In this document: in pieces, positions 1 through 64,000 of the stretch | Layout: every line of letters begins with the position of its first letter | Position numbering within the stretch: position 1 is the stretch's first letter | Source of the DNA: a virus | Virus record (IMG/VR): IMGVR_UViG_3300000651_000004 | Coordinates: 8-64,007 of that record | Length of the DNA stretch: 64,000 nt | Direction: 5' to 3' (one strand) | Program-made: the position numbers and the translations under genes | Notes under the pieces: model-generated | Seen by the model: the letters and a program-made list of their open reading frames with translations, nothing else | The model's database searches: none | Told to the model about the DNA's origin: nothing

Positions 1-1
1 C

Positions 2-1225
2 AGCAGCTCTGGCCACAACACGATGCCGCCTTACTTGGTTTTGGTTTACATGATCAAAGTGGCGGCAGGCGGTGGGCCAAGCGCCCAGGCTCCGCTGGCC
101 GATACAACCCAGCCGGGACTTCTCTGCAAAGTCAGTGGGCTTAACACCGATTACATCCGGGGCGATAACACCGTCCAATCCCTGGCCAGCGGGATCGTCA
201 CAGTCGCTCCGAACTGGAGAAGCTACAACAGCCTGGGCAACCCGAACTTCGAAATTGATGTCAGGACGGGAGGAGCTGGAACAACAACAAACAGTTGGGC
301 GCAGGATCGCTGGTACGGCTATCAACAAGCCTCTCCGCTAACCGGCAAATGGGCTCAGGTAGTGGGAAATGTTATTGTCGCAGGCACGAGCTTCTGTGTC
401 TCACAAAACTTCCTGCGCTTCACTTTAACCGGACAGAAAGCCAGCCTCGCCGCCACTGATTATATATTTACCCAGCAATGGGTGGAAGGGCCGCGATTAC
501 GGGAACTGGTGGGAGGCCCAAGCAGCGTATCAATCGTCTGTCGTTCCACTGTTGCTCCTTTAACTTTTACCGTGGGAATGCGCGACAACCCTGCCGCTTA
601 CACGTTGCTTTTTGCGGCAACGCTCTCTAACGCGAATGCCTGGACCCTGATCCCGTTGCCCAATTGGCCGGTGTTTACAGCTTCGGGAAGCTTTCCGCTT
701 GGTTCTGGCAACAACGCTTCTCTATTTAGCGTCTGTCTAGCTGCTGGCTCACAATTCATCGGACCATCCACTGGCTCTTGGGTGGCAGGAAACTTTCTCG
801 CTGCCCCTGGAACTACGAACTTCGCCGCCCAGGCAGTTAACAGCACCTTCGACATCGGATTTATCCAGCACGAGCCGCTCGCCACTCCCAGCGGCATCCT
901 CGACAAAGACTTTCAGACCAATGAGCGAGAATGTTGGCGTTACTATATTGACACACGAGATGGAAACTATACCGAATTGATCTTTGCCGGGGGCCAGCCT
1001 TACTGCTTTAATCCAAAGGACTTTCCGGTAAGAATGGCGAAAGTGCCGACCGTAACCATATACGGAAGTGCTGTGAATCACACAGGCGAGCATATCAATG
1101 GCGCTGATCATACGATTAGCTCCCTGGTTGGTGCCAGTAGGACAGGCTGGGGTTATGCCCAGACAAATGTCAATTATAGTTACCCACCGTGGATCAGCGG
1201 TTATATCGCCGATACCGGCTGGTGA
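2..1225 (+). CDS. tail collar fibre / receptor-binding protein, 3' part (5' end outside window)
   Basis: Virion tail fibre, probably involved in host attachment. The frame is open through the left edge; the codons before the first ATG (position 23) read SSSGHNT, joining MPPYLVLVYMIK. This is the usual C-terminal end of a phage tail-collar domain (H-NTMPPYLVL), so the ATG at 23 is internal and the gene begins outside the window. After a short Gly/Pro linker comes a motif LNTDYIRGDNTVQSLA, like DYVGGDNACHSLA in the minus-strand collar fibre at 43558-44655. A beta-rich domain follows with ERECWRYYIDT near residue 300, a pattern common in C-terminal carbohydrate-binding domains of phage fibres. 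The gene is on the + strand, away from the other fibre genes. Fibre role confident; receptor unknown. Confidence 0.75.
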   Translation, partial: SSSGHNTMPPYLVLVYMIKVAAGGGPSAQAPLADTTQPGLLCKVSGLNTDYIRGDNTVQSLASGIVTVAPNWRSYNSLGNPNFEIDVRTGGAGTTTNSWAQDRWYGYQQASPLTGKWAQVVGNVIVAGTSFCVSQNFLRFTLTGQKASLAATDYIFTQQWVEGPRLRELVGGPSSVSIVCRSTVAPLTFTVGMRDNPAAYTLLFAATLSNANAWTLIPLPNWPVFTASGSFPLGSGNNASLFSVCLAAGSQFIGPSTGSWVAGNFLAAPGTTNFAAQAVNSTFDIGFIQHEPLATPSGILDKDFQTNERECWRYYIDTRDGNYTELIFAGGQPYCFNPKDFPVRMAKVPTVTIYGSAVNHTGEHINGADHTISSLVGASRTGWGYAQTNVNYSYPPWISGYIADTGW

Positions 1226-1233
1226 GATCTTTT

Positions 1234-1434
1234 ATGATTACATACGCACAAGCAAAAGCATTGAAAGTAGGAGACGCCGTCATCGTGAGTCCACTTGGAA
1301 TGGCTCCTTATGAAACCACAGTCTCTTCCACCGACTTTTATGGAACCAGTGACCGGTTGCACGTCGATAATGACGCTTTGCAATTCATCCTGACCAATTG
1401 CCAAGATGGAATCAAGGAACTCTCACTGCCATAA
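1234..1434 (+). CDS. small hypothetical protein (66 aa)
   Basis: Short unknown protein beginning MITYAQAKALKVGDAVIV. The N-terminal half looks like a small beta-barrel ('KVGDAVIVSPLG'), a pattern seen in many tiny phage proteins. It starts 8 nt after the fibre stop, so it is probably co-transcribed with it. The upstream in-frame ATG at 1189 lies inside the fibre gene and is not needed. No catalytic motif visible; function not assigned. Confidence 0.55.
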   Translation: MITYAQAKALKVGDAVIVSPLGMAPYETTVSSTDFYGTSDRLHVDNDALQFILTNCQDGIKELSLP

Positions 1435-1438
1435 AAAC

Positions 1439-1639
1439 ATGCACATCAAAGTACTCAACTTTCAGGTCGTCCATTTTAAGGCGCTCGACCCCATCACCAA
1501 GGAGCCCCAGGAGCCAATTTTAATTTATGCGCTCGGGAATGACGGAATCATCTACGAGTTTAACGGGCGCTGGATGCCATTGCCGATCGACACCGAAAAC
1601 TTGCGCGAACTGAAAACCCAGATGAGTAACCGGCAATAA
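1439..1639 (+). CDS. small hypothetical protein (66 aa)
   Basis: Unknown protein MHIKVLNFQVVHFKALDP..., beginning 4 nt after the stop of the preceding gene. A segment ILIYALGNDGIIYEFNGRW looks like a single beta-propeller-like blade or small beta-sheet protein ('gdDGkvYeyn'), a pattern found in small phage proteins of unknown role. The in-frame ATG at 1406 would overlap the upstream gene; 1439 is preferred. It ends just before an A-rich stem-loop at 1647-1671. Confidence 0.55.
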   Translation: MHIKVLNFQVVHFKALDPITKEPQEPILIYALGNDGIIYEFNGRWMPLPIDTENLRELKTQMSNRQ

Positions 1640-1646
1640 AAAAAGA

Positions 1647-1671
1647 GCGGCCACCGCACTCACGGGGCCGC
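1647..1671. terminator. stem-loop, terminator-like on the minus strand
   Basis: GCGGCC (1647-1652) pairs with GGCCGC (1666-1671). Seven A residues and AG precede it on the + strand, so read on the minus strand the stem is followed by TCTTTTTTT, the form of an intrinsic terminator. No minus-strand gene needs it here; on the + strand there is no following T-run, so it may instead be a 3'-end or processing hairpin. Confidence 0.45.
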
Positions 1672-1742
1672 CTGGATTGTCACAACTAGAGGCTATATAC
1701 GAACCAAGTAAATCAAGCAAAACCATAATCCCTAAAATTAAT

Positions 1743-1937
1743 ATGTCCAACGGAACTGATAAACCCGCTCCCGATACTGAGGCCGCCCCGGCCGTTCAAC
1801 CAGGCGCTTACATCCCGACCGACGAGGTCCCCGATGTAATCCCGCCCAAACCATCCAAGTACCCGCTCTCATCGGCACCCCTGCCCGAAGGCGTCACCCC
1901 CGAAGACGTGCAGAAGAAAACCGCGAGCGTGCAGTGA
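1743..1937 (+). CDS. small Pro-rich hypothetical protein (64 aa)
   Basis: Low-complexity, Pro/Ala/acid-rich protein beginning MSNGTDKPAPDTEAAPAV, probably largely unstructured. The start at 1743 is preferred to the in-frame ATG at 1677, which lies just past the hairpin at 1647-1671 and adds a poorly protein-like leader. Its stop overlaps the GTG start of the next gene (GTGA), indicating translational coupling to the Ig-like protein. Function unknown; perhaps a linker or assembly accessory. Confidence 0.5.
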   Translation: MSNGTDKPAPDTEAAPAVQPGAYIPTDEVPDVIPPKPSKYPLSSAPLPEGVTPEDVQKKTASVQ

Positions 1938-2359
1938 AAATCAAAGTAAGCGGGGCGCTTGAGCTGGAAATCGTCCAGGAGGAGCCCCGCTTGGATTTCT
2001 CAATCAACCACAACGGAGTCATCACCAAAAACGTTTCTATGCTCGCCCTACCCAACGACCGTAAAGTCACCGCTTCTATTCAACCCGTCGACGCCAAAGG
2101 CAATCCAGCAACCATCGACGGACTCGCCAGCTGGAGCTCGTCCAATCCGCAGATTGCCGACGTCACCGCGATCAGCGCAGACAGCTTATCCGCCGATGTC
2201 GTGCCAGGAAGTGTTCTTGGCACCTGTCAGATCAATGTCCAAGCCGATGCCGATCTGGGGAGTGGCATCCAAACCATCACCGGAGTACTCGATGTCCAGG
2301 TGGTGGCCGGTTCAGCTGTCGGATTCACGATTTCAACTTCCCCGCCCGTACCCGTATAA
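1934..2359 (+). CDS. Ig-like (Big_2-type) domain protein
   Basis: Protein of 141 aa with one predicted bacterial Ig-like beta-sandwich: residues about 40-125 contain the pattern DGLASWSSSNPQIADVTA, typical of group-2 Ig-like folds ('w.ssnp.vatv...'), then a second half ending VLDVQVVAGSAVGF. Such domains decorate phage capsids and tails and bind weakly to cell-surface carbohydrate. Starts with GTG overlapping the stop of the preceding gene. A virion decoration role is an inference from the fold and the neighbouring fibre gene; it could equally be non-structural. Confidence 0.65.
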   Translation: MKIKVSGALELEIVQEEPRLDFSINHNGVITKNVSMLALPNDRKVTASIQPVDAKGNPATIDGLASWSSSNPQIADVTAISADSLSADVVPGSVLGTCQINVQADADLGSGIQTITGVLDVQVVAGSAVGFTISTSPPVPV

Positions 2360-2368
2360 AAAAAAAGC

Positions 2369-2422
2369 GAGAGGGAGGGTTTAAGGATGAACTTTGGAGT
2401 GAAAAACCTCGCCCTCCCTCTC
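2369..2422. promoter_or_regulatory. long stem-loop immediately upstream of the helicase gene
   Basis: An uninterrupted 11-bp stem: GAGAGGGAGGG (2369-2379) with CCCTCCCTCTC (2412-2422). A run of nine A and GC precedes it, so it has terminator form when read on the minus strand. The 32-nt loop holds an ATG (2387) opening a 24-codon reading frame that runs into the helicase start at 2434. Possible translational control element, or minus-strand terminator. Confidence 0.45.
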
Positions 2423-2461
2423 ACGAGCATCTTATGTATCAAAATCCCTTATCAAGTATAG
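2387..2461 (+). CDS. possible leader peptide (24 aa) overlapping the helicase start
   Basis: Reading frame MNFGVKNLALPLTSILCI... begins in the loop of the 2369-2422 stem-loop, 16 nt after a GGGAGGG tract, and ends 28 nt inside the helicase gene in another frame. Position suggests a coupling/leader peptide; no homology is recognised and it may be chance. Confidence 0.2.
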   Translation: MNFGVKNLALPLTSILCIKIPYQV

Positions 2462-3768
2462 AAGAATACCTGTCAACTGCCCCAGAGCTCTTCGATTATC
2501 AAATCCCCCATGTCGAGGCCCTGGAACGGGCACTCATGTTCAATAACGTAGCCCTGGACGCCAGCGACCTGGGCACCGGCAAAACTGTATGCGCCTGCGC
2601 CCTGGCTCGGAAACTCGGGAAAAACATGATCGTCGTCTGCAAGAAGAGTATGAAGCCCACCTGGGGCTGGTGGATGGAAGAGTGGGGCCGAAGCGGCATT
2701 GTCGGCAACTGGGAGATGGCTCGTCGGCGGGGATTGCCCAATAAGGAGGGCTGGCTCTACGTGTTCGATGAAATACATGAGGCTGGCGGTTATAAAACAC
2801 TGAATGCACGCCTGCTCATAAACACTTACCTCCAAGGGCACTCGATCCTCATGCTCTCGGCCACCGCCATCGAAAGCCCCCTGAGGATGTGGGCTCTTGG
2901 GTATTTGCTCAAGTTCCATAATCTAAAGGACTTTTACCGCTGGGGATTCAAAAACGGGGTCAAAAGGAACTATGGATTCCCCGGATACCACTTTGACGGG
3001 CAAAAAAGGCACTTGGAAGGCATAAACCGGCACATTTTTCCTCATTTTGGGTCCAGAATGCGGAAAAACGAGATAAAAGGCTTCCCGGAGTGCCAATTCG
3101 TCCTGGACCTCGTAGAAGGCGATTTTGAGGCTAAAAACCTCGAAAAATGGCGTAAAATGATCGAAATCCGGGAGTTGGAGCACGAAACACGCGTAGAAGA
3201 GGCTCTAAATGGACCTAACGGCCCGGATTTCAATGCCGGCAACGATGTTTTACCTCAAATCCTCTTTGCCAGGATGCGCGCGGAGCTTGGGAAGGTCCCG
3301 GCCATCATTGAGGAAGCTAATGATGGGCTAAGAGAGGGTTATTCGACCGTGATCTTCGTCAACTTCCTCACCTCGATGGCCGCATTGCGGGAACTGGCCT
3401 TTCCGGCGGCCGGTTACATCTATGGAGGCCAGAATGAGGAGGAAAGAGCTACTTCCATCCGGCTTTTCCAGCAGAACAAGACCCAAACGATTATTTCAAC
3501 GATCGACAGCGGGGGCGCTTCCATCGACCTGCATGATTTATCGGGAAACCACCCCCGCCTGGCCTTGGTTTGCCCAACCTGGCGCGGAGTGACTTTACGC
3601 CAGGCGCTGGGCAGGGTCCACCGGGCCGGGGGAAAGAGCAAGTCGATCCAGAAGTTAATCTATTGCTCTGGCAGCATAGAAGAACAGATCGCAGCGCGAG
3701 TCAGGCGAAAGTTAGCAGATATCGATACAATCAATGACAGCGACTTGACTGAAACCGAATTCGTATGA
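2434..3768 (+). CDS. SNF2-like superfamily 2 DNA helicase
   Basis: ATP-dependent DNA translocase/helicase of 444 aa, expected to act in phage replication or recombination. Visible motifs in order: Q-like IPHVEAL near residue 25; Walker A DLGTGKT (45-51); DEIH box (111-114); SAT motif LSATA (about 140-144); helicase C-terminal lobe from about residue 290; motif VI QALGRVHRAGGKS near residue 390. This is the minimal SNF2-like core typical of phage helicases, with no accessory nuclease domain. It overlaps the next gene by ATGA and lies upstream of the PrimPol gene, forming a replication module. The exact substrate (forks, D-loops) cannot be read from sequence. Confidence 0.9.
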   Translation: MYQNPLSSIEEYLSTAPELFDYQIPHVEALERALMFNNVALDASDLGTGKTVCACALARKLGKNMIVVCKKSMKPTWGWWMEEWGRSGIVGNWEMARRRGLPNKEGWLYVFDEIHEAGGYKTLNARLLINTYLQGHSILMLSATAIESPLRMWALGYLLKFHNLKDFYRWGFKNGVKRNYGFPGYHFDGQKRHLEGINRHIFPHFGSRMRKNEIKGFPECQFVLDLVEGDFEAKNLEKWRKMIEIRELEHETRVEEALNGPNGPDFNAGNDVLPQILFARMRAELGKVPAIIEEANDGLREGYSTVIFVNFLTSMAALRELAFPAAGYIYGGQNEEERATSIRLFQQNKTQTIISTIDSGGASIDLHDLSGNHPRLALVCPTWRGVTLRQALGRVHRAGGKSKSIQKLIYCSGSIEEQIAARVRRKLADIDTINDSDLTETEFV

Positions 3769-4115
3769 CTACCCTGGAATTAGAATTGGGCGATGAGGGC
3801 CAGCTCCAGAAAGAATGGCGGCTTTACCACGAGGCTAACCCGCGCATTTACCAGTTGATCTGCAAGTTCGCCAACCAGGCGATCGCACGGGGTTTTAGGG
3901 AATACGCCATCGCGACAATCTGGGAGCGGCTGCGTTGGCACCTGCAGATCGAGATCCGCTCGGACGAGGAGTTCAAGCTTCCCAATAATCACCGGGCCTA
4001 TTATTCGCGGCTCTGGCTAAAGGATCACCCACAGTACCCCAACTTTTTTCATACCGCCGCCCTGCGCTCCACCAGCGCGCTGGTCCCCGACCGCTGGGGC
4101 CGCATTGATGAGTAA
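3765..4115 (+). CDS. conserved phage protein, helicase-linked (116 aa)
   Basis: Protein beginning MTTLELELGDEGQLQKEW. The core 'GFREYAIATIWERLRWH' followed by 'FKLPNNHRAYYSRLWLKDHP' is a pattern I recognise from many phage and prophage hypothetical proteins of about this length, usually close to replication or recombination genes. The start overlaps the helicase stop by ATGA, so it is translated together with the helicase. No enzymatic motif visible; a nucleic-acid-associated role is inferred from context only. Confidence 0.7.
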   Translation: MTTLELELGDEGQLQKEWRLYHEANPRIYQLICKFANQAIARGFREYAIATIWERLRWHLQIEIRSDEEFKLPNNHRAYYSRLWLKDHPQYPNFFHTAALRSTSALVPDRWGRIDE

Positions 4116-4157
4116 AACTAAAGGAGTAAACCCGATTTCTACAAATTTATAAAAAAT

Positions 4158-4190
4158 GAACCCTTGAGACTTGGCGAGACTCAAGGGTTC
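4158..4190. promoter_or_regulatory. stem-loop in the gap before the PrimPol gene
   Basis: GAACCCTTGAG (4158-4168) pairs perfectly with CTCAAGGGTTC (4180-4190), an 11-bp stem with an 11-nt loop, in the 202-nt gap between 4115 and 4318. It is followed by GATTATAAG, not a T-run, so it is a weak terminator at best; an mRNA structure or protein-binding site is as likely. Confidence 0.45.
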
Positions 4191-4317
4191 GATTATAAGC
4201 AAAAGGCTGGTTTCTCTGTTTTAAGGCAAGGCAAGGGCTTTAAGGCGAAGATTCCAACCCCGTTTTTGTTAGCTCGCTCCCCAGCAACTACCACATTGCC
4301 AGAAAGAAGCCTATTCC

Positions 4318-6831
4318 GTGCCACCGTTACCACTCGAAAATGCGGTTGACAAGACAAATCTGCCTCTCCGCGACAAACTTGCGTTGTTTGGACCATCAGC
4401 GATACCCCTGATTCTGCCACCAGGGACCAAGGGAAAATGGAATAAGGAAAAAGGAGAACCCTGGCACAATTATTATCGTTATAGAAAAAATTGGGGAACA
4501 CGAACAAAAGAAGATACTCTAGCACCCTCCTATCAGCACGATCTCTATAACACCCCGTGCAATGTCGCCGTTCCCCAGGGAATTAAAACCCGCCTGGGCG
4601 CGTTTGATTTCGATGTGGTTGACGCAGACATCTGGGAAGAATTCTTTAGCAAAAATCCTCAGTTTAAAAAAAACGCACTCATCACGATCGGGGCAAAAGG
4701 GTTTACTCTGTGGATCTTATTCGAAGGCGATTTCAGTCTTAAATGGCACTCGATCAAATTCGGAGGAAGCGGAAATGTCGAATGGCGCTCGGAGGGGAAT
4801 TACTCGGTCGTTCATGGAAAACACCCCGCCGGGATGTTTTATCAGTGCTGGGTAATAGGCCAGGGGTTAGTGCCCCTTAAATGGGCCAGCCTGGTTTGCC
4901 CCAGCGCACGCTGGAAAGAGTGGCCTCCCTTAATCGAGCCGGAAAAACGAACCCAATCGCTCAAGGCTCACGCTCCTTTAACCAGCGAGCAAGCTGAAAA
5001 CTGGGAAGCCTGGATCAGAGAAGCTTATGAGGTAATCGACGACTCCGATCCGCTCAAATGGCGAGTAAAGTGCCCAGGCGAAAAAGAGCATTCCACCGAT
5101 TCACGCGAAGAAGATACCATTCTATTTACGGGAATCGACGGCTCAATCCCCAATTTCCATTGCTCCCACAGCCATTGTACAGGGGAAGGCAAAACCAACG
5201 AGATAGAGTCCAGGCGAATTCAGGCGGCATTCTTTGCCCTGGAAAAAATCATCATCTATCAGGACTCCGAAGCTCTCAGTGCTGAAATGGACCGCTTCTA
5301 CATTAAACTCGCCCAAACCGGCGAATTTTTCGCGCGCAACCGTTCCGATCCGCCACACTTGGTCCGCTGGCGGCCCGGCATGCCAAGGGAAATTAACTTT
5401 ACCGTCAACACCTTCATCGGCCAGAGCGGAGCGGCTCATATCAGTTTTGGAAAATACAAAAAAGACAAAATCATATCCTGCCTGCCTCCACGGGAAATTA
5501 TTAAAGATTTTCTACACCACACCAGCCAGCTGCCCCTGGCCACCAGGATTATTCACTCACCCATTCTAGTAAGAACAGAAGGAGGGGCAGAAATCGTCAC
5601 CCAAAAATATGTGCCGGATCTGGAAGCAATTGTTTTAGGCGATCCCGCTCAAACAAGAGATCTGGAGATGGAGCTGGGTGAGGCTAAAGACTGGCTCCTT
5701 AAACTGGTGAGCTTCTGGAAGTGGGTGGATAAAATTGATCTAGCCCGCGCTTATTCCGAGCTCTTTACCCCGGCATTGTTAGCCGGGGGATTTATCAAGC
5801 GCCCGGTGCCGGCGTTCCTGATCACCGCCGACCAGCCCGATGCCGGCAAAACCTTCTGGCACAAGGCGGTGGGATGGATTTACGGAGAGGATGTCGACTC
5901 AAATACCCTGGCAGGACGCACCACGATCGGAGGACTGGAAGAACTCTTAAGCGATGCTCTCTACCATGGGGAAAATTTCTTCTTCGTCGATGAGCTGGAC
6001 GGGAAAATCAAATCGCCCATCATGAACGCGCTTTTGACAGGCGCTGGCAGAAAAAAAATCCGGCTTCCTTTTCATCCGATGAGCGAGGTGGATATCGAGC
6101 AGTTTGTTCTGTTGCTCGCAGGAGTGAGAGGATTCACCCTGGAAGAACAGTTTGCCACCCGGATCATTCCCATGCGCATCAACCGCCCGAACGGATCAGG
6201 ATTTGCCTGGAGCGATTCGGGCGGGGAACTGGTCAGCTCCTGGATTCAGAAAAACCAGGGGAAGTTCCTGGCCGCTATCTATGCCGTAATCAAGAAATGG
6301 GTGTTAATGGGAGAACCGGTTAGCGAACCCGACTGCCGGTTTCCATCGTGGAGCGTAGGTATTAACGGAGTGCTGGAAAACGTCCTGGAAACTAACAAAG
6401 TTACTTTCGAGTTAGTCGCCGCCCAAGGAGAACTATCAAATCCGATTGTGGCGTGGAGCGAGGAAGTTTATGAAGTAGCCCCTAAGTTTTTCTGGACCCA
6501 AGGGTTAATTCCTACCTATTTCACAATCAACCAGCTGCGCAAACTTGTGACGGATGCGGGGCTGGGGATTCCGGGATGCGACATGACAATACGCGATTCG
6601 AGCGCTTTGGAGAAAAACCAGAACCGGGTCCTGGCCATGAAATTCAAGGCTTTGAAGATTGTTGATGGCCCTGATGATCGTGGAACGATCGTTTACCGAT
6701 TAGGGAAATATTTTCTAATTCGCTACCGATGTGGAAATACCAGAGGGGGCGACCCTTTTTACCGATATTTGCTCAGCCAGCACAACGCAATACCAGTTGA
6801 TCCAAAAGAATACGTTGAAGAGCTGGTTTAG
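4318..6831 (+). CDS. PrimPol (AEP primase) - SF3/D5-like helicase fusion
   Basis: Replication protein of 837 aa combining primer synthesis and unwinding. N-terminal archaeo-eukaryotic primase domain: acidic motif DFDVVD (97-102), then VEWRSEGNYSVVHGKHPAG (about 154-172), matching the PrimPol strand 'vr..g.yvv.PpS.HpsG'. A middle Cys/His-rich segment (CPGEKEHS..., CSHSHC) matches the zinc-bearing linker of such fusions. C-terminal ATPase: Walker A DQPDAGKT (about 504-511) and Walker B FFFVDELDG (about 551-559). Begins with GTG; no in-frame ATG fits as well. With the SNF2 helicase it forms the only replication module seen; no separate DNA polymerase is present, so the AEP domain may prime for a host or out-of-window polymerase. 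Confidence 0.88.
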   Translation: MPPLPLENAVDKTNLPLRDKLALFGPSAIPLILPPGTKGKWNKEKGEPWHNYYRYRKNWGTRTKEDTLAPSYQHDLYNTPCNVAVPQGIKTRLGAFDFDVVDADIWEEFFSKNPQFKKNALITIGAKGFTLWILFEGDFSLKWHSIKFGGSGNVEWRSEGNYSVVHGKHPAGMFYQCWVIGQGLVPLKWASLVCPSARWKEWPPLIEPEKRTQSLKAHAPLTSEQAENWEAWIREAYEVIDDSDPLKWRVKCPGEKEHSTDSREEDTILFTGIDGSIPNFHCSHSHCTGEGKTNEIESRRIQAAFFALEKIIIYQDSEALSAEMDRFYIKLAQTGEFFARNRSDPPHLVRWRPGMPREINFTVNTFIGQSGAAHISFGKYKKDKIISCLPPREIIKDFLHHTSQLPLATRIIHSPILVRTEGGAEIVTQKYVPDLEAIVLGDPAQTRDLEMELGEAKDWLLKLVSFWKWVDKIDLARAYSELFTPALLAGGFIKRPVPAFLITADQPDAGKTFWHKAVGWIYGEDVDSNTLAGRTTIGGLEELLSDALYHGENFFFVDELDGKIKSPIMNALLTGAGRKKIRLPFHPMSEVDIEQFVLLLAGVRGFTLEEQFATRIIPMRINRPNGSGFAWSDSGGELVSSWIQKNQGKFLAAIYAVIKKWVLMGEPVSEPDCRFPSWSVGINGVLENVLETNKVTFELVAAQGELSNPIVAWSEEVYEVAPKFFWTQGLIPTYFTINQLRKLVTDAGLGIPGCDMTIRDSSALEKNQNRVLAMKFKALKIVDGPDDRGTIVYRLGKYFLIRYRCGNTRGGDPFYRYLLSQHNAIPVDPKEYVEELV

Positions 6832-6832
6832 C

Positions 6833-6860
6833 GCATTGCCCAGGATTGCCAGTGCAATGC
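6833..6860. repeat. inverted repeat GCATTGC...GCAATGC
   Basis: GCATTGC (6833-6839) is matched by GCAATGC (6854-6860) just after the PrimPol stop. The same half-site TGCAATG recurs in the inverted repeat at 7574-7589, so the two may be sites for one protein or part of an origin. Confidence 0.4.
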
Positions 6861-6916
6861 CCCCCTTGGAACACCCGACTACATTTGAAATCCCTATAGC
6901 CGTACCAAAAATAGGG

Positions 6917-6969
6917 GGGGGGTAACAGATCTCCAATATATTGTCAATTAGTTACCCCCTAATTTTTTT
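6917..6969 (+). terminator. intrinsic terminator after PrimPol
   Basis: GGGGGTAAC (6917-6925) pairs with GTTACCCCC (6951-6959), 9 bp, followed by TAA and T7 (6963-6969). The flanking CCAAAAATA/..TTTTTTTGG makes it nearly symmetrical, so it may stop transcription from either side. Confidence 0.7.
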
Positions 6970-7027
6970 GGCTGGTCTATAGGAACTCGATTTCTAGTCG
7001 GGTAGTCGGGAGGAATTATTTCTTCAC

Positions 7028-7058
7028 CCCTGGCCAATTTCGTCCAGGGCTTTTTTTT
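7028..7058 (+). terminator. second intrinsic terminator
   Basis: CCCTGG (7028-7033) pairs with CCAGGG (7044-7049), followed by C and eight T (7051-7058). Classic rho-independent form. One of a family of CCCTGG-stem hairpins in this genome. Confidence 0.75.
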
Positions 7059-7511
7059 CGATCCGCTAGCACTGCAACGCAATATGCCGCAAAACCCAAT
7101 TCTCTTCCAGACCGTATAGGGAGCGCGCGAATGCGCGGCGACCCCCCCAGGGGGGGGGAGGGGGGGGTGCCAGGGTCGGATGCCCCTATAGGTTACCAGG
7201 ATGGTTCGTTGCCTACCCTATGGGGACGACAGCAACGGTGGGCGTCTAGAGCGCTCGCAGATACGGCCAGACGGTCGTTAGCGTAGGATGAATTTCCTCC
7301 GAAGAAACAAGTTCATTGAAAATCGATGCTGATAAACGCCTGTCAGGCGTCAAGGTTGGAATCTCGCAGAGGCGCAACGGGAAAACGTTCACGGTCAGCG
7401 ATGGCATGGGAGCGAAGTGAAGCTGAGAGCAATTTGTAGGCGACAACGCGTGCGATATGAGCGGGAGAAAGACTGAGACAAGCGACACAAGCGGAGACAA
7501 GGCGAAACGCA

Positions 7512-7534
7512 ATCGATAGCGGTGCTGTATCGAT
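7512..7534. repeat. inverted repeat ATCGATA-9 nt-TATCGAT
   Basis: Perfect 7-bp half-sites ATCGATA (7512-7518) and TATCGAT (7528-7534) around GCGGTGCTG, in the gene-free region and followed by CGGAGACA, itself a second copy of a word at about 7493. Possible protein-binding site. Confidence 0.4.
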
Positions 7535-7573
7535 ACGGAGACACATTGCCGTAAGAGAGCGAACACGTTACGC

Positions 7574-7589
7574 CATTGCAAGTGCAATG
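7574..7589. repeat. inverted repeat CATTGCA-AG-TGCAATG
   Basis: Perfect 7-bp half-sites separated by 2 nt. A close relative occurs at 6833-6860 and single half-sites (CATTGCA) at about 7711 and 7851. Compact spacing suggests a dimer-binding operator or origin element. Confidence 0.45.
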
Positions 7590-7772
7590 CGCTGTGTTGT
7601 GACTCGTGGACGTAAGAATGTGACGATAATGATTTTTGCAAGCACGCTAGACGGTCTAAACGGCCGTCTGGCGAGCTTTCTCAAGTCCTCTGGCATATCA
7701 GCCTAGTCTGCCATTGCAGACGTCCCTAGAGCCAATTACGGCGCAAGGGAGGGGACATGGAGAAAGAAACAT

Positions 7773-8282
7773 ATGAGCAACAATGCACTAATCACTGTCG
7801 ACGAATCCACCCTGGCCGCATTCAATTCGATTGATGCGGTTTACGCTCACATTGCAACGCAATTGAGCAAGTACGAAGGGTTGGGAGCATTGACCTTTAC
7901 TTGGGAAAAAGGCAAAACCTTGAGCAAGACGGTTTCGGAAGCTCAAGACGGTGCTGGCATTCCTAAAGCGCAACGTGCGGAGCAATTCCGCAAGGTGCGT
8001 GCGATCATGATAAACGAAGGGTTGAACGACCTTTTGGAAGCCATGTTTCGCAAGCTTGGCGGTAAGGGAAGCTTCCAGGGTGTTGGTAAGAATGGTGTGG
8101 CGAATTTTAAATTCATCCCGCCAGTTCTGGCCAATAACAAGGTTGATGCGGTCATCAAGGCTGCAAATGCTTTGGAGACTGAGACGCAAAACAAGCGCAT
8201 GAAGCAATCAGCGAACGCGCAAGGTTTCGACGTCTTGCCAGACGGTTCGTTCGTTCGACGGTTAACCGATAAGACCGAATAA
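7773..8282 (+). CDS. hypothetical protein (169 aa)
   Basis: Unknown soluble protein, MSNNALITVDESTLAAFN.... The middle is helical and basic (KAQRAEQFRKVRAIM), with a Gly-rich turn KLGGKGSFQGVGKNG and a C-terminal part ending DGSFVRRLTDKTE. The start is set by the leader GAAAGAAACAT directly before ATG. It stands alone between the gene-free region and a strong terminator at 8295-8338, so it is a single-gene unit, likely expressed well. Not recognised; possible DNA-binding or replication-control protein because of its position next to the candidate origin, which is only an inference. Confidence 0.65.
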   Translation: MSNNALITVDESTLAAFNSIDAVYAHIATQLSKYEGLGALTFTWEKGKTLSKTVSEAQDGAGIPKAQRAEQFRKVRAIMINEGLNDLLEAMFRKLGGKGSFQGVGKNGVANFKFIPPVLANNKVDAVIKAANALETETQNKRMKQSANAQGFDVLPDGSFVRRLTDKTE

Positions 8283-8294
8283 GTCTTAATCGAC

Positions 8295-8338
8295 TGAACA
8301 CAAGCCCGGGCTAGTCATTAGCCCGGGTTTTGTTCAGT
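8295..8338. terminator. strong intrinsic terminator, near-symmetrical
   Basis: CTGAACA...GCCCGGGCTA (8295-8314) pairs with TAGCCCGGG...TGTTCAG (8320-8338); the stem core GCCCGGGCTA is followed by TTTTGTT. It closes the 7773-8282 unit. Confidence 0.75.
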
Positions 8339-8372
8339 TTGTTAAAGGCAAACTGCTTAACAATAGAAACAA

Positions 8373-8561
8373 ATGCGAAAACCAATATTAGAATTAACTG
8401 CGGAGGATTTAGCTATCACTCCGCATGAATTATATATCAAGATGCTAGCTTTCGAGTTTAATCAAGCTTGTTTAGAGCTAGCTGCTTTACCCAATCCTCC
8501 GATGTTAGCAATCGCTAACGTGATTATTAATCATAATCTGCGTCGGAGGAGGTTAGCATAG
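8373..8561 (+). CDS. small hypothetical protein (62 aa)
   Basis: Helical protein MRKPILELTAEDLAITPHEL... with a basic end RRRRLA. Start is marked by ATAGAAACAA before ATG, 34 nt past the terminator. Its last 35 nt overlap the 3' end of the convergent TerS-like gene (8527-9096). Function unknown. Confidence 0.5.
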   Translation: MRKPILELTAEDLAITPHELYIKMLAFEFNQACLELAALPNPPMLAIANVIINHNLRRRRLA

Positions 8562-9096
8562 CAATGTTAACCACAGGTTGGTTCGCCTCACGGTCATATC
8601 CGTAAGTGCGCGCGCCGATCCGTTCAACCTTGGTGAGTGCTTCGGCAAAGCGATCGCACTCTCCGACATTGGTAGGCGGGTTATCTTCTAGCACTTTAAG
8701 AGCACTATCATTAGCTTTTAGTACTCTGCTTCTAAACTGCGTGCTGTCACCGATAGTGATAGCATGCTTAATTATTTCAACATCGGATGCAAATTCATTG
8801 CTGCGTCTCGGTTCAGTTTTTAAAACTTCTGAACTGCTTCTAAACATAACCGGCTCGGGCCTATCTGGCTCGGGCTCTAAATATTTAGACGGCGATTGAC
8901 CCATAGCTGCAGCCTGCTTGGCTGCAGCGGTGCGCTTTCGTAACAAACTCCATTTTCCTCGTTTAGCGCGAGTTTGAATGGTGTTGGCGCAAACCTTGAA
9001 TATTGTCGCAATCTCCCGGGCCGTCTGGCCTGAGCAATACATGGCTTTGACTGAATCCCAGTCAATCGGGATGCCTGCCACGCCATACTTATTCAT
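8527..9096 (-). CDS. terminase small subunit-like HTH protein
   Basis: DNA-binding protein of 189 aa. The N-terminal segment IPIDWDSVKAMYCSGQTARE followed by IATIFKVCANTIQTRAKRGKW is the helix-turn-helix pattern of phage small terminases ('W..i...Y.aG.s.reIA...gvs..ti..ra...gW'), which recognise the packaging site and recruit the large subunit. The rest is helical with acidic/Pro linker (KYLEPEPDRPEP). ATG at 9096 is preferred to an upstream TTG (9105). Oddities: it is alone on the minus strand, far from portal and capsid, and no large terminase lies beside it. It could instead be a transcription regulator with a similar HTH. Confidence 0.6.
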   Translation of the reverse strand: MNKYGVAGIPIDWDSVKAMYCSGQTAREIATIFKVCANTIQTRAKRGKWSLLRKRTAAAKQAAAMGQSPSKYLEPEPDRPEPVMFRSSSEVLKTEPRRSNEFASDVEIIKHAITIGDSTQFRSRVLKANDSALKVLEDNPPTNVGECDRFAEALTKVERIGARTYGYDREANQPVVNIAMLTSSDADYD

Positions 9097-9108
9097 AAGA
9101 AACAAACT

Positions 9109-9246
9109 ATGTACTTAATCAATATCGACCCTTACTGGCATGCCATCGATGCCCCGGCTGATTTCACAGCCGGCGTTTATTTTCAGGCCGGAGTGTGCAA
9201 GCACACTGGCTTAAACAGCTGGCATCTTATTGCCAGCAATAACTAA
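9109..9246 (+). CDS. small hypothetical protein (45 aa)
   Basis: Reads MYLINIDPYWHAIDAPADFT... ending HLIASNN. The leader AAGAAACAAACT precedes ATG. The gene is divergent from the TerS-like gene with only 12 nt between start codons. No recognised domain; length and leader support a real gene. Confidence 0.45.
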   Translation: MYLINIDPYWHAIDAPADFTAGVYFQAGVCKHTGLNSWHLIASNN

Positions 9247-9259
9247 AAGAAACAAAAAC

Positions 9260-9404
9260 TTGATGGCTGACTCCTGAGCGGAGTTTTAAACGTAAAGCCT
9301 TTTTTGGTACGAGAGTGGTGAACTCTTGTGAGCCTCACAATTCAAGCGCTGGGTTGACGCGGGTCGCGACCGCAGAGGGATTCCGCTTGGGCGTCAGCCA
9401 TCAA
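9260..9404 (+). ncRNA. candidate structured RNA closed by a 12-bp stem
   Basis: TTGATGGCTGAC (9260-9271) is perfectly complementary to GTCAGCCATCAA (9393-9404), enclosing 121 nt with no gene. Inside are smaller helices: CTCC/GGAG (9271-9283), GTGAG/CTCAC near 9328-9338, CAAGCG/CGCTTG closing about 9344-9389, and GGTCGCGACC near 9362-9371. This is a multibranched fold unlike a simple terminator. It lies between two tiny genes on the + strand. It does not fit a tRNA cloverleaf. Could be a phage ncRNA, riboregulator or processed leader; the strand is inferred from the neighbours. Confidence 0.5.
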
Positions 9405-9421
9405 GGAAAGCAAGAAACAAA

Positions 9422-9469
9422 ATGAAAAAGAAACTCGTCACCTGGTATGGCCAGGAAACAATGGCATAA
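9422..9469 (+). CDS. possible 15-aa leader peptide
   Basis: MKKKLVTWYGQETMA, preceded by CAAGAAACAAA, the leader seen at neighbouring gene starts. It overlaps the start of the next gene (9447) in another frame. It may be a short coupling peptide. Confidence 0.25.
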   Translation: MKKKLVTWYGQETMA

Positions 9470-9734
9470 GCATGTGCCGCTGGACTGGTATCATCAAGTG
9501 CCAGATTCAGATTTGGAAGAACTGAACTGGGCTCTGGAGGTGGCGTATCAAGACACCTCTGAGAGCCCTACACGCGTTTATTACGTGATCCAATCCGAGA
9601 TGGCCAGGCGAGGCCTGGCCACTTCCAAAAGCCAGCTTTGGCTGGCTGCTTGGCAGAAGAAACAAAACCAAAAGAATAAACCGTCCAAGGACACGCACAA
9701 GTATGTGATCCTGGGCAAAAAGAAAACAAAATAA
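9447..9734 (+). CDS. small hypothetical basic protein (95 aa)
   Basis: MARKQWHKHVPLDWYHQVPD..., with a helix-rich middle (LEELNWALEVAYQD) and a Lys-rich tail (KKQNQKNKPSKDTHKYV). Start lies inside the short leader frame 9422-9469, suggesting coupled translation. Overlaps the next gene by ATG/TAATG-type junction at 9734. Possibly nucleic-acid-binding because of charge; not recognised. Confidence 0.5.
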   Translation: MARKQWHKHVPLDWYHQVPDSDLEELNWALEVAYQDTSESPTRVYYVIQSEMARRGLATSKSQLWLAAWQKKQNQKNKPSKDTHKYVILGKKKTK

Positions 9735-10057
9735 TGTATGATCCGCCTTTTAAAGGCAAAGAAGTAACACCCTGGCGCTCGCGCGCCTGGAACAGCAAGA
9801 AACCGCACGGCCCCGGCCGCAATTCTGGCTTGAAAATCGGCCGCCGAGCGCGCATCGAGCGCATTCACCAATTGGATGCAGTCATAGGCCAAGCGCTTGC
9901 CATCTTTTCCGCCAAAGGAAGAAAGGCTGCGATAGAATATGTGGCCAGCTGGCGGGAATGGTTAAAAGAGTATTACCGGGCAATCGACCTGGATTGTTCA
10001 GGCACGCTGCTTGACCGCTGGTTGGAGGCTGCTAAACACAACAAAAGAAACAAATGA
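9734..10057 (+). CDS. small hypothetical basic protein (107 aa)
   Basis: MYDPPFKGKEVTPWRSRAW..., Arg/Lys-rich N-terminal half (GRNSGLKIGRRARIERIHQ) followed by an alpha-helical C-terminal half (IEYVASWREWLKEYYRAI). Its start coincides with the stop of the preceding gene (TAATG) and its stop overlaps the next start (ATGA). No known domain. Confidence 0.5.
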   Translation: MYDPPFKGKEVTPWRSRAWNSKKPHGPGRNSGLKIGRRARIERIHQLDAVIGQALAIFSAKGRKAAIEYVASWREWLKEYYRAIDLDCSGTLLDRWLEAAKHNKRNK

Positions 10058-10152
10058 AACAAGGCAAAAAGAAACAAAATAGGGGCAGAGCAATCTGCAT
10101 CATCATCGACGGCAAACGCTACTTCAAGAGTAAGGCCTTCGCCAAGTCATAG
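10054..10152 (+). CDS. very small basic protein (32 aa)
   Basis: MKQGKKKQNRGRAICIIIDG... ending AFAKS. ATGA overlap with the preceding gene and leader AAAAGAAACAA before ATG support translation. Lys/Arg-rich with a short hydrophobic strand. Function unknown. Confidence 0.4.
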   Translation: MKQGKKKQNRGRAICIIIDGKRYFKSKAFAKS

Positions 10153-10179
10153 TAAACTAAAACATAATTTAGCAATGTT

Positions 10180-10205
10180 GGGCTAACAGTTAATTCTGTT
10201 AGCCC
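10180..10205. terminator. stem-loop, weak terminator
   Basis: GGGCTAACAG (10180-10189) pairs perfectly with CTGTTAGCCC (10196-10205), loop TTAATT, followed by GAATTTCG. A 10-bp stem without a good T-run; it separates two small-gene groups. Confidence 0.5.
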
Positions 10206-10233
10206 GAATTTCGTCTTAACAAGAAACAAAACA

Positions 10234-10389
10234 ATGAAACTTATATCGCAATTGGCTAGTGGTTTGCTAGCCCTGGTCTGGCTCTTTGGCCTTCTTGGCC
10301 AATCGGATTTATCAGTCCTCTTCCAATATGCATTTATGGGGATATTATTAATCCCTTTGGCTTGCATCGCCCTGGCCTGTTTTTTATGA
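10234..10389 (+). CDS. small membrane protein (51 aa, two membrane segments)
   Basis: MKLISQLASGLLALVWLFGL then a short polar turn (GQSDLS) and a second hydrophobic stretch FMGILLIPLACIALACFL. Two predicted membrane helices with little else, so it acts in the inner membrane. Leader CAAGAAACAAAACA precedes ATG. Overlaps the next membrane-protein gene by ATGA. Could be a holin-type, superinfection-exclusion or host-takeover membrane peptide; context does not decide. Confidence 0.5.
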   Translation: MKLISQLASGLLALVWLFGLLGQSDLSVLFQYAFMGILLIPLACIALACFL

Positions 10390-10517
10390 AAAAGAAAATC
10401 GATTGGCCTGTTGTGCTGCTCTGGGCCTGGATCATCGGGATGGTCGTCCTCCTCTTATTCGGGTGCTATGTAACATATCAAATGGAAGTTGCTTACTATA
10501 CTTTCCATCACCTATGA
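10386..10517 (+). CDS. small membrane protein (43 aa, one membrane segment)
   Basis: MKKKIDWPVVLLWAWIIGMV VLLLFGCYV: a basic N-terminus and one membrane helix (about residues 8-28), then a short tail. ATGA overlaps link it on both sides, so it is translated with the 51-aa membrane protein before it and the 76-aa protein after it. A paired membrane function is plausible. Confidence 0.5.
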   Translation: MKKKIDWPVVLLWAWIIGMVVLLLFGCYVTYQMEVAYYTFHHL

Positions 10518-10744
10518 GCGACTATCACAAGAAACTATCCAAGCTGGTCTTTGCCGGAAAAACCGGCCAGGAGTTCCGGATTAGCTATTGGGAGCAGATG
10601 GCCGGCTGGCTCAAATTGCACACCAATACTTATACCATCCTGGCCATCTGGCCTTTCTGGCTGGAGGTCGAGGACGAGTATGAGAAGAAGCACTACATCC
10701 TTTATGGATGTATTGAGGAGGCCCACGAGATCAAATCCAAATGA
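10514..10744 (+). CDS. hypothetical protein (76 aa)
   Basis: MSDYHKKLSKLVFAGKTGQE... with aromatic-rich centre (ILAIWPFWLEVEDEYEKKHY). Start at 10514 overlaps the upstream stop (ATGA); the upstream in-frame ATG at 10403 falls inside other genes. Overlaps the next gene by ATGA. Unknown function. Confidence 0.5.
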   Translation: MSDYHKKLSKLVFAGKTGQEFRISYWEQMAGWLKLHTNTYTILAIWPFWLEVEDEYEKKHYILYGCIEEAHEIKSK

Positions 10745-10875
10745 ATGCTAAAGAACGGATCGATCTGGCTGTTTATCATGCGTTAAAGATAGTCGAAGGG
10801 CTGATTTACCTTGGCTCTTTTTCACTTTTCAGAGCCCCTGAATGGGCGGCTAAATGGATTTTCAGCCGCGAGTAA
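10741..10875 (+). CDS. small hypothetical protein (44 aa)
   Basis: MNAKERIDLAVYHALKIVEG..., an amphipathic to weakly hydrophobic helix (LIYLGSFSLF) and a Trp-rich end. ATGA overlap with the preceding gene. May associate with membrane. Last member of a run of five coupled small genes starting at 10234. Confidence 0.45.
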   Translation: MNAKERIDLAVYHALKIVEGLIYLGSFSLFRAPEWAAKWIFSRE

Positions 10876-10937
10876 TGGATATCCTGCCCACCTCCTTGCT
10901 GGAAGTGGGCAGTAATCCCCTCTGGCAATCACGCTAG
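10875..10937 (+). CDS. possible 20-aa peptide over hairpins
   Basis: MDILPTSLLEVGSNPLWQSR begins at the stop of the preceding gene (TAATG). The same bases form two hairpins: GCCCAC/GTGGGC (10886-10910) and CCTCT/AGAGG (10919-10940). It may be only hairpin sequence that happens to stay open. Confidence 0.2.
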   Translation: MDILPTSLLEVGSNPLWQSR

Positions 10938-10940
10938 AGG
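10886..10940. promoter_or_regulatory. two adjacent hairpins before gene 10961
   Basis: GCCCAC (10886-10891) with GTGGGC (10905-10910), inner pairs TCC/GGA; then CCTCT (10919-10923) with AGAGG (10936-10940). No T-run follows; the next start comes 20 nt later behind AAAAAGAAAC. Possible mRNA-processing or weak termination site. Confidence 0.4.
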
Positions 10941-10960
10941 CTTAACAACAAAAAAGAAAC

Positions 10961-11269
10961 ATGCATAATAATTACGATAAATTCGGTATTGAACAAGTCC
11001 CCGTCCTGACGGAAGCGGAGCTTAAAGCCCTGCCCACGCGCGCGGACAAGATTAAGGCTGCGCGCCAACTTACCCTTGCCACCGCCAAGCTGCACGAGCT
11101 GGTCAAGGCCTACGGTTTTTTGGAAAGCGCCAATAAAGCCTTATTAAGAGCCTGGATGAACAATGCGTTTATTGCCACCTGGGAAGTTGGCATCGACCAC
11201 TTGATGGAACACCTCGCTGAAGCGATCGAGGAAGGGCGCAAGGAGATTGCCGAAGCAACTCGGGAATAA
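10961..11269 (+). CDS. hypothetical helical protein (102 aa)
   Basis: MHNNYDKFGIEQVPVLTEAELKAL-type start, then long helices (KIKAARQLTLATAKLHELV; WMNNAFIATWEVGIDHLMEH; EAIEEGRKEIAEATRE). Leader AAAAGAAAC directly before ATG. Ends 17 nt before a strong terminator (11287-11320). Likely a small oligomerising helical protein; function unknown. Confidence 0.6.
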   Translation: MHNNYDKFGIEQVPVLTEAELKALPTRADKIKAARQLTLATAKLHELVKAYGFLESANKALLRAWMNNAFIATWEVGIDHLMEHLAEAIEEGRKEIAEATRE

Positions 11270-11286
11270 AGATTAAAAAAGTAATA

Positions 11287-11320
11287 CCCTGGCAGGCCAA
11301 AAACCTGCCAGGGTTTTTTT
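11287..11320 (+). terminator. intrinsic terminator abutting the next start codon
   Basis: CCCTGGCAGG (11287-11296) pairs with CCTGCCAGGG (11304-11313), then seven T (11314-11320). The ATG of the next gene is the very next base. A-rich sequence in front makes it bidirectional. Confidence 0.8.
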
Positions 11321-11524
11321 ATGCCCAAAATTCTGTTTGATTCCGCCAACCTGCGTCCCAACCGGCTTTGTGCGATCTGCAATCTTCCCTTAACCGCGCT
11401 GACCACGGGGCTGGTCGTCACAGCCAGGGGGCAGGTATCACACTACCGGCACTTGCGGATTGTCCATGCCAGCTGTTACGCATTGCTGGAGGAAGAATCA
11501 TTTGAGGAAGAAACCAACCAATGA
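11321..11524 (+). CDS. small zinc-binding-type protein (67 aa)
   Basis: MPKILFDSANLRPNRLCAICN...: CxxC (LCAIC, residues 17-20) and a distal H-x-C pair (IVHASC, about 48-51) form a likely zinc site. The ATG directly follows the terminator T-run, so any transcript starting here must begin upstream and read through. ATGA overlap with the next gene. Possible DNA/RNA or protein-binding zinc protein. Confidence 0.5.
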   Translation: MPKILFDSANLRPNRLCAICNLPLTALTTGLVVTARGQVSHYRHLRIVHASCYALLEEESFEEETNQ

Positions 11525-11823
11525 GACACATTCCATTTCACTTGCCCGAGTGCGCCGTCACGGTGCATTCGCCGCCTCAAGATAACTCTGTCTGGTTCAA
11601 GTGCGAGATTTCCAAAGGCGCAACCAGGAGCACGCTCACCTTTGTTTATAACGAGAAGAGCGCTCATGTATTGAACGCTTTAGCTGAACACCTGGTGACT
11701 ATCCGTTCCAGGTACGAGATGCGCACTCTGCGCGATTCTTTGGAAGAGCTGATTGAAGCCAAGGTACAGGAGGCTTTAGAACAGATGAAAGAACAAATAA
11801 AGGAGGAATTAAAAGAACAATGA
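11521..11823 (+). CDS. hypothetical protein with C-terminal coiled coil (100 aa)
   Basis: MRHIPFHLPECAVTVHSPPQ...: N-terminal beta-rich half (AVTVHSPPQDNSVWFKCEIS), C-terminal charged helix (LEELIEAKVQEALEQMKEQI) that should form a coiled coil. Linked by ATGA to both neighbours. Function unknown. Confidence 0.55.
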   Translation: MRHIPFHLPECAVTVHSPPQDNSVWFKCEISKGATRSTLTFVYNEKSAHVLNALAEHLVTIRSRYEMRTLRDSLEELIEAKVQEALEQMKEQIKEELKEQ

Positions 11824-12098
11824 GTTACGGCCCTGGTAAATACGACGACCTTTGTACTTTCTGCAGGGAACACGCCCAGGCCCGAGGGGCGATCCTGCTT
11901 ATCATTGACGGGAACAAGGGGGAAGGGTTCAGCGCCCAGACAACTCCCGACATCCTGGTTCGATTACCGCAAATTCTGCGTGTGGTAGCGGACCAGCTAT
12001 CCCAAGATCTACTCCAAACTCAATACAAGGAATACCAAAATGATCCCGAAACCATTCACACTACAACAATTCTTCAGCCGCCCAAGCCGCTGGACTAA
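11820..12098 (+). CDS. conserved small phage protein (92 aa)
   Basis: MSYGPGKYDDLCTFCREHAQ ARGAILLIIDGNKGEGFSAQ. The pattern 'DLC...r....a....viLivi.G..G.GFsv' is one I know from many phage and bacterial small proteins of unknown function. The C-terminal part (LVRLPQILRVVADQL) is helical. Coupled by ATGA upstream; the next gene starts 59 nt before its end in another frame. Confidence 0.55.
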   Translation: MSYGPGKYDDLCTFCREHAQARGAILLIIDGNKGEGFSAQTTPDILVRLPQILRVVADQLSQDLLQTQYKEYQNDPETIHTTTILQPPKPLD

Positions 12099-12348
12099 AG
12101 GCGTAACGGCGCGCGACCATAACGGGAACCCCTGCGAAGCCGATTCAAAGCACGCTGCCGCCTTGTGCTTAAGCGCAGCGGTCCATCATATTTATGGGGA
12201 AACGGAGGAGATTCCAAGACGGCTTCTGGAAATCATTAATGAAGACCTGGATCACACCCAGGCCTTCGAAACGCTTGCCGACTGGAACGACGAGGAAAAG
12301 CGCACGTTCAAGGATATCAGAGCTTTAATCACCAAAGCAGACCTATAA
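12040..12348 (+). CDS. DUF6197-like small protein (102 aa)
   Basis: MIPKPFTLQQFFSRPSRWTK GVTARDHNGNP...: the order 'W-x-[KQ]-G-x-x-A-R-D-x-x-G' then 'AAALCLSAAVHHIYG' and 'FETLADWNDEEKRTFKDIRA' fits the small phage/bacterial family I recall as DUF6197 (charged, helical, about 100 aa). It overlaps the preceding gene by 59 nt out of frame, a long overlap that is unusual here. Function unknown. Confidence 0.6.
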   Translation: MIPKPFTLQQFFSRPSRWTKGVTARDHNGNPCEADSKHAAALCLSAAVHHIYGETEEIPRRLLEIINEDLDHTQAFETLADWNDEEKRTFKDIRALITKADL

Positions 12349-12355
12349 AAAAGTT

Positions 12356-12390
12356 GGCCAGGGGGAGAGACCCCTGGCCTTCTTTTCTTC
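12356..12390. terminator. bidirectional intrinsic terminator
   Basis: GGCCAGGGG (12356-12364) pairs with CCCCTGGCC (12371-12379), followed by TTCTTTTCTTC and preceded by A6, so it can work in both directions. Shares the CCCTGG stem word with other hairpins here. Confidence 0.7.
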
Positions 12391-12411
12391 TAGAGCGAGA
12401 ACAAAGATCCA

Positions 12412-12630
12412 ATGAAGAAACAACGTAAGGATTACACCTTCTTAGGATCGTTTCAATACCAGGGGTACGAGATCAAGGTCTTAGCTGATCTTGACCAGAT
12501 CCTGGAAGTTCAGCTGCCCCTGGCTATGAAGGCCTCAAGCGAAAGAAACCGGCAGAATTACGGCCCGTTCCGGGTAACTGTGAAGATTCCGATTCCAATC
12601 AAGAAAGAGAAACGAAAGAAACGATCATGA
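12412..12630 (+). CDS. small basic protein (72 aa)
   Basis: MKKQRKDYTFLGSFQYQGYE..., a small beta-type core (IKVLADLDQILEVQLPL) with a very basic tail (KIPIPIKKEKRKKRS). First gene after the 12356 terminator; ATGA overlap with the next gene. Possible nucleic-acid binder because of charge; unassigned. Confidence 0.5.
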   Translation: MKKQRKDYTFLGSFQYQGYEIKVLADLDQILEVQLPLAMKASSERNRQNYGPFRVTVKIPIPIKKEKRKKRS

Positions 12631-12851
12631 TCGATGAAGAGCTCTTTAAAAAGCTCAAGTTTGATGCTGAAAATTTTTATCTTTTAACAGAAGTTCTTCA
12701 CTTGGAAGAACTTATTCGGCTCCGGCGGCGGCTGCAGAAACGCGGGGTGTTCGACCTGGCCGACTACCTTAGCCGGCTCATTCAAATCAAGGAAGAAGCT
12801 GAGCGCGAAGAAATCGAGCGCGAACGCAAAAGCAATACACAACCCTCATGA
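12627..12851 (+). CDS. small helical protein (74 aa)
   Basis: MIDEELFKKLKFDAENFYLL...: two to three helices with many charges (LIRLRRRLQKRGVFDLADYL; IKEEAEREEIERERKS). Coupled by ATGA on both sides. Function unknown. Confidence 0.5.
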   Translation: MIDEELFKKLKFDAENFYLLTEVLHLEELIRLRRRLQKRGVFDLADYLSRLIQIKEEAEREEIERERKSNTQPS

Positions 12852-13252
12852 ATTATTCACGCTACCTGGAAGCATTTTACCGCCAGTACAGCCGGCGCAC
12901 GCGCAAAGGCCGGGACGATGTGCAATACCGTTATGTCCAAAATTATCGGATCACCACCTGGGCTTATTCTGGGAGGGTGATAGCGGCCCAGATCGAGCAT
13001 CAGGTAACCGGCGACCGGTTCGTGCTTATCAGAAGCCCGCAACCCAAAAAGAGCAAAACCGCAATCCTTAACCGGATCAACTCGATCAGCCACCGGTTTG
13101 CGGGGTTGACCAAGGACGGTACGCTTCCGATCCCGGAATCAGGACGGCTCATGCTTTATTTCCCCGGGCGGGGAAGCCCTTATAATGACGATTCAACAAT
13201 CAAACAAAGGATTTTAGAGATATATGGAAAGGCTGAGCCACCACCCCTTTGA
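12848..13252 (+). CDS. hypothetical basic protein (134 aa)
   Basis: MNYSRYLEAFYRQYSRRTRK..., mixed alpha/beta with basic N-terminus and a core VIAAQIEHQVTGDRFVLIRS. Translationally coupled upstream by ATGA. The following gene begins 29 nt before its stop in another frame. No recognised motif. Confidence 0.5.
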   Translation: MNYSRYLEAFYRQYSRRTRKGRDDVQYRYVQNYRITTWAYSGRVIAAQIEHQVTGDRFVLIRSPQPKKSKTAILNRINSISHRFAGLTKDGTLPIPESGRLMLYFPGRGSPYNDDSTIKQRILEIYGKAEPPPL

Positions 13253-13526
13253 GGACCCCGGCACCAGGTTCGCCCTGGACAATATCCGGGACGGAATGAA
13301 AGACGAATCGATGGTGTTATGGGAAGCGCACGACACCAAGGAAGACAAAGTCATCTGGATGCTGGGCCGCAAGCTGCCGCCTGAAAATGGCGAGATCAGG
13401 GTCTTGCCGTGCGCGATCCTGATTGGGGACAGTTTCGCCTGCACCAAACGTTACGCACCGGCTCATCCCAACGGGGGCTGGGACTATTCCCAGATCGAGG
13501 GCGGAACCAAGATTATTACACCATAA
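13224..13526 (+). CDS. hypothetical protein (100 aa)
   Basis: MERLSHHPFEDPGTRFALDN..., beta-rich middle (VLWEAHDTKEDKVIWMLGRK) and Pro/Gly-rich end (APAHPNGGWDYSQIEG). Overlaps the 3' end of the preceding gene by 29 nt. Ends just before a pair of hairpins. Function unknown. Confidence 0.5.
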   Translation: MERLSHHPFEDPGTRFALDNIRDGMKDESMVLWEAHDTKEDKVIWMLGRKLPPENGEIRVLPCAILIGDSFACTKRYAPAHPNGGWDYSQIEGGTKIITP

Positions 13527-13534
13527 GATTTCAG

Positions 13535-13608
13535 TCAGGGGGATAGCTACATACCGCACTTCCCCTGAGGTCTTATTGTTTCTTCCTTAGAGGGGCTGTA
13601 TGCCCCCT
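13535..13608. promoter_or_regulatory. two stem-loops upstream of the Ub-like gene
   Basis: TCAGGGG (13535-13541) pairs with CCCCTGA (13562-13568); then AGGGGC (13591-13596) with GCCCCCT (13602-13608). They fill the gap between 13526 and the Ub-like gene at 13654. Neither has a good T-run, so termination is uncertain; they share the CCCCTG word with the terminator family. Confidence 0.4.
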
Positions 13609-13653
13609 GGCTGAAGACTAAAGAAGCAATACTAACAACAAGGAAAGAACAAA

Positions 13654-13917
13654 ATGCAGATCACCATATCATATGGAATGCAGAGTGTAACGGTCGACCG
13701 GCCGGAAGGCACCACGGTCGGGGCATTGATGCAAGATCCCAATATCCGCGCGGTAGTGGGATTTACGGAGAATAGCGTCCCCTTAATCGGCGGGGCGGCC
13801 GTCGACAACGGTTACGTGGTCCAGGACGGGGACGAGATCGCGCTTCAGGCGCGAGCCGCGACCAAGGCCTACTGGGTATTGGGGAATCTTCTGATTCCCT
13901 GCAATCTAGCTATTTAA
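13654..13917 (+). CDS. ubiquitin-like (ThiS/MoaD-type beta-grasp) protein
   Basis: Small protein of 87 aa with the beta-grasp strand pattern: ITISYGMQSVTVDRPEGTTV (strands 1-2), helix GALMQDPNIRAVVGF, then VPLIGGAAVDNGYVVQDGDE and IALQARA. 'GttVg.ll....v..v......vl.dGDeI.l' is the order seen in ThiS/MoaD and phage Ub-like proteins. It heads a cluster with E1-like (15545), PRTRC-B-like (14413) and JAB (17138) genes, making it the likely modifier. Unusual: after ATKA there are 18 more residues (YWVLGNLLIPC...) and no terminal Gly-Gly, so it may need processing, or be conjugated or used differently. Leader GGAAAGAACAAA precedes ATG. Confidence 0.7.
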   Translation: MQITISYGMQSVTVDRPEGTTVGALMQDPNIRAVVGFTENSVPLIGGAAVDNGYVVQDGDEIALQARAATKAYWVLGNLLIPCNLAI

Positions 13918-13940
13918 GCTAGCACCAAAATAAACTGATA

Positions 13941-13978
13941 CCCCCTGGCCTTGAAGCGGTCAGGGGGTTTTTATTTTT
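13941..13978 (+). terminator. intrinsic terminator abutting the next start codon
   Basis: CCCCCTGGCC (13941-13950) pairs with GGTCAGGGGG (13958-13967; one G-T pair), followed by TTTTTATTTTT. The ATG of the next gene is at 13979, so the Ub-like gene may be made as a separate, more abundant transcript with read-through to the enzymes. Confidence 0.8.
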
Positions 13979-14140
13979 ATGGCAAAACTAAAGAAATATA
14001 AAAGAACTAACAGACAAATCCAGGCCGCTTCGCGCAATATGGCGCGTGCCAGGCGCAGCCCCAAAGAACAACTGCTTTTAATCGGCACTCGCCCTGGCGA
14101 ATCCAAACGCGAAGTTAAACGTTTAATGAAACAGCTATGA
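13979..14140 (+). CDS. small basic protein (53 aa)
   Basis: MAKLKKYKRTNRQIQAASRN MARARRSPKEQ..., strongly Lys/Arg-rich; a helix with many exposed Lys. It starts directly after the terminator T-run and overlaps the next gene by ATGA. With its many lysines it could be a nucleic-acid binder or a substrate in the Ub-like cluster; that is speculation. Confidence 0.5.
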   Translation: MAKLKKYKRTNRQIQAASRNMARARRSPKEQLLLIGTRPGESKREVKRLMKQL

Positions 14141-14325
14141 AAATCTCCTATGAACAAATGTTGGAGATTATCGACTACATTAATGCTCTCCTGGCCAAGG
14201 AAGGACCGCTGCTTATGACACGCTACAAATGGGCGCGGGCTTTCAAAGAGCTGGACAAGATCAAGGCTAAGGAAAAGAAACGATTAACAAAACTAACTAA
14301 ATCCAAGAAAGAAAAGAAACCATGA
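14137..14325 (+). CDS. small helical basic protein (62 aa)
   Basis: MKISYEQMLEIIDYINALLA..., helical N-terminal half and Lys-rich tail (KKRLTKLTKSKKEKKP). Coupled by ATGA to both neighbours inside the Ub-like cluster. Function unknown. Confidence 0.5.
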   Translation: MKISYEQMLEIIDYINALLAKEGPLLMTRYKWARAFKELDKIKAKEKKRLTKLTKSKKEKKP

Positions 14326-14432
14326 CCAACGCTGAAGCCAAAGCTTACAACGACCTAGCGCGCATCGCTGACGCCTTGGAAGACATTTTAAAAGTCTTAA
14401 TAGAAATTAAGAATGAAACAGCTGCCAAATAG
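14322..14432 (+). CDS. very small helical protein (36 aa)
   Basis: MTNAEAKAYNDLARIADALE DILKVLIEIK..., one amphipathic helix with heptad-like Leu/Ile spacing. Starts by ATGA overlap behind GAAAAGAAACC. Its end overlaps the PRTRC-B-like gene (start 14413) by 20 nt. Likely a small interaction peptide. Confidence 0.45.
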   Translation: MTNAEAKAYNDLARIADALEDILKVLIEIKNETAAK

Positions 14433-15201
14433 CTTTTTGACCCTGACCCATGAGGGCATTCACCGGGTCTCGATCGCTTGTGAGCCGGTCTACAACATTG
14501 ACGCCCTGGTGTCCAGGTTCGCGCAAGAGAAACAATTAATTTTCCCGCGCATTGCCGAGGTGCCTTTCGGGCTCCTGCACCTGGCGGTGCGCTCGAGCGC
14601 GACCCCCTGGAAGATGGCGGTCTTGGAACTTTCAAGCGGGTCAATGGTTTTTGACACGCTTTACCATCCGGTCAAGCGCGCGAACGATGAAGGATACGAA
14701 GAGCACGAGCTTGGGGAATGGATATCCCCTTGCTTTTGCAAGGTGAAAGACAGCTTCCCCTTGCGTTGCGAGTTCCAGTTCAACCTCTGGTACGAGGCGG
14801 GCTTGAGGCTCTTTCTCTCCGTATCCAGCGGCAACCTGGTCCAGTTCTGGGTATATTTCGACGGCCAGATTTACCGGCCGCCTTTCGGGAACATCTTCGA
14901 GTCTTCTTACCAGGTCTGTTTCGGTCACAACGAGACAGCTCTGGTCAAGGCGCTGGACAACCGTTATAGCGACTCGGGCAAGCTGTCGCGTATTCTGACT
15001 ATGCTCTCATCGAGCCCCTGGAACGCGGACACCTTCATTCAGGGCGATATCGCGATCCTGAACGATCTGGTCCGTTTTGACAGCACAAAAGCGGAGCTGC
15101 CGATGCTGCCGCCTTTAAACCCGCACAGAATCAAGGAATGCCACGTGGCCGCCAACAAGGATCTGGCGGACATCACCGGACGCATTGTCACCTACGTATG
15201 A
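14413..15201 (+). CDS. PRTRC protein B-like (candidate E2-like) protein
   Basis: Protein of 262 aa. The C-terminal half carries YRPPFGNIFESSYQVCFGHN (residues 154-173), matching the 'P-F-x-N-[IV]-x5-V-C-x-G' signature of PRTRC system protein B, which Aravind and co-workers grouped with prokaryotic E2-like folds; Cys169 would be the thiol-ester candidate. The N-terminal half is beta-rich and unknown. It lies between the Ub-like gene and the E1-like gene, and shares ATGA coupling with the next gene (15198), as expected for one pathway. Assignment rests on motif pattern and synteny; a search with a PRTRC-B profile would decide. Confidence 0.6.
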   Translation: MKQLPNSFLTLTHEGIHRVSIACEPVYNIDALVSRFAQEKQLIFPRIAEVPFGLLHLAVRSSATPWKMAVLELSSGSMVFDTLYHPVKRANDEGYEEHELGEWISPCFCKVKDSFPLRCEFQFNLWYEAGLRLFLSVSSGNLVQFWVYFDGQIYRPPFGNIFESSYQVCFGHNETALVKALDNRYSDSGKLSRILTMLSSSPWNADTFIQGDIAILNDLVRFDSTKAELPMLPPLNPHRIKECHVAANKDLADITGRIVTYV

Positions 15202-15548
15202 TCGAACCAAATAAAGATAATTGGCACCATGAAGTGGTTGAGAAAGCCAGGGTTAACCATAGCGCTGCCCTGGCTGACTTGATCAAGATTCACCGGGCCA
15301 ACCTGCTGGCTCAGTTTACCAGCAGAGTAAGGAACAGGTACGACCATTTCGATGTCTTCACCTTGGTTAACATCCTGGCCCAAGGCTACCTGGACCCCTA
15401 CGCGCGCGACACGTTGAACGCGCTCGACCCGCAATTAGAAGAGCAATTGAGCCAGATTTATAACCTGACGCAATCCGCCCTGGCCAAGATCTCCAAACTA
15501 CAAGCGCCGGATCTCGGCAAATTGAAAGAACTACTTAACTATCTATGA
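15198..15548 (+). CDS. unknown helical member of the Ub-like cluster (116 aa)
   Basis: MIEPNKDNWHHEVVEKARVN..., mostly helices (LADLIKIHRANLLAQF; FDVFTLVNILAQGYL; SQIYNLTQSALAKISKL). Start at 15198 overlaps the stop of the PRTRC-B-like gene and its stop overlaps the start of the E1-like gene (ATGA), so the three are co-translated. Not recognised; a partner or adaptor of the E1/E2-like proteins is the simplest idea. Confidence 0.6.
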   Translation: MIEPNKDNWHHEVVEKARVNHSAALADLIKIHRANLLAQFTSRVRNRYDHFDVFTLVNILAQGYLDPYARDTLNALDPQLEEQLSQIYNLTQSALAKISKLQAPDLGKLKELLNYL

Positions 15549-16201
15549 GCCATTTAATTGTTGGAGCCGGGGGCACCGCCAGCTGGCTGGTGCCCTTGCT
15601 CAAGCGGATGGTCAAGCCTCCGGCCAATATCACGGTTTGTGACGGCGACATCCTGGAAGCCAGGAACATTGATCGCCAGCTCTTTGACCAAACCTTTATC
15701 GGCTGGAACAAAGCGGAAGCCCTGGCTGAACTGCATATCATAAACTATGACCCGAATTATCTATCGCGGGATTGGGACCTTTATTCTATCGAAGGACCGT
15801 GGAGTTGTCTCTGGTGTTGCGCGGACAATCATGTTGCTCGCGCTTTATGCCTGGACCTGGTTGACGAAGACAAGGCGCTAATGACCATCATCGGGGGCAA
15901 CGAGTACAACGATAGCGAGGCATACCCCTATTTAAAAGCCTGGAAAGGCAGCAGTGCCGATCCCAGGCTTTATTATCCGGAGCTGCTTAACGATCAAAGC
16001 AACGATCCGACCAACCCCAGTTGCCAGGGATTACCGCAGGAACAAAATCGCCAGCTGGCTCTGGCCAATTACTTAAGCGCCGGATTCATGATGCACTTGT
16101 ATTGGTTCATCACCAATCATGGCCACGAGGTGGAGAAGATCAATTGGCCGATGCGCCACATGTGCAATTTTGCGGCCTTTAACACCAAACCAATGCGATG
16201 A
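15545..16201 (+). CDS. E1-like / ThiF-family adenylating enzyme
   Basis: Short ThiF/E1-superfamily protein (218 aa) expected to adenylate the C-terminus of the Ub-like protein. Visible: glycine loop VGAGGTAS (6-13); acidic CDGDILEARN (32-41); RQLF (44-47) with Lys56 (WNKAEA), the 'D-x-D..E..N..RQ..F...G..K' signature of the family; an Asp at ADNH (93-96); and a Cys in NPSC (about 160) followed by a helix-rich LALANYLSAGFMM, as in PRTRC-type ThiF proteins, which end 'PSCSLAEAL..Q.LF.N'. It lacks zinc CxxC pairs and other E1 domains. Coupled by ATGA to both neighbours. Strong family call; target unknown. Confidence 0.85.
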   Translation: MSHLIVGAGGTASWLVPLLKRMVKPPANITVCDGDILEARNIDRQLFDQTFIGWNKAEALAELHIINYDPNYLSRDWDLYSIEGPWSCLWCCADNHVARALCLDLVDEDKALMTIIGGNEYNDSEAYPYLKAWKGSSADPRLYYPELLNDQSNDPTNPSCQGLPQEQNRQLALANYLSAGFMMHLYWFITNHGHEVEKINWPMRHMCNFAAFNTKPMR

Positions 16202-17154
16202 AATTTCAGCTATATATCAACGCAGTAAATCACCATGTTAAAATCATCACTGAAGGGCAACAATCAGGGGCTGACTTTGTTCTGCTCGCCGAGCGCGATC
16301 CGGAAGAAGAGATCCAGTTCACATCCGATTGTGCTTATTACAACCCATTGCTTAAGCGTATCGACGCCCTGCAGCTCTTTCTGGTCAATGGTACTGGCGA
16401 TCTGATGGGCTATCATTCCGGTCGCCCTCCGGGATCGCTTAACAAAGCTGAGCGAAAGATCTTGTGGCGCGGCTGGTTCAAGTTAATTCCGCGCAACTTG
16501 AGCGCCCTGGACGTGCCGCCCTTGATCTTTGCTCAGATGCAGCGGTTTCCCAAAATGAAAGGGGTAATCAGCCAGGCAATAAGAACTCAGATGGGATTGC
16601 GGGTGCCGGATGAACTGGAAGCGCCTGATATCGACGCCTGGATGGCTTGGATCATGGCGCAACGGATGGCGATCACGCCGGTAATCAAAAGCTGCTTCGA
16701 ACAGCTTCGAACTAGTCCATCATTCCTGGTTTTTCCTGTTCCGGTCAAAACCTTCTTTTTGACCGGGGTTGAGCCTGAGCCGCAGTTTGAGATTCGAGTA
16801 CGGCGATGTGAGATTCGCACCGTTAAACAACTTCAACGCCAGCTGTTCGAATCTTACGAGCACCGTCTTACGGTGCCCAAGTCGTTGCTGGACGCCGGCA
16901 ATGACGCTCTCCTGGCTCATGCTAAAAAAGAGTGGGGCGATGACTGGGACCAGATTCAGCAGTATTCGACCGGATCAGACTTAATCCAGGCTGATAAAGC
17001 CGAATCGATTGAAACCGGACTGATCATTTTCGTTAAAGGCCCCAACGATTCGAGCTTCCAATTCTGGAGTGATCCGGCTGGCCGGCCGGATTCGATTCAC
17101 GATTTATTCGCGAAAGTTATCGAGGAACAAGAACACAATGCAAGAGTACGTTGA
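16198..17154 (+). CDS. unknown member of the Ub-like cluster (318 aa)
   Basis: MKFQLYINAVNHHVKIITEG..., mixed alpha/beta protein with no recognised domain. Segments of note: RIDALQLFLVNGTGDLMGYH; helix-rich centre with IDAWMAWIMAQRMAITPVIK; FLVFPVPVKTFFLTGVEPEP; C-terminal SIETGLIIFVKGPNDSSFQF. Starts by ATGA overlap with the E1-like gene and ends 17 nt inside the JAB gene, so it belongs to the same unit. It is not one of the PRTRC proteins I can recognise, and may hold a fast-diverging substrate-recognition or E2/E3-type function. Confidence 0.65.
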   Translation: MKFQLYINAVNHHVKIITEGQQSGADFVLLAERDPEEEIQFTSDCAYYNPLLKRIDALQLFLVNGTGDLMGYHSGRPPGSLNKAERKILWRGWFKLIPRNLSALDVPPLIFAQMQRFPKMKGVISQAIRTQMGLRVPDELEAPDIDAWMAWIMAQRMAITPVIKSCFEQLRTSPSFLVFPVPVKTFFLTGVEPEPQFEIRVRRCEIRTVKQLQRQLFESYEHRLTVPKSLLDAGNDALLAHAKKEWGDDWDQIQQYSTGSDLIQADKAESIETGLIIFVKGPNDSSFQFWSDPAGRPDSIHDLFAKVIEEQEHNARVR

Positions 17155-18232
17155 CCCATTCATTACTAGTGACGGGAAATTTTATACCCGTTTCGAGAGT
17201 CCGCTGGTCACGGGCTATATGCCCGTTCCGATCCCGAAGGGTGACCCCACCCTTCGCTGGCACGGGCCGAAGATCCATTTGGAACAAAGCTGGTGGCCGG
17301 CTTTGAAATTCATGGAAGACCATGCCGCGCATGAAGTGATTTTGCGGCTCTTCATGCTGGCTGATAAATCTGAGATCATCATTTTTCCGCTTAGCCAGAT
17401 CTATGGCACCGGCATGACTGTGAAAGAAGAGATAAGCCAGGAAGAGCGCGAAACCTGGGCTAAAGCCGGCCTGATTGAGGCCGGCACGGTACATAGCCAT
17501 TGTGATGGAGGCGCGTTTCAATCCTCGACTGATAAGAACGATGAGGAAGCCCGTGACGGGCTCCATCTTACAGTCGGCAAACTGAAAAGCGATCAATTCG
17601 ATATTCATTCGAGGATGACCTGGACGATTCCAGGAGAAGAGAAAGACGGAAAAGTTATCCGGGCATCCATCCGAACCAGCCAGGCAACGAACCTGGCCGA
17701 TTGGTTTATCTTTCCTGATCACGTACTGGCTTTCATCGCGGCAGAACCGGAGCTGGAACGGGATGTGATTAAATACGTGCTGACCAAGCCTCCGCATGTG
17801 CATGTCGTCTATCCTCCAGAGTGGAAAGAGAAACTGATTCGCCGCCAGACTATGGTTACCAGCACCAGCCCAGTCGCTGGTTCGCATAACATGTGGAGTG
17901 CGCCTTATCAGCAGCAGCCTCTCTCGATGGCTGACGATATCCCAATCTATAAAAAAAAAGAAAACAGCCAAAACCAGGACCCAAGATTGCTCGACGCAAA
18001 AGAAAACCTCATCTGGGATCTCTGGAGTGAGGTGATGGGTATAATCGCTGACAGTGCCCAGCTTCGTGAGTACCAGGTCAGTGTCAGCGATTTTGAACCC
18101 ATTAAACGGCCGCAGCTCTTCAAATGCGTACCGGAAGCAGTAGAGGTATGGGCATCAATCGCCGGGATGCTGGCCGCCAACAACGTTTCTGAAGCAGAGT
18201 TTTTTCAAAACTTTGACGACAGGCTTACTTGA
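17138..18232 (+). CDS. JAB/MPN (JAMM) metalloprotease
   Basis: Zinc isopeptidase-like protein of 364 aa, expected to remove or process the Ub-like modifier. The JAMM signature H-x-H-x7-S-x2-D is complete: His119, His121, Ser129, Asp132 (VHSHCDGG...QSSTD), with an upstream Glu candidate in AHEVIL (about residue 66). N-terminal part beta-rich; C-terminal part (from about 260) is helical and unknown. Start ATG behind GAACAAGAACACA; an upstream in-frame ATG at 17069 lies in the preceding gene. Corresponds in role to the JAB-bearing protein A of PRTRC clusters. Family call strong; the Glu is less certain. Confidence 0.85.
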   Translation: MQEYVDPFITSDGKFYTRFESPLVTGYMPVPIPKGDPTLRWHGPKIHLEQSWWPALKFMEDHAAHEVILRLFMLADKSEIIIFPLSQIYGTGMTVKEEISQEERETWAKAGLIEAGTVHSHCDGGAFQSSTDKNDEEARDGLHLTVGKLKSDQFDIHSRMTWTIPGEEKDGKVIRASIRTSQATNLADWFIFPDHVLAFIAAEPELERDVIKYVLTKPPHVHVVYPPEWKEKLIRRQTMVTSTSPVAGSHNMWSAPYQQQPLSMADDIPIYKKKENSQNQDPRLLDAKENLIWDLWSEVMGIIADSAQLREYQVSVSDFEPIKRPQLFKCVPEAVEVWASIAGMLAANNVSEAEFFQNFDDRLT

Positions 18233-18471
18233 ACCATGAACATGAAGACATACGTAACGAGGGTTGCGTGGACTCGATCCAGGATGACGCCGAGTTCCTT
18301 GTTTGGATGTACGAGGGGCATTACGGCTTCATCAATCCCCTGGATCAGTTCGAGTTTGATGATGAGCTTTCACGAGCTCATTTTGAGACCCCTTGGCCAT
18401 TCTACTTCATACTGGCTAAGTGGCGTCCGGTCGCCTTCGACCTGTGGCGCAGATTGAGACGGTCACGCTGA
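18229..18471 (+). CDS. small acidic hypothetical protein (80 aa)
   Basis: Reads MNHEHEDIRNEGCVDSIQDD..., acidic N-terminus and a Trp/Arg-rich end (ILAKWRPVAFDLWRRLRRSR). The TTG start overlaps the JAB stop (TTGA), implying coupled translation; no ATG fits the frame. A competing frame begins with ATG at 18236 but has poor composition. Its 3' end overlaps the convergent Cys-rich gene by 9 nt. Confidence 0.45.
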   Translation: MNHEHEDIRNEGCVDSIQDDAEFLVWMYEGHYGFINPLDQFEFDDELSRAHFETPWPFYFILAKWRPVAFDLWRRLRRSR

Positions 18472-19059
18472 CCGTTTCCAACACCAATCGGGGAACACCA
18501 TTTTCTTGGTGATTCCCTTTTTTAACGCTTCCAGGGGCAGATGGATCTGTGCCTGGTTAGAGCATCCACACACCTGACAGGCTCCCAGCCGCTCATCGAA
18601 AGGAGATCTCTTATGACCGATAAGTTCTAAAGTATATTTGATTAAGCCACGGCATGGCTGGCAGCCTTCAATTGGGATATTCTTAGGACATGAAGCGCAA
18701 ATTTCCGCCCTGGTATCGGCCTCAGCCTGGGATACAAAAGCTCTCTTCTTCATCCATGCCGCCGCGACCTGGAGAAAATGTCGTACATCTTCCAGGTCAA
18801 CCGAGTGCTCTGAAGAGGGCGATTGGCAAGGTCGGCAGAATATTGCGCGCGCGTTAGGGGGTAACTTAGTGCAGATCTGAGTCTGGATTTCATTATCCAG
18901 ATCCGGCCCAGCCATAAAGGAATTGATTTGCCGGTGCTTGCGCACTTTCTCGCGCAAATCATAATAATCGCCTCCACGCAATTCGAGGCCTGAATCTTCC
19001 TGGTAGTACTTCCAACCGCCAGGAGGAACGTGGAGCAAATTCGAAAGACATTGAAACAT
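18463..19059 (-). CDS. Cys-rich zinc-binding phage protein (198 aa)
   Basis: C-terminal half holds regularly spaced Cys pairs: ICASCPKN, EGCQPCRG, LGACQVCGC and a final DWCW, enough for two or more zinc sites. I recognise this 'C-A-x-C-P-x-N ... CxxC ... CxxCxC ... P.W.CW' layout from hypothetical proteins of other phages. The N-terminal half (LHVPPGGWKYYQEDSG; RKHRQINSF) is unrelated to known folds. It is one of three minus-strand genes inside the + block and overlaps the end of 18229-18471. Likely nucleic-acid or protein-binding; function unknown. Confidence 0.7.
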   Translation of the reverse strand: MFQCLSNLLHVPPGGWKYYQEDSGLELRGGDYYDLREKVRKHRQINSFMAGPDLDNEIQTQICTKLPPNARAIFCRPCQSPSSEHSVDLEDVRHFLQVAAAWMKKRAFVSQAEADTRAEICASCPKNIPIEGCQPCRGLIKYTLELIGHKRSPFDERLGACQVCGCSNQAQIHLPLEALKKGITKKMVFPDWCWKRSA

Positions 19060-19125
19060 GGTAAGTTATAGACTACAAAGTGGAAAAAGCGGGTCATTCG
19101 ACTCGCGGGAATTCTACAATCGCAT

Positions 19126-19425
19126 ATGTCTCAAGGAAGCAATCCCGGATGTAAAGCCATGGAAAGCCAGGTTGCGCGCGTGCCTGGAACCAATATTGGC
19201 GGGGGTGCTAAACCCGGCCCCAATGACGGCACAAAGCATATCAACCCAGTCCCAAGCTTTTCAGGTGGTTCGGGAGGACATGACCGGGCAACAAACCCGC
19301 GCGAAAAAGCAATGGAAGGAGAAGTAAATCCAGTGCCAAAAGGTGGCGGCGGCGGCCGATCTTCACGCGCATCACAAGGAACAAATTTCGCAGCCAAGCG
19401 GGCTGCAGTCAGAAAAAAAGGGTAA
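19126..19425 (+). CDS. Gly-rich low-complexity phage protein (99 aa)
   Basis: MSQGSNPGCKAMESQVARVP..., rich in Gly/Pro/Asn with a basic end (GRSSRASQGTNFAAKRAAV). Gly/Asn-rich disordered proteins of this type are common beside virion genes in other phages. A second open frame (19058-19327) overlaps it; I prefer this one for its typical composition. Function unknown. Confidence 0.5.
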   Translation: MSQGSNPGCKAMESQVARVPGTNIGGGAKPGPNDGTKHINPVPSFSGGSGGHDRATNPREKAMEGEVNPVPKGGGGGRSSRASQGTNFAAKRAAVRKKG

Positions 19426-19558
19426 AAAGAACCAGCAAAGCCCAGATGGGCGGTTCCAGTTCTCCTGATCCGCGGTTTGGAGCAGCCCGATGGAACATGT
19501 GAGTGACCAAGGTTTAAAGAATTTTATTGCCTTGGTTTTGGAACAAGAAGAATCACCA

Positions 19559-19795
19559 ATGGCTAAGCTCACAGCAGCTAAACGCAGAGCGCTTCCCTCT
19601 AAAAGCTTCGCTCTTCCCGGCAAGGGAAAAGGGCCTGAAGGCAAAGGCGCTGGTTCTTATCCGATCCCAGATCGCAGCCATGCACAAAATGCATTGGCGC
19701 GCGTCAGTCAACACGGTTCTTCAGAGGAAAAAGCCAGGGTGCGCGCGAAAGTGCGTGCAAAATATCCAGGGATGGGTAAAGCCAAGAAGAAGTAA
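19559..19795 (+). CDS. conserved small Lys-rich protein (78 aa; DUF6582-like)
   Basis: MAKLTAAKRRALPSKSFALP then GKGKGPEGKGAGSYPIPDRS followed by HAQNALARVSQHGSSEEKAR. The pattern 'LTaakRkaLP.saFAlPg....G.ypIpD..HArnALaRvsqhGs..ekakVraaV..kyP' is widespread in phages and bacteria and of unknown role. The ATG at 19559 matches the family start; an in-frame extension to 19490 is possible but not supported. The region 19426-19558 before it holds only an 18-codon frame (19446-19502). Confidence 0.75.
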   Translation: MAKLTAAKRRALPSKSFALPGKGKGPEGKGAGSYPIPDRSHAQNALARVSQHGSSEEKARVRAKVRAKYPGMGKAKKK

Positions 19796-19903
19796 TTTTA
19801 ATGCCGGGAGCAAGAGAGCGTATCTGCTTTGTTTCGGACTCACCTCCTTTCCAAAGCGTGAACGGGCTCCGGTGCGGGTAACTGCACCCCCGGCACCATT
19901 TTT

Positions 19904-20326
19904 ATGCCTCCTTCAATTCCTGCACCGGGAATTCCACCTGAAGTACGGCTTTCAACTCAAGTGCCAGCCGGGGTAAAATTGCCAGCTGGCACCCAACCCA
20001 ATCAATTGGATAACCCACCCCTGACCCGTTCGATTATTCCGAGCGCCACCCCGCCCCAATACGTGGTCAGCGACCCTTTTACCGGGTTGGGAGTGATTGA
20101 GGTTTTGAATATTCGAGCAGCCATGTTGGCGCGCCTGGAGCTGCTTGACGCGGACAAGGAAGTTAATCCCGACAATGTTGACGCTGTAAAACGGGTCCTG
20201 GCTGTTTTAAGCGCCAAGCTCGACCCTCGCCCTGCCAATGCAGGACTCGCAGTGCTTCCGATCCCCGCACCACCGCCGGCCCTGGTTGGGACAGTGCCGA
20301 TGCCTCAACCGTTGCCGCTTAAATAA
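19904..20326 (+). CDS. Pro-rich hypothetical protein (140 aa)
   Basis: MPPSIPAPGIPPEVRLSTQV..., Pro-rich at both ends with a helical centre (LGVIEVLNIRAAMLARLELL; NVDAVKRVLAVLSAKLD). A shorter frame MPGARERICFVSDSPPFQ (19801-19881) lies before it and is not counted. Overlaps the convergent minus-strand gene at its 3' end by 22 nt. Function unknown. Confidence 0.5.
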   Translation: MPPSIPAPGIPPEVRLSTQVPAGVKLPAGTQPNQLDNPPLTRSIIPSATPPQYVVSDPFTGLGVIEVLNIRAAMLARLELLDADKEVNPDNVDAVKRVLAVLSAKLDPRPANAGLAVLPIPAPPPALVGTVPMPQPLPLK

Positions 20327-20874
20327 TTGGCGGCGATCTGGGTCCAGGCGCTCAAGCGGCCGGCAATAAAAAGATAAGGAGCCAGTGATGCCGGTAATCC
20401 GATCGTGATCGCTACACACGCTGTGTAAGCGCTGGGATTTGGATAAAGTTGTTTGCCCAACGCTGCAAACTCGGCAGTAACCGAATCCAATCTCCTGGCC
20501 AGTTCAGGCCGGAACTTGCGAAGAAGATCATCTACTTCGACCCAGATTGGATCAATCTCTTCCCGCTGGAACGTGCCGCCCCATCCCGGCACTCTTTCAT
20601 TACGACCAAGGATCAACGGCATTTCGATTGCTGGGAAAGGCTGATCCAAAAATTCGACAGTTTTCTCTAAAGGCGCATGCTTAGCGCCGATGCATAATAT
20701 CCCAGCCGCAATCGCTTTCGCCAGACACCCGCCGCCAGCGGCAGCGTTGGTGACCGTGACAGTGGACGGATTATTGCGAAAAGTACTTTCATGATGCGCA
20801 CGAAAGAGCGCATCCAGTAACTGCTGCTCGCTTTCGGTGAGCGGTTCAGCACGCCAAAAAGGAACAATGCCCAT
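20305..20874 (-). CDS. truncated citrate-synthase-like protein (189 aa)
   Basis: Resembles the catalytic core of citrate synthase or citryl-CoA lyase. RAHHESTFRNNPSTVTVTNA (about 26-45) corresponds to 'adHelNASTFaaRv.aStga'; AAGILCIGAKHAPLEKTVEF to 'aaGi.aL.GPlHGGAnE.v'; RVPGWGGTF to 'iPGfGHrvY'; and PSAYTACVAITIGLPASLAP then YLFIAGRLSAW to 'd.ysg.l...lGip...fT.lFaiaR..GW'. The full enzyme is about 370-430 aa, so the N-terminal part is missing. The second active-site His region reads GGTF in place of GHxx and the position of the catalytic Asp appears to be Ser/Ala. So it may be non-catalytic or act on another CoA substrate. On the minus strand, starting over the divergent + gene. Confidence 0.6.
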   Translation of the reverse strand: MGIVPFWRAEPLTESEQQLLDALFRAHHESTFRNNPSTVTVTNAAAGGGCLAKAIAAGILCIGAKHAPLEKTVEFLDQPFPAIEMPLILGRNERVPGWGGTFQREEIDPIWVEVDDLLRKFRPELARRLDSVTAEFAALGKQLYPNPSAYTACVAITIGLPASLAPYLFIAGRLSAWTQIAANYLSGNG

Positions 20875-21085
20875 GCCCGATCTTATTTTAGAGGAAAAAC
20901 CTATTTATTTAAATGGCGTAGAGCGGGAAATTCTGCTTTACGACCTGCATTGCAGGCTGAGCGATCTGCTCAATTATATTGACCTGGCTAAGACGCATTT
21001 GAGCGCCATGCCGGAAAACTGGGTTCGTTTAAGGGCCAGCACCTTACGAACCTTGATAGCAAAGCTGGAAGAAGAAACAAAATGA
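20867..21085 (+). CDS. small hypothetical helical protein (72 aa)
   Basis: MPMPDLILEEKPIYLNGVER..., helical with C-terminal coiled-coil character (TLRTLIAKLEEETK). Start at 20867 (or 20873) behind AAAAAGGAACA. Its first codons overlap the first codons of the divergent citrate-synthase-like gene (start 20874). ATGA overlap with the next gene. Function unknown. Confidence 0.55.
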   Translation: MPMPDLILEEKPIYLNGVEREILLYDLHCRLSDLLNYIDLAKTHLSAMPENWVRLRASTLRTLIAKLEEETK

Positions 21086-21657
21086 AGAAACTAACTGGTT
21101 ATTTAATAGATCCCTTCCAACGGAAGGTTCACGAGATAGAAACAACTGACGATATCCTCGACTGGCACAAATTGCTCGATTGCGACACCCTGGATGTGGC
21201 GCGTGTTGAGCAGAGCGTCGATATCTGGGTCGATGACAACGGGCTCCTGCGTGAGCCGTATTATCCGCTCTTTTATTATCTGGGGTACCAGAACCCGCTC
21301 TGCGGTTACGCCCTGGCGCTTTCAAGTAATGCGGAAGGCGAATCGATTTCCCTGAAGCTGCCAGCGGGATATTTCCAAGCGAAAATCCATTTTGAAGAAT
21401 GGGAAAAGCGGTTGGACCCAAACAATTATTTCGATCAGATGAGCCGGGTATATCCGGTTCTTCACATAGGCAAATTCGGGCTGGGTGCGACACCGATTCA
21501 TATCTGCTCAATCTGCAAAAAGCCTTTCCAGGGCTTTGGCAACAATCCCCAACCGGTTATCGACGATTTTGACGCCCGGTGCTGTGACGAATGCAACAGG
21601 GGCATCGTCATCCCTGCGCGGCAGATACGGATCTCCAAAGGATTAAGCGCTTATTAA
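21082..21657 (+). CDS. DUF3846-like protein with C-terminal zinc finger (191 aa)
   Basis: MKKLTGYLIDPFQRKVHEIE...: N-terminal two-thirds match the small phage/plasmid DUF3846-type layout ('vD...dVWVDDnGLLrEP', 'LCGYALALSSNAEGESISL'). C-terminal segment has CSICKKPF (about 155-162) and CCDECNRG (about 177-184), a likely zinc site joined on. Leader GAAGAAACAAA before ATG and ATGA coupling to the preceding gene. Function unknown; probably an accessory protein acting on host or DNA. Confidence 0.6.
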   Translation: MKKLTGYLIDPFQRKVHEIETTDDILDWHKLLDCDTLDVARVEQSVDIWVDDNGLLREPYYPLFYYLGYQNPLCGYALALSSNAEGESISLKLPAGYFQAKIHFEEWEKRLDPNNYFDQMSRVYPVLHIGKFGLGATPIHICSICKKPFQGFGNNPQPVIDDFDARCCDECNRGIVIPARQIRISKGLSAY

Positions 21658-21661
21658 AAAT

Positions 21662-22129
21662 ATGGAATTAAATAAAATGCTTGAAGGGGCGGAAGCCCAT
21701 GCTCGCAAGGTTCTGTTGGAAAAACATCAGTCCTTGCCCCCAACCTGGACCTTGTTTGATAAGAACGATCACGAGACTCGTTTTGCCACGCCCTGGAATG
21801 ATAACTTCCAGAAAAAGCTGGCTGAATTTTTTCTGCGCATGCAGATCGTTCGTTACGAATCGGTCGCCTATAGCTTCGTGACGGAAGCCTGGCTGGCTTT
21901 AACTAATTCTCCGGATTATAAGCCAAACCAGCCGGCTGGTGAACAATCAGAGCGCCAGGAAGTGGTGGTCGCCCTGGCGGTTAATCGTGAAAGCCAGGAA
22001 CTTCGAACCTGGATTATTAAACGAGACTATCATGAAAGAGTTATCAAGCTGGAACTTAAGCACATCAAAGATGCTGACACCTCTTTTACCAGCTGGATGA
22101 GCAGCTTATTTAAACCATGGGAATTTTAA
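21662..22129 (+). CDS. conserved phage accessory protein (155 aa)
   Basis: MELNKMLEGAEAHARKVLLE... with 'LPPTWTLFDKND' and 'RYESVAYSFVTEAWLAL'. This layout ('h.lp..w.l.......f..pw......k..........vaYsfvsEAWva') is one I know from many phage hypothetical proteins. It starts 4 nt after the DUF3846-like gene. No catalytic motif recognised. Confidence 0.65.
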   Translation: MELNKMLEGAEAHARKVLLEKHQSLPPTWTLFDKNDHETRFATPWNDNFQKKLAEFFLRMQIVRYESVAYSFVTEAWLALTNSPDYKPNQPAGEQSERQEVVVALAVNRESQELRTWIIKRDYHERVIKLELKHIKDADTSFTSWMSSLFKPWEF

Positions 22130-22130
22130 T

Positions 22131-22520
22131 GTGAGATTATTAGAATATGCGGTGCTCTCTGAAGATGGAGAAGTTATGCCTGCCTCCATTTTGGAATGGG
22201 GAAAGCAAAGTCAAGGTTCTCAGCGCTATATCGCCCAGGATCATCTCTTTGGCTTTTTTGTTTCCACGGTTTTCTTGGGACTCAATCATCAGTACAGCCC
22301 TGGTAAACCGCCGCTCTGGTTTGAGACAATGATTTTCGACCGCTGGAAGGGCGATTATAATTGTGTAACCGGGCATCCTAACCAATTTATCGATCTTTAT
22401 GTGGACCGGTACACGACCAGGGAAGAAGCATTGCTTGGTCACCAGGAAGCTATTGAGTGGCTGAAAGCGCAACCTTTCTTTTATCAGTTAGCACTACCGT
22501 GGAAAGAAACAAATGACTGA
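22131..22520 (+). CDS. conserved phage protein (129 aa)
   Basis: MRLLEYAVLSEDGEVMPASI..., with 'VSTVFLGLNHQYSPGKPPLW' and 'FETMIFDRW...YTTREEALLGHQEAI'. The pattern 'vSTVfLGlnh.....pP..FETMvF......d...yrtrdeAl.gH.e.v' is a very common phage protein of unknown function. GTG start directly after the preceding stop. Overlaps the next start by 8 nt. Confidence 0.75.
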   Translation: MRLLEYAVLSEDGEVMPASILEWGKQSQGSQRYIAQDHLFGFFVSTVFLGLNHQYSPGKPPLWFETMIFDRWKGDYNCVTGHPNQFIDLYVDRYTTREEALLGHQEAIEWLKAQPFFYQLALPWKETND

Positions 22521-22746
22521 AAATGAATACCAGATGGTATTAAAAATTACCAGGTGCCTGGTACAAACTAACCAACTATTATTATCTGCTTTAGATATTC
22601 TGGATGAAGCCAAGGTCCTTAAATCGGATACCAGAGAGTCTTTGGCTAAGCGGCATGAATTAACTGCCAAAGTCTTGGAAGAAGCACAAATTTTAATTGA
22701 AACACACGGCCAATTTGGCCTGGGAAAGAAACAATATGAAAATTGA
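22513..22746 (+). CDS. small helical protein (77 aa)
   Basis: MTENEYQMVLKITRCLVQTN QLLLSALD..., helical hairpin with Leu/Ile heptads (ELTAKVLEEAQILIETH). Leader GAAAGAAACAA before ATG. The next gene overlaps its end by 11 nt. Function unknown. Confidence 0.5.
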   Translation: MTENEYQMVLKITRCLVQTNQLLLSALDILDEAKVLKSDTRESLAKRHELTAKVLEEAQILIETHGQFGLGKKQYEN

Positions 22747-23119
22747 AATGCGTGCCCTGGAATGCTTTCACCCGCTTGGGCCGTATATCCATATCGTGAT
22801 GCCCAATGAAAAGATCCTTTTAAGAATCTTGTTGGAGGCTTTTGAGCTTAAAGACATTGTTGATGGAGATTTGGTGAAGTTGGAAAAGCTGGCTTCTGCC
22901 AAAAATCCGGCTGACAAATGCACCGCGTATAAACTGGCCTTCCTGGAAGAAGACGCCTGGGCGATTGTTGCCTTGCGCGCACGGATCAACAGCACTTACT
23001 CCGTTCGGGCGCTTTTTATCCGGGTTGATCCTGAGTCTGAAGTTCCAGGGTTCCAGGTTGCCGAGCTGATGCGGATCGAGCTGGCTAAAGCCATGGTCAA
23101 ATACGGGGAAGAACATTAG
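22736..23119 (+). CDS. hypothetical protein (127 aa)
   Basis: MKIEMRALECFHPLGPYIHI..., mixed alpha/beta with YKLAFLEEDAWAIVALRARI and a helical end (AELMRIELAKAMVKYGEEH). Start at 22736 is set by the leader GAAAGAAACAAT; an in-frame ATG at 22697 is inside the preceding gene. Last gene before the inverted repeat at 23119. Confidence 0.55.
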   Translation: MKIEMRALECFHPLGPYIHIVMPNEKILLRILLEAFELKDIVDGDLVKLEKLASAKNPADKCTAYKLAFLEEDAWAIVALRARINSTYSVRALFIRVDPESEVPGFQVAELMRIELAKAMVKYGEEH

Positions 23120-23135
23120 TATTACAACGTAATAC
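23119..23135. promoter_or_regulatory. inverted repeat, possible operator
   Basis: GTATTAC-AAC-GTAATAC: perfect 7-bp half-sites separated by 3 nt, 45 nt upstream of the HAD-like gene. The spacing suits a dimeric DNA-binding protein. No matching -35/-10 is clear. Confidence 0.35.
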
Positions 23136-23179
23136 ATCCAAAAAAGTGAAAAAAATTTGTAGCCCTACCGTTTTTAGAA

Positions 23180-23536
23180 ATGAGTACAATCGCGATCGAT
23201 TTTGACGGAGTTTTGAGCGATTACACCGGCTGGAAAGGCCACGGCGCGCCATTCGACCCACCGGTTGATGGAGCTTTACAAGCTATCAGAGACTATAAAG
23301 ATGCAGGATTTGATGTCTGCATTCATACTTCTCGCGCCGACAGCGGCAAGTCGGTCAGCCGGTTAACCCGTTGGTTCATGGATCATGGATTGGAGCGCCG
23401 GTACCTGGAAGGGCTGACAATCACCAACGAAAAACCTCCCGCCATAATTTACATCGACGATCGAGCCTGGTGTTTTACCGGGCGCTTTCCTAGTGTTGAA
23501 GAACTAAAGAACTTCAAGACATGGAAGGGTATGTAA
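23180..23536 (+). CDS. HAD-like phosphatase (118 aa)
   Basis: Small haloacid-dehalogenase-fold hydrolase. Motif I DFDGVLSDY (residues 7-15; catalytic Asp pair), a Thr/Ser motif II in CIHTSRAD (about 47-54), and the C-terminal acidic motif YIDDRAWCF (about 90-98). The order and length match minimal phage/bacterial HAD proteins that remove phosphate from nucleotides, DNA ends or small metabolites. A single-gene start follows the 23119 inverted repeat, so it may have its own promoter. Substrate unknown. Confidence 0.85.
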   Translation: MSTIAIDFDGVLSDYTGWKGHGAPFDPPVDGALQAIRDYKDAGFDVCIHTSRADSGKSVSRLTRWFMDHGLERRYLEGLTITNEKPPAIIYIDDRAWCFTGRFPSVEELKNFKTWKGM

Positions 23537-23598
23537 TCAACGTCGCAGTCATCTTCGCTCTTGTCATCTTCGTCTCGTGGATGTTCAAGACGATGTAA
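23521..23598 (+). CDS. tiny membrane peptide (25 aa)
   Basis: MEGYVINVAVIFALVIFVSW MFKTM: one membrane helix. It overlaps the end of the HAD-like gene by 16 nt out of frame. Length and hydrophobicity suggest a small membrane peptide; could be chance. Confidence 0.35.
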   Translation: MEGYVINVAVIFALVIFVSWMFKTM

Positions 23599-23617
23599 GA
23601 AACAAGCAAGGAAACAA

Positions 23618-24814
23618 ATGAGTAATCAATACGAAGACTCGGAGTTTGTCGCGCACCCTCCGGGTATAGCTAAACAACATAAAATAGATATGCGCGCCGG
23701 CTTTCCGCCCATGAAAACGGCGAAGCAAATGCAGAAACTGGCACCCAAGTGCTGGGCTCTGTTCTTCAGCAGAAAATATATCCTGCCCAATTACCGGGCA
23801 CCCTATTACAGTCCGCAGGACTTCATTAATTTCATGGAGTTCTCGACCCTGGTGGGCTTGCCGTACTCCTCTTATCGGGACGACATCATGTGTGCTGCTT
23901 TCTGCAACACAGCAGGTAGCCTGTACCTGAACCGGCCTACGCTGTTCTATGAGCACGAGCTGGCCGCACGGCTCATCAATGCCCCACTGCCAGAGGATAT
24001 GTCAGCCGATGATTTCAAATGGAAATGGCCCACCTTCAGGGTCTATCTGCCTGATCGCCTGATCAATCTGGATGAGCATCACTGGCTGATGTTCATGGAC
24101 ATCTCGCTCCTGGAAGAAGACGAGGGCCGGTGCGTGCCGCCTGATATCGCCACTGAGCTGGATCATTACGTGATCCATATGCATCCCAATCAGACGCCCA
24201 ACTTGTCTTTCAACAATTTTACGTTCCACTATCCCGATCGAGCGATTGTGATCAGCGGAATCGTCAATTGCGTAGACGGCACCCAGAAAGCTGATCTTAC
24301 CACCTACGCCATGGTGAAACCGTTTAAAGCTTATACGGTCAAGGAGATTAAGGGGATGACCGAACACTTGAAGAGCGCTTGGGACTGTGACCAGGCTGAT
24401 GACGCTGTGACCAGGCAGATGGAACACCTGGCACTCCAGACTCTGCTATTCCTTGGTGCTTACCCGCTGGAATACGAGCCGCGCGTGGCGCGCAAGCCAG
24501 GGGTGGCAGGTAAGCGGCAGATCACCGGCCTTTATTACGCCAAGTTTGTTGGCGAGTCCCAGATCCGGCCTAAGCCGGGGGAGCCGCACCATATTGCTTC
24601 TGCTGCCCAGGTGGTGGGCGCTACTGCTCCCGGCAATATCCTCTCTTACGAGCGCGGCGGCTGGCACCTGGCACCCCACTGGCGTTCAGGGCACTGGGTG
24701 CGTCAGCCTTACGGGCCGGGGTCTCGACTTCGTAAACTTATCTGGGTCAACACTTTTGGAGTAGGGTTCGGTGAACCCAAGGAGGAAAATGGAGGACAAA
24801 CCCAATCTACCTGA
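23618..24814 (+). CDS. large accessory protein with phage-type GHW tail motif (398 aa)
   Basis: Unknown protein, MSNQYEDSEFVAHPPGIAKQ.... The centre is mixed alpha/beta (DEHHWLMFMDISLLEEDEGR; TELDHYVIHMHPNQTPNLSF). The C-terminal segment APHWRSGHWVRQPYGPGSRL RKLIW matches a short motif I know from several phage proteins ('H.RrGHwR.q.yG.g....r.iwi'), role unknown. Start behind GCAAGGAAACAA; the in-frame ATG at 23561 lies in the 25-aa peptide. Overlaps the last + gene by 26 nt. Possible host-interaction protein. Confidence 0.6.
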   Translation: MSNQYEDSEFVAHPPGIAKQHKIDMRAGFPPMKTAKQMQKLAPKCWALFFSRKYILPNYRAPYYSPQDFINFMEFSTLVGLPYSSYRDDIMCAAFCNTAGSLYLNRPTLFYEHELAARLINAPLPEDMSADDFKWKWPTFRVYLPDRLINLDEHHWLMFMDISLLEEDEGRCVPPDIATELDHYVIHMHPNQTPNLSFNNFTFHYPDRAIVISGIVNCVDGTQKADLTTYAMVKPFKAYTVKEIKGMTEHLKSAWDCDQADDAVTRQMEHLALQTLLFLGAYPLEYEPRVARKPGVAGKRQITGLYYAKFVGESQIRPKPGEPHHIASAAQVVGATAPGNILSYERGGWHLAPHWRSGHWVRQPYGPGSRLRKLIWVNTFGVGFGEPKEENGGQTQST

Positions 24815-25082
24815 GCGAGTCATGCCCTGCTGCGGGTACAAGGTCGATACCGCTGCAGATCTTTGGAGTGAAGAGACTCAAAAGCTGGGTACTTTGTATC
24901 CCGCACCACCAAAATCTGGAGATATCACAGTCTGCTTAAACTGTTCCACCTTGCTGGTTTTTACCAGCGACGATGGGGAAGTGCGCCTGGCGCGCGCCAG
25001 GGAAGTTCATACTTTAAGTGCCAGGGGGAGGCGCGTGTTGCGTACGGTACAAAAGTTTATTCGAAACCGCAGGCGTCGGTGA
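24789..25082 (+). CDS. small zinc-ribbon protein (97 aa)
   Basis: MEDKPNLPERVMPCCGYKVD...: CC...(14-15) and VCLNCSTLL (about 48-56) form a likely four-Cys zinc ribbon. C-terminal part is Arg-rich and helical (ARAREVHTLSARGRRVLRTV). ATG at 24789 chosen over 24771. Last gene of the + arm; the minus-strand operon ends 71 nt away at 25153. Common in phages as a DUF with two CxxC-type pairs; function unknown. Confidence 0.6.
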   Translation: MEDKPNLPERVMPCCGYKVDTAADLWSEETQKLGTLYPAPPKSGDITVCLNCSTLLVFTSDDGEVRLARAREVHTLSARGRRVLRTVQKFIRNRRRR

Positions 25083-25152
25083 TAGATTCTAGTCCCAAGC
25101 GCGGTGAAATCTTGCGGATCGCTGATTGCCAAGGGCGATATGCCGTGAGTGG

Positions 25153-25326
25153 CTACCTGTGGGGGCAGCCCGCCGCGCGGTTTCTTTTCCAGAGGCGCGC
25201 TTTAATAGGAATCTCTTCGTCTATTTTTCCCGTCTTCTTTAGACGATTCCAGTGCGCGTCACATAACTGGCGCGCAATTGCGGGGCGCGTACAGATCGGC
25301 ACCCGGCACTTCTTCCATTTAGACAC
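25153..25326 (-). CDS. small zinc-finger protein (57 aa)
   Basis: Reads MSKWKKCRVPICTRPAIARQ LCDAHW.... C-x4-C (CRVPIC, 7-12) and LCDAHWNR (Cys22, His25) give the 'C-x4-C-x9-C-x2-H' finger found in small phage proteins and at the N-terminus of some HNH homing endonucleases. The HNH part is absent. GTG start overlaps the stop of the preceding gene by 8 nt. Last gene of the late operon. A competing + frame (25079-25348) has no such motif. Confidence 0.6.
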   Translation of the reverse strand: MSKWKKCRVPICTRPAIARQLCDAHWNRLKKTGKIDEEIPIKARLWKRNRAAGCPHR

Positions 25327-25495
25327 TGTGATTAGCTTTTTTACGTGACCCTAGCGGTACGTAATCAACACCGCCATCTTCGTGAATCTTAATGGCGAAA
25401 GGTTGCAGGATTTCATCGTGCCCTTCGTTTAAAGCAGCTGCGTAAGCATCATCAATCATCTCACAAAGTTCATCCTTGAATTGCTCGATGTTCAT
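25319..25495 (-). CDS. small acidic protein (58 aa)
   Basis: MNIEQFKDELCEMIDDAYAA..., helical N-terminus, C-terminal HEDGGVDYVPLGSRKKANHS. It starts inside the 3' end of the endolysin gene (26-nt overlap). Function unknown; may assist lysis given position. Confidence 0.5.
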   Translation of the reverse strand: MNIEQFKDELCEMIDDAYAAALNEGHDEILQPFAIKIHEDGGVDYVPLGSRKKANHSV

Positions 25496-26036
25496 CGGAC
25501 TCTCCTGGTTTATTATCGACGAAATTTTCAAGCCCGATTGCAATCGCGTCTGCCAGGAGCGTCAGGTAATCGAGCTTCATTAACTGCTGCTCGGTTTCCG
25601 GGTGCGAGATGAAACCCACCTCAACCAGGATAGCCGGCATGCGCGTACCATTTAAGACGTGCAAATCGCTTCGATGCTTCAATCCACGATTACGTTCTCT
25701 AGTTACCGCAATCAAAGACTGTTGCACTGGTGTTGCTAGGGCTTTACCTTTTTCAGTCTTATATAATGTCTCAATCCCGTGAGCATCCGGGCCGTCCGAG
25801 TTGCAATGAATACTCACGAAATAATCCGCGCCCCAATCGTTTGCTACTTCGCACCGGTAACCAAGAGAGATAAATATTTCGCTAGTCCGGGTAAGCAATG
25901 TGCTCCAACCATATTCTTGCAACACTTTACTCATCTCTTCAGAGATGATCAGGTTAGTGGCTGATTCAGTCAGCCCGTGCTTACCTACGGCACCTGGGTC
26001 GGTGCCGCCGTGGCCTGGATCGATAGCAATTTTCAT
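25470..26036 (-). CDS. endolysin, N-acetylmuramoyl-L-alanine amidase (Amidase_3)
   Basis: Zinc amidase that cleaves the bond between N-acetylmuramic acid and L-Ala in peptidoglycan. The full Amidase_3 core is visible: IDPGHGGTDPGAVG (His9), LTES (Glu24), SIHCNSD (His77), VEVGFISHPE (Glu139). At 188 aa it is just the catalytic domain, with no cell-wall-binding part and no signal peptide, as in many phage endolysins of Gram-negative hosts. Overlaps the holin-like gene by ATGA, giving a lysis pair at the end of the late operon. Confidence 0.93.
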   Translation of the reverse strand: MKIAIDPGHGGTDPGAVGKHGLTESATNLIISEEMSKVLQEYGWSTLLTRTSEIFISLGYRCEVANDWGADYFVSIHCNSDGPDAHGIETLYKTEKGKALATPVQQSLIAVTRERNRGLKHRSDLHVLNGTRMPAILVEVGFISHPETEQQLMKLDYLTLLADAIAIGLENFVDNKPGESDEHRAIQG

Positions 26037-26404
26037 GGTTTCTTATTGAGTTGACGTTCAATACCATTGACGTCTTGCAATAAATTGGTCAGCATTTTGC
26101 GATTCTCGGCACTGTCCTGGTTGCCTCGATTAAAATCATCCTTGCTCTCCTTGATCCAGTCGTGAACTTCTTGGAGTTGCTTGCGCATGTCTTCGCGCAA
26201 ACGTTGCTCCCCTTCCCAGGCTACCCTTCGATTGACCTGGAGTTCTTCCTTATTACGATCCGATGCGTTCCAGGTCGCCACCCAATTAAAGACTCCGGTC
26301 ACGGCAATGAGAAGCAACGTGCCGAACTGCACCCAGGCGTGCCCGCTCTGGGCGAGCGTTGTCAGTAACGCCATCATTCCCTTGTGGTTTTGTTCGGCTG
26401 GCAT
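26033..26404 (-). CDS. holin-like/one-segment membrane protein with coiled coil
   Basis: Protein of 123 aa with one membrane helix (WVQFGTLLLIAVTGVFNWVA, about residues 24-43) followed by a charged coiled coil (QLQEVHDWIKESKDDFNRGN; LLQDVNGIERQLNKK). Adjacent and coupled to the endolysin, so a holin or inner-membrane lysis protein is likely. The layout also resembles an i-spanin, but no outer-membrane partner is seen. It ends 4 nt from the 3569-aa gene. Confidence 0.65.
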   Translation of the reverse strand: MPAEQNHKGMMALLTTLAQSGHAWVQFGTLLLIAVTGVFNWVATWNASDRNKEELQVNRRVAWEGEQRLREDMRKQLQEVHDWIKESKDDFNRGNQDSAENRKMLTNLLQDVNGIERQLNKKP

Positions 26405-26408
26405 CTAG

Positions 26409-29400
26409 TCATTCTTCTCCCTCTTCTTCAGGCTCCTCGTAATGAAAGGTGCGCCGGGAAAACAAACTGCTCGGCACATAGTTGCCGTTATGCCTGGCAT
26501 TCTTTAAGATTCCCTCGCTCGGTATATAAGGATGGTACCGGCCAGCCATCAGATCATCGATTACCTGAGCTGAATAGCGCCTGGCTGCCAGCGCAATCCT
26601 AATTTCATTTGAACTCATTCCACCAAAGCGTGCTGCTTCAATCCTGTCGTGCAAATCATTGAACGCATTCCTTCTCGCGTTCTCGCTCTTCTGGTAAAGC
26701 GCAGCGATTTGATCATCGCTTAAGTTTGAGTTGCTTCTTTGGATAGGCGAGGTAAAGAGCTGCTCAGTCTTACCGATCTGATCTTTGCTTGAAGCTATAT
26801 AGCTTCTGAACCTCTCCGGAAAAGACACCTCGTGCATGCCTAAGCCGGTGATCTCAGCCGCCGGGCCGGTCAACCAGTTGTAAACCGCCCCGCCAGGTGT
26901 CACCTGGTCATTGATGGCATAAGCTCGTCCACTTAACAGGTGCCCGACTGATCCGCCGAGTCCTCGCTGGGTCAGATAATGAAGAATGTCCCCGCTTCTG
27001 GTCCAGATGTCTTCATTAGGATTGTAAACCTGGGTACCGTATGAAGTCTGATTACGCGCCACATCAATCACCGGGCCGGTAAAAAGCCCGAAGCTGTACA
27101 TCGGTTTAAATATTTCATTCACGAAATCTGCTCCAGCACCCATGATTCCATCCGGGTTGTTCCGCATGTTGAGCAACGCGTGGAACGCCTGGTAAATGGT
27201 GCTGGCCTGATTGGTATAGCCCATATTGATATACGCCATCTTGTTGCCGTCTTTAGGCAAATAAAAGATGGCGTTGTGCTGTTCCCAAGGCGGCAGGAGC
27301 TTGCGAAAGTTTTCGTCATCCTTCTCACTGATCCCAAAGGCAGCCATGGTTGCTCTCTGGATTAGGTATGTTCCCAGAAGAGTGCTCATTGCCCCGCCCA
27401 ATCGTGCGGCTCCATTCCATCGTCGGCGCGAGTTATCGGAAACTAAATTTTTCCAGCCATGAATAACATTATTGAGCCAGGCTTTGATATGCTGCTCTCC
27501 GAAACTTAAGAAGGTGCCAAGCAACGGGTTGCGTCGGAGCGCCATGATGTTGGGGCTGACCTGGGAATAAGAGATGTTGGTATCTCGTATCTCTTTGGCA
27601 GCTGTCTGTTCAATTTCTTCATCACTTAAACGCCGGCCGCCTTTAGCCACATCTTCATCATTGATCCAACGCTGGATCGCTTTTTCCATATGAAATTGAA
27701 TCACCTTCGACATGAAGGGTCCGGTGGTGTGCAGTTTCTGCATCCAATCCTTTGCTGTCTCACCCGCTCTTAGCCATGGTTGTTCTTTCATTATTCGCTG
27801 TGACCAATGGCTGTAGGCTTCCTGCAGATCCAGCGGCACCGTTCCTGCCTGGGCCTGGTGCTGGATAAAGTTCATCATCTCATGAATGTTAGTTTCCTTA
27901 TCCCCCAGTCCCAGCCGGATGTAATGTTCCAGCTCAGCCTGGCGCTGCGGATTAGTCTGGCGCATAAGATCGGCCATGAACACTTGGCCTGCTTTCTTCC
28001 AGCTTAAGCCTAACGCTTTCAAAGCAGGCCCCTGGAAGTAGTATCCATTTACCATCGGCTGCATGTAGGTGGTGTGAAAGTTTCCCATGCTGCGCGGGAG
28101 GTTGCCCATCGTAGCCAGGTAACGTGTTGCACTCTCCATTTTGCGTATCCCCTGGCCAATAAAACCGGATTTAAATTTAACCAGGTTTTGATTATAACTG
28201 GTGAGCCCTGCAGCTACCTCCGGGGTCGTGTACATGCCGCGCACCTTGCCCAGGTGATCGAAGTCTTCTGGCAATCGCACGCTGCAGGTGGGAGTCATGG
28301 TCGGTGAAAGCCAGCCGCCTTGACGCCCGAGAGTGTACATCCCATCGGCAATTTCATGGGCAGCAATGAATTTTGCCTGCCGTTCCATGGACTGCTGATA
28401 GATCTTGCGGATGTCGCCCATGTTTTTGGTTTGTCTATAGCGGCCAGTGGGATTACCAAACTTGTCCAGTATCGGGATATCAGCGCCAGGTCCGAACTTG
28501 CCCATCAACTGATGAACTTCCGGGGGCATGTATTTGAGATCCTTCATGATTGAATCATCAATATTGTAAGCGTGCCCATACTGTAGGAAGTGGGTCTGCT
28601 TGTTGCGGGTGCGCTGCTCCCATTCATTAAATTTATAGTCCAGGAAGTTGGCCCCGGTATGCTTCATGGCGGCAGCCTTCTCGGCAAAGTAAGCTCGGCG
28701 CGCAGCCAGCCTGGCCACCGGGTCAGTGGGGTCAGGGTGTTTGCGTAACTCATTGTTGCGCGCTTCTTCCGCCCGATACTTGGCGTACTGGGTCCGATTA
28801 TCACCGACCAGCCAGGCGTCTACCGCTGCTTCAGCCGCTGCCAGGCGCACACCTTGCGGTGCGGCCGCTGTTTTTTCCCCAGTAAATTCTGGCCGGCGAC
28901 GCCAACGGGTGTCGTTAAAAACATCGTAGCTGGTGGTAAAATACTTGCCGATATTGTTGCGGATGGCGATGAGCTTGTCTTGGCCAACCATCTTCTTCAT
29001 CCCGATGTACTGAGAGTTGTCATCGACATCATTGCGCATGTTATAGAGCGAATCGATTAGCTCATTGCTCCAGCCAGGGGGTGGGTTCATCTCCATCCGC
29101 GCAACCTTTAAAAAGTCCTCGGTAATTTTGGGGTCCAGTTTGTCGTAATGAACTTTGAATTGCCGTTGCGCAGCCTTCTCCAGGTCACGCATCCGGCTAT
29201 TCACCCTGGAGCTTACCGCTTGGAAGTCGTAGGTCTTATGCTGTGTAATCAGCTCCTGTAATTCCGGAGGCAAATTGCCGCCGTATTTCCAGTCTTTGCC
29301 CCACCGGATGATCTTGGAAGCCAGGCTGTCATAGTCTTGTTTGCTACCGCCCAAAGGCAAAGCCAGGCGGTTCAGAGTCTGATCATCCAGACTGTTTAGC

Positions 29401-32400
29401 CCCTGGTGCGCCTGGATAAATTGCTGCAGGGTGATTGCCTTATCTTTAAATGCCTGGTCAACCACGTGCCGTAAGGCTTCAGTGTCATGGTGCTGGGTGC
29501 CGGTAACCTTGGCCAGGTGATCAAGGATATCGGTCGGCTGATTCATAGTCTTCAGCTCCGGGGTGGACCGGATCATCCCATCGGTGCGCGGTTCGCCCAC
29601 CATGTGCGGTGCGGCCAGGTCGCGCGCATTCTGACTGAAGGCGTTGCCTTCTCTCCATTCACTGAGCCATTGACGTAGCGTGTCTTTCGGCACTGAGCGA
29701 GCGCCAGTGTATCCTTCCCGGTTCGCACGTTCTTCCAGCGCTCGCCTGGCGAGTAGGTTCTCACGCATCACCATGGAACTGCGCACCTTTAAACCCCCGG
29801 CTGTGACATCGGCTTCCATCAGTCGCCGGCCGTCGCCGGCCAGGGACATGGTATTATTGAATGCGCGTCCCAGTAGGGTGTCATCCCTGAACCCGAGAAG
29901 TTTGCGTATCCAGTTAAAGGTTTTGTGCAGCAGGTTCTTGTGCGGAGCTTCCGCTTTGATTCCATTCAGGTGATCCTGCAACTCGCCGTTGCTTAAGACT
30001 TCAGAGGCAAACTCACGCAGATCGGTGAGCCCATAGAACTTGTTCCCAAGAGCCGGGTCACGCTGCAATAAATCCAGCATGGCAGCTTCACGCTGCTTAT
30101 AGGTATCCATGCTGGCGATATCTCTAATAACTTGCGGGGTAGCTGGATCGCGCAGAGCGGCACGGCGCGCGGCCTCAATCTCGGAGATGTGATGCATCTG
30201 CGCAGGGGAAAGAAGATCAGTCTGCCCTTTCTGGTAAGCGTCGATTGCTCCTTGAGTCAGCGCGTGAGTAACCTCGTGGATGATCGAGTGTTCGATTGGC
30301 TCATCCTCGTAGTGGGGATTAATCTCTACGGTGTCATGCCGGAAATTGTAACCACCGGCATAGCCGCCGATCCGCTCATCCAGGGCGATTGCGATCTGTG
30401 GATATTTTTTAACTATCTTAGCCAGCTCCCTGGCCAACGCCCGGTGGCGCGGGTTTTCCGATAAGTCGGCAACTTTGGTCAAGGCTTCATGTACGCCCTT
30501 GTTAAGCCCGTACTTCATTGCTCGCGCAGTAGCCTGCTTTTCCGATGGCGTCATCGGGTACGCGCCTTCCAGGTTATGGGTATTGGGATCGAACCGGGTC
30601 GGCATCCCTGGATGGTTCGCGCTGAATGTGTGCGCGGAATCGGCGTATCTCAGTGCGTTGGCCCCGAATATCTGGCGAGCCCATTGCCGGGTGCCTTCCA
30701 GGAAGGTGCGCCCGTCAGCCATCCTGACACCGTCCAGGTAACGGCGAAAGTTGCCGTTGCTGAACGCGGCCATAACAAAGTTCTCCGGGGAATGGGCTGC
30801 CCACAGAATGGGCAGCCAATTCTTTTGCTCCTCAGTCATGTAACGGGTATCCATTTCGCGATACCCGCTGGCCTTGAAGTTATCGAACTCAGGCGCGATC
30901 TCGTTCTCCAGGGCATCACGCAGATCAGCCGGCAAACTGCGTTTAAATCTGTTATGCAGATCTACCAGGCGCTGATGGCTTTGCATCTCTTCCGGGGTCT
31001 GCGGTTGGGCGATCTGGCGCTGGGCAATGGCATGCTGTAAGGTGTGCGCCATCGCCATCATCCCTTGGGGATCATGCACTGCCGAATTGCTGACCCAGAG
31101 CTCGCCGTTATGGGCGAACATCACGCCTACGGGAGAGTTCACCTGGCGCACCGGCATGTCCGTCAGGTTATTCTTGAAAGCGTTAAGCGTGCGCGCGAAC
31201 TCCTGCAGGTCGGTATTGGTGGAATGGTTGCGCAGGAACCCAACCAGATCAGTGGCTTTGCCACTAAAGCCGTGCATCGCCTGCACCCCAGGCACCATCG
31301 AGTGCAGGGTGCCGCTTGAGCCGGCCCCTCCTGGGGGCTCAGCCGGTGGAAGGTCACCCATTTGCTGACGCAAGGAATTAATGTGGTCATTAATGACTCC
31401 TTCACCCACCGTTCCACCCAACGCACGCTGGATGGTCGAGACAATTTCACTTGAATTTAAACCTGTTAATCCAAGCCGGCTGGCCATTTCCGGGTTTGCT
31501 TTCACCGCATTAGCCAGGCTGTCCGCTGCGTCCCAATTAAGTTTCTCGGCGGGTGCCGCCTCACCGGCTGCATAAATTGGTTTGCGTGGTGCTGCCGCTT
31601 CTTCTGCTTGAATAGCCTTGTTAAATTCCCTGCCCCATTCCATCAGGGCCCCGAACTTTTCACTGCGGGAAGGAATCCCGGCCGCCACCTGGTCTTTGAG
31701 ATTGTTGGCAAGATCCGTGATACCGGCCCTGCTCCAATCTCCTGCCAGGCGCTTGGCAACTTCCGGGTAAACCTGGGCGGCTTTCTCGATCTGGGGAATA
31801 AGTTTCTCGATCGAGGTGCCGGATAATTTAATCTGAGGGATCTGCTCACGCGGTGCAGCAGCTGGTGCTTCAGCCGGTGGTGTTTCAGCCTCTGGCGCAC
31901 GTGGTAGAGGTTCTGTTTTCCATCCCTTAGGGAGTAAGCTGTGACTGCCGAAGTTTTCTTCATTCAACGGTTCAGCTCTGTTAAGATCCACCATTGCCAC
32001 GTCTAAACTCGTGCCCCTGAATGGAACATCCCGCGAAAAAGGATAATAAACCCCGTTCATTACCTCCCCTGAGCTAGTAGCTTTGTGTTCGCCTGTAGCC
32101 CTTGGTCCTTGAATCTCAGCCTGTATGGCTGAAACGGTGTGCGAACCAGATATAAAGATTTTGCCGTCCTGCCTTTGAACGGCTCTTCCATTGGGTATGT
32201 CCGACCAAGGTCGCCGGTATCCCGAACTGTCTACATAAGGGGACGGAGCAGTATTGCCAGGAGTCTGTTCGATAGCTTCCCTTAACTTAACCGGCTGTTC
32301 CGTAGGTGTTTCCGGTGTCGACAGTCTTACTAGGAGTCGCTTCTCGCCGCGATCAGTTAGGGCTCCTGCGCGCTGGTGCTCAGTGGCAATCGGCCAGTTG

Positions 32401-35400
32401 CCCACATCCAAGTTGACGTTGCCTTTAGCAACCGCGCTTTTAAGATAGTTGTGCATCTGGGGGATCGAAACCCCCAGTTCTCTGGCCAGATCGGAAATAA
32501 AAACGGCGCTACCCAGCTGGCCTTTCTGGATTTTCTCAACAGCAGCCTGAACCGCAGGTGAAATCTTGCCTGAGCCAGGAAGCTTCTCGGCAAAAGCAGG
32601 TTCTACGCCAGCTGCTCCTCCTGTGGGTTCTGCAGCTCTTGCGATGCCAGTTGCTCCTCCTCCGGCGGTGGGGTTTGTTCCGCCAGTTTCTTCTGGCCCC
32701 TTGGCGATGACTTCTCCGATCCGCTCTGGCTCCCTGGCAACGGTAGTTGTGCCCCCAGGTCGCTCAGCACCGCCTTCTCGCTCTCCTCCGGTGGTGGGCC
32801 TTGGCCTTTCAGTTGTCTCTGCGGGGGCTTCAACGACGCCTCCGGTTGCGCCTCCGGGAGGAGGCCCTCCTGTGCCACCTGGTCCTCCGGTTGTCCCTCC
32901 CTCTCCTTCTCCCCGTCGAAGAAGTTCCCCAGTTGGTCCAACAGTCCCTTCGCCTTTTTCCTCACGTCCGGGTTCACCTCCGCCAGTGACTTCAGTCGGT
33001 CCACCAGCTTGTTCGCCGGGTACTCCGGGTTGTTGAAGAACTTCTGGCGCAGGTGGCGGGGCAACTGCTGGTTGTTCGCCAACAGCTTTAGCGTGTTCTG
33101 CCGCTCTTGCGGCGGCCTGCTCGTGTCGAGCACGTGCCTCAGCCTCTCGCGCGCTCCAAAGCTCCGGGTGCCGTTCTCGGAATAGTTTGTCGATGATTGC
33201 TCTGGCTGCATCTGTCTCCTTTTTTGGCAACCCTTTGTAGTGTTTGATGTTCTCAGGTCGCTCTTCTTTAGGAACGCCCAAGTCTTCCAGGTTCCACCAG
33301 ACTGCCCGTTCTATCCAGGCGTTGGGTTTTTTACCGGCGTCTATGTCCTGTTTTCTTAATTGTGCAATTACATCATTGCCAAGCTGGATAAAATGGCTGT
33401 ACCCGATTTTATCTCTGCGAATAGCATCCTTTTCTTCATCGGTTAAAGCCGCTTCTTCAGTGCCTGGTACAGCTGCTCCTTCTTCAGTTACTGGAGAAGG
33501 ACCGATAGCTTCTTTGATTGCCCGCTCAGCTTCATCCTGTTCAGCCTGGGTTTCAATATCGGTTACTTCTTCTTTAGTGCGCCCTTCCCCGGCTTCTTCC
33601 TGCAGGGATTCCATCGGCGCTTTCTTCTGCTCTCTGGCTGCTTTCCGATATTCGTTCTTGGCTGCGCTTTCCAGGTATACCTTGATACTATGTACCTTGG
33701 TACCGTCTGGTGCTTCTTTGGTCATGGCCCAGTCTTTTTTTGGATCAGGGTCAATCTGGTCCTCTAAGCCAGCGGCTCTCATCGCCTGGCCATACCGGCG
33801 AAGCTGGGTCAGATAAGCGGTTACAGCGTTTGATCGCGCATTGTCTGCAAGAACAGTTCCTCTGACATCAGTAAAGATTCTACCCAGTAACCTTTCGGAG
33901 TCTTCACTGTTTACGAAGTCGGTAGCATGCTTAAGATAAGCAGCTTCATGTGGAGCTTCGGGGTGCGCTTCGAATCGGGCAGGCGGTTCCTTGGCCAGGA
34001 AAACGTTGCCTTCTACATTATGGAGGTAGTCTTCCGGGTTAAGCCCGTGAGCGGTAAGAAGTTTTTCAGCAGCTTCTTCCTGCTCTTCAGTCAAAGCTTC
34101 TGACCGGTGCCCTTTATTAACTAAGCCCATCAGTTTGGTGGGGTCATTAGTCTTGGCAGCCTCTTCAATTAATCCCGGCGGCAGTATGCCACCGGTTACT
34201 TCGCCTGGAGCCGGCTCGGCGGGGGGCGCTTCCACCACCGGTTTAGGCGCGCGAGCTGCCTGTTCTTCTGTCAGCCGGTCGCTCAAGTGCTCGTTAAAAT
34301 GTTCTGCGGCAATCCCCAGTTCATCCGGGGTGTTCTTGGCCCAGGCTTTTTCGGTCCAGCCAGGGGGGTGCATTTCCGCCTGGCTTTTGGGGAGCATGCC
34401 AAGTTGGTGCAGCATCTGGCGATAGTATCGTTTGTCATCCTTGTGGACATAATGTTCATCCTCGGGATGGCTATTGTTAACTTCCTGATCAATAAAGGTA
34501 TAAGCAATTTTGTTAGGAGTTTCACCGGTCAGCTTGGAAAGCTGATCGACCTTGTCCCGGATCTCCTGCTGGCGTTCGGCTATCTCGCGGCCGCCCTCAC
34601 CAGTGGGAACTTTGCCGGGAGTTTCTGCTTCGGCAGCAGGCGCAGCAGTAGGTCGCTCACCCAAAAGGTTTAAAGCATCCTGCGCCTGCGCTGCATGTTC
34701 GCGTGTATCAAAAACTCTAACGTTGCCTTGATCATCCAAATGTAATTCGAATGTGCCATCAGGGCTTCGCTCAATGTGACCTGCTCTAAGTTGATTACCA
34801 AACCTGCTTGTTCTTCGCCCAGTAGCCGAATCTACGGTAACCCCTAAAGGTTCGTTCGCTCCATTTACCCTACTTTGATCAACGAGTTCTCCAGGCAGTT
34901 TTGGTCCTGCTGCCGTTTTTTGACCAAGCTTGTCATATATTACACCTTGAGCAGCCGGTTCTTTCGCTTCAGGTTCCGCTTCTTCCTCCGGTTCAACCTC
35001 TTTTGCTTTTGGCATCGCCGCTTCCAGTTCGGCTTTGCGTTGAGCGATCCGGTCAGCCTGGGAAATGGTGCGGGTGGTCGAGGTGGCTTGAGTCTGCCTG
35101 GAAGATTGATCCAGGGCGGCGGCAGTCTGCGGGTTCTGCGGCCGGATCTGGTCAGCTACGTTCTTCTGGTCCTGGGCCGATTCATCCAAATTAATTCGCG
35201 CCCTGATCTTGTCCCGCATCTCAGGCGGCACCTTGTTGCGCAGCGCGATATCAATGGCAGCCTCATTAGTGATTGGGGTATCGGTGAGTTTTGCGCTCAA
35301 CTCATGATTACTCTGCACCAGGCTTTGCGCGATTTTTTTAACCTCATCGGCCTTTAAACGAATGCTGGCTTCCTCGGTCAGATGACCTCCCAATGTCCTG

Positions 35401-37118
35401 CCAATTCGTACAGCGGTACCGCCCGCGCCCATGATTGTACCGCTTAATACGGCTTCACCCACCCCCTGGTACCAGGGGGTCTTGTGATCGTCCGAATCGC
35501 TGCCTGCCTCGATCAGGTTACTGGTTAATTGTTGCGCCCCAAATACCGCTCCCATAGTCGGAGCCTCTATAGCGCCATGTCTCAGGAGATCATTCAGCCT
35601 GTTTTGAAAAACACTCTTTTCTGCTGCGCTTAACCCGTCGTATCCTTGAATGGCACGGCCCAAGAGGAACCCGCTCATCGCCATGAAGGTGCCGGTGCCG
35701 AATGCTTGTCTGGTTCCGTTATCCCGCTTGAAATCCTCACGCTCACTTTGCGTAAAGAATTGTCCCTTTTTTTCCAGCTCCTCAAGTTTGGCCTCGCCTG
35801 AGTCGTAGCCGGTTTTGTAAGAATCCCCCATTGCCATGGCTAGTTCTGCAGCTGGTCCTAAACCAGTGGGCGCGAGGACCGTACCGGCAACTATATAAGG
35901 AGCATAGGTTCCTAGTAATTGAGCGCCCTTATTAACCAGCGGGTGAGCGCGCAGGTAAGCTTCATCCTTTAATTTAAACTGTTGCTCAATCTTGTTAACC
36001 GCATCATCAATGTTCTGAGCTGCTGCAACCCCGGCCGGCTTTTCCGGCACCACCTGGCCACCGGAATTGATATAATCATCCAGGGCTTTCATCCGCATCT
36101 GCAACCCTTTGGCAGCCCGGACATCGTCGATCGCTTTGGGCATGTCGCCGTCGCGCATCGGATGCTCTTTAGGGTTCTGCATGTAAAGAGCCCGGCGCTC
36201 CGGATAATTCTTGATGAAATCAAGCGCTTCATCCGCCCGGTTTTGAAATGCCGGTTCGCGCAGATCCAACTCATCCCGTTCGTGCTTGGCCTTGTCGATG
36301 GAAAGCCTGCCGATATCAGAGTTGTCAATCGAACCGCTCGGGTCCAGGGCAATAGCCAGGCCGCCGGCTATCCGGCTGGTGGCCTCCATGCCGTATGCCG
36401 CAGTGGCTCCCCCGAATTTAACCGGGGTGTCCAGGCTCCAGAAAGGTTTGATCTTTTTGAGTTGCTGATCGGAGAAATTGTTGATCGCGTTCTCGTAATC
36501 CTTGGGGTCTGACCCTTCTTTGAGAGCCTGCTCGCGTCCTGCCGCCTGCATTTCCTTAGTCCAGCGGTCCAGCATGGCAGCGCGCCCGTCAGAATCAGCT
36601 TTCTGATAATTATCCGTCGCGGTGATCTGGCTCCAGTTAAGCGGATCGGGAGCTGGGGCTGAATCAGTCGCCCCGCTCAACCAGCGGTTGGGATCAAGCG
36701 GAGTCGGCTCGCCTCCGGTGGGTGAGACATAAGGGGTTTGCGGCACCTCGCGCCCTTCCCATTCGCCGCTGACTCCGCGCGAGCCTTCTTTAACCGGTTC
36801 TTTAGGCGCTTCTTTTTTTTCTTCTTTAGGCTTAGGAAAATATCGCTTCTCTTCTTCCGGCGGTGGCGCTGGTAACACAGGCGCGGCACCTTCCTGGGCT
36901 GCCGGGGTAGGCGCTGGGGTAGGTGCTGGAGTTTCTGGAGTCGGTGCAGGCGCAGGCCCTCTACGAGGGAAAAAGGTTTTCCCTGTCGCCGTTGTCGTTA
37001 ACGGTTCTTGTTGTTCTCGGGCCGGTGGCGGCGGGGGCGGCGGTGCAACCTGTTGTTCAGCCGGGTAAGAAGTGCCTAGTGCCGGTTGCGCAGTTTCGAT
37101 CTCTTCTAAAGTCGGCAT
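26409..37118 (-). CDS. giant polyvalent internal virion / ejection protein (3569 aa)
   Basis: One uninterrupted gene of 10.7 kb. Residues 1-170 are Pro/acid-rich. Hydrophobic Gly/Ala-rich stretches occur at about 390-530. A charged helical domain spans about 1040-1290; within it YLESAAKNEYRKAAREQK (about 1140) weakly recalls sigma-factor region 2. A Gly/Pro/Thr linker lies at about 1290-1500, then a winged-helix-like SDLARELGVSIPQMHNYLKS (about 1530-1550). A zincin motif HEVTH is at 2281-2285 (IIHEVTHALT). The C-terminal 600 residues include SPNIMALRRNPLLGTFLSFG, typical of large polyvalent-protein ends. Such multi-domain proteins are carried in the head or portal region and ejected with the DNA, acting early in the host. 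Most domains unassigned. Confidence 0.75.
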   Translation of the reverse strand: MPTLEEIETAQPALGTSYPAEQQVAPPPPPPPAREQQEPLTTTATGKTFFPRRGPAPAPTPETPAPTPAPTPAAQEGAAPVLPAPPPEEEKRYFPKPKEEKKEAPKEPVKEGSRGVSGEWEGREVPQTPYVSPTGGEPTPLDPNRWLSGATDSAPAPDPLNWSQITATDNYQKADSDGRAAMLDRWTKEMQAAGREQALKEGSDPKDYENAINNFSDQQLKKIKPFWSLDTPVKFGGATAAYGMEATSRIAGGLAIALDPSGSIDNSDIGRLSIDKAKHERDELDLREPAFQNRADEALDFIKNYPERRALYMQNPKEHPMRDGDMPKAIDDVRAAKGLQMRMKALDDYINSGGQVVPEKPAGVAAAQNIDDAVNKIEQQFKLKDEAYLRAHPLVNKGAQLLGTYAPYIVAGTVLAPTGLGPAAELAMAMGDSYKTGYDSGEAKLEELEKKGQFFTQSEREDFKRDNGTRQAFGTGTFMAMSGFLLGRAIQGYDGLSAAEKSVFQNRLNDLLRHGAIEAPTMGAVFGAQQLTSNLIEAGSDSDDHKTPWYQGVGEAVLSGTIMGAGGTAVRIGRTLGGHLTEEASIRLKADEVKKIAQSLVQSNHELSAKLTDTPITNEAAIDIALRNKVPPEMRDKIRARINLDESAQDQKNVADQIRPQNPQTAAALDQSSRQTQATSTTRTISQADRIAQRKAELEAAMPKAKEVEPEEEAEPEAKEPAAQGVIYDKLGQKTAAGPKLPGELVDQSRVNGANEPLGVTVDSATGRRTSRFGNQLRAGHIERSPDGTFELHLDDQGNVRVFDTREHAAQAQDALNLLGERPTAAPAAEAETPGKVPTGEGGREIAERQQEIRDKVDQLSKLTGETPNKIAYTFIDQEVNNSHPEDEHYVHKDDKRYYRQMLHQLGMLPKSQAEMHPPGWTEKAWAKNTPDELGIAAEHFNEHLSDRLTEEQAARAPKPVVEAPPAEPAPGEVTGGILPPGLIEEAAKTNDPTKLMGLVNKGHRSEALTEEQEEAAEKLLTAHGLNPEDYLHNVEGNVFLAKEPPARFEAHPEAPHEAAYLKHATDFVNSEDSERLLGRIFTDVRGTVLADNARSNAVTAYLTQLRRYGQAMRAAGLEDQIDPDPKKDWAMTKEAPDGTKVHSIKVYLESAAKNEYRKAAREQKKAPMESLQEEAGEGRTKEEVTDIETQAEQDEAERAIKEAIGPSPVTEEGAAVPGTEEAALTDEEKDAIRRDKIGYSHFIQLGNDVIAQLRKQDIDAGKKPNAWIERAVWWNLEDLGVPKEERPENIKHYKGLPKKETDAARAIIDKLFRERHPELWSAREAEARARHEQAAARAAEHAKAVGEQPAVAPPPAPEVLQQPGVPGEQAGGPTEVTGGGEPGREEKGEGTVGPTGELLRRGEGEGGTTGGPGGTGGPPPGGATGGVVEAPAETTERPRPTTGGEREGGAERPGGTTTVAREPERIGEVIAKGPEETGGTNPTAGGGATGIARAAEPTGGAAGVEPAFAEKLPGSGKISPAVQAAVEKIQKGQLGSAVFISDLARELGVSIPQMHNYLKSAVAKGNVNLDVGNWPIATEHQRAGALTDRGEKRLLVRLSTPETPTEQPVKLREAIEQTPGNTAPSPYVDSSGYRRPWSDIPNGRAVQRQDGKIFISGSHTVSAIQAEIQGPRATGEHKATSSGEVMNGVYYPFSRDVPFRGTSLDVAMVDLNRAEPLNEENFGSHSLLPKGWKTEPLPRAPEAETPPAEAPAAAPREQIPQIKLSGTSIEKLIPQIEKAAQVYPEVAKRLAGDWSRAGITDLANNLKDQVAAGIPSRSEKFGALMEWGREFNKAIQAEEAAAPRKPIYAAGEAAPAEKLNWDAADSLANAVKANPEMASRLGLTGLNSSEIVSTIQRALGGTVGEGVINDHINSLRQQMGDLPPAEPPGGAGSSGTLHSMVPGVQAMHGFSGKATDLVGFLRNHSTNTDLQEFARTLNAFKNNLTDMPVRQVNSPVGVMFAHNGELWVSNSAVHDPQGMMAMAHTLQHAIAQRQIAQPQTPEEMQSHQRLVDLHNRFKRSLPADLRDALENEIAPEFDNFKASGYREMDTRYMTEEQKNWLPILWAAHSPENFVMAAFSNGNFRRYLDGVRMADGRTFLEGTRQWARQIFGANALRYADSAHTFSANHPGMPTRFDPNTHNLEGAYPMTPSEKQATARAMKYGLNKGVHEALTKVADLSENPRHRALARELAKIVKKYPQIAIALDERIGGYAGGYNFRHDTVEINPHYEDEPIEHSIIHEVTHALTQGAIDAYQKGQTDLLSPAQMHHISEIEAARRAALRDPATPQVIRDIASMDTYKQREAAMLDLLQRDPALGNKFYGLTDLREFASEVLSNGELQDHLNGIKAEAPHKNLLHKTFNWIRKLLGFRDDTLLGRAFNNTMSLAGDGRRLMEADVTAGGLKVRSSMVMRENLLARRALEERANREGYTGARSVPKDTLRQWLSEWREGNAFSQNARDLAAPHMVGEPRTDGMIRSTPELKTMNQPTDILDHLAKVTGTQHHDTEALRHVVDQAFKDKAITLQQFIQAHQGLNSLDDQTLNRLALPLGGSKQDYDSLASKIIRWGKDWKYGGNLPPELQELITQHKTYDFQAVSSRVNSRMRDLEKAAQRQFKVHYDKLDPKITEDFLKVARMEMNPPPGWSNELIDSLYNMRNDVDDNSQYIGMKKMVGQDKLIAIRNNIGKYFTTSYDVFNDTRWRRRPEFTGEKTAAAPQGVRLAAAEAAVDAWLVGDNRTQYAKYRAEEARNNELRKHPDPTDPVARLAARRAYFAEKAAAMKHTGANFLDYKFNEWEQRTRNKQTHFLQYGHAYNIDDSIMKDLKYMPPEVHQLMGKFGPGADIPILDKFGNPTGRYRQTKNMGDIRKIYQQSMERQAKFIAAHEIADGMYTLGRQGGWLSPTMTPTCSVRLPEDFDHLGKVRGMYTTPEVAAGLTSYNQNLVKFKSGFIGQGIRKMESATRYLATMGNLPRSMGNFHTTYMQPMVNGYYFQGPALKALGLSWKKAGQVFMADLMRQTNPQRQAELEHYIRLGLGDKETNIHEMMNFIQHQAQAGTVPLDLQEAYSHWSQRIMKEQPWLRAGETAKDWMQKLHTTGPFMSKVIQFHMEKAIQRWINDEDVAKGGRRLSDEEIEQTAAKEIRDTNISYSQVSPNIMALRRNPLLGTFLSFGEQHIKAWLNNVIHGWKNLVSDNSRRRWNGAARLGGAMSTLLGTYLIQRATMAAFGISEKDDENFRKLLPPWEQHNAIFYLPKDGNKMAYINMGYTNQASTIYQAFHALLNMRNNPDGIMGAGADFVNEIFKPMYSFGLFTGPVIDVARNQTSYGTQVYNPNEDIWTRSGDILHYLTQRGLGGSVGHLLSGRAYAINDQVTPGGAVYNWLTGPAAEITGLGMHEVSFPERFRSYIASSKDQIGKTEQLFTSPIQRSNSNLSDDQIAALYQKSENARRNAFNDLHDRIEAARFGGMSSNEIRIALAARRYSAQVIDDLMAGRYHPYIPSEGILKNARHNGNYVPSSLFSRRTFHYEEPEEEGEE

Positions 37119-37121
37119 AAT

Positions 37122-39605
37122 TTATGCAAAGGCCGGCAATTCCTCTGAACTTTTTACCGGTGATTTCTCTTTAATCATCTTGGCCAGCACTGCCTGGGTC
37201 TGTGGCCGCTGGTAAGTCGGGGTGGCTATCTTAGGCAGCTGTCTCCGGGGTTGAGCTTGAGCGACTTCCTCGACTGGTTCTTTTTCTTCCGGTTCTTTTG
37301 CAGCGGCAGTCCTGGTTTCTTCGGGTTGTTCTTCAGTCTTAGCTACCGTAGCGCCAGGGGTGCCCTTCAAATCTTCCTGCACATATTTTTTGAAATTGTC
37401 CCATGGATAATCCAGCGGGTCCTGTTTGCGTTCCGGCGCGATGGTTGAATGTCCGACCACGTCATCAATCGTAAGACCGGGGTGCCGTTCCATAATCTGG
37501 GATACCAGCTTGGCTGCCCCGCGAACCTGGGCATCCGGCCAATCCTGTTTCCCGTCAACATGCTCCTGTTCGATGCCAAGGGTGACCTGGTTGGAGTAAC
37601 GGCTATCGTCAATGTTTTTGCCGGCATGATAAGCGACATCATTTTCGGGAACGAAATGCTGCACTGTCCCATCCCTGTTCACATAATAGTGGGCGGACAC
37701 ATTGCCTTGAGTCAGGTTATTGATATCGCCTTCCCGAGTGCCGTCGCCTGAATGCATGACAATGGTGCGAATATCGCGAGTCTTACCTTCCGCTGTCTTG
37801 CTAAATGAGACTGAAGGAGTATCGACAGCCGCTTCCTGAGGCGGTTTATAACCAGCCGGTACTCCTTGTTCAGTTGAGGCCCACTGGTTACGACCCAAGG
37901 CTTCCTTGACCGCCACATTAGTCTCTTCCTGGGTAGGCCCCCCTGCAGGAGTTGGTCGGCGGCTGCCATTGTTTATGTGCTGTTCCCAGGTGGTGTCGCT
38001 GATGGTGCCAGGGTGATACCCTCTGATCTGCATCGATTCGCCATGAGGGCCGATAATTGAGAAACCCACCTTGGCTTTGCCGCCGGTATTTAAATCGTGT
38101 GAAGTCTTGTAGGTCAGATCAATCGCGTTCCCAGTCCATTCGGCGGGGCCGGCATCGATTATTGGCACAGTCTTGGTGACCCCGCTTTCATTGCTTACGG
38201 CAACGTGGTAATCACCGCGCTTGATGGCTTCCCGGATATTGGGATCATTGGTGTAATCGCCGATCGTTTGTTTGATGACGTTAATGGGTAACGATGCGCC
38301 CTCGATATCTTTGTTGTGCGCGTTAAACCCGAAGGCAGTTTGAGGATTTTCATCCATGGCATCATAACTGCCTTTCTCATAATCCAGGCCCCAGGTGGTG
38401 CCGTTGCCAACCACCCGGTCATGATAATCAGGCGCTGGCGCTTCCTGCTCAGCCGGTTTTTGTGCCGGGGGTGGTGCGGCCTTGGCGGTTGTATCTTCCA
38501 GGGGTACCGGCTCAGGAACATTGTGCGGAACCATGTTTTCATCCGGCGCATGGTAGCTCCGCAACAGGTTTTCCATGTTGCTCTCTTCAGCCTTGTATTG
38601 CCCAATCAGGTTGGGGGCTTGAGGCGAATAGAGGCCGCGATCCACCTGGTTGTCAGTGGGCGCGGCTGTTGCACTTTTTAATGGTGCAAACGCGGCATCA
38701 AACCCTCCTTGAGTAGATTTGCTTAAAGCAGCAAAGGGGTCTGAAAGAAACGAAAGAGCGTCTGGCGCTTGTTCGTTCCCGCTTAATGGAACAATGGCTT
38801 CCGGACCTGCCTCGCCAACCAGGGCCACGGTGGGGCTGGTGACAATGCCGCCCTCCTGATAACGAGGAAGCCGGGAGACGAAAAGATTATTTTCTAAATT
38901 GGCTTGCCAGTTGGCTCCGCTTTGTGGTTGGGCGGTTTGCAGCTGTTGTTGCCGACCGGCCGGCAGCGGCAAATTAGTTCCCGGTTGCTGACCTGGCTGC
39001 GGCGGGGGCGGTTGAACCGTGACATCCAACGGGCCCATGAGAGAGGGTGCGGTTGGAGTGCCGATTGGCGCACCTTCTCTATAGGCAAGACCTCCGGCTG
39101 GGGCGCTGATGGCTGTACCGGGAGCCTGCGGTTGCATCCCGTACATTTGGGCCGGAGGAACCCAGCCCCAGCTTCTCGGGTCAATTGTCTGCGGCAATTG
39201 CCCTGCCTGAGGCCCCTGATTCTTTTCCTGGGAAGGCCCCATGAACTCGTAATAAGTATTCGGCCCCTGGCCTGGTTGATCCCATTGCTGGATTGATTGC
39301 CAGTTGCTGGGATTAGTCAGGATGTTGAGCAGGTTCTGATTCTGAGGCGTATTAAGCTCCGAGAGATTAGGCGAAAAACCAGCGCCAATCCCTGAGATCT
39401 CGCTTCCCGGCTGAGTTCCGATGTCCAGACCACCGGGGGGTACCCCTTGGTCACCAGCGCCGTAAGTAAGTGGACCACCCGGAGTTTCACTTATGCCAAG
39501 ACCACCAAACAGCGAGGAAAGATCCGGCCCTCCGATAATCTTGCGCTGATTGAACAGCTGTTGAAGATTCGTTAAAGAGAACTGGCTGTTGGCGGCGGCA
39601 GGCAT
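37122..39605 (-). CDS. internal virion protein with DPBB and amidase domains (827 aa)
   Basis: Modular virion protein. Residues about 1-300 are Gln/Gly/Pro-rich; near residue 260 there is VALVGEAGPEAIVPLSG, a motif common in phage tail/tape-measure ends. About 400-530: a double-psi beta-barrel/RlpA-like stretch (VPIIDAGPAEWTGNAIDLTY). About 605-760: N-acetylmuramoyl-L-alanine amidase, Amidase_2/PGRP type: IVMHSGDG (His618), AYHAGKN, VGHSTIAPERKQDP (zinc ligands and active-site region). C-terminal 60 residues are Glu-rich. Its gene sits between other internal proteins, so it probably opens peptidoglycan during DNA entry. Confidence 0.8.
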   Translation of the reverse strand: MPAAANSQFSLTNLQQLFNQRKIIGGPDLSSLFGGLGISETPGGPLTYGAGDQGVPPGGLDIGTQPGSEISGIGAGFSPNLSELNTPQNQNLLNILTNPSNWQSIQQWDQPGQGPNTYYEFMGPSQEKNQGPQAGQLPQTIDPRSWGWVPPAQMYGMQPQAPGTAISAPAGGLAYREGAPIGTPTAPSLMGPLDVTVQPPPPQPGQQPGTNLPLPAGRQQQLQTAQPQSGANWQANLENNLFVSRLPRYQEGGIVTSPTVALVGEAGPEAIVPLSGNEQAPDALSFLSDPFAALSKSTQGGFDAAFAPLKSATAAPTDNQVDRGLYSPQAPNLIGQYKAEESNMENLLRSYHAPDENMVPHNVPEPVPLEDTTAKAAPPPAQKPAEQEAPAPDYHDRVVGNGTTWGLDYEKGSYDAMDENPQTAFGFNAHNKDIEGASLPINVIKQTIGDYTNDPNIREAIKRGDYHVAVSNESGVTKTVPIIDAGPAEWTGNAIDLTYKTSHDLNTGGKAKVGFSIIGPHGESMQIRGYHPGTISDTTWEQHINNGSRRPTPAGGPTQEETNVAVKEALGRNQWASTEQGVPAGYKPPQEAAVDTPSVSFSKTAEGKTRDIRTIVMHSGDGTREGDINNLTQGNVSAHYYVNRDGTVQHFVPENDVAYHAGKNIDDSRYSNQVTLGIEQEHVDGKQDWPDAQVRGAAKLVSQIMERHPGLTIDDVVGHSTIAPERKQDPLDYPWDNFKKYVQEDLKGTPGATVAKTEEQPEETRTAAAKEPEEKEPVEEVAQAQPRRQLPKIATPTYQRPQTQAVLAKMIKEKSPVKSSEELPAFA

Positions 39606-39606
39606 T

Positions 39607-41190
39607 TTAAGCTAATGCTTCTTCTCCTTCTTCTTCAGTCCCCTGGCCGCCTCCCTGGAACAGGGCATTCATGCTGTCGGTCAAAGAGCCTGAATCGATT
39701 GCCGCAGCGTACCGATTGGTCATACCAGGGAGCAGGAAAGAGCCGCCGCCGCCGGCTGCTTCAGCAGCTGGAACTGGCGCTGGCGTTGTGGTTGCTGCCG
39801 CCAGGTTGGTTGCACCAACTGCTGGGGTCGCCATCGAATGTTGCCCGGTCCAGAATTCAGCCCTGGCTTTTGATGAGGTGCTTCCCGGCTGGCCGCCACC
39901 TCTGCCACCTAAGTTATCAAGTGCTTTTTGGTATTCAGTCGGATTAGTATCCTTTAGATAATCAATTCGTAATGCTTCAGCACTAGTCCGTGCATCATAA
40001 GCATCGGCTGATTCATCTTTCCCTTTGGGCATAGCGGCCTGGACTTTGTCCATTACTTCTCTGCTCGGCTTATAGCCGGAAGTTTTAGGTGCTTTTTCTT
40101 CCTGTTTAAGCCGGGCCATAAAATGTTCCTGGGCAGTGTTACCAGCCGAATATGCCCCCTGTTCGATGTCTTTGGCAGACATACCGGGTTGATGAGTAGC
40201 AATGGATTTGTTGTAAGCGTCCCAGGCATCGGTGCCCCAGAGTTTTTTTACCTTAAACCTTTCTTCGGCCTGCCTGGCATTGAACATGGCTTCACCAAAA
40301 CGGTTCTGTTGATGATCGTTGGGGTCGGTATTGATGTAGGTTTCCATGAACGCTTTTTTGGCGTCAGGGCTCATCGCGCTAAGTTTACTGCGCTCATCAA
40401 CTTCCATACCCAAAGCGGTAGCCGGTCCCATAATCCCTTCCCATCGATGCCGGCCGTCATCGGTTTTCAGTTTGCTCCAGGTATCAGTAATCATCTGCTG
40501 GATCTCAGGATTATCCTGTGAAGCATAAAGATCTTGCGGCCGCTGTTTATGCACCCATTCTGTAGCATCCCGAATAGTTCGCTCGTCATCGGCTCGATCC
40601 TGCAGCTTAAGTTTAGCTTCAGAATCTAAAGTTTGTTGATGTTCTCGTTCAGCGTTCTCCCTGGCAATTAATGCCTGATCAGTAATCTTCTTTTGCTCCA
40701 GCTCATCCTGAGCTTTCTTTTCATCCGCCTCGTTATGCCGCTTGGTTTCTGCTTGCTGTGCGTCAAAACGCTGGCTCTCCATGTCGTGCCAGCGGGCATC
40801 CTCATCCTTGGCCTGTTGATCGATTCGGTCGCGTAACGCCTGGGATTGTTCTTCAGCCTGGTTATGCCGGGAAGTTTCTTGTTGTTTGGCGGAATCAAGT
40901 CCGAAAGCCAGCTTGGCTTGCGCTTCCTTGGCGACGTTCTCACGTCTGGTTTCACCCAGCTGCTGCACCTTGAGATCGTGTTCATCGAGGAAATTTTGTG
41001 CTTCAGCTTTTCGGAAATCGTCCTCGCTCATCGCTTTCTTCCAGTCCAGGATGTACTGGTAAGGTGCCAATGCACCACGGATTGCTTCCGAGAACATGCC
41101 GGCATAGTTAGGGGCATTAGTCGGCCTGCCTACTTCTTCGCTGACCGGCTTGACCGGCTGAATCTGACCGCCAAATCCTTCTCCTGCCAT
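39607..41190 (-). CDS. internal virion / ejection protein, coiled-coil (527 aa)
   Basis: Long charged protein with an extended coiled coil over residues about 40-250 (EAQNFLDEHDLKVQQLGETR; QALRDRIDQQAKDEDARWHD; KKAQDELEQKKITDQALIAR). Then a helical globular part (MSPDAKKAFMETYINTDPND) and a low-complexity Gly/Ala-rich end. Position between two internal-protein genes in the late operon and coiled-coil form recall podovirus core/ejection proteins. No enzymatic motif. Confidence 0.65.
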   Translation of the reverse strand: MAGEGFGGQIQPVKPVSEEVGRPTNAPNYAGMFSEAIRGALAPYQYILDWKKAMSEDDFRKAEAQNFLDEHDLKVQQLGETRRENVAKEAQAKLAFGLDSAKQQETSRHNQAEEQSQALRDRIDQQAKDEDARWHDMESQRFDAQQAETKRHNEADEKKAQDELEQKKITDQALIARENAEREHQQTLDSEAKLKLQDRADDERTIRDATEWVHKQRPQDLYASQDNPEIQQMITDTWSKLKTDDGRHRWEGIMGPATALGMEVDERSKLSAMSPDAKKAFMETYINTDPNDHQQNRFGEAMFNARQAEERFKVKKLWGTDAWDAYNKSIATHQPGMSAKDIEQGAYSAGNTAQEHFMARLKQEEKAPKTSGYKPSREVMDKVQAAMPKGKDESADAYDARTSAEALRIDYLKDTNPTEYQKALDNLGGRGGGQPGSTSSKARAEFWTGQHSMATPAVGATNLAAATTTPAPVPAAEAAGGGGSFLLPGMTNRYAAAIDSGSLTDSMNALFQGGGQGTEEEGEEALA

Positions 41191-41200
41191 AGTTTAACTC

Positions 41201-42187
41201 CTACATTCTGGAAGCTTGCGCCACGTTAAAACTGGTTCCGTAACTGCCGAAATCACCAGTCCAGTCATCGGGCATACCCCAATCAAATGAACCGCTCCCG
41301 CCGCCGCTGCCGCCAGTGACATCGTAATCACTTAAATTGCCGGTGTAATCATCCGGGATGCCGATATCACTGCCGCCGCCGGTGGAAGTGCCAGGGGCTC
41401 CACCGCCCCCGCCAAATTTTAAGCCGCCACTGCCAAAGAGTTTTGATAAGGCGCTGGTGATACTGCTGATTCCGCCCCCCAGTCCGCTCATGGCGCTCCC
41501 GCCTTGGGCTGCTTTATAGCCCTGCATAGCCATCTGATTGCCGCTATTGATAATCTCCTGCTGATTTTTGATATCGTTATTGTAGTACGCTGCCTGATCC
41601 TGGCGCGCCAAGAGCTGGGCCGGGGTAAAGAGCAGGCTGGATACCGGTGTAAAGGATGGGTTAAGCGCGCGCGCGGCATTAGCCCCGATCCCGAACATCT
41701 CGGTTCCCTTCTGTTGCAGGGAAAGACTGGTCAGGCCCAGATCGCGCGCAGTCAGGTTGCGGCCCATCCCACTGGTTGCGCCATATCCTCCGCTAATGGC
41801 TTGTTGCGCGGTAGCGCGCTGGATCTGATCCTGGACATCCTGCGGAATGATCCCGCTTAAATAGGTGCTGGCCAGGTTGGAGATCTGGCCGATCTGGCTG
41901 GTAAGCCCCGGGTAAATTTTGCTTAAACCCCGCTGGTAAGCCTGGTTGGAAAGCGCATCGGCCATGGAGGCCGTTTCCGCCATACTGGGAATAACCGCTG
42001 ACTGGCCGGCGTAATCGGTTAATCCGGTCATGTAATCGGGCAGCGTGACACCTGATAATTTGACCGGTTTAGGTTTAGGCATGCTGCTGCCGCCACCGCC
42101 CCCGCCAAATAAACCGCCTTTAGATGCCGCACCGATTCCGGCGGCGGCAACTGAGCCGACTGCACCGATTATTGCTCCGACTCCCAT
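41201..42187 (-). CDS. internal virion protein, Gly-rich (328 aa)
   Basis: MGVGAIIGAVGSVAAAGIGA begins with a hydrophobic Gly/Ala stretch that could cross a membrane, followed by G-rich linkers, a helical centre (NAARALNPSFTPVSSLLFTP; QEIINSGNQMAMQGYKAAQG) and a Gly/Asp-rich tail. This 'Gly-hydrophobic N-terminus + helix bundle' layout is common in podovirus internal/ejection proteins of about this length (T7 gp14-like in position, not in sequence). Function inferred from position. Confidence 0.6.
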   Translation of the reverse strand: MGVGAIIGAVGSVAAAGIGAASKGGLFGGGGGGSSMPKPKPVKLSGVTLPDYMTGLTDYAGQSAVIPSMAETASMADALSNQAYQRGLSKIYPGLTSQIGQISNLASTYLSGIIPQDVQDQIQRATAQQAISGGYGATSGMGRNLTARDLGLTSLSLQQKGTEMFGIGANAARALNPSFTPVSSLLFTPAQLLARQDQAAYYNNDIKNQQEIINSGNQMAMQGYKAAQGGSAMSGLGGGISSITSALSKLFGSGGLKFGGGGGAPGTSTGGGSDIGIPDDYTGNLSDYDVTGGSGGGSGSFDWGMPDDWTGDFGSYGTSFNVAQASRM

Positions 42188-42191
42188 AATT

Positions 42192-42743
42192 TTATTTCAC
42201 TCCTAAAAGCGGCCAGAGAAGGTCGCCTGTACGCTGCATTAGATGTGCCGCTTTTTTAAAACAGATCTGGGAAGGCACCGTCACATTGAAGCCTTCCAGC
42301 ATCTCCAATCGATGCCGGTTTAGAGGGTGTGATCCAAAAAGGAATTTCCAGATTTTGATCGAATCAAATTTCTGGTACTCGATGACCAGGGGGCTATAAG
42401 CGTTCTCGATCCGGTCCAGTTCCCGGTCCATTCGTTCCAGCATTTCCCAGCATGTGATGTTGAAAGCTTTCTCAACCGCTTTAGCGACCTCTTCGATATT
42501 CCGGCGCACCACGACTACCCGCGCGCGCGGGAACATGTCGATTAATTGTTCCATGACTAGGCAGTTGAGAGAATCAGCTACACCCGCGAAAGGCGTTCCA
42601 GTTGACTCTAAAAGCCTTGGATAATCTCCAAGAGCGCAATCGCTCATCGGCTCATGAAAACAGTAGGAAGGACCGTAGGTCAGGAAATTGGCCAGCCAGG
42701 CGGTGCGGCTGCGGGGGAGTGATGCTATAAAGAACGGGATCAT
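42192..42743 (-). CDS. sulfotransferase-like P-loop protein (183 aa)
   Basis: Phage-encoded sulfotransferase-family protein. N-terminal FIASLPRSRTAWLANFL (5-21) matches the 5'-phosphosulfate loop for PAPS, and ARVVVVRRNIEEVAKAVEKA (about 74-93) fits the 3'-phosphate-binding strand-helix. The length is short for the family (usually 250-300 aa), so the substrate part is reduced. It lies among virion genes, coupled by ATGA to the upstream small gene. It could sulfate host surface sugars, virion proteins or lipids; substrate unknown. Activity inferred from motifs only. Confidence 0.75.
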   Translation of the reverse strand: MIPFFIASLPRSRTAWLANFLTYGPSYCFHEPMSDCALGDYPRLLESTGTPFAGVADSLNCLVMEQLIDMFPRARVVVVRRNIEEVAKAVEKAFNITCWEMLERMDRELDRIENAYSPLVIEYQKFDSIKIWKFLFGSHPLNRHRLEMLEGFNVTVPSQICFKKAAHLMQRTGDLLWPLLGVK

Positions 42744-42919
42744 CTTCGACCGGCTTTGGGTTTTGGGGCTTTCTTTTTCCCTGGATATCCTCCCTTTGGT
42801 TTAGTGGCGAAATCGCGCAGCTGGCTTTTGCTCATCCCGGTCTGAGTCTTTTCCCCACGCTCAGCACGAGCATAATCGGCTCCCATAAACCGCTGTTGTT
42901 TTGGTGTTTTAGCAGGCAT
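42740..42919 (-). CDS. small basic virion-associated protein, DUF3008-like (59 aa)
   Basis: MPAKTPKQQRFMGADYARAE RGEKTQTGMSKSQLRDFATK: the pattern 'pAkt..QqRFMGa..Ar...G..t.tgmS..qLRdFa..p' recalls DUF3008-type small phage proteins. The ATG overlaps the preceding stop (TGATG) and its stop overlaps the sulfotransferase start, so it is a true small gene. Lys/Arg-rich end. Possibly a small capsid-associated protein. Confidence 0.65.
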   Translation of the reverse strand: MPAKTPKQQRFMGADYARAERGEKTQTGMSKSQLRDFATKPKGGYPGKKKAPKPKAGRR

Positions 42920-43296
42920 CAGCAGAATTTCCTGAAAGAAGTGTTATCCCAGAAGACCCCAAAAGTTTGATTGGCAACGATTGCGTTGGCGGCCAGGGCA
43001 GCATTGCCAAGGGTAACGATCGGTTTAGCGCCCAGCCCGTTTACGTTAAGGGTCGGGCCGGCCAGGTTGGGATTGGTTGCGGTAATGAAAAGCACAACGC
43101 CAGCGTTAAGCGCGAAATTGCCGGCTACACTGACCGCGTAGGCCTGGTTATTGGTTGAATCGATCCCATAATAAGAGGTGCCTGCACCTGTTAACCCCGT
43201 GGGTCCGGGCTGGCCTTGAAAACCTTGCGGACCACCGGGGCTGACAAGCGCGCCCGATGGCACACTGGTTCCTGGAATTGCAACTGGATTAGCCAT
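42919..43296 (-). CDS. short collagen-like tail protein (125 aa)
   Basis: MANPVAIPGTSVPSGALVSP GG begins like the collar fibre at 44655 (MPASQPIPGTTVPAGSQISP). A short Gly-X-Y tract (GFQGQPGPTGLTGAG) leads to a beta-rich domain (YGIDSTNNQAYAVSVAGNFA; LNVNGLGAKPIVTLGNAALA). Likely a trimeric minor tail fibre or spike base. Confidence 0.6.
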   Translation of the reverse strand: MANPVAIPGTSVPSGALVSPGGPQGFQGQPGPTGLTGAGTSYYGIDSTNNQAYAVSVAGNFALNAGVVLFITATNPNLAGPTLNVNGLGAKPIVTLGNAALAANAIVANQTFGVFWDNTSFRKFC

Positions 43297-43561
43297 GAAT
43301 ACCGTCCCAATCGGTTTGCGCGGAGGCCATTGCGATATCCAGATTCATGGCGGCAGTCTCCAGCGGCCAGCCAAAGTTCCCGCCCCCTTGTTTGATCAGC
43401 CGATTCACATGGTACTGGTCGCTGACACCCCCGCGTAGAATGACGGCGGGATCGTTGACCGGGAAAATTTCATAGCTCACGCTGGGCGAAGGTGTGGCAG
43501 TGGCTCTTAACAAAGATCCATCACCAGCCTGGTCAATTTTCCAATCTAATTTTGTAGTCAT
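43289..43561 (-). CDS. hypothetical virion-operon protein (90 aa)
   Basis: MTTKLDWKIDQAGDGSLLRA..., beta-type start and a helical end (AMNLDIAMASAQTDWDGIHG). Joined by short overlaps to the fibre genes on both sides. No recognised domain; probably a small tail-fibre accessory or chaperone. Confidence 0.55.
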   Translation of the reverse strand: MTTKLDWKIDQAGDGSLLRATATPSPSVSYEIFPVNDPAVILRGGVSDQYHVNRLIKQGGGNFGWPLETAAMNLDIAMASAQTDWDGIHG

Positions 43562-44655
43562 ATTTTGATTATTTTATTCGCAACCATATAAGGCATCATG
43601 GTGTTATGGCCAGTCCCGCTACCGGCATTGGCGGTATTGGCAATTGATGCGCCATCGGTGGTGTTCGTAGAAGGGCCGCCGGAATTCGCCCACCCGCCAT
43701 TGGTCTGGCTGGCATAGACCGTGTTGCCAGCTGGAATATTGGCCCCGTCTGACCCGCCGCTTGGAGCGCCAGTTTGCGTTGCCCCAGAAGTTGAATATTG
43801 ACCCGCCCCTGGTTGTGAGCCTGTAGCGCCAACCGGGTTATAGTACGAATGCGTATGCCCGCCCAGCCCGTGCGCGTGATAAAAGCCGGCATTGATATTG
43901 TGATAGTGGTCTATGTAATGGGAGTGATTCCCCATCGTGTGGGTGTGAGCAACCCCGTGGCTGTGGACGGCTTCCTCCCCTACCGTTAAAGCATGATTCT
44001 CCTCGCCCCCAACTGCGGCCAGTGCCCGATTGGTGAGCCCAGCCCCCTGGCCGGCACCTATGGTGGCGCGGCCGCGCAGATCGGGCACGTTAAAACTGTT
44101 TCCGCTCCCGCCGTACTTATACCCGATCACTGCAAACAAATTGCCCATGGCCCCGGCAGTCGGATAACTGGTCCCATCTGTCAGGACAAACCCGCTTGGC
44201 GCGGTGTCCCCGCCAAAATCGATGATCGCGCCGGTCGGGATAACGAACCCGACCAGGGCCGCCGCCAGGCTGTGACAGGCGTTGTCGCCCCCAACGTAAT
44301 CGGTTGAGGCCCCGCTTAAAATCGCGAGCAACCCCGCCATGCTGGTGTTGGCCAGGGGAATTGTCGGCGGCGGCTGGGGATTAAGCAGGGTCAGCTGGTT
44401 ACCGTTTTTAACTGAAACCTGTAAAATGCCAGGGTTGCCTGGGCCGCCCCCGGCCTGGTCCACGTAAATCATTTGCCCTGCCACTACCCAGGAAGCGTCG
44501 TTCAAGTTAACCACCACAGTTGACCCCACCTGGGGCACCGTGAACGAGCTTGCTGTCGTGTTAAAAGCGTTGATCCCCGTGCCTAATGGGCCGCCGGGGC
44601 TGATCTGGCTCCCTGCCGGTACGGTTGTTCCTGGGATTGGTTGGCTGGCTGGCAT
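43558..44655 (-). CDS. tail collar fibre (365 aa)
   Basis: Receptor-binding type fibre. N-terminal tail FNTTASSFTVPQVGSTVVVN and DASWVVAGQMIYVDQAGGGP form one copy of the repeated beta module of this genome. Then STDYVGGDNACHSLAAALVG and a full tail-collar domain: GAIIDFGGDTAPSGFVLTDG, SFNVPDLRGRATIGAGQG, a His-rich region (HSHGVAHTHTMGNHSHYIDH) that should bind metal, and the end GTGHNTMMPYMVANKIIKI. The His-rich metal core and collar layout match T4 gp12-like short fibres. Domain call strong; receptor unknown. Confidence 0.85.
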   Translation of the reverse strand: MPASQPIPGTTVPAGSQISPGGPLGTGINAFNTTASSFTVPQVGSTVVVNLNDASWVVAGQMIYVDQAGGGPGNPGILQVSVKNGNQLTLLNPQPPPTIPLANTSMAGLLAILSGASTDYVGGDNACHSLAAALVGFVIPTGAIIDFGGDTAPSGFVLTDGTSYPTAGAMGNLFAVIGYKYGGSGNSFNVPDLRGRATIGAGQGAGLTNRALAAVGGEENHALTVGEEAVHSHGVAHTHTMGNHSHYIDHYHNINAGFYHAHGLGGHTHSYYNPVGATGSQPGAGQYSTSGATQTGAPSGGSDGANIPAGNTVYASQTNGGWANSGGPSTNTTDGASIANTANAGSGTGHNTMMPYMVANKIIKI

Positions 44656-44658
44656 AGG

Positions 44659-46941
44659 TTAAAAGAAGGTGAGTAGGGTGAGCTGGTTGCCAGTCTTGGC
44701 GGTACACTGCATGACACCCGGATTCCCCGGGCCGGCAGCATTCTGGACATAAACGAATTGTCCCGGCACCACCCAGGAAGCGTCCGCGAGTGTGACAACC
44801 GTTGTCTGTCCCAGTGTGGGCACCGTGAAAGGCGCGGTTGTTTGGTTAAAAGAATTTATCCCGGCGCTGCCGGTTGCGCCTGTCGGCCCGGTGGCACCGA
44901 CCTGGCCGGTTTGACCGCCGGCACTAATCAAGCTGTTGGTATTGACCACTGTGCCTCCAACAGCCGAATTGAGTCCTCCAGGGTTGGTCAGGGTAACCGA
45001 GTTGCCGGTTTTAGAGGTTACCAGCATCGCGCCCCCGGCTCCGCTTGCCCCGGCTGTGTCGACCCAGACCATCTGCCCAGGCACGATCCAGCCAGCATCA
45101 ATCACATTGACACTCGTTTGAGCTCCGGTTGCCGGAACTGTAAAAGACGCCGTAGTCCGAGTGTAAGCAGGCGAACCGGTTGGCCCTGAAGGACCAGTCG
45201 GCCCTTGAGTACCGCCTAACCCCGGAGCTCCCGCTGCGGTGACCATGCTGCCCGAGACTGCGACCGCTCCACCGGCTACAGCGCTTCCCGGCGGGTTAAG
45301 AAGAGTGACTAGGTTGCCGTTGATTGCGGTCACCTGAAATTGGCCTGCGCTGCCAGGGGCTGCCCCGGCCAACCAGACATATTGGTTTAGGGCCATCCAG
45401 CTACTGGAAGCCACCTGAGCATTGGAACTTGAGCCTGGTGCGGGGACTGTCCAGTTGGCAGTTAATGTGGTGTAAGCATTTGCCCCAGCCGGTCCCGTCG
45501 ATCCGGTCGGCCCTTGGGCCCCCGTGGCACCAGTTGAACCTTGCGGCCCCGCCGGCCCTTGTGCGCCTTGCGGCCCGGTGGCGGTCACCGTGGTGCCGCT
45601 TGCCGCAACCGAACCTTGGGCCTGGTTAACCGCGTAACCGGTATTCTGCAAGGTTAACTGGTTAGCTCCGGCATTGATCGCGGTGATCGACAGGTAACCA
45701 ATCGGGCTGATAAAAACGAAATTGCCCAGGTTAAACTGGCTGGCTCCCCCAGCCGCCACGGTGGCAACCGCAGTCGACCCAACCGCCGGCATTGTGAAAG
45801 AGGCGGCTAAGGTGGTAAAAGAACTCGAGCCCCCTGGAGGGCCTTGAGGACCACTGGCTCCTTGCGGCCCAGCACTGCCAGCCGGCCCTTGGGCTCCGGT
45901 CGCTCCCGTGTTCCCGGTCGCGCCGGTCAAGCCTTGAGGCCCGACTGGTCCTTGAGGGCCGGTTGAACCTTGCGGCCCTGTGGCTCCAGCCGGCCCGACT
46001 GAACCGGTTGACCCCGTGGGCCCAACTGCGTTCACTGCCGCCCCGGCCGGAATGACTGTGCCAGGGCTCGCGTTCCCGGCCACGTTCAACGGGGTGGCAT
46101 GCACCTGGTTAGGGGTGTCGACCGTTTGAATGACGTAATACCCGGCCCCGGCAATGTAGAGATTGTTCCCGGCTGCCACCCCGACACTGGTGGAAAGAGG
46201 GATCACTACCGGAGTCGCCGCTGCCGGTACCGTAAAACCAGGGGCTTGAACAGTTGAAAAATAAGCGGCCCCCGGAGCGCCTTGCGGTCCAGGGTTGCCA
46301 AGCGCCCCGCCGCTGGTCACCGTCGCTCCACTGACCACAATCGTACCGGATGCCGCGTTGCCGTAAGCGCCGGTGTTGTCCACCTGGACCGTGTTGATGT
46401 CGACAACACTCATCACCTTATAGGTGCCGGCATTGCCGATATAGATATACATCCCGGCGGTTATCCAGGCCGAGTTAACCACTTTGAGCTGGGCGTTACC
46501 GTTGACAGGGGGAATCGTAAAATTGGCGCTTGTGTTAGTAACCGCCGCCTGCCCCACCGGCCCTTGAGGACCAGCTGGCCCACTCGCGCCAACCGGCCCG
46601 GTCGGCCCCGCTGGCCCAACCGGCCCTTGCGGTCCTGTCGGTCCACCGGAGGGACCGATTGGCCCTTGCACTCCTTGCGGACCTTGCAATCCTTGCGGAC
46701 CAATCACGCCTTGCGGCCCAGCCGGCCCAGTTGCGCCAATCGGCCCCTGCGGTCCAGGTACACCGATAACGCCTTGCGGCCCTACCGGCCCAGTTGAACC
46801 GGTCTGCCCGATCGGGCCTTGCAACCCCGGAGGGCCGGCTGGTCCCTGTGGACCCGGAGGGCCGGTCGCATCGATCTCTACTTCAATCGGGCCACCGGGA
46901 GTGACATCGACATTGATGGAAGTTAAAATATCGGTTGCCAT
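44659..46941 (-). CDS. collagen-like fibre with six repeated beta modules (760 aa)
   Basis: Fibrous tail protein. Long Gly-X-Y runs (for example [20 protein letters not shown]) alternate with a globular beta module of about 70 residues that has the consensus 'F-T-[VM]-P-x2-G ... W-[IV]-x2-G-[QM]-x-[IVW]-Y-[IV] ... [VA]-x-N-x-[VL]-T-L'. I count six copies, the last ending exactly at the stop codon (TLLTFF). The same module occurs in 43558-44655 and 56667-57749. Gly-X-Y runs trimerise as a collagen helix; the modules may bind sugars or stiffen the fibre. Confidence 0.8.
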
Positions 46942-47304
46942 TTATGGTGCTCCAGAAATAAGGCCGGGAACAGGAGTGATCGGCCAGGTGCCTGCCGCGT
47001 AAGTCTGCACGTTACCGAGGGAATCAAGTGCCGTGACATTAAAAAAGTAATCCCCTGGCTCCAGGGTTGAAGTCAGCCCCGAAAGGATTTGTAGCACGCT
47101 TTTGCCGTTAACTGGATCGGAGTGGTTAGTCCACGTGATATAAACCGGGGGCTTGGTTTTGCCGCTGAGATCCTTATTTGCTATAAACGCTAAGGTGACA
47201 CCGGTCAGATTAATAGGCTGCGTCCCACCGTACTGGGTGAACGTCAGGTTGACGGTCATGGAGTTGCCACGTGGGCAGGCTGGCAGTCCGATAGTGTTTC
47301 CCAT
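46942..47304 (-). CDS. small beta-sandwich tail protein (120 aa)
   Basis: [40 protein letters not shown]..., one predicted beta-sandwich: 'I.LTG.t..f..k.......PVy', 'v.L....T..LepGdYff.v.a.d..G....y..G'. This fits small phage tail/baseplate connector domains (BppU-N-like pattern). Lies between the adaptor-like gene and the collagen fibre and ends immediately before the latter. Confidence 0.6.
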
Positions 47305-47310
47305 AAATTT

Positions 47311-49218
47311 TTAAATTGGTTGGCGATATCGCCAGCCTTTCATCCAGCCGCGCATCTGGATGTTAAGCGTTGGCGTGGCGCTGCCCCGGTGAGCGCGCAG
47401 TTCATCCTGCAAAATCTTGACAGCCCGTTGCTCGTGAACCTGGGCAATGTCCAGTTTCTGGGCTTCCTCGTTGGCAACGCAAAAGACCATCTCTTTTAAG
47501 GCCGGGTAATTGGTGACAATCAGAAAATCATCCGGATACCAGGCTGGCTGATATTTGAGTTTGCACTGGGTTTCGACACAGGTGTCAAAAGGAAGCGGTT
47601 GATCACCCAACCCCGGTATGAAGTAACGCCTGAACTCCGGGTAAGTAATGATCGGTGGGATCGAAGCCAGAGTCTGGCCGTAAGCCCACAGAATAATTGA
47701 GCCTTGAGTGATCGTTTTCTTGATCCGGGTGATATTGGAAAACAGAGTTTTGGAAACTCCGTTTACCGGAACAAACTCACCTGTTCCGCCACCCACCTGG
47801 TTATTCTCGTGATCCATTCCATAAATTGTCACTCCGCTCCCATCCGCTTCACCAGTGGCTGTAGAGCCGCAGGTAATATTAGTAGGTTGCCAAAGTTCGA
47901 AAAAAGTCGGCCCCGTGCCGCGATCGATGGCTGAAATCGGCGGGGTTGAATACTCGCTTTTTTTGCCGATTGATCCCTCGTGGCTTTCAAACCAGCGGTT
48001 GCGCATGGTCAGGGGAATCCCCTTGAAAAGGAGCACCGTGACCGATTCGACATTGGGCGGCAGTACCACATAACCTTTGCCCAAAATTTTCAAGGTGAGA
48101 TAAACAACCGTGTCTTTCCAGTAGCCTTGGGAAACCAGTCGTTCCTGAGCGGTGTTGATGGCGCGGGTAATCGCGCGCAGTCCGATGCGTAAAAACTGCT
48201 GGTTTTCCAAGGCCAGGCGCGCGCGCACATATCCAAGCTGCCCGTGATCAAAACTTTTCTCGTCCTCCAGACACTGCGCTTTACGGTAACTGCTCCGAGT
48301 CGGGTCCTGCTGATAGGTTTTGGCTTCAGCCTGCAACAGGTCCATGGCCCGTTTATGAAACTCGGCACTGCCCTGGAAATCGTTCCCGTCTTCCCGGTCA
48401 ATGGCCAAGATCTCCAGCCGAAGCGCACCGGTATTGGGCAGGATCAAGAAATCGGTATCATTATAGACCGGCAAAAACCGCCTTTTTCCGGTGATCCGGA
48501 TTCGAACCGGCGGATCAGAGGCAGCCACTTTAGGAATATCTGCGCAGAAATAACGTCGGTAACTGGGCACGATTTCTGTTGGGTCCAGGATCGCCAGCAT
48601 GACATGGTTCTGAGCATTGGCAGGGTCAACCTGGTACACGCGGATCGGCCCTTGAGTCTGGGCCTTCTGCATGTTGGTGATCTTGGAGTAAGTGTGGACT
48701 GAAACTGTTCCGGCCGTAGAAAACTCGATTATTTCTCCGGGGGCGTATACACCGTTCTGGGCGGTATAGATCTCGTTGCCAGTGGGGTCGAGGCCAAAGA
48801 CGCGAATTGATTGACCGACAGGCTCTGTAAAATCGGAATAAATGATAAGTTTACCAGGGGTACAAATATCGAAGAGGGTTGGGTATTCGCCCCGGTCGAC
48901 AAGGACAACATCGTTAAGAAGTTCCGGATCAACATAGGTGGATGGGTTTTCAATCGTGTACCAGCCGGTCTGCGTATCAAGGGCCTGGTCGAGAATAAAA
49001 ATTTCCTGAGCGCTTTCAATCTGCCGGGGCAGGCTGAAACATTGGGCTTGAGTGCAGATGGTAATCTCCTGAGTCATCCCGACAAAATGACCGCCGACCA
49101 TCAGCCGCTCAGTGGCCTCGTTGATCCGAGCCACCACGCGCGGGTCATCAGGCGGCACCCCGTTATCCACCACTCGGCACAAGATATTTTTAGCTTCAGC
49201 AACAGTTATCCGGCTCAT
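47311..49218 (-). CDS. adaptor-like tail protein with internal duplication (635 aa)
   Basis: Likely short-tail adaptor (tail tubular A-like) or related connector. Residues about 5-320 and about 345-635 look like two copies of one unit: each has a helix (ARINEATERLMVGGHFVG / AINTAQERLVSQGYWKD), a beta segment (RQIESAQEIFIL / PNVESVTVLLF), IRVFGLDPTGNEI / VTIYGMDHENNQV, and SYRRYFCADIP / EFRRYFIPGLG. Each copy ends in a helix suited to ring assembly (FHKRAMDLLQAEAKTYQQDP / VHEQRAVKILQDELRAHRG). ATG at 49218 overlaps the preceding stop (ATGA); the ATG at 49317 is inside the preceding gene. Adaptor role is inferred from position and helices. Confidence 0.65.
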   Translation of the reverse strand: MSRITVAEAKNILCRVVDNGVPPDDPRVVARINEATERLMVGGHFVGMTQEITICTQAQCFSLPRQIESAQEIFILDQALDTQTGWYTIENPSTYVDPELLNDVVLVDRGEYPTLFDICTPGKLIIYSDFTEPVGQSIRVFGLDPTGNEIYTAQNGVYAPGEIIEFSTAGTVSVHTYSKITNMQKAQTQGPIRVYQVDPANAQNHVMLAILDPTEIVPSYRRYFCADIPKVAASDPPVRIRITGKRRFLPVYNDTDFLILPNTGALRLEILAIDREDGNDFQGSAEFHKRAMDLLQAEAKTYQQDPTRSSYRKAQCLEDEKSFDHGQLGYVRARLALENQQFLRIGLRAITRAINTAQERLVSQGYWKDTVVYLTLKILGKGYVVLPPNVESVTVLLFKGIPLTMRNRWFESHEGSIGKKSEYSTPPISAIDRGTGPTFFELWQPTNITCGSTATGEADGSGVTIYGMDHENNQVGGGTGEFVPVNGVSKTLFSNITRIKKTITQGSIILWAYGQTLASIPPIITYPEFRRYFIPGLGDQPLPFDTCVETQCKLKYQPAWYPDDFLIVTNYPALKEMVFCVANEEAQKLDIAQVHEQRAVKILQDELRAHRGSATPTLNIQMRGWMKGWRYRQPI

Positions 49219-49934
49219 GATGTAAAACCTATAAATTGGACGAAACCCAAGGCGAGAAAGGGCGGAATCAAACTGATGGGCAGCTGCGACCCGGTATTGT
49301 TGATCATGTAGGGCCAAGAGCCAACCAGCCCTCCTTGCGGATTAGCCCCGTAATTAGTGGCTCCAAACGCGCCCCCGCCGGGAGCGAACCCGTCATGGGC
49401 ATTAAGAGTAACCGTCATATAGGGCAGGTTATAGTAAGAAATCTGAAAACTGGACCGGCCCCCAGAATAAGCGTCATAGCCATCGACATTGGTCACCCAC
49501 AATCCCCAGCCGTCGCACCGGTACCCTGGAACCAGGAATTTGTTGGTCAGGTTCATGGTTCCGTTGTTCCCGTTGGCAATCGCCCAGCCGTCCCAAGGCA
49601 ACCCTGAATAGCCTAGCCCTGTCGCATCGAAATAAGTCGTCCAGGCACCGGCAAACATGGCGATCTGGCCGGGATTGCCGGTTGCCGTCTGCCGCCAGGT
49701 GCCGTTGTACATGACATAAAGCCCCAGCGGCCGGCCCACCTGGTCAGTTTTTAACCAGAGCTTGTTCTGATCCTGGCTTTGCGGAGTGTTCGGCCCTTTG
49801 ACCACCAGAATGTAATCGGGATCAAACTGATAAAGCGTGTACTGGGCAACCGCCTCGACCACACCCTGGAAAGTTGAGGGTGCCGATTGCACACTGGGAA
49901 ACTGTAACGGCTGCGCTCTGATTGGGATCGACAT
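49215..49934 (-). CDS. tail collar-type protein, paralogue B (239 aa)
   Basis: Tail protein with a collar-like core: GQIAMFAGAWTTYFDATGLG followed by WDGWAIANGNNGTMNLTNKF and LVPGYRCDGWG, the 'G-x-I-x-F...GW-x2-C-[DN]-G...PNL...F..G' layout of phage tail-collar/microcystin-dependent-like domains. C-terminus ends IPPFLALGFVQFIGFTS. A close paralogue is the next gene (49936-50763), with the same order of motifs and the end IPPYIAVGYAQFVGYP, so the two arose by tandem duplication. Beta-rich; probably a spike or receptor-binding part. Confidence 0.7.
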   Translation of the reverse strand: MSIPIRAQPLQFPSVQSAPSTFQGVVEAVAQYTLYQFDPDYILVVKGPNTPQSQDQNKLWLKTDQVGRPLGLYVMYNGTWRQTATGNPGQIAMFAGAWTTYFDATGLGYSGLPWDGWAIANGNNGTMNLTNKFLVPGYRCDGWGLWVTNVDGYDAYSGGRSSFQISYYNLPYMTVTLNAHDGFAPGGGAFGATNYGANPQGGLVGSWPYMINNTGSQLPISLIPPFLALGFVQFIGFTS

Positions 49935-49935
49935 T

Positions 49936-50763
49936 TTAAGGGTATCCTACAAATTGGGCATAACCCACAGCGATATAAGGCGGTATCCGGCTGACGGGCG
50001 AATTAACCATGTAAGGGGACTGATCGAGCGGATAAGTCCAATAGGCATAATTAAATTTGGTATTGCCACGCCCTGAATCGACCACCGTCCACGATGCACC
50101 GCTATAATTTATGGAAGTAAACTGGTTATTATAATTAATCTCCAGAGTGGCTGCACCGGGCTCACCTCCAAAATTGCCGAAATTAACCAGAGTGATATTA
50201 AAACTCCGGTTGCTGGGAGCATCGCTGATTCCATAAGAATCCATGTTAACCTGATCCCACCAGGATGTAGAAGCGGCTTGTGAATTGTACTTAGAATAGG
50301 TATAAACATCAGTTACCCATCCGCCGCCATCCCACCGGTAACCGGGAATAATAAATTGATTAGCCAGGTTCGGCGTACCATTCTGCCCGTTGCACAAGGC
50401 CCAGCCTTCCCACAGCCCCCAGTGACGCCCGCGCCCGCTGGCATCAAAATAAGAGCCCCAATCGGCAATCAGCATTCGGATCTCGCCGGGAACCCCATTG
50501 TACACCGTCCACCAATCGTTCCGGTACCCAGTCAGAATCCGTGGGGGAAGCTTGTAGGCGTTAAGCATCCAGACAAAAATCCCATTGCCGTCAGCGCCTG
50601 CGCCATCAGAGCTGATATTGACGTTGGCCCCGCTGTCGTTCATCTCGTAAGTAGTGAACTGGGGAACAGCTTCCAATAAACCCTGCATGTCGGTGGGCGG
50701 CTGGTAACTCTCCGGAACTGAGGCAACCGTAATTTTTACGGGAAGTGAAAAATTCTCGCTCAT
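49936..50763 (-). CDS. tail collar-type protein, paralogue A (275 aa)
   Basis: Shares motif order with 49215-49934: GLLEAVPQFTTYEMND (paralogue: GVVEAVAQYTLYQFDP), GEIRMLIADWGSYFDASGRG, WEGWALCNGQNGTPNLANQF, IIPGYRWDGGGWVTDVYTYS, and the final IPPYIAVGYAQFVGYP. The middle (VNMDSYGISDAPSNRSFNIT) is longer and unlike the paralogue, probably the variable, target-facing region. Overlaps the TIM-barrel gene by ATGA. Confidence 0.7.
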   Translation of the reverse strand: MSENFSLPVKITVASVPESYQPPTDMQGLLEAVPQFTTYEMNDSGANVNISSDGAGADGNGIFVWMLNAYKLPPRILTGYRNDWWTVYNGVPGEIRMLIADWGSYFDASGRGRHWGLWEGWALCNGQNGTPNLANQFIIPGYRWDGGGWVTDVYTYSKYNSQAASTSWWDQVNMDSYGISDAPSNRSFNITLVNFGNFGGEPGAATLEINYNNQFTSINYSGASWTVVDSGRGNTKFNYAYWTYPLDQSPYMVNSPVSRIPPYIAVGYAQFVGYP

Positions 50764-53213
50764 GCCTGTGGCACCCCCTCTTCAACCACGATGATTTTTT
50801 CGTAAGGCAACGGTCCCGGCACAATGGAAAGACCCAGGTCTTCTGAAACTGTTTCAGCCGGCCCAAATACTAAAGTGCTGCCCCCGTCCCGCACCGGCGC
50901 TTTACCGTTAAGCATCGAGTTAATCGACGCGTTAAGCCCGTCATTAAAAATCTGCACGGTCCCAGGCGTATTCAACGCGAGATAAGCTTGAGGGCTGCGC
51001 GTATCAAAAAACCAGGCTACCTGATGCTGAGCCCCGGCCTCAATCAACGCCAGGGCGGCCGCGTACATGACAGTTGCCTGGTAAATGTCGTCAATGGCAA
51101 AATCGCTGCCGTAAGGCCCCTGGATATCCCAGACTTTCCAATTGCCGTAAAAAAGTTTGTCCTTTACCTGCTCATATTCCTCGTACCAATTGGGCACCCG
51201 CGTCGGATTAGGCGATAATATCACCTGCACCCTGGTTTGCGGATCGACTGCGCTCCCTCTGACTGACGAATAACCGAAAGAGGTCGCCAGCCAAGGCTTT
51301 AAACTCGGGGTCCAGGCGGTACGAATCCCACAATAGGTGTCGTCAAAATAAAATCGGCCCCCGGCCTGGTCATCTTCGGCTTCCCCTATAACAATCGAAA
51401 GATATTTAATCTTGCCCTGCCACACCCCGTAGCCGGCCGGCACTTTGCCATCAGCCGGTTTTTGCGGGTTGCCCATCCACATGCTGTCGCCCTCATAAGG
51501 CAGTTTAAACGCTGTCGAAGCGTCGGTGGTCACCGTCGTATCATAAGCACCGTCAACCGAGATTTTTACACTGGTCGAGGTGTACTCCAGGGCAATATCG
51601 CCTTTAGCTGCGTAGAAAAGCGGCACCTGCAGATAAGCCCCGGTTATTTTAGGCAACCAAAGGGTGATGGTGCCGTTGATCGAGTCGATTTTTAGCCCGT
51701 AAGAACTGTCAGTGAGCCGATAATTGCCGCTTAAATCGGTCAGCACCGGGTCAAGCTCAAAAATGAATTCAAATTTAAAAATTGAAGGATCGTAAATTCG
51801 ATCAGGAAAGGTTAACGACATGTAGGAATGCATCTGAACCAGAACCCAAGTATCTTCCAGGTCATTGATCGGCGGAGCCAGACCGCCCTGCTCAGGAGTC
51901 AGGGCGTCAATCTTGGTCTGGACGGTGCCAGTCCCATAGATATGCGAGCAAAGGCGGGGATCTTCCGGAGAAATACTGGCCAGGGGTGAACAACCGGCCA
52001 GGACTCCTGAAATCGCCGGGTAATAATGGTAAAAAGTAAGCCATTCCTGGATATCTTTTACTCCGTTAACCCTTGGATTGACCGGGCTTTGCGCAAGTCC
52101 AGTCTTAAAGTTGCGGGTAGTGTTGGAAATCAGCCGGTCACTAAGCCCTGAACGCCAGCTGAAATTCGTCAGGTTAAAACTGTACCCCTCTCCCTGGAAT
52201 ACCCCCTGTTGCAGGGCAAGAAGATCCTCCGTGTCATTGATAACCAGCGGGGCAAACCAGTTTATCCCGACCAGGTCGATGGCTGAACAGGTCCAAAGCG
52301 GAGCTAAATTGTTATAATTACTTCCCACTAAATAGGGGTAATAATATTCGTCCAGATCGGCTGCGTAAGTGGCCAGGGTATTGGGAAGTTTAACCTTACA
52401 ATATTCGGCCAAATCATGGATTACCTTAATAAATTGCACCATGAATTGCGGAACCCCGCAGCCGGTGATGTCCCGCATCGCGTACCCCAGGTACATGATC
52501 CAGGGGCGGATATTGTTCTGGGCCATTAAATCGATGTAGTGCGTGTAAAAGCTTTTATAGGCAGCAAGATAATTAGTAAATTTGGCCTGATCGGCTACTA
52601 TCCAGGTTTTGTTAATTCGATCCACTTCCCACTCGCCACCGTCAGGGAAATAATATTGGCTGCTCATCAGAGTGGCCATCGGGCAAAGCCCCACTTCATA
52701 CCCTTGAGCCTGCAAATATTTGATCCCGTCAAGTAAGGCATTGTCGTCCGAAGTCGGCCACAACTGGTGGGTAGGCTTTAAATGATAAGCATTGGCGCGG
52801 GTCCAGGGGTAAGCGATGTATTCGGCTGGAGGCGCTTCTTTCCAGTTCCAAGCCTGCACTTCCGGCCCGATGGCCGGCACAATATTGTTGACCGCCACAT
52901 TATTATCATCCGCCGAGGTGTACCAATGAATGGCGATAACCACTTTTCTCACCCTAGGAAGCAATTTCAGTTCTTGCGTCACCAGGTATTTAATGTCGGT
53001 GCCTATATCAGTTCTATTATCACCTAGCTGACTATTAACATTAAGCCCGTAGCCGCCATTAATGTTAGTATGCACCTCATAAGTAGCCGTCCCGTACTCG
53101 CCAAAAGGGCGGATCATGGCGGTATCCGGCAAAAACGACGGCACAATATGACTAAACGATCCAACCTTGTAGATCAGCTCGTTAACTGGAGTAAAAGATG
53201 GATAACCGCTCAT
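50760..53213 (-). CDS. GTA-type TIM-barrel tail protein with LamG-like domain (817 aa)
   Basis: Residues about 60-440 form a glycoside-hydrolase-like TIM barrel of the type known from gene-transfer-agent tail proteins (GTA_TIM): VRKVVIAIHWYTSADDN, LDGIKYLQAQGYEVGLCPMA, FYTHYIDLMAQNNIRPWIMY, LATYAADLDEYYYPY and SAIDLVGINWFAPLV correspond to its strand ends. Residues about 445-620 look like a concanavalin/LamG-type beta-sandwich (FKFEFIFELDP; DIALEYTSTSVKISVDGAYD; YGVWQGKIKYLSIVIGE). C-terminal 200 residues are alpha/beta and unassigned. Likely binds or cleaves host surface polysaccharide. The acid residues near DLDEYY are candidates, not proven catalytic. Confidence 0.65.
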   Translation of the reverse strand: MSGYPSFTPVNELIYKVGSFSHIVPSFLPDTAMIRPFGEYGTATYEVHTNINGGYGLNVNSQLGDNRTDIGTDIKYLVTQELKLLPRVRKVVIAIHWYTSADDNNVAVNNIVPAIGPEVQAWNWKEAPPAEYIAYPWTRANAYHLKPTHQLWPTSDDNALLDGIKYLQAQGYEVGLCPMATLMSSQYYFPDGGEWEVDRINKTWIVADQAKFTNYLAAYKSFYTHYIDLMAQNNIRPWIMYLGYAMRDITGCGVPQFMVQFIKVIHDLAEYCKVKLPNTLATYAADLDEYYYPYLVGSNYNNLAPLWTCSAIDLVGINWFAPLVINDTEDLLALQQGVFQGEGYSFNLTNFSWRSGLSDRLISNTTRNFKTGLAQSPVNPRVNGVKDIQEWLTFYHYYPAISGVLAGCSPLASISPEDPRLCSHIYGTGTVQTKIDALTPEQGGLAPPINDLEDTWVLVQMHSYMSLTFPDRIYDPSIFKFEFIFELDPVLTDLSGNYRLTDSSYGLKIDSINGTITLWLPKITGAYLQVPLFYAAKGDIALEYTSTSVKISVDGAYDTTVTTDASTAFKLPYEGDSMWMGNPQKPADGKVPAGYGVWQGKIKYLSIVIGEAEDDQAGGRFYFDDTYCGIRTAWTPSLKPWLATSFGYSSVRGSAVDPQTRVQVILSPNPTRVPNWYEEYEQVKDKLFYGNWKVWDIQGPYGSDFAIDDIYQATVMYAAALALIEAGAQHQVAWFFDTRSPQAYLALNTPGTVQIFNDGLNASINSMLNGKAPVRDGGSTLVFGPAETVSEDLGLSIVPGPLPYEKIIVVEEGVPQA

Positions 53214-54955
53214 GTGCCAACTTTATTTTTAAACTTGTCATGCTCAATCATTCGCATGGCGCGCATCCGAATGCGGTTAATCGCCCAGGAACCGGTAATA
53301 TCCAGGCGCATCTGAAAACTGAAACCCCGGTTGGCTTTTCGCCCGGTGGAAGGATCATCAAATTCCGGCGGGGTGGGCAACTGAAACTTGGGATCAAAAG
53401 TCCCGTGATAATAAGTAAAGGGAAAGCCAATTTCCTCGCCCGTCTCCTGCCGGTACTTGCTTCTTAAAACCCCCTGGTGCCACGGATACCAATTGGGATA
53501 TTCATCGGGCCGGAAGAAAGCATTGATCTGGGTGTCGCCTTTTAAATGGCTGAACCAGAGATCGCCCCCGTAAAGCTTCTTTTCTTCCCGGTCATTCTGA
53601 AAAGTGAAGGCGCGCGTTTCCACACTTGCACTGATCGGCTGGTCTACGCTCCCAAAATTATCAAATGGATCATCAATAGTGATCTCGTACAGTTGAATCC
53701 GGTTATTCTCATTGACCAAGGCGAACGCTTTATCCACCCCCATGATCGAGCCCTGCAGCAACTGATAAGGATTGATCCCAGTCCACATATCGTTCCAAGC
53801 AGGGTAAGCCTGCATGTAAATATTCAGATAAGCATTAGGAGTGATCGCCACCGATGAAATAGGGTGAAAATCCAGGGTCATCATCCCTAAATGATAAACA
53901 CCATTGGGACCTTTTTGCGGCATGATGGTCATTAACAATCGGTTATCATAAATAATCGAGCTACCCCATGGCAGCAGCGACTTGGACTCATCCCTGATCC
54001 GATGAATCATTTCACTGGAAAGCGAAGTCTGCGCCCACTGATTAATTTGACCACGAGCTGATTTATATGCTCGCCAGCCGTCATAAGCCCGATACCAAAG
54101 ATCGCCGTTCATGGTGGCACAAGATAGATCACCCAAGGCACCATTATTAACTAAACCAACAACCTGAAACTCTCCCGTAGCTTGCCAGGTGGTACGCTCA
54201 AGCTGCACTTTTACCGTAGTCGATCCTCCGGGGCCGAAAATAAAAAGTGGCCCTTGCCCCGTGGCCGTATCCTGCTGCGGATAAAATACCAGGGCTGAGA
54301 TGTCACCAACAAACGATGGAGGCCCGAAATCACCGCCTTCGGCCAGGTAATTGGTTTCGGTAAAAGAGAGGGGCGCAGTATCATTGGACCCGATCAAGTC
54401 GCCGGCCCTGACCGCGCGAGGATTGACTTTAACAAACAAGCGTCCCTGGCCGTAAGCCATGATAGTTCCCACCGGTACCGTAGTGCAATACTTGGACGTG
54501 GCTCCATCAAAAGAAATGGGAGTATTAAGCCCGTCCTGGATCACCATGTACTTGTCAGCTTCACAGAAATAAACCCTGTCCACATAAGGATTGCGGCTGA
54601 CACCGGGAAGTTGGCTGACATTGGCGTAACCACTTTGCAGCTGCAGCTGGTAAAGATTGCCCCCGGTAGCAACTACAATCGAAGGTTTGTAATAAATATT
54701 GTCCTGAAAATACCCGGCTCCCTGAAAAAAGCCTTGTTCAAAGGTGTTTTGAATTGATGAATCGCTGTAGCGCAAAACCCATTTCTTAAACCCTGGCCGA
54801 TTGGACAATATCCCGCCGCGATAAGAACAGTTGACACTCCTGACTACCCGATCGGGGTTGAGAAGACGCGGCTGATGCCCTGAGTCAACACCTCCCTGAA
54901 AAGAGACCTGCTGATCCGGTATCTGTCGTTTAGCCTCTTCATCAACATCAGCCAT
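53210..54955 (-). CDS. nozzle / tail tubular B-like protein (581 aa)
   Basis: Beta-propeller-type tail protein. The N-terminal segment VSFQGGVDSGHQPRLLNPDR followed by VNCSYRGGILSNRPGFKKW is the 'GGvs....p..l.p.q...lvN....rgg...RPGfk' pattern that opens short-tail nozzle proteins (T7 gp12/P22 gp10 type). Repeated blade-like segments follow (FCEADKYMVIQDGLNTPISF; YGQGRLFVKVNPRAVRAGDL; LFIFGPGGSTTVKVQLERTT). At 581 aa it is shorter than T7 gp12 (794 aa) and nearer the length of P22 gp10. Overlaps the TIM-barrel gene by ATGA. Confidence 0.7.
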   Translation of the reverse strand: MADVDEEAKRQIPDQQVSFQGGVDSGHQPRLLNPDRVVRSVNCSYRGGILSNRPGFKKWVLRYSDSSIQNTFEQGFFQGAGYFQDNIYYKPSIVVATGGNLYQLQLQSGYANVSQLPGVSRNPYVDRVYFCEADKYMVIQDGLNTPISFDGATSKYCTTVPVGTIMAYGQGRLFVKVNPRAVRAGDLIGSNDTAPLSFTETNYLAEGGDFGPPSFVGDISALVFYPQQDTATGQGPLFIFGPGGSTTVKVQLERTTWQATGEFQVVGLVNNGALGDLSCATMNGDLWYRAYDGWRAYKSARGQINQWAQTSLSSEMIHRIRDESKSLLPWGSSIIYDNRLLMTIMPQKGPNGVYHLGMMTLDFHPISSVAITPNAYLNIYMQAYPAWNDMWTGINPYQLLQGSIMGVDKAFALVNENNRIQLYEITIDDPFDNFGSVDQPISASVETRAFTFQNDREEKKLYGGDLWFSHLKGDTQINAFFRPDEYPNWYPWHQGVLRSKYRQETGEEIGFPFTYYHGTFDPKFQLPTPPEFDDPSTGRKANRGFSFQMRLDITGSWAINRIRMRAMRMIEHDKFKNKVGT

Positions 54956-54958
54956 GAT

Positions 54959-56662
54959 TCATATAAGTTGCACGGTGCGCCCGTCGTTATTGCAAATGAG
55001 ATAAACGTGACCATTATCTTCAGCCCAAAACGAAAACGAATAGCCGCCCCGGGAAACAAGTGTGATTCCAGCCACCTGGCTTCCACCGGTTGCCTGGATA
55101 TGAAGTTGTCCTCCAGTCGAACCATAATCACTGGTAATCCTAAGACCGCCACTCATCGTGTCCCCGCCCTTATTGACCGGCTGATACCCAATATTGGCTA
55201 CTGCCGCACCTCCCTGCAGCTGGCCACCTGAAACTCCATGCTGGCTATCCAGAAGCACCCGCACGTTGCCGCCCGAATCGATATAACGCATCGTCCAGTC
55301 GGCCGGTTCGAAATACAAACTGACCGCTTCCCCCGGATAATAAAAACCGATCTGCGGTCGTGAACCACCACCTCCTGGAGCTGAAATTATTAAAGGCGCT
55401 ACGCTCCAGCTTGCCGCTCCCAACCCTTGAGCGGTCTGCAAACCAACAGGGCTCGATGGAGCGTAAGTTCCACCACCAGAGCCATTGACTGGAACATATC
55501 CTAAATTGGTTTGGGCAGCACCAGTGGCCAGGGCACTACCAGGAATCGACCCCGCATTGATCTGGCTTCCTGAAACCAGCGAAATCGAGCTCAAAAGATA
55601 TGCGGTTGTGCCGTCGCCGTATTCAAGCTGAATATCCCCATGCGCTCCTCCAAACCATAAAGCCGCCGCTCCGGAACTTGCCCCCTGGTTGGTTAAGGCA
55701 AAAGCTATTACTGGTGATCCGGAACCCGAACCATCAGTCTGAGCCAGAAAATGCGCTTTCTGCCAGAGATTCGCGCCACTTGAACCCTGCGGCATATTGA
55801 CCGTGATTCCGCCACTGGCCACATCCCCGGCCTTATTCAATGGCTTATACCCCAGGCTATCGCTAACCGCCGTTGCCGTAAACGCACTTCCTGGAATCGT
55901 GCTAGAGGCAATCTTAACTCCCGTGACCGCACCATTGCCCAGCATGGCAGTCAAAACTCCACCGGTTACCACCGCTTCAGCCATATCCACTATGCCATTG
56001 GCATTTTTATCGTAGACCGATTGGGACATGTCACCCGCGCCGACACTTGCCGCGTACCAGCCGAGATTGCCGGTTGCATCGGTTCCATAACGCTGATTGG
56101 GGCCGACATTGGCCTTGTCCCCAATCAAAGACAACGTGAGATCGGCGCTTAACGCGCCCCCGCCCTGCAACGAAAAGGAGGTTGTGACCAAACGAGTTGT
56201 CGGCACTTTGCCGGCAAGATCAGTGGTCAGATTGGTAATATCGCTCTCTGCATGCGTATGCACCGAGGGCGGAAAAGTGGCCGGTTTTCCACTGATCCCA
56301 GTCCAGGGAACCGAATCAGCCAAAGCCGCGTGATCAATGATCCCGTCACTATTGGTGTCGTAAGTCGTGGTCAGCATCACCCCAGGCGTGTTGCCGGCCA
56401 GGACCGTGGAAGTAATAATGAGCGCATTTCCCTTCTGCTGAACAGTGGTTCCTGCACCGCCTTGCAACCGATAAAAAGCCAGCTGATTGCTGGTGTCTTT
56501 ACCTTCCAGCACACTTACCCCATCGGCGCTGGTGCCTAAGCTGTACCCATCAGTAACATCTTCCTGAATGGTTTCAGGGAGTGACGTGATCGCCAGAGTG
56601 CCCTGTACCTCGCGGGAGAGATCAACCTTTTTACCTAATGGAGTCCAACCGTTATTGGCCAT
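54959..56662 (-). CDS. repeat-rich tail fibre (567 aa)
   Basis: MANNGWTPLGKKVDLSREVQ... is the start; an upstream in-frame ATG (56767) lies in the preceding gene. The protein contains phage fibre repeats: ALADSVPWTGISGKPATFPP (the 'v.W..I.gKP.tFpP' motif of fibre shafts), HTHAESDITNLTTDLAGKV, and repeated '[LI]GY[KVQ]P[LV]N' blocks (SLGYKPLN, NLGYVPVN, NIGYQPVN) each before a Gly-rich loop. The C-terminus (GITLVSRGGYSFSFWAEDNG) is a beta tip. Typical trimeric receptor-binding fibre; receptor unknown. Confidence 0.8.
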   Translation of the reverse strand: MANNGWTPLGKKVDLSREVQGTLAITSLPETIQEDVTDGYSLGTSADGVSVLEGKDTSNQLAFYRLQGGAGTTVQQKGNALIITSTVLAGNTPGVMLTTTYDTNSDGIIDHAALADSVPWTGISGKPATFPPSVHTHAESDITNLTTDLAGKVPTTRLVTTSFSLQGGGALSADLTLSLIGDKANVGPNQRYGTDATGNLGWYAASVGAGDMSQSVYDKNANGIVDMAEAVVTGGVLTAMLGNGAVTGVKIASSTIPGSAFTATAVSDSLGYKPLNKAGDVASGGITVNMPQGSSGANLWQKAHFLAQTDGSGSGSPVIAFALTNQGASSGAAALWFGGAHGDIQLEYGDGTTAYLLSSISLVSGSQINAGSIPGSALATGAAQTNLGYVPVNGSGGGTYAPSSPVGLQTAQGLGAASWSVAPLIISAPGGGGSRPQIGFYYPGEAVSLYFEPADWTMRYIDSGGNVRVLLDSQHGVSGGQLQGGAAVANIGYQPVNKGGDTMSGGLRITSDYGSTGGQLHIQATGGSQVAGITLVSRGGYSFSFWAEDNGHVYLICNNDGRTVQLI

Positions 56663-56666
56663 GGCG

Positions 56667-57749
56667 CTAGATCGTGTAAAACTCTCTGGTGTTGGAATAG
56701 ATGAAAACGTGTCCGAAAGGGATGTCGATCGTCCAGGAGTTCTGCCCCTGGATGGTGGTCCCATCACTGGTGGTAATAGTGATCGGATATTGATCAGCTA
56801 GGCCGCCCTCATCCTTGATAAGCAACATGTTATTGGTCCAATGACTTGCATCGGCCAAAACCACTGAAACCGGGGAAGCGATATTGGGCGTATAAACCGC
56901 CACCATCTGTTCAATCCCGCTTAAAACGACCGGAGTTCGAGCAGTTGAAAGCCGGGTAAAAGCGAACCCCACCGGGCTCATCCAATCGATTCCAGCTTCA
57001 GCTCCAGGGGAAACCGTCAATACCATCCCAGCCAGGGGGCCTACAGGAAGCCGGCGATTTATCACCCCGTCATAAACCATGGTGTCACCCTTGGTGGTCA
57101 GCGGAGAGATTTCATTAATGGAAACCTTTAGAAGACTTGTATCCAGCCAACGAAATCCAGCGGTTGCCGTTGCATCAGAAATCGGCACCTGGTTATCGGC
57201 ATTGGCGATTACAGCAATATTCTGCTGCCCGTCAGAACCAATCAGTTGCCCTTTGCCGGTCAGAGGGGAAAGCGCAGTAAATGCTGCCGGTACAGTCGCC
57301 TGCCCAGTCCCGCCAAGATTGACGCCTAAGGGGCTGGTCAATTTCCAGGGCGGTCCTTGCGGCCCTTGCAACCCAGCCGGGGTAACCTGCTGGCCGCTTC
57401 CAATATTGGAACCGGGATCTAAATTGCCTGGGTAACCAAGATTGGTGAGCACCATCGTGCTCAAGGTGGAAGTGACGGCAACCTTGAAATATCCAACTTC
57501 TCCGCTGACCCCGCCGATATAAACGGTTTGTCCTTGAGTCGCCCAGTCAGCCGGGTCGACTTGGACATTCACATTGGCCCCGACATCGGGCATCGTGAAG
57601 CCGGCTTCCGTAATTCCGAAAGCGTTTTCGCCGTCCACACCTTGAAATCCTTGCGGACCCTGCGGTCCCATCGGACCAGGGGGGCCTTGAGTGCCGCCAA
57701 CCGGAGGACAATCAGGAGTACACGCGCAACCTAAATCAAGTAATGCCAT
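56667..57749 (-). CDS. collagen-like/beta-module tail fibre protein (360 aa)
   Basis: MALLDLGCACTPDCPPVGGT begins with Cys pairs, then a short Gly-X-Y tract (GPPGPMGPQGPQGFQG), one copy of the repeated beta module (AGFTMPDVGANVNVQVDPAD, WATQGQTVYIGG), then fibre-shaft repeats (PLGVNLGGTGQATVPAAFTA; PLTTKGDTMVYDGVINRRLP). Start set by ATG at 57749, just after the preceding stop; an upstream ATG at 57815 is within that gene. Gene ends 4 nt before the next fibre. Likely a fibre base that joins the 567-aa fibre to the tail. Confidence 0.75.
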   Translation of the reverse strand: MALLDLGCACTPDCPPVGGTQGPPGPMGPQGPQGFQGVDGENAFGITEAGFTMPDVGANVNVQVDPADWATQGQTVYIGGVSGEVGYFKVAVTSTLSTMVLTNLGYPGNLDPGSNIGSGQQVTPAGLQGPQGPPWKLTSPLGVNLGGTGQATVPAAFTALSPLTGKGQLIGSDGQQNIAVIANADNQVPISDATATAGFRWLDTSLLKVSINEISPLTTKGDTMVYDGVINRRLPVGPLAGMVLTVSPGAEAGIDWMSPVGFAFTRLSTARTPVVLSGIEQMVAVYTPNIASPVSVVLADASHWTNNMLLIKDEGGLADQYPITITTSDGTTIQGQNSWTIDIPFGHVFIYSNTREFYTI

Positions 57750-57750
57750 T

Positions 57751-57921
57751 TTAAGATTCCAACCATTTTTTGAGGTACTCGCCGTGAACCATATCGAGCA
57801 CACCCAGCAGTTCACTCACCGATAAATGATCATATTTGGGGTCGTTAATCAGCGTTCGCAGGTCATCAAGCAATCGAGTTGATGTTCCAAATTCAGGAGG
57901 AGTAAGAATTGATTCATCCAT
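57751..57921 (-). CDS. small acidic helical protein (56 aa)
   Basis: MDESILTPPEFGTSTRLLDD..., with two helices (LLDDLRTLIND; SVSELLGVLDMVHGEYLKKW). The ATG overlaps the stop of the preceding gene (TAATG), and its stop lies 1 nt before the fibre start, so it is clearly part of the operon. Unknown function; perhaps an assembly accessory protein. Confidence 0.6.
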   Translation of the reverse strand: MDESILTPPEFGTSTRLLDDLRTLINDPKYDHLSVSELLGVLDMVHGEYLKKWLES

Positions 57922-58316
57922 TATCCCGGAGGCATGCCGCCACCGTCTCCAACATCTGGCGGAGGTCCGCCTTCTGGACCGCCACCGGCAGCACCCAGTG
58001 CTTCAGCGATATCACCTTTGGAAACCGATTTCTTTTTGGACTTATTAAATTTGATCGAGTGAACTTTGAGGTGGACATGGTGCCGATGCGAGCCAGCCTT
58101 AGTCGGATGCCGCTCCTTGGTGTGCGAATGTTTGTGGAAATGAATCGTGGCGCTTCCTTCTTCAGGCGCACCCTCCATATCCGGATGATCGCTTGACATT
58201 GAAAGACCCGGATAATCCGGCCCACCGCCACCGCCAGGCATTCCCATCGGACTGGTATCGCCAGCCCCGTCTTGGCCCAATTGAATGCCGCCATCACCAC
58301 CATCACCGTTGCTCAT
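57921..58316 (-). CDS. small Gly/His-rich protein (131 aa)
   Basis: MSNGDGGDGGIQLGQDGAGD..., low-complexity Gly/Asp/Pro ends around a His/Lys-rich centre (IHFHKHSHTKERHPTKAGSH; LKVHSIKFNKSKKKSVSKGD). Linked by ATGA to the small gene upstream. Looks disordered; a basic/His-rich middle may bind nucleic acid, metal or the capsid. Between capsid and tail genes, so perhaps a minor head protein. Confidence 0.6.
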   Translation of the reverse strand: MSNGDGGDGGIQLGQDGAGDTSPMGMPGGGGGPDYPGLSMSSDHPDMEGAPEEGSATIHFHKHSHTKERHPTKAGSHRHHVHLKVHSIKFNKSKKKSVSKGDIAEALGAAGGGPEGGPPPDVGDGGGMPPG

Positions 58317-58414
58317 TGTCGTAGCCTTTTTATTTTAGGAGGACGCCGCAGAGCGTCTCGTTTGAACTTAATTCCAGGCACTGTTGGCCCTCCAAGAGGT
58401 TTAAAAATCTTCAT
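58313..58414 (-). CDS. tiny basic protein (33 aa)
   Basis: MKIFKPLGGPTVPGIKFKRD ALRRPPKIKRLRQ: basic, Pro-rich. ATGA overlaps with both neighbours make it very likely translated despite its size. Function unknown. Confidence 0.55.
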   Translation of the reverse strand: MKIFKPLGGPTVPGIKFKRDALRRPPKIKRLRQ

Positions 58415-58686
58415 GTCGCCCCCATCGCTTGTAAAAATGATCGATTGTCAGCCGGTGCCGGTGCCTGGCCAGCCGTAGCCGCCGCTCCTCCGGGTGCTGG
58501 CGGCTGACCCGCCCGTCGCTCTGCAGTTTCTTCTTCTCCTCCTTCGACAGGCAGGCCATCGAGCGCCAAGAGCTGCGCTTTGCCATCCTCGCCTACAGAG
58601 ATTGTCGCTACAGCATCAAAGGATTGTCCGGGTTCGGTTTGGTCGGGGACCTGAAACCCCTCCGGTAAAGCAAATTCTATCGGCAT
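58411..58686 (-). CDS. small acidic/Ala-rich protein after the capsid gene (91 aa)
   Basis: MPIEFALPEGFQVPDQTEPG... has a compact N-terminus (FDAVATISVGEDGKAQLLAL) and an Ala/Pro-rich linker (GQPPAPGGAAATAGQAPAPA). I start it at 58686; an in-frame ATG at 58731 would run through the hairpin at 58701-58729. Might be a capsid decoration or head-completion protein; unassigned. Confidence 0.55.
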   Translation of the reverse strand: MPIEFALPEGFQVPDQTEPGQSFDAVATISVGEDGKAQLLALDGLPVEGGEEETAERRAGQPPAPGGAAATAGQAPAPADNRSFLQAMGAT

Positions 58687-58700
58687 AAGGATGAAAACAC

Positions 58701-58729
58701 GTTGCGTGTTCCACGTGGAAACACGCAAC
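58701..58729. terminator. near-palindromic hairpin between capsid and next gene
   Basis: GTTGCGTGTT (58701-58710) pairs perfectly with AACACGCAAC (58720-58729); the loop region is itself the palindrome CCACGTGG. On the minus strand it follows the capsid stop by 6 nt and is followed by GTGTTTTCA, so it may partly end or protect the capsid mRNA (an attenuator). It could also be a protein-binding site. Confidence 0.55.
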
Positions 58730-58735
58730 ATTTTG

Positions 58736-59917
58736 TTAACTAGTTGGGCAAGCCGACATATCCAGGAACGTGTCGCAACGCAGGTGTCGGATCACATAAC
58801 CGAATGCCGGAATGACTGGCTTGGAGCCTTGCGCTAAAATGGCACGGAAAAAGCCGATGGTGCCGTCCGGATTGTCAGTCTGATGTGGGATATTCAACCA
58901 TTTGAATTCACCCCGGTAACTGACCGGATCAAACCGGGTGTTACCCCCAGGAGAGGTAATCGGGGCTGGTACCAGGCTTATCATCACATCGTTGTGAAAG
59001 ATGACCGAGTCAGTATAGAGCGCATTCTCGTAATTGGGGTCGATCTGTGCTTTCTGTCCCTGAGTGGCCGGGGCATTGGCATAGGGATACTGCCGTACCC
59101 AGGCACCAGCGGTAAAATTCCACCTCGCCGGCAAATCGTCGACAATATGGAAAAATCCGCCATAAGAGCGCTCAACACCCAGCGGAGCCAGGAGCTCGTT
59201 TGACCGAGAACTGAACCTGTAATCCTCGCGGATATTTGCATTCGACTTGATCAGGTTCTCACTGGTTTCCGCATCGGTGATCAGCCCGTAAACCGGCCGG
59301 CCGTTCTCTCGATCCAGCGGGTTAAGCGAACCGCCGTCACGATTGAGCTTCATGTAAAACTTGCGCAAAATACCTTGCGTAAGTGTTGCCGTGGGCACGG
59401 TCGCCGGGAACCCGGCACCTGCGCCATCAGGAAAGCCGGAAGCGGCAATGATCTGATGCAACGCGAGCCGCGTGTATTCATCCCGGTAGCGGTTAATCCA
59501 GGCGTATGCGCTGTTCTCAGTCAGCACATACATCATGTTGGTCAGCTGCTCTTTGCGCTGGAAGGTGACTCGAAGGTCATTAACGCAAAGCGGCGGACTC
59601 TGAAGAGCCGTATGCTGCAGCTGGTACTGGAGCAAGGTTTGCGCATAGTCGACTTCAGTCACAGGCGGCAAACAGGTGCCACCAACTACGCCGGGGCCTG
59701 GAGGTGCCGGTGATTGACCGATGTTCTGCCAGACCAGAGGATAGGTTGGCAGTGAACGTTCATAGGTCAGTACTGAAATAATCTGGCCCATCTCCTCAGG
59801 AAACTCTTCTTGTTTCATGAGTTTGAGCCACGGCGACATGTTGAGTGTGCGCCGGTAAATGTCGGGCCCGATACGGCCAGACTCCGTAATGAGCTGCTGC
59901 TCAATGGTGTAAGAGAT
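58736..59917 (-). CDS. major capsid protein (393 aa; probable ATC start)
   Basis: Capsid shell protein, inferred from position (portal, scaffold-like protein, then this), length and composition. Coding sense continues 26 codons upstream of the first ATG (59839): SYTIEQQLITESGRIGPDIY RRTLN is protein-like. The frame stops at a TGA at 59965-59967, and no ATG, GTG or TTG lies between. The Shine-Dalgarno AAGGAGGG (59925-59932) is exactly spaced for an ATC at 59915-59917, so initiation there is the best reading. Later segments (YERSLPTYPLVWQNIGQS; MYVLTENSAYAWINRYRDEY; FYMKLNRDGGSLNPLDREN) do not match a capsid family I can name. HK97-type fold is assumed. Confidence 0.75.
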   Translation of the reverse strand: MSYTIEQQLITESGRIGPDIYRRTLNMSPWLKLMKQEEFPEEMGQIISVLTYERSLPTYPLVWQNIGQSPAPPGPGVVGGTCLPPVTEVDYAQTLLQYQLQHTALQSPPLCVNDLRVTFQRKEQLTNMMYVLTENSAYAWINRYRDEYTRLALHQIIAASGFPDGAGAGFPATVPTATLTQGILRKFYMKLNRDGGSLNPLDRENGRPVYGLITDAETSENLIKSNANIREDYRFSSRSNELLAPLGVERSYGGFFHIVDDLPARWNFTAGAWVRQYPYANAPATQGQKAQIDPNYENALYTDSVIFHNDVMISLVPAPITSPGGNTRFDPVSYRGEFKWLNIPHQTDNPDGTIGFFRAILAQGSKPVIPAFGYVIRHLRCDTFLDMSACPTS

Positions 59918-59924
59918 ACGAGTA

Positions 59925-59932
59925 CCCTCCTT
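59925..59932 (-). promoter_or_regulatory. strong Shine-Dalgarno site of the capsid gene
   Basis: AAGGAGGG on the minus strand, 8 nt before the ATC at 59915-59917. It is the best ribosome-binding site noticed in the window and places the start where no ATG, GTG or TTG exists. Confidence 0.7.
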
Positions 59933-60096
59933 CCGAGGGAAAATGATCCTGAAGACTGAAGCTCAGAGAATTCAGCCGTTTCTCGGACCAGGAGGATGGT
60001 ACCTTTACACTCCGATTTTGAGTGAGATGTACAACCGCTTAACCGGGGGCGACCGTGAGAGAATATCTATCGCTCTAGGGGAGGGATGGCAAGAAG

Positions 60097-60192
60097 CTAT
60101 TTCTTCTTCTCTTTCTTCTCTTCTACTGCTTCCTTTTTAATCTTCTCAGCTGCTTTTGCTGCCATCTTTGCCGGTGATTTCTTCTTTGCCAT
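60097..60192 (-). CDS. tiny Lys-rich protein (31 aa)
   Basis: MAKKKSPAKMAAKAAEKIKK..., about half Lys. One amphipathic, highly basic helix of histone-tail-like composition. Lies between the scaffold-like gene and the capsid gene; may bind DNA or the acidic scaffold. Translation is not proven, but the frame and position look real. Confidence 0.45.
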   Translation of the reverse strand: MAKKKSPAKMAAKAAEKIKKEAVEEKKEKKK

Positions 60193-60236
60193 AATCCGCT
60201 ACAGGTACGCGATGTGACTAGCAATTAGCAAGTGAA

Positions 60237-61523
60237 TTACCGTCGAGAAGGATTTCTAATTTTCGACTCAATAGCATCGATAAAACTCATCCCGTCATCG
60301 GCTGTCGGACTGCCAGGAGCAACTTGGCCATTGCCCTCACCACCAGTGGCGCGACCGCCACCAGCACCAGGAGTAACTCCCTGATAACGCTGCAACCCCT
60401 TGGCAGCATCCTGATACATGTTCCAAAGCTGATGGATTGTTACAAGCGCACGCGGCAATAACGCCGCCTGAACCAGAATCCTGGCGCGATCAGTTGGAGC
60501 CAGGGTTGCTAAATCAGTTCGGGCAACAAGCTCCTTGGTTGCCTCTAAATCATTGTTCCATTGATCATTGCCTTCAATGGGACGCGCAAGGTAAACCTCG
60601 TCACCAAGCATTTTCCACGCTTTCTTTTGCGCGCCATTCCATTCGTTGGCGCTTTCAACCTTGGTACGCTCAACTTCCGCTACGCGCTTGGATTCGATAT
60701 AATCCAGGGCTTGTTTAACATCGGCCTGCAGAACACTTTTTCGCCGAATGATTTCCCGAGCGTCATCGGAGAGCTTGAACAAATTGATTTTGTCCCGATC
60801 GTTGAAAGTCTCAGTAACTCTGCTCAACAGATCCCCCTGTTTATCCCGATCAGACTCAATCAATGCTTCCCGGATTCGGCCGGCACCAATATTGTATTTA
60901 TTCGAGAGCCGTTTGAGCTCACCCTCAATCGCCTCCATCGGAGCTTGTACCGCGCGCTGATACTCCGGAGTCTTTTCCAGTTTTACCAGGCGCAGCTCTT
61001 TGGAAAGATTGTCCCGTTCGCCGGTAAGCTTCTCAAACTCATCGGTGGCCATCGGGGTTTTGCCGTCAAACTCTTTTAACCGCGCTTCAGCGTCCTTAAT
61101 CCGATTGATCAATTCAGCGTTCTGTTTGGAAAGCGCCTGGTTAGAAGTTCGCAAACGCCCCCAGGTATCTTTAGCCTGCGGAGTTGCCGCGCCAGGAAGC
61201 TCTTCGGGAAAATCCTCGTGCTCCAGAGCTTTTACTGGAGCCTGCGCCGGTTGTTCCTGCCCCTTTTCAACAACTTTTTCAACCTGCTGGCCAAACGCGA
61301 GTTTTGAAAAATCCGGTAGTAACGCTTTCGCCGCCTGTTCGGGTGTCGTCTCAGGAATAACAGGTTTAGCTGGCTGATCAGGTGATTCTTCAGAAGGAGG
61401 AGGTGCCTGTTTATTTAAAGATGGTATCTTTGGATTTTCTTTGAGTGACGCGCCGATCTGGTCACTCATGAAATCCTCAAACTTTGCCGGGGGTGGTGTG
61501 GGGGGTGCCGCTGTTTCACTCAC
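60237..61523 (-). CDS. scaffolding-like protein (428 aa)
   Basis: Acidic, helix-rich protein of the size and place expected for a capsid scaffold: between portal and capsid genes. N-terminal 120 residues are Pro/Glu-rich (SEESPDQPAKPVIPETTPEQ); residues about 120-310 form coiled coils (LSKQNAELINRIKDAEARLK; FEKLTGERDNLSKELRLVKL); the C-terminus is Gly-rich with a basic end. Composition matches scaffolding proteins, which guide shell assembly and then leave. Overlaps the small gene 61516-61836 by 8 nt. No sequence family recognised. Confidence 0.7.
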   Translation of the reverse strand: MSETAAPPTPPPAKFEDFMSDQIGASLKENPKIPSLNKQAPPPSEESPDQPAKPVIPETTPEQAAKALLPDFSKLAFGQQVEKVVEKGQEQPAQAPVKALEHEDFPEELPGAATPQAKDTWGRLRTSNQALSKQNAELINRIKDAEARLKEFDGKTPMATDEFEKLTGERDNLSKELRLVKLEKTPEYQRAVQAPMEAIEGELKRLSNKYNIGAGRIREALIESDRDKQGDLLSRVTETFNDRDKINLFKLSDDAREIIRRKSVLQADVKQALDYIESKRVAEVERTKVESANEWNGAQKKAWKMLGDEVYLARPIEGNDQWNNDLEATKELVARTDLATLAPTDRARILVQAALLPRALVTIHQLWNMYQDAAKGLQRYQGVTPGAGGGRATGGEGNGQVAPGSPTADDGMSFIDAIESKIRNPSRR

Positions 61524-61836
61524 GTTTTAAATCTCCTCGTGGTCTGGGTCCTTCTGGAAGGATTTTTTCTTCTTCAACACGGGAAGCAAATTCCCAAGGT
61601 TTCGGCATCGGCTGCCTAGCTTTTGGAGGATCAGCCAAAGCTCTCAAGGTCGCTATTGCTGAATAAGTCCCTTCTTTAAATTGGTTCTGAAGCGCATTGG
61701 TTTCCAGGGTGCCATTAGTTCTGAACTCATAAAGCCGTTCCAAAACCACACCACACGCCTGTTTAAAAATCAGCGAGTTAACCACTGAGCGCCATTGCTC
61801 AGTCAGCCCTAGCGCCTGCCACTCCTCATGAAGCAT
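61516..61836 (-). CDS. small head protein between portal and scaffold (106 aa)
   Basis: MLHEEWQALGLTEQWRSVVN..., helical N-terminal half (LIFKQACGVVLERLYEFRTN) and a charged/Pro C-terminus (EKILPEGPRPRGDLKRE). The ATG overlaps the portal stop (TGATG), so it is translated with the portal. Position suggests a minor head or portal-associated protein; not recognised. Confidence 0.6.
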   Translation of the reverse strand: MLHEEWQALGLTEQWRSVVNSLIFKQACGVVLERLYEFRTNGTLETNALQNQFKEGTYSAIATLRALADPPKARQPMPKPWEFASRVEEEKILPEGPRPRGDLKRE

Positions 61837-64000
61837 CAGTCAGTCGGGTTAATTTCTCCCCCTTCAGCCGCCTCAGGTCCCGGGCCCATCATTCCTTTTT
61901 GACTTTGCATACCCATCAGTTGCGCTTCGCGCGCGATACGCCGGGCCATACGTGCATCCTCGAATGCAATCTTCTGGCGGCCTTGATCGGCAAGGATTTT
62001 GTTCTTGAGATCGGCTTCTTGTTGCATTGTCGACATCTTGACCTGATGCGCCTGGATCTGAGCAATAAGTTTCGGATCAAGTGGCGGCTGACCTTGTGCA
62101 GCAGCTTGGTGAGCTGCGTAAGACGCAGCTGAAGTTGTAGGTACACCCGCTCCACCCGTGGGTCCGGCTGCGCCGCCACCAGCTCTGGCAGGGGCGGCCC
62201 CCGGTGCCGCCGCATTAACTTGTCCACCTGGTAACTGACCGATTTGCGCGCGTTGGGCGAGGACCGCCTGCGCTTGAGCTGCTTGTTCGCCTTCACGTGC
62301 TGCTGCTGCCTGAGCCTCCTGAATATTGTGATCAAGCTGAGCCAAAAATCCTTGGACCAGGTTGAGCCCTTTATTAATGAATCTTACCTCCTGAAATCGT
62401 GTGGGATCTCCCACCATCTGCTGCACATGCTGGGTGGTGTGATCAAGAATCGTGTGGAGCTGCCCACTTCCTCGCATCGCTTGAACCTGCCCTGCCTTAA
62501 TTCCAGCAATGAGCTGGTGCATTGCTGTAAAATGAACAGTAATATGGACACGCGGCAGATCTTTTGCGTTAACTGGCATCGCTTGTCCAAGCATCATCAC
62601 GGCATTTTCAATTTCTGCGTCTTTCTGATCTTGTGGCTGTCGCCCAGCTTCTGGAGCAGCCGGGACATAACGATCAGCCTGCGCATACCCGACATACGCC
62701 GCTACCCGATCCCGGATAGCGTTACGCCGCCCGATTTCATCAAACTGTGGTGCGACATTGGCGATCTGATCCAGGGCAAGAAGCCGCGCACTTGCACTCC
62801 CATAACCCATGGCGCGCACAGCACGCACCCGCTTGATATTCTGCAAGGCTTTCATCGGTACCCCGCGATTCAGGCACCGCACCCGGAATTGAAACGCTTC
62901 CTGCCCACCAGGGTCTAGCTGCGTAAGTTCCGGAGAAGTAACACGCCGGAACGTTTCAGCCAAAACCCGGTCCCACGGTATATAGAATAGGTTCATGGCG
63001 CTGGTCGAAAGAGCAGACTCTTTTTGGAGCTCTGCCTGAACCTGAAACCGAGTTTTCTCTTTCTGCCCTTTAACCTGATCCTGACCGGTACGCGGCTGGT
63101 AAGTACCGGTATTAGCCTCTATCTGCATCGAAAGATCGCGAACAATCGGCAAAATCTGATCAGCAATGTTCTGATGTTTGATATCGACAAACCGGATATT
63201 GGGCGGAACCAGGGTGAAGGGTCCCATGTAACTGAAAGATAATTCATCGACAGCGGTCGAATCTTCAGGTTGCACAACTGGCCCTGCACTGAAAAAAGTC
63301 GCATCCACGACCGCGCACCGCAATTGATTACTGACCTGGATCTGGGGAAATATCTTATATCCCAGCCCTCGGATTGAATGGTAATACCCGTTGCCGATTC
63401 CGTAGGTAAAGATATGAAGACAGTTCTTGATCGATTTGAACCGTCCGATCCGTTTAAAAAGAAAATCCTGATTGAGCCCATTTTCCAGGGTCATAAAATG
63501 GCTGACTGTCCCATCAAATTCCTTCACCCAGAAGTGCAACACCCAGATCTCCTTAGCCCTCACGCGTCCATAATAGACGTCGTTCTGCTTCATCTCCCGC
63601 TCTAGCTCTTCCCATTCCCAAGCAGTTGGTGCTGAATTCCGGCTCGATGTCGCCCAATAGATAGCCTTCTTGGTCTCATCGACGTTCCAGCCATTCTTTT
63701 CAGCGAACTCCGGGTCTTTAATAAATTGATAAAGCTGCGTCGTCGTATAACGGCGTCGAGCAATCGCATAATCGACATCATCTTCATTGGCTGGCGTGTT
63801 GCGCGGGAGGATAAAATCCGCGAGGCCGCAGACTTTCCAGCGCCAGTCCCAGTCATCCTCGAAATAAACCACTCCCAATCCATGAACGACAAACTCACGA
63901 GCCAGGGCCTGATTGTTGAATTCAAATCGATGCCAGGTTCGCAAGAGACGATCGAACTCTTCGCTCATTATCTGATTCCACTCGACCCGCACCTGCGGAT
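61836..64000 (-). CDS. portal protein (5' end outside window)
   Basis: Large podovirus-type portal, at least 720 aa visible, running off the right edge: the frame is open through the last codon, so the GTG at 63992 is not a reliable start. Signature segments: FVVHGLGVVYFEDDWDWRWK, VCGLADFILPRNTPANEDDV, and a mid-domain TFRRVTSPELTQL. The C-terminal quarter (about 560-718) is Gln/Ala-rich with coiled coils (LAQLDHNIQEAQAAAAREGE; VKMSTMQQEADLKNKILADQ), as in long portals with a barrel/tail helix. It forms the DNA channel at one capsid vertex and heads the visible late operon. Confidence 0.8.
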   Translation of the reverse strand, partial: PQVRVEWNQIMSEEFDRLLRTWHRFEFNNQALAREFVVHGLGVVYFEDDWDWRWKVCGLADFILPRNTPANEDDVDYAIARRRYTTTQLYQFIKDPEFAEKNGWNVDETKKAIYWATSSRNSAPTAWEWEELEREMKQNDVYYGRVRAKEIWVLHFWVKEFDGTVSHFMTLENGLNQDFLFKRIGRFKSIKNCLHIFTYGIGNGYYHSIRGLGYKIFPQIQVSNQLRCAVVDATFFSAGPVVQPEDSTAVDELSFSYMGPFTLVPPNIRFVDIKHQNIADQILPIVRDLSMQIEANTGTYQPRTGQDQVKGQKEKTRFQVQAELQKESALSTSAMNLFYIPWDRVLAETFRRVTSPELTQLDPGGQEAFQFRVRCLNRGVPMKALQNIKRVRAVRAMGYGSASARLLALDQIANVAPQFDEIGRRNAIRDRVAAYVGYAQADRYVPAAPEAGRQPQDQKDAEIENAVMMLGQAMPVNAKDLPRVHITVHFTAMHQLIAGIKAGQVQAMRGSGQLHTILDHTTQHVQQMVGDPTRFQEVRFINKGLNLVQGFLAQLDHNIQEAQAAAAREGEQAAQAQAVLAQRAQIGQLPGGQVNAAAPGAAPARAGGGAAGPTGGAGVPTTSAASYAAHQAAAQGQPPLDPKLIAQIQAHQVKMSTMQQEADLKNKILADQGRQKIAFEDARMARRIAREAQLMGMQSQKGMMGPGPEAAEGGEINPTD

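Follow-up and report, generated by a model that had tools for sequence, protein, structure and literature searches.

Does a 4.6-kb stretch of a viral genome encode a ubiquitin-like conjugation pathway of its own and, if so, which proteins would be its targets? This question is raised by six genes at positions 13654-18232 on the plus strand of the window, the 64,000-nucleotide stretch of DNA that was analysed (bases 8-64007 of a 78,595-base (78.6 kb) IMG/VR virus record). The record is phage-like, with matches to tail fibre, endolysin and helicase, and a DNA polymerase and an exonuclease are encoded on it outside the window. In order, the genes specify a ubiquitin (Ub)-like protein of 87 aa, an E2-like protein of 262 aa, a 116-aa protein, a ThiF/E1-like protein of 218 aa, a 318-aa protein and a JAB protein of 364 aa.

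Organization and relatives of the cassette

A sequence-only reading of this DNA had placed the Ub-like, E2-like, E1 and JAB reading frames on the plus strand with starts at 13654, 14413, 15545 and 17138. All four were found there, together with the motifs it had named (GAGGTAS, RQLF and K in ThiF, HxH-x7-S-x2-D in JAB and Cys169 in the E2-like protein). It had also described the set as linked by start/stop overlaps. This holds for the last five genes, from 14413 to 18232 (overlaps at 15198/15201, 15545/15548, 16198/16201 and 17138/17154), but not for the Ub-like gene, which is followed by a 495-bp gap with a terminator in it.

Direct searches with single window proteins gave few or no relatives. 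These were gathered with an alignment of the window ThiF and two phage homologues, which yielded 29 viral loci in a first scan and 80 in a second. The order Ub, E2, small gene, E1, (200-440 aa gene), JAB was repeated in dozens of viral contigs; two of them (L005 and L006) have a six-gene order identical to that of the window, and in a large group (L007-L018 and others) the order is Ub-E2-small-E1-JAB without the 318-aa gene. When profiles were built with the window left out, each of the four proteins ranked first among the 468 window ORFs (Ub-like, E = 4.7e-19; E2-like, E = 4.8e-5 over residues 152-231; ThiF, E = 3.4e-52; JAB, E = 5.2e-32). Because of this ranking and the recurrence of the arrangement in many viral contigs, the four-protein finding goes beyond chance.

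In a midpoint-rooted tree of 54 ThiF proteins, the window E1 lies inside a clade of 27 rows (support 100/100) made up of viral contigs, apart from one contig of 6.5 kb that had been binned to a Verrucomicrobia MAG. None of the eight plasmid E1 sequences belongs to this clade; they are intermixed with other phage loci that include Bacillus phage vB_BauM_KLEB27-3 (OM634661). The cassette family is found almost only in viral contigs.

The two additional genes had been described as occupying fixed places. Their position is indeed kept in the relatives: the 116-aa protein, which looks alpha-helical (15198-15548, plus strand), lies between E2 and E1, and the 318-aa protein (16198-17154, plus strand) between E1 and JAB in the subclade of the window, where relatives have a gene of about 200-440 aa (203-440). 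Homology in sequence did not follow, as profiles made from the relatives' genes at the two positions failed to recognise the window copies. The 318-aa protein was also considered as PRTRC_F and rejected (hhalign, about 0.1%).

The Ub-like protein has a predicted alanine-ended tail and is set apart by a terminator

The Ub-like protein (13654-13917, plus strand) had no match when its single sequence was searched directly against the Pfam and NCBIfam families. Its AlphaFold model, based on an alignment of 12 sequences, has the beta-grasp order with a pLDDT of 76; only the tail, starting at residue 70, was modelled with low confidence. In a Foldseek comparison of the model with the PDB, ubiquitin was the top match (2.1e-4), followed by the Bacteroides fragilis ubiquitin-like protein BfUbb and SAMP1. 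Model and top match together support the earlier assignment as a beta-grasp Ub-like protein.

From the tail alignment, the active tail of the window protein is predicted to be LQARAATKA (residues 64-72), after which comes a 15-residue extension, YWVLGNLLIPCNLAI. Among the recognisable tails of the clade, K-A was found in 37, K-Q in 2, K-N in 1 and K-G in none; this count leaves out clade member L065, whose Ub-like domain forms part of a longer fusion protein and shows no recognisable tail. Outside the clade, the Ub-like tail of L022 ends in EKG. The tail motif forms the exact C-terminus in 32 of the 42 listed Ub-like proteins, and 1-15 residues lie beyond it in the window protein and several close relatives. 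These extra residues could be cut off by the JAB protein. A C-terminal glycine, which is a criterion for ubiquitin-like modifiers, is absent from the clade tails with a recognisable end. This speaks against a role in conjugation, as known modifiers of this kind have a terminal Gly.

A sequence scan revealed a strong intrinsic terminator of 11 pairs followed by TTTTATTTTT at 13940-13968 (plus strand), between the end of the Ub-like gene at 13917 and the E2-like gene 495 bp downstream; the gap also contains small ORFs. Terminator and gap set the Ub-like gene apart from the enzyme genes as a separate unit. In a survey of non-redundant loci, which counted hairpins of at most -14 kcal/mol in the 90 nt past the gene end, terminator-like hairpins followed the Ub gene at 12 of 29 loci, E2 at 0 of 29, ThiF at 2 of 29 and JAB at 3 of 27, and no hairpin appeared in 290 shuffles. 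The hairpin sequences are not alike from locus to locus. This arrangement suggests that the output of the modifier differs from that of the enzymes, as would fit a consumed substrate; the modifier would probably be made in the larger amount.

The predicted enzymes retain their catalytic residues

The E1/ThiF-like activating enzyme (15545-16201, plus strand) contains the ThiF motifs GAGGTAS (7-13), N41, RQLF (44-47), K56 and D94-N95. It passes the Pfam ThiF cut-off (1.4e-7). In NCBIfam it matched PRTRC_ThiF best, at 6.8e-8, which does not reach the cut-off. In the alignment of its relatives the adenylation residues N41, R44, Q45, K56 and D94 are invariant, and so is C160. The candidate catalytic residue Cys160 is the counterpart of the invariant C187 in plasmid PRTRC ThiF.

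The E2-like protein (14413-15201, plus strand) carries a candidate thioester residue, Cys169, in GNIFESSYQVCFG. A direct Pfam search with it gave only a sub-threshold match to Prok-E2_D (0.12) over residues 151-176, spanning Cys169; this family was matched by 8 of 16 E2-like relatives, the best at 1.6e-8. The alignment of 16 sequences has C169, G171 and D206 without exception, and N160, N204 and L207 almost without. The earlier proposal of Cys169 as the thiol-ester residue is thereby strengthened, the cysteine being present in 16 of 16 aligned relatives. Canonical E2s have the motif HPN-x7-C, with an N-to-C spacing of 8. The Cys segment of the E2-like proteins, P/S-N-[IV]-[YF]-x-x-G-x-[IV]-C, is similar, and the spacing is 8 in 46 of the 69 motif-bearing relatives and 9 in the window copy. 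The AlphaFold model of the window protein had a pLDDT of 43, and a sequence search of the PDB gave no match. In related bacterial E2s a histidine has been called absolutely conserved (PMC1779556), whereas the E2-like relatives have no conserved histidine at the aligned place, which argues against conjugation.

The JAB/JAMM metalloprotease (17138-18232, plus strand) has a complete HxH-x7-S-x2-D site (H119, H121, S129 and D132) and an upstream Glu66, and all five residues are invariant among its relatives. Its direct matches were weak (Prok-JAB, 0.0037; PRTRC_A, 0.0079).

The E1 is built of a single ThiF domain, as would also be expected if the Ub-like protein were a sulfur carrier. According to this explanation ThiF would charge a protein of the ThiS/MoaD type and JAB would set it free, and the carrier would deliver sulfur to a modified nucleotide or metabolite rather than being attached to protein targets. 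ThiF and MoaD relatives act in this way in thiamine and molybdopterin synthesis, and some sulfur-carrier operons include a JAB gene (PMC1779556). However, every member of the window clade has an E2-like protein with the invariant Cys, which makes such a role less likely. Moreover, the cassette has no conserved neighbour that encodes a rhodanese, a sulfurtransferase or an acceptor enzyme, and the tail is without the C-terminal GlyGly that is typical of sulfur carriers. Altogether, we consider a sulfur-carrier function improbable.

The cassette is related to, but distinct from, PRTRC systems

Bacterial operons of the PRTRC type have been reported since 2006 (operon type 6d in Iyer 2006; PMC1779556). 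The locus had been read as a PRTRC-related cassette, with the set of plasmid PRTRC clusters in a phage. Of this, the related set of E1, E2-like, Ub-like and JAB proteins stands, but not membership of PRTRC proper. The window ThiF scored 32.1 bits against NCBIfam TIGR03736 (cut-off 144.75) and JAB 15.8 bits against TIGR03735 (PRTRC_A; cut-off 101.8), so that both failed. For the Ub-like and E2-like proteins (P0001 and P0002) no NCBIfam match at all was obtained at E 1, PRTRC B (TIGR03737) and C (TIGR03738) included, and no PRTRC E (by NCBIfam only), F or ParB was recognised in the cassette. The profile comparison of the four proteins that had been proposed earlier linked three of them to PRTRC by hhalign: E1 to the plasmid ThiF (99.9%, E 1.6e-31), JAB to PRTRC_A (97.4%, E 1.1e-11) and the E2-like protein to plasmid PRTRC_B (96.4%, E 1.1e-9), in agreement with its description as PRTRC-B-like. 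The tie of the window E2-like protein to PRTRC_B extends solely across the Cys motif and the next helix, which weighs against the conjugation reading.

Direct hhalign of the Ub-like alignment with PRTRC_C gave 1.5%. A link to PRTRC_C is provided by phage KLEB27-3, because its Ub repeats match both PRTRC_C (8.8e-17) and the phage Ub profile (8.1e-10, with the window sequence included in the profile); the score of its C protein is above the PRTRC_C cut-off. This phage likewise carries Ub-like, E2, JAB and E1 genes in a PRTRC-like cassette, but it has four tandem Ub-like repeats ending in AGVKG, and its E1 groups with plasmid PRTRC.

With PRTRC the window cassette shares the association of Ub-like, E2-like, JAB and E1 genes, the conserved E1 Cys, an N-terminal extension of JAB and the occurrence in mobile elements. 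It differs in gene order (Ub-E2-small-E1-(318)-JAB versus ParB-E-C-F-B-A-ThiF), in a Ub tail that ends in KA instead of KG and in the separate E1 clades. These comparisons indicate that the cassette is a relative of PRTRC and not a member, sister to the plasmid type. No description of phage-encoded PRTRC-like cassettes was found in the open-access literature. As far as could be tested, there is no precedent for the virus-contig clade, for the alanine-ended modifier or for the terminator arrangement.

A predicted conjugation and deconjugation pathway

All four component types co-occur and are recovered by window-free profiles, and the catalytic residues are invariant in the E2, E1 and JAB relatives. 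The predominant E2 spacing equals the canonical one. There are profile-profile links to PRTRC_B, ThiF and PRTRC_A in addition to the Ub fold match, and the gene order is kept in viral contigs together with the terminator pattern and the replication and recombination neighbours described below. For these reasons, it is quite likely that the locus encodes a complete ubiquitin-like conjugation and deconjugation cassette. In the predicted pathway, JAB would remove the residues that follow the conserved ..TKA tail of the Ub-like precursor. E1 would use ATP to adenylate the tail and then load its Cys160, as the conserved residues suggest, and the Ub-like protein would be handed over to Cys169 of the E2-like protein. 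From there it would be transferred to amino groups of target proteins, from which JAB would later detach it.

Genomic context and candidate targets

The sequence-only reading had suggested that virion or host defence proteins are modified. Neither idea found support, and the context favours DNA replication or recombination instead. A gene for DnaN, RecT, PolA, SSB, exonuclease or SbcC lies near 30 of the 54 non-redundant cassettes, as counted in fetched flanks and with no background rate for phage genes. The group that lacks the 318-aa gene has PolA nearby, the closest relatives of the window have RecT and exonuclease, and a Bacillota group as well as two plasmids have DnaN. The flank of the window cassette itself has none of the six. 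Because cassettes are repeatedly placed among replication and recombination genes, proteins of the phage replisome or of recombination are tentatively put forward as the first candidate targets, with counter-defence as the next guess behind this leading one.

In a counter-defence role the cassette would conjugate host immune proteins, or strip or block the tags of host systems of the Bil or CBASS type. Ubiquitin-like conjugation is used in bacterial anti-phage systems (PMC10097602), and a phage JAB could undo such tagging. The cassette has the bacterial E1/E2/JAB chemistry in common with Bil, Bub and type II CBASS, but its E1 and E2 are unfused, it has no CD-NTase or other effector, and it is encoded by a phage and not directed against one. 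PADLOC gave weak, partial matches of the ThiF domain alone, to fused E1-E2 models, and no family for the JAB, E2-like or Ub-like protein. Against this role is also that the cassette brings its own Ub-like protein and is a conserved module often situated beside replication genes, not known anti-defence genes. We therefore regard counter-defence as unlikely.

Attachment of the Ub-like protein to the capsid or tail proteins of the phage itself is very improbable. Tail assembly of the lambda type does employ a ubiquitin-like protein and a JAB domain, in TAPI and TAPK (PMC1779556). However, lambda has no E1 or E2, Pfam detected no NlpC/P60 domain in the window JAB, and the cassette has no tail-gene neighbourhood: the structural genes of the window form a separate block on the opposite strand, and in relatives the cassette lies by replication genes. 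Because of this location a TAPI/TAPK-type function in tail assembly is a poor fit.

Returning to replication and recombination, it is conceivable, though rather doubtful, that in a clade nearly confined to viruses a modifier with an alanine end, produced separately from the enzymes that act on it, reversibly tags the phage replication and recombination proteins, in parallel with the ubiquitylation and SUMOylation of PCNA.

Complete E1-E2-Ub-JAB sets were already known in plasmids and bacterial defence operons. The present cassette represents a distinct branch in dozens of phage contigs, and its modifier is an exception to the rule of a C-terminal glycine. Should it be active, the cassette would be a viral ubiquitin-like pathway of a compact 4.6 kb, suited to reconstitution in E. 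coli, and would reveal how an E1 takes an alanine tail. For PRTRC-type systems no assigned function was found in the open-access literature; an active cassette would give an experimental handle on their role in mobile elements. Much like cells with their ubiquitin, viruses with this cassette may attach tags to proteins in the course of infection.

In the window, small basic ORFs of 53 and 62 aa (13979-14325, + strand) were found in the interval from the terminator of the Ub-like gene to the E2-like gene; neither was seen in the relatives. On the minus strand, a 189-aa protein (20305-20874) matched PF00285, the citrate synthase C-terminal domain (5.8e-11), which is unusual for a phage, and one ORF of 3569 aa (26409-37118) is encoded on the strand of the structural genes.

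Among the related loci, the gene order at L096 (6688-10064) was DnaN-like, a 109-aa protein ending in HAKG, ThiF, a 281-aa gene and E2-like. The Ub-like cassette adjoins the sliding clamp (the DnaN-like gene). The ThiF and JAB genes of crAss-like phage cr111_1 (L003, 6761-11307) adjoin 211-aa and 427-aa proteins, the former with a possible Ub-like start, and this group is flanked by primase and uracil-DNA glycosylase genes.

At L065 (2840-3553), about 165 more residues are fused to the Ub-like domain and the E2 gene is not adjacent. Bacillus phage KLEB27-3 (L004, 2730-3437) carries four PRTRC_C-type ubiquitin-like repeats in tandem, joined at AGVKG junctions, which resembles a polyubiquitin arrangement in a phage.
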